Origin: an uncultured Collinsella sp.
Lineage (GTDB): Bacteria > Actinomycetota > Coriobacteriia > Coriobacteriales > Coriobacteriaceae
Direction: 5' to 3'
Length of the DNA: 9,036 nucleotides
NCBI GenBank assembly: GCA_902463875.1
Contig: CABQHR010000062.1
Coordinates: 1 to 9,036 of the forward strand
This document shows positions 1 through 9,036 of the stretch, piece after piece. The position numbers and the translations under genes are program-made. The notes under the pieces were generated by a model, which saw nothing but the letters and a program-made list of their open reading frames with translations, was not told the origin of the DNA and searched no databases. Numbering within the stretch: the first letter of the stretch is position 1; each line of letters starts with the position of its first letter.

Positions 1-13
1 GTTCTTTAGTCAT
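1..13 (-). CDS. First codons of a minus-strand gene leaving the window
   Basis: On the minus strand an ATG (complement of 11-13) is preceded by GAAAGG about nine bases upstream, a good ribosome binding site. Only four codons (Met-Thr-Lys-Glu) are visible before the window ends. In Escherichia coli and others the gene after ygeX is often ygeY, a peptidase-like hydrolase linked to selenium metabolism, so that is a guess from context only. A weak promoter-like pair (TTGGCA, complement of 73-78, with an AT-rich stretch about 17 bases on) lies upstream, so the gene may be transcribed separately from ygeX. The identity is unknown. Confidence 0.45.
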
Positions 14-117
14 AACAGTCAACCTTTCTACAAGGGTTTACCTACAGGTAGATATTTCAGATAGATCACTTGTGCCAAGCAGCGTGAGGCCGAGCACCCC
101 ACAAGCAAGTAACCATA

Positions 118-235
118 GGAGGCGGACGGAGGACTTTGCTCCGTCGCGAGTTCCGCACGAGCCGGAGAGCACTTAATGTGCTCTCCGTGCAAGCAGGACT
201 GTCCGAGCAGGGAGTAAAGTCCTCCGGCTGCCTCC
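118..235 (+). ncRNA. Nested inverted repeat, candidate structured RNA
   Basis: Bases 118-142 pair with 211-235 over 25 positions with a single A/G mismatch (126/227); two of the pairs (124/229, 138/215) are G-T, which would be G-U wobbles in a plus-strand RNA but C-A mismatches in a minus-strand RNA. Nested inside is a second helix, 164-172 with 178-186 (9 bp perfect, loop TTAAT), flanked by GCAC 155-158 and GTGC 187-190. The segment lies between the end of ygeX and the next minus-strand gene. The wobble pattern favours a plus-strand RNA, but it could equally be a processing, attenuation or mobile palindromic element in the minus-strand transcript. I recognise no Rfam family; function unknown. 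Confidence 0.45.
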
Positions 236-250
236 GGACAGGTCAGTCTG

Positions 251-1465
251 CTAGCAGGTCGGATACTCGCCCTCCCAGACGATGCGACGGTACTGATCCG
301 GATCGGTGTCGCCCTCGGTGGAGAAGCAGAGCACGGAGCTCGTCTTGTCCAGGCCGATGAGCTCTTTGAGCTCGGCGTACTCGGGATCGAGCATGAGGGT
401 CTCGACCAGGCCGGTGGTCACAGCGCCGGACTCGCCGGAGATGACGCGCGGGTCGCCCTTCTCGGGAGCGCCCAGGGTGCGCATGCCGCGAGCGGTGACC
501 CAGTCGGGGCAGGACACAAAGGCAGTGGTGTGGTTGCGCAGGATATCCCAGCCCAGAATGTTGGGCTCGCCGCAGCACAGGCCGGCCATGATGGAGGGCA
601 TGTCGCCGTCCACGATGCGCGGGTCGCCGTCGCCGGCGGCAGCGCCCTTGTACAGACAGGCGGCAGGCGCGCACTCGACCACGACGAAGGTGGGCGGGTT
701 ATCGGGATACAGGTTGGTGAAGTAGCCCACCACGGCGCCGGCGAGCGAACCCACGCCAGCCTGGACAAACACGTGCGTCGGGCGGTTGATGGCCATCTCG
801 CGCAGCTGCTCGGCAGCCTCGGAAGCCATGGTGCCGTAGCCCTCCATGATCCAGGACGGGATCTTCTCGTAGCCCTCCCAGGCGGTGTCCTGAACGATGA
901 CGCCGCGCTCGCAGGCGTCGGCCTCGGCGGCGGCCATGCGCACGCACTCGTCGTAGTTGACCTCTTCGATGGTCACCGTGGCGCCCTCGGCGGCAATATT
1001 ATCAAAGCGGGGCTTGGTGGAACCCTTGGGCATGTGCACGACGGCCTTCTGGCCCAGCTTGTTGGCAGCCCATGCCACGCCGCGACCATGGTTGCCGTCG
1101 GTGGCGGTAAAGAAGGTGGCCTGGCCAAAGTCCTTGGCAAGCTGATCGGAGGTCAGATAATCGAAGGTGCACTCGGCAACGTCTTTGCCGGTCTCGTCGG
1201 CAATGTAGTTGGCCATGGCAAACGAACCGCCCAGAACCTTAAAGGCGTTGAGGCCAAAGCGATAGCTCTCGTCCTTAACGCACAGGTTGGACAGGCCCAG
1301 GCGCGCGGCCTGGCCATCCAGGCGGGCAAGCGGAGTGACGGTGTACTGGGGGAACGACTGGTGGAAGGCGCGGGCCTTCTTCACGTGGTCGAGACTCATG
1401 ATTCCCAAGTGCTTATCATCGCTCTTGGGCATCGTGTTGCCCGCCCACTGGATCTTATCGGCCAT
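251..1465 (-). CDS. ygeX: Diaminopropionate ammonia-lyase (PLP enzyme)
   Basis: This 404-aa protein belongs to the fold-type II PLP enzymes and should split 2,3-diaminopropionate into pyruvate and two ammonia, a cytosolic amino-acid catabolic step. The Schiff-base lysine is Lys76 in the motif GLNAFKVLGG (residues 71-80). The ATDGNHGRGVAW block (121-132) holds the conserved aspartate (Asp123), and VQDTAWEGYE (191-200) holds a second family aspartate. The glycine-rich phosphate-binding loop is QAGVGSLAG (235-243). Length fits the family (about 400 aa). The ATG start is chosen because AAGGAG lies eight bases upstream. It is divergent from a YheO/DauR-type regulator, and the spacer carries twin palindromes that could control both genes. 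Serine/threonine dehydratases are relatives, but the whole-length pattern fits diaminopropionate ammonia-lyase better. Confidence 0.93.
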   Translation of the reverse strand: MADKIQWAGNTMPKSDDKHLGIMSLDHVKKARAFHQSFPQYTVTPLARLDGQAARLGLSNLCVKDESYRFGLNAFKVLGGSFAMANYIADETGKDVAECTFDYLTSDQLAKDFGQATFFTATDGNHGRGVAWAANKLGQKAVVHMPKGSTKPRFDNIAAEGATVTIEEVNYDECVRMAAAEADACERGVIVQDTAWEGYEKIPSWIMEGYGTMASEAAEQLREMAINRPTHVFVQAGVGSLAGAVVGYFTNLYPDNPPTFVVVECAPAACLYKGAAAGDGDPRIVDGDMPSIMAGLCCGEPNILGWDILRNHTTAFVSCPDWVTARGMRTLGAPEKGDPRVISGESGAVTTGLVETLMLDPEYAELKELIGLDKTSSVLCFSTEGDTDPDQYRRIVWEGEYPTC

Positions 1466-1557
1466 ACGGTGAACTCCTTAAGTCCTCTCTTGCCGGCCCC
1501 CGCATACGCGTTTCAGCCCATTCCCATTCATGCGACTGAACTTTTATGTGGATGCCA

Positions 1558-1572
1558 AACAAAAAGTTTGTT
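1558..1572. promoter_or_regulatory. Palindromic operator candidate, copy 1
   Basis: The 15-mer AACAAAAAGTTTGTT is a palindrome with six-base arms (AACAAA/TTTGTT) and a three-base centre. It lies 93 bp upstream of the ygeX start. A second copy differing at only two central bases lies 51 bp away centre to centre. A dimeric repressor or activator binding site is likely; the neighbouring YheO-type regulator is the natural candidate, by inference. Confidence 0.6.
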
Positions 1573-1608
1573 AGTACTGTTCTATCACACTTTTTGATTG
1601 GTAAACCT

Positions 1609-1623
1609 AACAAATTGTTTGTT
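1609..1623. promoter_or_regulatory. Palindromic operator candidate, copy 2
   Basis: AACAAATTGTTTGTT has the same arms as the copy at 1558-1572 and differs only at the two bases following the left arm. The centre-to-centre distance of 51 bp is close to five helical turns, so bound dimers would sit on nearly the same face of the DNA. It lies 120 bp upstream of the regulator start. Confidence 0.6.
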
Positions 1624-1742
1624 GCCGTAATCGGTACCTTTTCGCCGCCGAACGGTCACATAACGCAGCGACGCTTTCGTTATTTGCGAACAAGTGTGGT
1701 TTATGGCAAAGTGTGCCCAAACTAATTTTTAGGAAGGCACCC

Positions 1743-2396
1743 ATGACCCCCGCACAGATTGAGTTTTATAAGCGTCTTGCACACGGCCTGGCGCTCCAAT
1801 TTGGCCCCAACTGCGAAATCGTCGTCCACGATCTGGAGACCGATGACGTGGACCACTCCATCGTAGTGATCGAAAACGGCCACGTCAGCGGGCGCAAACT
1901 GGGTGACGGCCCCAGCCATATTGTGCTTGAGTCCATGCACGGGGGCACCACCGACGTGCACGACCGCGAGCCATACCTCACCAAAACCGCCGATGGCAAG
2001 CTGCTCAAGTCCTCGACCATCTTTATCCGCAACGACGAGGGCAAGCCCGTCGGCATTTTGGGCATTAACTTTGACATTACGCTCATGAAGGCTTTTGAGC
2101 GCTCGCTCGATGCCTTTACCGGCACCGGCGGCACGGGCTACACCGAGCCCGAGCCCATTACCAAAAACATCGGCGACCTGCTCGAGGACCTGCTGCGCGA
2201 GTGCGAGCAATACGTGGGCAAGCCGGCAGCCCTTATGACCAAAGATGAGCGCATTCGCGCCATTGGCTACCTCGACCGTCGCGGCGCCTTCCTCATTTCC
2301 AAGTCGAGCGAGCGCGCCTGCGAGTTCTTTGGCATCTCCAAGTACAGCTTCTATAGCTACCTCAATGAGGCCAAGGCGGCGGCCGACGACAAGTAG
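1743..2396 (+). CDS. YheO/DauR-type transcriptional regulator (PAS_6 + HTH_22)
   Basis: This is a 217-aa DNA-binding regulator. Residues 5-120 form the YheO-like PAS domain, with EIVVHDLE (25-32) and the closing strand GILGINFDITLM (104-115). A linker of about 40 residues leads to a C-terminal helix-turn-helix (about 165-207), with MTKDERIRAIGYLDRRGAF and the recognition segment FFGISKYSFYSYL. Domain order and length match the family that includes DauR, the D-arginine catabolism regulator of Pseudomonas. The ATG is chosen because AGGAAGG lies five bases upstream; a GTG ten codons earlier in frame lacks such a site. It is divergent from ygeX, so it probably senses an amino acid or derivative and controls that gene and perhaps itself through the twin palindromes. 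The ligand is not visible from sequence. Confidence 0.88.
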   Translation: MTPAQIEFYKRLAHGLALQFGPNCEIVVHDLETDDVDHSIVVIENGHVSGRKLGDGPSHIVLESMHGGTTDVHDREPYLTKTADGKLLKSSTIFIRNDEGKPVGILGINFDITLMKAFERSLDAFTGTGGTGYTEPEPITKNIGDLLEDLLRECEQYVGKPAALMTKDERIRAIGYLDRRGAFLISKSSERACEFFGISKYSFYSYLNEAKAAADDK

Positions 2397-2467
2397 GCAC
2401 TCGCCTAGATTGCCCCTCCCCTTTTGGGCGCGAGTTCTGGAAAGCATGAATCCAAGACCGAGCCGCT

Positions 2468-2485
2468 TGGAAAGTTCCATATAAT
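2468..2485 (+). promoter_or_regulatory. Promoter -10 box with adjoining palindrome
   Basis: A perfect TATAAT occupies 2480-2485, 34 bp upstream of the ATG at 2520, directly after the 12-bp palindrome TGGAAAGTTCCA (2468-2479). No good -35 hexamer is present 17 bp upstream (ACCGAG), so the promoter may need an activator or another sigma factor, or the palindrome may be an operator. It would give a leader of roughly 28 nt for the 328-aa gene. Confidence 0.4.
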
Positions 2486-2519
2486 CGATGTCATTAGTAT
2501 TTCGAAAGGGTGGAACAGA

Positions 2520-3506
2520 ATGGCGTTGAGCAAGGCATCATGCACCGGTCGCGGATTGATTCCGGCAATTGGTGGACATGTGCACCGCATGTTCGATGAG
2601 GGTGAAGACGACCTGTTTTCGCTGAGCCTTGACGACGTGATGGATAATCGCCCGTGGACCGCCGACGAACTCATGGGCGGTGGGGCTCGCCCGTCAAGCC
2701 CCAATTCCGCACTTGCGCCTAAGCCCGCATCTGCGCCGACTCCTGCGCAGCCGCCTGTTTCGACGCCCGCGTCTGCGCCCGCACCCATTTCGGCGCCCAC
2801 GCCCACTCCCCGCCCCGCAAGCGACCCGTCCGAGACGGCGGCATTTCTCGCTGCGGCGACGCGGAACAAATCGGCCGACAGCACCGTTATGTACAGCGCC
2901 CAGCAGTTGCCTGTTCCTGCGGCACGCAAGTCTCCGGTCACAAGGCTCGATGAGCCCGTTGCCCATCAGGTTGCCTACGATTCCTGGGCTGCAGCCGATC
3001 TGGATGAGACCTCTACCGGCATGCCGGCGCTCGACGTTCCAGTTAACCCGCTTTTTGCCGCCAACACGAGCGCCGCGGACTATGAGGGCGGTGCGGCATA
3101 TTCCGATTATTCCGATGGCTATGCTGGCACCGATCGCATCGAGACCGAGGATTATGGCACCGCATCGAGCGATTATCTCAACGATCCGTACGCTGCCACG
3201 CCTGCACCGGAATATGACCCGGAGGCCGCGTCCGCGCCGGCGTATACCAAAAGCACGGGCGAAGAGCGCTTCGCCGATTATTACGCCGAGGAAAAGGCGC
3301 TGCGTTTCTCGGAATTTCCGCAGGCAGTCAAGGTTGCCTTTATCGCCATTGTCATTGCCCTGCTCGGCGTCATTGCGTTTGAGGGATTCCGGCTGTTCTC
3401 CGGCCCCACCCAAGCGGAGTCGGAGACCCAGCAAAAAGAGAACGATGACGAGTACCTGGACATCAACACCCTCAAGGGCGACCCCAACGACGGAGACGAC
3501 GAGTAG
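2520..3506 (+). CDS. Pro/Ala-rich protein with one C-terminal membrane segment
   Basis: This 328-aa protein is not recognised as a named family. Residues 1-55 are a short acidic region containing MFDEGEDDLFSLSLDDVMDN. Residues 56-105 are a low-complexity Pro/Ala/Ser linker. Residues 150-265 are acidic and rich in Tyr, Ala and Asp (repeated YSDYSDGYAG-like stretches). A single hydrophobic helix spans about 270-293 (KVAFIAIVIALLGVIAFEGF), followed by a short acidic tail of 35 residues. With no signal peptide, the large N-terminal part is probably cytosolic and the tail outside. The ATG at 2520 is chosen because GAAAGGG lies about ten bases upstream; an internal Met at residue 24 is a weaker alternative start. 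It has its own TATAAT box and is not coupled to the regulator upstream. A cell-envelope or division-associated role is conceivable but unsupported. Confidence 0.75.
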   Translation: MALSKASCTGRGLIPAIGGHVHRMFDEGEDDLFSLSLDDVMDNRPWTADELMGGGARPSSPNSALAPKPASAPTPAQPPVSTPASAPAPISAPTPTPRPASDPSETAAFLAAATRNKSADSTVMYSAQQLPVPAARKSPVTRLDEPVAHQVAYDSWAAADLDETSTGMPALDVPVNPLFAANTSAADYEGGAAYSDYSDGYAGTDRIETEDYGTASSDYLNDPYAATPAPEYDPEAASAPAYTKSTGEERFADYYAEEKALRFSEFPQAVKVAFIAIVIALLGVIAFEGFRLFSGPTQAESETQQKENDDEYLDINTLKGDPNDGDDE

Positions 3507-3539
3507 CGAGGACTGAAGGCGGCCGCAGGATCCCGCATC

Positions 3540-3565
3540 CAGCACCGGCTTCTAAGTGCTGTTTT
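3540..3565 (+). terminator. Weak intrinsic terminator after the 328-aa gene
   Basis: CAGCAC (3540-3545) pairs with GTGCTG (3556-3561) across a 10-base loop and is followed immediately by TTTT. It lies 34 bp past the stop codon on the same strand. The stem is short, so this may only be partial. Confidence 0.4.
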
Positions 3566-3576
3566 GTCATCCAGCT

Positions 3577-3654
3577 ACACTTTTCCGAATAATTTGCCTA
3601 TCGAATTTGACACTTTTCCGAAGTTTTAAGGTGCCTATTTCGACACTTTTCCGG
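3577..3654 (+). repeat. Three 12-bp direct repeats at exact 33-bp spacing
   Basis: ACACTTTTCCGA occurs at 3577-3588 and 3610-3621, and ACACTTTTCCGG at 3643-3654. Start-to-start spacing is 33 bp both times, about three helical turns, while the 21-bp intervals differ from each other. Such arrays of short repeats are typical of transposase-binding sites inside the ends of IS21-like elements. No transposase gene is present and no inverted copy (CGGAAAAGTGT) is seen downstream, so this would be a solitary end or remnant. Alternatively it is an operator array. The intervals are not unique spacers of CRISPR size and the repeats are too short for CRISPR. Confidence 0.55.
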
Positions 3655-3677
3655 ATGAAAGCCGAATAATCACTTGG

Positions 3678-3724
3678 GAAATCAAGCGCCATCCGCGGTC
3701 ATTTCGCGGATGGCGCTTGATTTC
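3678..3724 (+). terminator. Perfect 20-bp hairpin, probably bidirectional terminator
   Basis: Bases 3678-3697 are an exact inverted repeat of 3705-3724 with a 7-base loop. The GC-rich upper stem is flanked by A-rich (GAAATCAAG) and T-rich (CTTGATTTC) ends, so either strand would give a stable hairpin with a short U-rich 3' side. It separates the 328-aa gene and repeat block from the 140-aa gene. Confidence 0.6.
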
Positions 3725-3750
3725 TATCCGTACACGTTGATAGACTCCAT

Positions 3751-3777
3751 CGCACCCGCAAGGAGCGGGCGTGTTTT
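3751..3777 (+). terminator. Terminator-like hairpin in the leader of the 140-aa gene
   Basis: CCCGC (3755-3759) pairs with GCGGG (3765-3769) over the loop AAGGA, extended outward with one mismatch by 3751-3753 and 3771-3773, and followed by TTTT (3774-3777). It lies 95 bp before the ATG of the 140-aa gene and could act as an attenuator. If it terminates only transcripts from the left it would simply be a second terminator. Confidence 0.35.
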
Positions 3778-3785
3778 ATCCAGAG

Positions 3786-3823
3786 TCGGGGTAGAGAGTT
3801 GGCTCCACGATCCCGACGCCAAC
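3786..3823 (+). promoter_or_regulatory. Possible H-type pseudoknot in leader of the 140-aa gene
   Basis: TCGGGG (3786-3791) can pair with TCCCGA (3811-3816), ending in a G-T wobble. GTTGGC (3798-3803), inside that loop, can pair with GCCAAC (3818-3823) just past the first helix. Both six-pair helices can coexist as an H-type pseudoknot. A second GCCAAC at 3847-3852, near the ribosome binding site of the next gene, offers an alternative partner. I do not match it to a known riboswitch class. Confidence 0.3.
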
Positions 3824-3871
3824 CGGCCAAGAGGCACGGTGGCCCTGCCAACATCGATGAAAGGGGTCCAT

Positions 3872-4294
3872 ATGGACAATTTCTCTGTGCGCAGCGAGCG
3901 TAACTTCCACAACCTGATCGTCAAGCCAAAACGCATGCATCTTCTGGACAAGCCGAGCGGCTACACCTCGGCTTTGGTGAAGAACGGCCTCTCCCACCAG
4001 ATGCGCTTTACCATACAGAAGCTCGAGGAAGAGCTCCGTGCTGCTGGCAACCCACATGTTCTGCAGATCAAGCTGCTCGGAGACGACTCGCGCGAACCAT
4101 CCAACTGGAAGCTCTTCGCCGGCGGCGCATGCATCGCGAACGGTTCAGGAGAATTTGCCCGTGAATGCTTCTGCGAGGGAGCCGAGGCGTTCCTGGACCT
4201 GTGCCGCGACGCCGTCGACGCGGCCGAGCTGTGCCAGTGGAGCCAAAGGGAGTACGAGCTGCTGAACGCGGCACGCGGGATTGCGATGGTGTAG
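3872..4294 (+). CDS. Orphan 140-aa protein of unknown function
   Basis: This 140-aa soluble protein is not recognised. It has a basic N-terminal third (NLIVKPKRMHLLDKPSGYTS, residues 14-33), a predicted helix QMRFTIQKLEEELRAAG (43-59), a strand HVLQIKLLGD (62-71), and a C-terminal helical part with three cysteines (Cys100, Cys111, Cys120; CFCEGAEAFLDLCRDAVD). No signal peptide or membrane segment is evident. The ATG at 3872 is chosen because AAAGGGG lies five bases upstream; the open frame extends further left through the terminator hairpin but without a credible start. It sits alone between a terminator and a block of short repeats, so it is a monocistronic cargo-like gene. A small regulatory or phage-related protein is possible, but no function can be assigned. 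Confidence 0.6.
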   Translation: MDNFSVRSERNFHNLIVKPKRMHLLDKPSGYTSALVKNGLSHQMRFTIQKLEEELRAAGNPHVLQIKLLGDDSREPSNWKLFAGGACIANGSGEFARECFCEGAEAFLDLCRDAVDAAELCQWSQREYELLNAARGIAMV

Positions 4295-4314
4295 GCAAAC
4301 GCAGACGACCTCAC

Positions 4315-4341
4315 GGTGGCGTGCAGCCGTTGCACACCACC
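4315..4341 (+). terminator. Stable hairpin after the 140-aa gene
   Basis: GGTGG (4315-4319) pairs with CCACC (4337-4341) and GTGCA (4321-4325) with TGCAC (4331-4335), with one C/A mismatch between the two helices and a five-base loop. It lies 20 bp past the stop codon. There is no T-run after it, so it may be a Rho-dependent end or an mRNA-stabilising hairpin rather than a true intrinsic terminator. Confidence 0.4.
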
Positions 4342-4355
4342 TCTCAAATCTCACG

Positions 4356-4393
4356 ATGTCAAAAGACTGACACTTCTGTATGCCTTTTGACAT
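4356..4393. repeat. 10-bp perfect inverted repeat
   Basis: ATGTCAAAAG (4356-4365) is the exact inverse of CTTTTGACAT (4384-4393) with an 18-base spacer that contains GACACTT (4369-4375), a core shared with the 33-bp-spaced repeats at 3577-3654. It could be an operator, or the eroded second end of the same lost mobile element. Confidence 0.35.
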
Positions 4394-4469
4394 TTTCACA
4401 GCCTCACGGGCTCCTTGTCTCATATGCCAAGAGCGGATTTCTAAATCGTTAGCTCTTCCGCCTAAATGA

Positions 4470-4628
4470 GCCCGACAGGAACTGATCGAAGAACAAAAAG
4501 ACATCGAGCAAGTCGCCAATACGCTCATTGCGCCTCGCAAAGAGATGGGCAAGCACGGCGTCATCTTGAGCTATGGCGATGATGGCACGGAATTGCAGCC
4601 AGATTGCCCGGACCTATTCGTCACCTGA
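4470..4628 (+). pseudogene. Start-less C-terminal coding remnant (52 aa)
   Basis: From the stop TGA at 4467 the frame stays open for 52 codons to TGA 4626-4628. The translation looks protein-like, with ELIEEQKDIEQVANTLIAPR followed by MGKHGVILSYGDDGTELQ and ending in FVT. Third-position GC is clearly elevated and second positions are AT-rich. There is no good start codon or ribosome binding site (the only Met is at codon 26), so it reads as the 3' end of a gene whose 5' part was lost by deletion or insertion. Its last 15 bases overlap the stop end of the convergent 787-aa gene. I do not recognise the family; a chance open frame is the alternative. Confidence 0.35.
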
Positions 4629-6977
4629 CACCAACAAGCTGTTGAGCGGCTCGCCCTCACCGGCGGCACTAAGGCGCCTCTGCATCTTCTCAATCTGTTT
4701 AAGTGTTGAAGACAAATACTTGAGACCCTTCTTCAGTTGCTTAAGCAACTTGCCATCCTTACGATTTCCTTTTCCGTTCTCCTTCTCGACATCCTCTTCA
4801 ATGCCAGCAATGCTGCGCCGCACGGCCTCGGCTGCTTTCCGCACCAAAATGGCCCCCTCATGCGGGCAGTGGTCAGTTGCCACATCAAGAAAAGCGAGAA
4901 GCCTTGAACATTCAACAAGCACGAACTGAGCATAGTCCTCCCCCATCGACGCCGCCAGGGCGACCCCACCAGAGCCCAAAAGGCCAAGCGCAGCGCCGCC
5001 GCCCGTAATCAAGGCGGTGCCGTCGGCCATGCCCATGCCGCCGGCGGCCAAGGCACCGCCGCCGGCGGCAGCAAGGCTTGCATTAACAAGTGCTGCTCCG
5101 TGGAGGCCAACAAACGAGCCTCCGAAAATGCCAACAGCAATATTCGGAGCGAACACTGCGGCCGCTCCTCCTGTGCCTACAGCCGCCACCACGGCAATGG
5201 CACCGCCCACCAAGACCTTTGGCAATGTACCTGAAAGCTCACGGGTACGCGCCCCGCAATGCTTCTCAAGGGAATATATGGCGTCCAGATCAACCGCGTC
5301 TTGTCTCCTAGGAAATTCGTCTTTAACCCAAGACCCACTCTCCTTCAAACCTTTGTATTCCTTCTCCTCTTCATCTCCCAACTGCGAATAGGGGCGAAAC
5401 TCAACCAACTCCTGTGCAACCAGCAGGGCGCGCACCTTACCGCCTCGCTGCCGCGAAATAGTCTCAAGGGCTCCGTACGCATCTTCCTCGCTCAAAAAGT
5501 AGCCGTCTGCATCAATGCCCAGGCCATCCGCAACCGAATCCTGCCACGCGCGGGACCAGCTTCTCTTTCGCCCTTTGCGCACTTCGTTCTTCTCGTTCCT
5601 GCAATCGTACTTGACGGCGGCCAGTTTCAGCGAAAAGGCAACCCTCGTCGCCTCTCCATCAAGGCTATAAAATTGGAAGCCATCGAAGACGTCCTGGCGG
5701 CGTCCGCTGCGCTCGGACCAAGCCTCGGACACTTCCTCCGCCATATAGTCCCAGTCGGCATGGAGGACAAACGCAAAGCGCCCAACCCCGACGTAGTTGA
5801 TTCGCAAGAAAAGCTTCTGGGCGAAAACGACCTTGCTCCCCCTGCATTCGATACCCGCCCTGACCGCCGCTGTCGCTAGATTCGCCAGAACGAACGAAGT
5901 GCTCGAAACCGTGACCATGCGAGTGAGGGCCCTACTGTTATAGGGCATAAAATGCGAAGCCTTGAGCTTGTGCAAGCCAGAGACCTTGCTCACTTCATAA
6001 CGCTCTAGCTCGGCCTTGAGCCTTGAGAGCATATAGAGACAGCGAACGATAACCTCGTTGGCCACAACTGCTAGCACCTGGCTTAAAGCCTGATCGAGAA
6101 GACCGACCTCCGTCCGAAGGTCAAAGCGAATGGGCTTGCCATCCTCGGTTTTGAGTGCCGTTCCGTTAAACAGCTTTGAGATCCATTGCTGAATACGAAT
6201 ATCCTCGCCCTTATAGGCAACCTGCGCGTCTTGAAAAACAGGCAGAGAGGAAAGCTCCTTTAGCAGGGACAGTACGATACCGGGAATACCCGTCCCCTTA
6301 CCGGGATTGGAACTAGACCCCGCCATGTCGCTCACGAGATGCATCGCCCAGAACAGAGTGCCGAACGCAATCTTCTCTGGAACGTTCCTGCCTATAAGCG
6401 GGCAGTCGGGATCGAAGACGACGGCAGGCAGGTCAAAGGCGACAAACCGGCCGGCCGTATCAGTGCCATAGCCTTTGCCCGTGAATTGCGAGAGGATCGA
6501 GCACGCAAGGCCAACCAAACTCGGGTGGTGCGAGAAATCCCGCAGATGATGTTGGAGTCCGCCGCCAAACTCAGCGGTCAGCTTGTCCGCGGCAAGAGGA
6601 AACTCTTTCTCCAGAAAGCGGATAGCATCTTCCAGAGTGGCATCTGCCTTTGTCATGCCCGCGGACTTGGCAATTATAAGAACGAAGTTGCCGACCTTCT
6701 CGTCGCCCCAGGCTTTAGCACTCTCGAGGTTGAAGTCTTTTTGCCACAGAACATTTAACGCGCCCGTGAGAAGCCCACTAACGGCTGCAAGTTCATAATC
6801 GAGCTTCGTAGCCTTTTCAGCCTGAGAGTCAAAATCATAGAGCAGTTCCTCCCCATCGGGAGCGTCCTTAAAAACAAGCAGCGCAGCGCTACCATTCAGC
6901 GGCACAGATGTGACTTTGGGCAGTTGAAGCGTGGCGTGAATTATCTCGCCGCCAGTAAAAACAAGTTCGTCTGCCAT
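4614..6977 (-). CDS. Large unrecognised protein with His motif and Gly/Ala-rich hydrophobic region
   Basis: This 787-aa protein belongs to no family I can name. A His-rich motif HHLRDFSHHPS (143-153) and the segment FWAMHLVSDMAGSS (209-222) could together bind a metal, recalling helical metal-dependent hydrolases, but this is inference. Residues about 290-330 and 355-380 are helical and partly hydrophobic. A basic stretch (RKGRKRSWSRAW, 467-478) follows. Residues 585-676 are an almost uninterrupted Gly/Ala-rich hydrophobic region, like glycine-zipper membrane-inserting segments, and the C-terminus is a charged helix (720-768). The ATG is chosen because AGGAGG lies eight bases upstream; a TTG six codons earlier lacks a site. 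It lies 38 bp after a decayed gene on the same strand and has no visible terminator. A membrane-active effector or defence protein is a reasonable guess only. Confidence 0.7.
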   Translation of the reverse strand: MADELVFTGGEIIHATLQLPKVTSVPLNGSAALLVFKDAPDGEELLYDFDSQAEKATKLDYELAAVSGLLTGALNVLWQKDFNLESAKAWGDEKVGNFVLIIAKSAGMTKADATLEDAIRFLEKEFPLAADKLTAEFGGGLQHHLRDFSHHPSLVGLACSILSQFTGKGYGTDTAGRFVAFDLPAVVFDPDCPLIGRNVPEKIAFGTLFWAMHLVSDMAGSSSNPGKGTGIPGIVLSLLKELSSLPVFQDAQVAYKGEDIRIQQWISKLFNGTALKTEDGKPIRFDLRTEVGLLDQALSQVLAVVANEVIVRCLYMLSRLKAELERYEVSKVSGLHKLKASHFMPYNSRALTRMVTVSSTSFVLANLATAAVRAGIECRGSKVVFAQKLFLRINYVGVGRFAFVLHADWDYMAEEVSEAWSERSGRRQDVFDGFQFYSLDGEATRVAFSLKLAAVKYDCRNEKNEVRKGRKRSWSRAWQDSVADGLGIDADGYFLSEEDAYGALETISRQRGGKVRALLVAQELVEFRPYSQLGDEEEKEYKGLKESGSWVKDEFPRRQDAVDLDAIYSLEKHCGARTRELSGTLPKVLVGGAIAVVAAVGTGGAAAVFAPNIAVGIFGGSFVGLHGAALVNASLAAAGGGALAAGGMGMADGTALITGGGAALGLLGSGGVALAASMGEDYAQFVLVECSRLLAFLDVATDHCPHEGAILVRKAAEAVRRSIAGIEEDVEKENGKGNRKDGKLLKQLKKGLKYLSSTLKQIEKMQRRLSAAGEGEPLNSLLVSGDE

Positions 6978-7015
6978 ATCGGCTTCCTCCTGCAAGCGCG
7001 TAAAATCAGATTGCC

Positions 7016-7343
7016 CTACGCCGCCAAATCCCTCTTGTACAAGTACTCGAAAATTTCGGCGATGCAGTTACCCAGAACCTCATCGGGATAGATCGCCTCT
7101 GGCAGCTTGTACGCCTCATTGTGCACGATAACGCGCGCAGCGTCACGGGTCTCCGCCTGTCCGTCCAATGAATCATGTTGGCAAGCCGTTCTTCGATATG
7201 GATGTCATCTCGATGTCCGCACCCTTGGCCAGCTTGACCCCAGCAGATGTAAGCGTGTTTTTGAATAGCGTCGGACACAGTCATCTGCGCTGATTCCGGA
7301 ATCCTTCGCGCAACCATTCCTTCTGTTTATCGTCAAATGAGTC
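7016..7343 (-). pseudogene. Frameshifted remnant of a small gene
   Basis: No single frame is convincing here, but pieces of protein-like sequence occur in shifted frames on the minus strand. One frame gives DSFDDKQKEWLREGF just after the exonuclease stop. The next frame continues as GISADDCVRRYSK. The first frame then gives SAGVKLAKGADIEMTSISKNG. After another shift near 7177 there is an uninterrupted 53-codon end containing ARVIVHNEAYKLPEAIYPDE and EIFEYLYKRDLAA, stop at 7016-7018. The FDDKQ-REGF-GIS pattern resembles repeat units of the type FDxxQMxxIRxGL...VSxYA found in accessory-region proteins of gut bacteria (my recollection, not checked). The gene is probably inactivated by small indels. 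It overlaps the 103-codon open frame at 7006-7317, which I regard as an artefact. A sequencing error is the alternative. Confidence 0.5.
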
Positions 7344-7345
7344 CC

Positions 7346-8080
7346 TTACCTCCCCTCCGCCTTCAGCTTCAGCAGCAGATCGCTCAGCTCGGGGCACTTC
7401 TTGGAAAGGCGCGTCTGGGGTCGCTCGCCCATCCCCCACCGTTGGCGGACCTCCTGGGCGCGCGGGCTCACGCGGTAGTCCCCGTCCATCACCTGCTTGA
7501 GCAGCTTGGCGGTCACGCGTGCATCGGCTAGGGCGCTGTGGGCGTGACCCGTCGACTCGTCAAACCCGATGCCAAACCACGTTGCCGCGTCACTCAAAGA
7601 GACACACCCGTGGCTGCCCACGTCCATAATCGAGGTGTAAAACGCCTGCAGGTCGGCCCAGTCCGTAGGAAATGTGGAAAGATCGATATGCTTTGCCTGG
7701 CACTCGGTCAAAAGCTGTCGACGATCCGCCCCGCTCCAACAGACCACCTGGGCGGAGTAGCGACCGATCCAATCGCTGAGCCTTTTGATCACCACATAGA
7801 GCGGATCGGCAATCGCGCTGTCCACGGCCGATATCCCTGTGAGCTCGCGGACGGGAAACGCAACGCCTTCGGTAAATTCCGTCTGTACAAACTGCGAGAA
7901 CTCGCCCATAACGTTGCCGTGGTAATCGAGCTTGACGGCGCCGACCTCGATAATCTCGTTGTGCAGTCCACGGCGCTGGCGCTGCTTTGGCACCGGCGCA
8001 AACTCAAAATCCAGCACGATCTGGCGCGCAAAGTTCGTCGTATCGATAGCCGAGATACACGGCGTCTTTTTGTCTGGCAC
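7346..8080 (-). CDS. DEDDh 3'-5' exonuclease (RNase T/DnaQ family)
   Basis: This 244-aa soluble nuclease should remove nucleotides from 3' ends of DNA or RNA using two metal ions. The ExoI motif is VLDFEF (22-27; Asp24, Glu26) with EIIEVGAVKLD following (42-52). Asp119 in VVCWSGADRRQLL (112-124) is the ExoII aspartate, and GHAHSALADARVTAKLL (178-194) is ExoIII with His181 and Asp186, so all four acidic residues and the histidine are present. The C-terminal 45 residues are a basic extension outside the fold. The GTG start is chosen because GAGAAAGG lies eight bases upstream. It is divergent from the small SOS-box gene, and its long leader holds several hairpins. It could be a repair or RNA-processing exonuclease (KapD/ExoX-like); the exact substrate is not visible. 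Confidence 0.88.
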   Translation of the reverse strand: MPDKKTPCISAIDTTNFARQIVLDFEFAPVPKQRQRRGLHNEIIEVGAVKLDYHGNVMGEFSQFVQTEFTEGVAFPVRELTGISAVDSAIADPLYVVIKRLSDWIGRYSAQVVCWSGADRRQLLTECQAKHIDLSTFPTDWADLQAFYTSIMDVGSHGCVSLSDAATWFGIGFDESTGHAHSALADARVTAKLLKQVMDGDYRVSPRAQEVRQRWGMGERPQTRLSKKCPELSDLLLKLKAEGR

Positions 8081-8145
8081 GGTGAGGGCCTTTCTCCGTC
8101 AACTGCCGCCTGTTTCACAGGCAGCTACATTGCCGTAAGGATAAG

Positions 8146-8209
8146 TGTCCGTGCGGACATGAAATCGCACAGTGCAGCTTTCCGGCATCCTTGCGTAAAG
8201 CTGCGCTTT
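8146..8209 (-). promoter_or_regulatory. Hairpin cluster upstream of the exonuclease gene
   Basis: TGTCC/GGACA (8146-8159, loop GTGC) is followed by GCAGCTTT (8174-8181), which pairs perfectly with AAAGCTGC (8197-8204) across 15 bases. AAAGC (8197-8201) can alternatively pair with the nearby GCTTT (8205-8209), so the two stems exclude each other. A further small hairpin GCCTG/CAGGC (8108-8122) sits close to the exonuclease ribosome binding site. If transcription of the exonuclease starts near the SOS box, all of these fall in its 5' leader. Confidence 0.35.
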
Positions 8210-8234
8210 GAGATGGTCACGTCGCTGTTATTAT

Positions 8235-8248
8235 CGAACATATATTCG
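8235..8248. promoter_or_regulatory. SOS (LexA) box
   Basis: CGAACATATATTCG matches the Gram-positive/actinobacterial LexA operator (CGAAC-N4-GTTCG) at 9 of 10 fixed positions; only the first base of the right arm differs. It lies 90 bp upstream of the 41-aa gene and 154 bp upstream of the divergent exonuclease start, so LexA could repress either or both. No clear -35/-10 pair is assignable around it, although the box itself and the following TATTTATG are AT-rich as expected for a promoter. Confidence 0.55.
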
Positions 8249-8303
8249 TATTTATGGCTGCAGTTTGATAGACTGGTTATTGTTGGCGGCGGTTCCATGT
8301 GCC

Positions 8304-8338
8304 GGGCAGCGCCCTCCATGCGACGGGAGGTGATGCCC
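8304..8338 (+). promoter_or_regulatory. Hairpin sequestering the ribosome binding site of the 41-aa gene
   Basis: GGGCA (8304-8308) pairs with TGCCC (8334-8338) directly before the start ATG, and CCTCC (8313-8317) pairs with the ribosome binding site GGAGG (8326-8330); a 4x3 internal loop separates the helices and an 8-base loop closes them. In this fold the ribosome binding site is masked. GGGC (8304-8307) can alternatively pair with GCCC (8311-8314), which would free it. This is the type of leader that silences toxin mRNAs until processed. Confidence 0.45.
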
Positions 8339-8464
8339 ATGACCGATCTGACTGATTTTGTGAAGCTCCTGGCCGCTTTGGTCTCGCTCCTCACGGCGCT
8401 TATCGGACTTACCGAGGCACTCAAGCAGCGTACGAAGCATAAAAAGAGAGGTCGACGCCGCTAA
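8339..8464 (+). CDS. 41-aa membrane peptide, candidate SOS-induced type I toxin
   Basis: The peptide is MTDLTDFVKLLAALVSLLTA continuing as LIGLTEALKQ and ending in an eleven-residue tail with eight Arg/Lys. It has one amphipathic/hydrophobic helix (about residues 5-28) and a polybasic C-terminus, the layout of holin-like and type I toxin peptides that insert in the cytoplasmic membrane. The ATG at 8339 is chosen because GGGAGG lies eight bases upstream; ATG 8333 is in frame but too close. A long in-frame extension to 7538 crosses the exonuclease antisense and is a shadow. Upstream lie an SOS box and a hairpin masking the ribosome binding site; downstream an intrinsic terminator, so it is a self-contained unit. 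TisB of E. coli is the functional parallel, not a homologue. It could instead be a small phage holin. Confidence 0.65.
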   Translation: MTDLTDFVKLLAALVSLLTALIGLTEALKQRTKHKKRGRRR

Positions 8465-8488
8465 GGCGATGACCCCTTAATCCAAGCA

Positions 8489-8538
8489 ACGGCGCTGCCC
8501 AGCTCTTCACTACTTGGGCTGCCGTCGACCTTATTTTA
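8489..8538 (+). terminator. Intrinsic terminator of the 41-aa gene
   Basis: ACGGC (8489-8493) pairs with GCCGT (8521-8525) and GCCCA (8497-8501) with TGGGC (8515-8519), with a 3x1 internal loop between. The T-rich run TTATTTTA (8531-8538) follows after five bases. It begins 24 bp past the stop codon of the 41-aa gene on the same strand. Confidence 0.6.
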
Positions 8539-8584
8539 CCCACGGGCGCCGGGTTTACCAAATGGATTTTCGGTAAAGGAAGCA

Positions 8585-8606
8585 CGGCACTCCCGCGGCA
8601 CTCCCG
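8585..8606. repeat. 11-bp perfect tandem duplication
   Basis: CGGCACTCCCG occurs twice back to back (8585-8595 and 8596-8606) in the gap just downstream of the DUF4143 ATPase stop codon. It is most simply a replication-slippage duplication; copy number may vary between strains. Confidence 0.7.
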
Positions 8607-8614
8607 CAAAGCCA

Positions 8615-9036
8615 CTACGCCCCAAGCGCCGCCATGGGGATCACTGCCACGCCGTCGTCGTGCGTGTAGGCGATGCTCCCCTTTCCAACCACGACCGCCA
8701 AAAACGCCGGCGCGGCATTCTGGGCGGCAGGATTGGAGAGCACTTTCCTCTCCAGCGCCTTGAGGTTTCTCGCTCCGTCGTCTGCCTTCGCATCGCTCAG
8801 CTTGACCTCGATGGCTCCCCAGCGCCCGTCACGCTCGACAATCAGATCGACCTCAAGGCCTTTCTCGTCGCGGAAATAATGGGCGTTGTTATCGACGCCG
8901 CCGTAGGTAGAAAGAAACACGCGCACGTCGCGCAAGACAAGGTTCTCAAAGAGCATCCCCAGCGTCTGCATGTCGCCAAGCAGCCGCTCAGGGGTAGCCC
9001 CCAGCAACGCCGCCGCAAGCGACGGGTCACAGAAGT
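8615..9036 (-). CDS. C-terminal part of a DUF4143-type AAA ATPase (cut by window edge)
   Basis: The visible 139 residues are the C-terminal domain of the widespread AAA+ATPase/DUF4143 family, whose complete members are usually about 400-430 aa with an N-terminal P-loop ATPase. Diagnostic blocks are DPSLAAALLGATPERLL at the start, GMLFENLVLRDVRVF, HYFRDEKGLEVDLIVE and WGAIEVKLS. The acidic and lysine residues in GLEVD...EVK are a PD-(D/E)XK nuclease-like arrangement noted in this family. The frame runs through the window edge without a credible start, so the TTG at 9007 is not a start. Their physiological role is unknown; they often sit in accessory regions. No link to the neighbouring SOS-box gene is implied beyond proximity. 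Confidence 0.88.
   Translation of the reverse strand, partial: FCDPSLAAALLGATPERLLGDMQTLGMLFENLVLRDVRVFLSTYGGVDNNAHYFRDEKGLEVDLIVERDGRWGAIEVKLSDAKADDGARNLKALERKVLSNPAAQNAAPAFLAVVVGKGSIAYTHDDGVAVIPMAALGA

What the first reader, a model, noticed from the sequence alone, without database searches (positions are those of the whole stretch)
8235..8538. Self-contained SOS-box / hydrophobic peptide / terminator unit: candidate SOS-induced type I toxin
Within 300 bp there is a LexA box matching CGAAC-N4-GTTCG at 9 of 10 positions, a leader that masks the ribosome binding site, a 41-aa peptide with one hydrophobic helix and a polybasic tail, and an intrinsic terminator. In E. coli, TisB shows that SOS control plus a translationally silenced leader plus a small membrane peptide defines a toxin/persistence module. 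I know of no described equivalent in Coriobacteriia. The elements are seen; the toxin role is inferred.
Basis: partly seen in the sequence, partly recalled or inferred. Interest (0 to 1): 0.72.

Follow-up and report, generated by a model that had tools for sequence, protein, structure and literature searches.

The report
SOS-controlled mirrored type I toxin module
In gut Collinsella bacteria a tiny gene sits behind a site that matches the DNA-damage repressor's boxes and is bracketed by mirror-image, promoter-like ends; it is predicted to make a small membrane toxin that a convergent antisense RNA likely silences until DNA damage would release it.

Summary
The 41-codon frame has 310 protein matches (E<=1). 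Of 30 distinct Collinsella copies with an intact leader, 22 carry the LexA-like box, each exactly 104 bases before the start codon and at one of two chromosomal settings. Eight lack it, three of these on circular plasmids. Divergent matches occur in 78 of 395 Coriobacteriales genomes; a phylum sample hit only genomes of that set. Most of the 40 representatives examined share a hidden Shine-Dalgarno site, a one-helix peptide, a leader complementary to the 3' end, and a -10-like site on the opposite strand beyond the 3' hairpin. The leader and 3' end covary. LexA control is predicted for chromosomal Collinsella copies and a few relatives elsewhere. Toxicity, the antisense RNA, LexA binding and induction are untested. 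The '3' terminator' is more likely the antisense promoter and 5' hairpin.

The parts
8235..8248 (+). LexA-box-like palindrome CGAACATATATTCG, 104 nt before the ATG, overlapping the predicted -35
   Evidence: same position in all 22 Collinsella copies that have it, of 30 with an intact leader; CGAAC-N4-GTTCG-type boxes precede Collinsella lexA (three) and recA
8245..8250 (+). predicted sense -35 (TTCGTA), weak match
   Evidence: read from the sequence; inferred
8269..8274 (+). predicted sense -10 (TAGACT; most Collinsella relatives TGNTAGAAT, extended -10)
   Evidence: sense -10-like hexamer in 30 of 40 representatives, 12.1 expected
8282..8292 (+). leader arm 1 of the 5'-3' pairing (pairs with 8519-8529)
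   Evidence: cognate duplex test
8304..8313 (+). leader arm 2 of the 5'-3' pairing (GGGCAGCGCC, pairs with 8491-8500; its first five bases can alternatively pair with TGCCC 8334-8338)
   Evidence: covariation in 30 distinct element pairs
8312..8317 (+). anti-Shine-Dalgarno CCCTCC
   Evidence: fold; accessibility
8325..8332 (+). strong Shine-Dalgarno GGGAGGTG, predicted sequestered
8339..8464 (+). 41-codon ORF for the predicted membrane toxin, with stop
8450..8474 (.). hairpin spanning the stop codon; predicted minus-strand terminator, followed on the minus strand by TCTCTTTTT
   Evidence: 14 cells changed on both sides (0 of 500 shuffles as high), six pairs with such a change (27 of 500 as high); 86.5% of its cells pair; strongest form in L067; not called by the scan
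8491..8500 (+). 3' partner of leader arm 2 (GGCGCTGCCC)
8519..8529 (+). 3' partner of leader arm 1 (CTGCCGTCGAC)
8438..8526 (-). predicted antisense (antitoxin) RNA, about 89 nt, two hairpins, -37 kcal/mol
   Evidence: no transcript data
8533..8538 (-). predicted antisense -10 (TAAAAT; relatives GGGTANAAT or TGCTATAAT)
8556..8561 (-). predicted antisense -35 (TTGGTA, 17-bp spacer)

Best explanation
The 300-bp unit is likely a type I toxin-antitoxin module: a 41-codon gene predicted to make a membrane toxin stands behind a LexA-like box, is predicted to be closed at its ribosome site by a leader hairpin, and faces a predicted convergent antisense RNA that would act as antitoxin at its 3' end. 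Shown by sequence and comparison: the box, the conserved frame, the complementarity of the Shine-Dalgarno region, the 5'-3' complementarity with covariation, and the conserved -10-like sites on both strands. Inferred: LexA represses the sense promoter. The mRNA folds shut through the leader hairpin and its own 3' end. A constitutive antisense RNA pairs with the last ~90 nt and leads to RNase III decay. DNA damage lifts LexA, and mRNA outruns antisense. The peptide then inserts in the membrane and slows or arrests growth. Box-less plasmid copies would serve plasmid maintenance instead. The unusual feature is the mirror design: both predicted RNAs start with nearly the same hairpin, so the mRNA's leader mimics the antitoxin's 5' end and would compete with it for the mRNA's 3' end.
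For: 310 protein matches at E<=1, 120 listed. LexA box at -104 in 22 of 30 copies with an intact leader, 7 beside the exonuclease gene and 15 beside a HAD-hydrolase gene; 8 box-less copies beside neither. Box-type sites before Collinsella lexA (three), recA and an MgsA/RarA-type gene. Architecture kept in divergent genera; 78 of 395 order genomes hit. Leader-3' duplex beats all 100 mononucleotide shuffles in 30 of 40 representatives, median z -4.4; for the window 0 of 1000 shuffles reach it. Helix-2 elements located independently of pairing pair in 271 of 300 cells; 5000 shuffles reach at most 266. Shine-Dalgarno unpaired median 0.12 in full mRNA, 0.03 in the leader, against 0.40 in 19 controls. 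Minus-strand -10 in 34 of 40, 15.2 expected. Stop-codon hairpin covariation. Hydrophobic segment in 39 of 40. Plasmid copies. The 40 include near-duplicates.
Against: No transcript, toxicity or LexA binding was tested. Most relatives outside Collinsella lack a box: of all 40 representatives 3 have a site with at most 1 mismatch and 5 with 2, three of these five at the right place. CGAACNNNNRTTCG is rarer than its reversed control in the three genomes, so a box is not shown by enrichment but by position and conservation. Mismatches in the inverted repeat are not biased to G-U on the sense strand (52 against 40, P=0.25, four decayed copies left out; 41 against 27, P=0.11 in 26 thinned), so selection for shared 5' hairpins or DNA-level symmetry is not separated from mRNA 5'-3' pairing. 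Ten of 40 duplexes do not beat all shuffles, and the cognate partner ranks first in only 13 of 40. Trimming the 3' end does not open the ribosome site in silico; it closes it slightly (median unpaired 0.12 to 0.02), unlike the hok and aapA models. The scan called no plus-strand terminator and did not call the stop-codon hairpin on either strand. Two of the five covariation measures are weak (27 and 445 of 500 shuffles as high), and the antisense 5' hairpin hardly varies there, so it is no test. In 6 of 40 representatives no minus-strand -10 met the rule.
Confidence: 0.72

Rival explanations
1. The gene is an SOS-induced small membrane regulator, for example a cell-division inhibitor (works like SidA or YneA; recalled), not a toxin with an RNA antitoxin.
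For: LexA box, small single-helix peptide, conserved frame.
Against: A checkpoint protein does not explain box-less plasmid copies, several copies in one genome (up to four matches; G003 and G012 have three intact ones), the conserved minus-strand promoter-like unit, or an IS110 element lodged repeatedly in the tail codons.
Confidence: 0.13
2. The inverted repeat is a DNA-level feature, a mobile or gene-converting cassette bounded by near-identical ends; the antisense RNA and the 5'-3' pairing are by-products.
For: The repeat runs through both -10 sites in several copies; no significant strand bias of wobble mismatches (52 vs 40); copies at several loci and on plasmids.
Against: The LexA box of 22 copies lies outside the repeat yet at one fixed distance; these copies sit at only two gene settings, 7 and 15 of 22; the stop-codon hairpin inside also covaries. 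No transposase was looked for specifically.
Confidence: 0.08
3. Type I module as proposed, but the minus-strand unit is not expressed; the mRNA is controlled by its own structure and LexA only.
For: No transcript data; the scan does not call the predicted minus-strand terminator.
Against: -10-like hexamers at a nearly fixed distance in 34 of 40 representatives, with the variable third base expected of a -10. In the divergent L067 the 3' element matches the window at 48 of 58 positions while the peptide is 39% identical.
Confidence: 0.07

Closest known systems
txpA/RatA, bsrG/SR4, yonT/SR6 (Bacillus subtilis); CD2517.1-RCd8 type (Clostridioides difficile)
   Same: Small hydrophobic peptide; convergent antisense RNA overlapping the toxin mRNA's 3' end, about 75 nt of overlap for RatA, 100-nt SR6 (PMC8167048, PMC4147584, PMC6563280, passages; PMC5848175, abstract start in listing).
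   Different: The peptides here have no convincing match to any Pfam or NCBIfam family (best DUF6223, E 0.0024 in 1 of 13 members); LexA box in a subset; leader complementary to the mRNA's own 3' end and nearly identical to the antisense 5' hairpin. No direct comparison with these toxins' sequences was run.
tisB/IstR-1 and dinQ/AgrB (Escherichia coli)
   Same: LexA-controlled single-helix toxin whose primary mRNA is translationally closed (PMC5668327, passages).
   Different: Their antitoxin genes are divergent and non-overlapping; here convergent and 3'-overlapping. One A3 member hits Pfam TisB_toxin at E=0.095, not significant.
hok/Sok and aapA/IsoA
   Same: 5'-3' long-distance interaction closes the toxin mRNA (PMC6733600, passages).
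   Different: Sok and IsoA act on the 5' part of the mRNA (recalled in part); here the predicted antisense covers the 3' end, and the folding model gives no opening on 3' trimming.
Fst/RNAII (par of pAD1)
   Same: Convergent sense and antisense genes on a plasmid (PMC8167048, passage); repeats link the leader to the 3' side (recalled).
   Different: Fst repeats are direct, so RNAII is complementary to the leader (recalled); here they are inverted, so the antisense has the leader's own sequence.

Membership tests
type I toxin-antitoxin system | small, usually hydrophobic peptide gene, frame conserved | tested here: met
type I toxin-antitoxin system | RNA antitoxin antisense to the toxin mRNA | tested here: inconclusive
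   conserved minus-strand -10-like site and covarying hairpin; no transcript data
type I toxin-antitoxin system | translational gating of the toxin mRNA | tested here: inconclusive
   in silico only: Shine-Dalgarno median unpaired 0.12 (full) and 0.03 (leader) over 40 representatives against 0.40 in 19 controls
type I toxin-antitoxin system | peptide toxic when expressed without the RNA | not testable with these tools
   needs an experiment
LexA (SOS) regulon | box of the organism's own LexA type in the promoter, conserved in orthologues | tested here: met
   22 of 30 Collinsella copies with intact leader, all at -104, both chromosomal settings; lexA and recA boxes of the same type; 8 of 30, beside neither setting, lack it
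LexA (SOS) regulon | LexA binds and transcript rises after DNA damage | not testable with these tools
   needs EMSA and RNA-seq
TisB family (Pfam PF13939) | profile match | tested here: not met
   none for the window; best E 0.095 in 1 of 13 members
tisB/dinQ type layout | divergent, non-overlapping antitoxin gene | tested here: inconclusive
   a convergent, 3'-overlapping unit is predicted instead; a trans-encoded antitoxin elsewhere was not searched for
txpA/RatA-like layout | convergent antisense RNA overlapping the mRNA 3' end | tested here: inconclusive
   predicted only
hok/aapA-type 5'-3' closure | conserved leader-3' complementarity | tested here: met
   not separated from DNA-level symmetry
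hok/aapA-type 5'-3' closure | 3' trimming opens the ribosome site | tested here: not met
   in silico median unpaired 0.12 full, 0.02 trimmed

The most novel reading that the evidence does not exclude
An order-wide family of mirror-built type I modules in Coriobacteriales. Two convergent promoters inside one inverted repeat start the toxin mRNA and its antitoxin RNA with the same 5' hairpin, so the mRNA leader is a built-in mimic of the antitoxin that closes the mRNA on its own 3' end. Chromosomal Collinsella copies have been put under LexA as a DNA-damage switch, while plasmid copies without the box act as addiction modules, and an RNA-guided IS110 element uses the toxin's tail codons as its landing site.
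Probability: 0.5. Interest if true: 0.78.

Novelty: new variant of a known kind. Interest (0 to 1): 0.67.

Why it matters
In the rows shown by my library searches no type I module was described for Coriobacteriia (most lists were capped and most subscription papers are not held), and the SOS-inducible type I systems named in the passage read are from E. coli. If true, human gut bacteria carry up to at least three intact modules of this kind per genome, DNA-damaging drugs could switch some of them on, and the mirrored repeat gives a new testable way to wire an antitoxin. The box-bearing and box-less copies are a natural experiment in how an addiction module becomes a stress switch.

Tried and rejected
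Upstream start (63-aa form): an in-frame stop lies in the last 60 nt of the leader in 16 of 30 copies (14 of 22 with box, 2 of 8 without), not in the window; with the Shine-Dalgarno spacing, ATG 8339 is taken. Orphan antitoxin reading of the 5'-truncated relics: rejected for now, because in 9 relics the ORF remnant is more conserved (98.6%) than the antisense unit (92.0%). Strand-bias test to prove RNA pairing: not significant. 3'-trimming switch: not supported. Known families: none in Pfam, NCBIfam or PHROGs at a convincing E-value. Viral contigs: 27 pattern stretches, none a relative. Phage records: only a short match in one Staphylococcus phage, present as two records. RNA-model hits of 24-32 bits are read as chance: the four inspected (L126, L128, L135, L136) look like an unrelated coding gene.

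Full report
What is there. The box CGAACATATATTCG lies at 8235-8248, one mismatch from CGAAC-N4-GTTCG. It overlaps a weak predicted -35; a -10 (TAGACT, TGNTAGAAT in most Collinsella relatives) is at 8269-8274, so transcription should start near 8281 (inferred). The 41-codon frame runs 8339-8464 behind a Shine-Dalgarno site, GGGAGGTG, that pairs with CCCTCC just upstream. Pfam, NCBIfam and PHROGs give no convincing family for the peptide.

Relatives. A protein search gave 310 matches (E<=1; 120 listed); the few names shown are Collinsella. Scans gave 19 loci in reference genomes, all Collinsella, and four plasmid-collection records, all C. aerofaciens. One of these four is a 900-kb record with chromosomal-type neighbours; the other three are 23-30 kb circular plasmids. 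In the genus, 20 of 43 genomes hit by protein, with 1-4 matches each. The RNA model of the 3' element hit 26 of 43 at E<=0.01; by my count 22 of these have a best hit above 40 bits and 4 are weak, read as chance.

Copies. 81 hits collapse to 44 distinct copies. 30 have an intact leader and ribosome site. 22 of the 30 carry the box, each at -104: 7 beside the exonuclease gene, as in the window, and 15 beside a HAD-hydrolase gene. Of these 22, three are cut in the tail by an insert and one lacks a recognised start. The other 8 have no box and lie beside neither gene; three are on circular plasmids, the replicon of the rest is not known. The remaining 14 of 44 are 5'-truncated relics, decayed copies or the divergent L067. 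Among 23 distinct intact coding sequences pN/pS is 0.43.

LexA type. In Collinsella genome G003 lexA has three boxes (AGAACGAATGTTCG, CGAACAGTTGTTCC, CGAACATTTGTTTG) and recA has CGAACAGCCGTTCG; an MgsA/RarA-type ATPase gene also lies behind such a box. The pattern CGAACNNNNRTTCG occurs at 24 distinct places in three genomes (my count), five of them at copies of this gene; the reversed control pattern is more frequent, so the pattern is not enriched genome-wide. In six other Coriobacteriales genomes recA carries a site with at most two mismatches at the same distance in six of six, three of them with one mismatch. lexA boxes were found in four of six; in the other two my motif search did not find the frame.

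Order-wide family. With the Collinsella alignment 32 of 395 order genomes hit; with a broader 13-row alignment, 78 of 395 at E<=0.01. In 396 genomes spread over the phylum 7 hit at E<=0.001, all of them in the order set. I took 36 of the matches listed (not all), dropped one without a recognised start, and added five Collinsella copies: 40 representatives, some near-duplicates. Genus names are not available for these genomes; ten of the 40 are from the Collinsella genus set.

Common architecture. (a) The ribosome site is hidden: median unpaired 0.12 in full mRNA and 0.03 in the leader, against 0.40 for 19 annotated genes with a looser site definition. (b) The leader pairs with the 3' region: 30 of 40 cognate pairs beat all 100 mononucleotide shuffles, median z -4.4; the cognate partner ranks first of 40 in 13. 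Ten of 40 do not beat all shuffles, including four that look decayed (G267, G110, G110b, G015b). For helix 2, with both arms located without reference to pairing, 271 of 300 cells pair, and 5000 shuffles reach at most 266; position 5 shows A-U, C-G and G-C, position 7 C-G, A-U and U-A. (c) A hairpin spans the stop codon, with 14 doubly changed cells in 16 Collinsella sequences (0 of 500 shuffles as high); the number of doubly changed pairs (6; 27 of 500) and of pair types (13; 445 of 500) is less telling. (d) On the minus strand, just beyond the 3' hairpin, 34 of 40 have a -10-like hexamer (15.2 expected); on the sense side 30 of 40 (12.1 expected). In several copies (for example G144, L003) the inverted repeat runs through both -10 sites.

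Reading. The two ends of the gene are mirror images: a promoter-like site followed by nearly the same hairpin. The minus-strand RNA, predicted 8526 to 8438 (89 nt, two hairpins, -37 kcal/mol), would pair perfectly with the mRNA's 3' end, as in txpA/RatA and bsrG/SR4 (PMC8167048 and PMC4147584, passages). The U-run after its predicted terminator hairpin comes from the Lys/Arg codons of the toxin tail. Because the leader has nearly the antisense RNA's sequence, the mRNA can also close on itself, as in hok and aapA (PMC6733600, passages).

SOS control. Box-bearing chromosomal copies should be LexA-repressed; box-less copies should not. Outside the Collinsella set, the 30 representatives hold one site with one mismatch (G317) and three with two mismatches at -101 to -110 (G215, G226, G268); two other two-mismatch sites lie elsewhere (G097, G288) and 24 have three or more. 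A further copy without a recognised start, in G311, has CGAACATATATTCG. So LexA control is recurrent but not universal.

Limits. Nothing here shows a transcript, LexA binding or toxicity. The wobble test did not separate RNA pairing from DNA-level symmetry (52 against 40, P=0.25). Folding predicts no opening on 3' trimming, so the activation step is unknown. Controls for hidden sites are only 19 genes from four loci.

Novelty. Parts are known singly: LexA-controlled toxins in E. coli (PMC5668327, passages; PMC6563280, passage), convergent 3' antisense in Gram-positives, 5'-3' closure in hok and aapA. The combination, the mirrored 5' ends and the host group appear new. The search for 'type I toxin-antitoxin' with 'Collinsella' gave one paper, whose listed abstract start concerns type II systems; searches listed no Coriobacteriia type I system among the rows shown. 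Most subscription papers are not in the library.

Noticed in passing
L197, about 926-2507; L196; also L006, L012, L129-L132: An IS110-family element (369-aa transposase, Pfam Transposase_20 and DEDD_Tnp_IS110), about 1.6 kb, sits in the A-rich tail codons of at least five copies of this gene in four genomes, and near them in a sixth, a relic (L197) (halves at contig ends counted once). IS110 elements are guided by bridge RNAs (PMC11208160, listing), so this gene family may be its programmed target.
   Followed up: partly
window 3773-3863 (+): SAM riboswitch (RF00162, 45.1 bits, gathering score 44.4) ending 8 nt before an in-frame ATG at 3872 of a 140-aa frame; the piece from 3875 has no Pfam family.
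   Followed up: partly
L007:4099, L008:4099, L023:2989, L065, L066, L085, L086, L088, L089: A 5'-truncated relic of the module without the usual promoter, leader or start is kept in nine copies compared; its ORF remnant is 98.6% identical on average, more than its flanks. Reason unknown.
   Followed up: partly
L124 (G015:C12): Two module copies in tandem about 300 bp apart; the second has lost the leader and the 5'-3' pairing.
   Followed up: no
window 4614-6995 (-): A 793-aa frame with no Pfam or NCBIfam match at E<=1.
   Followed up: no
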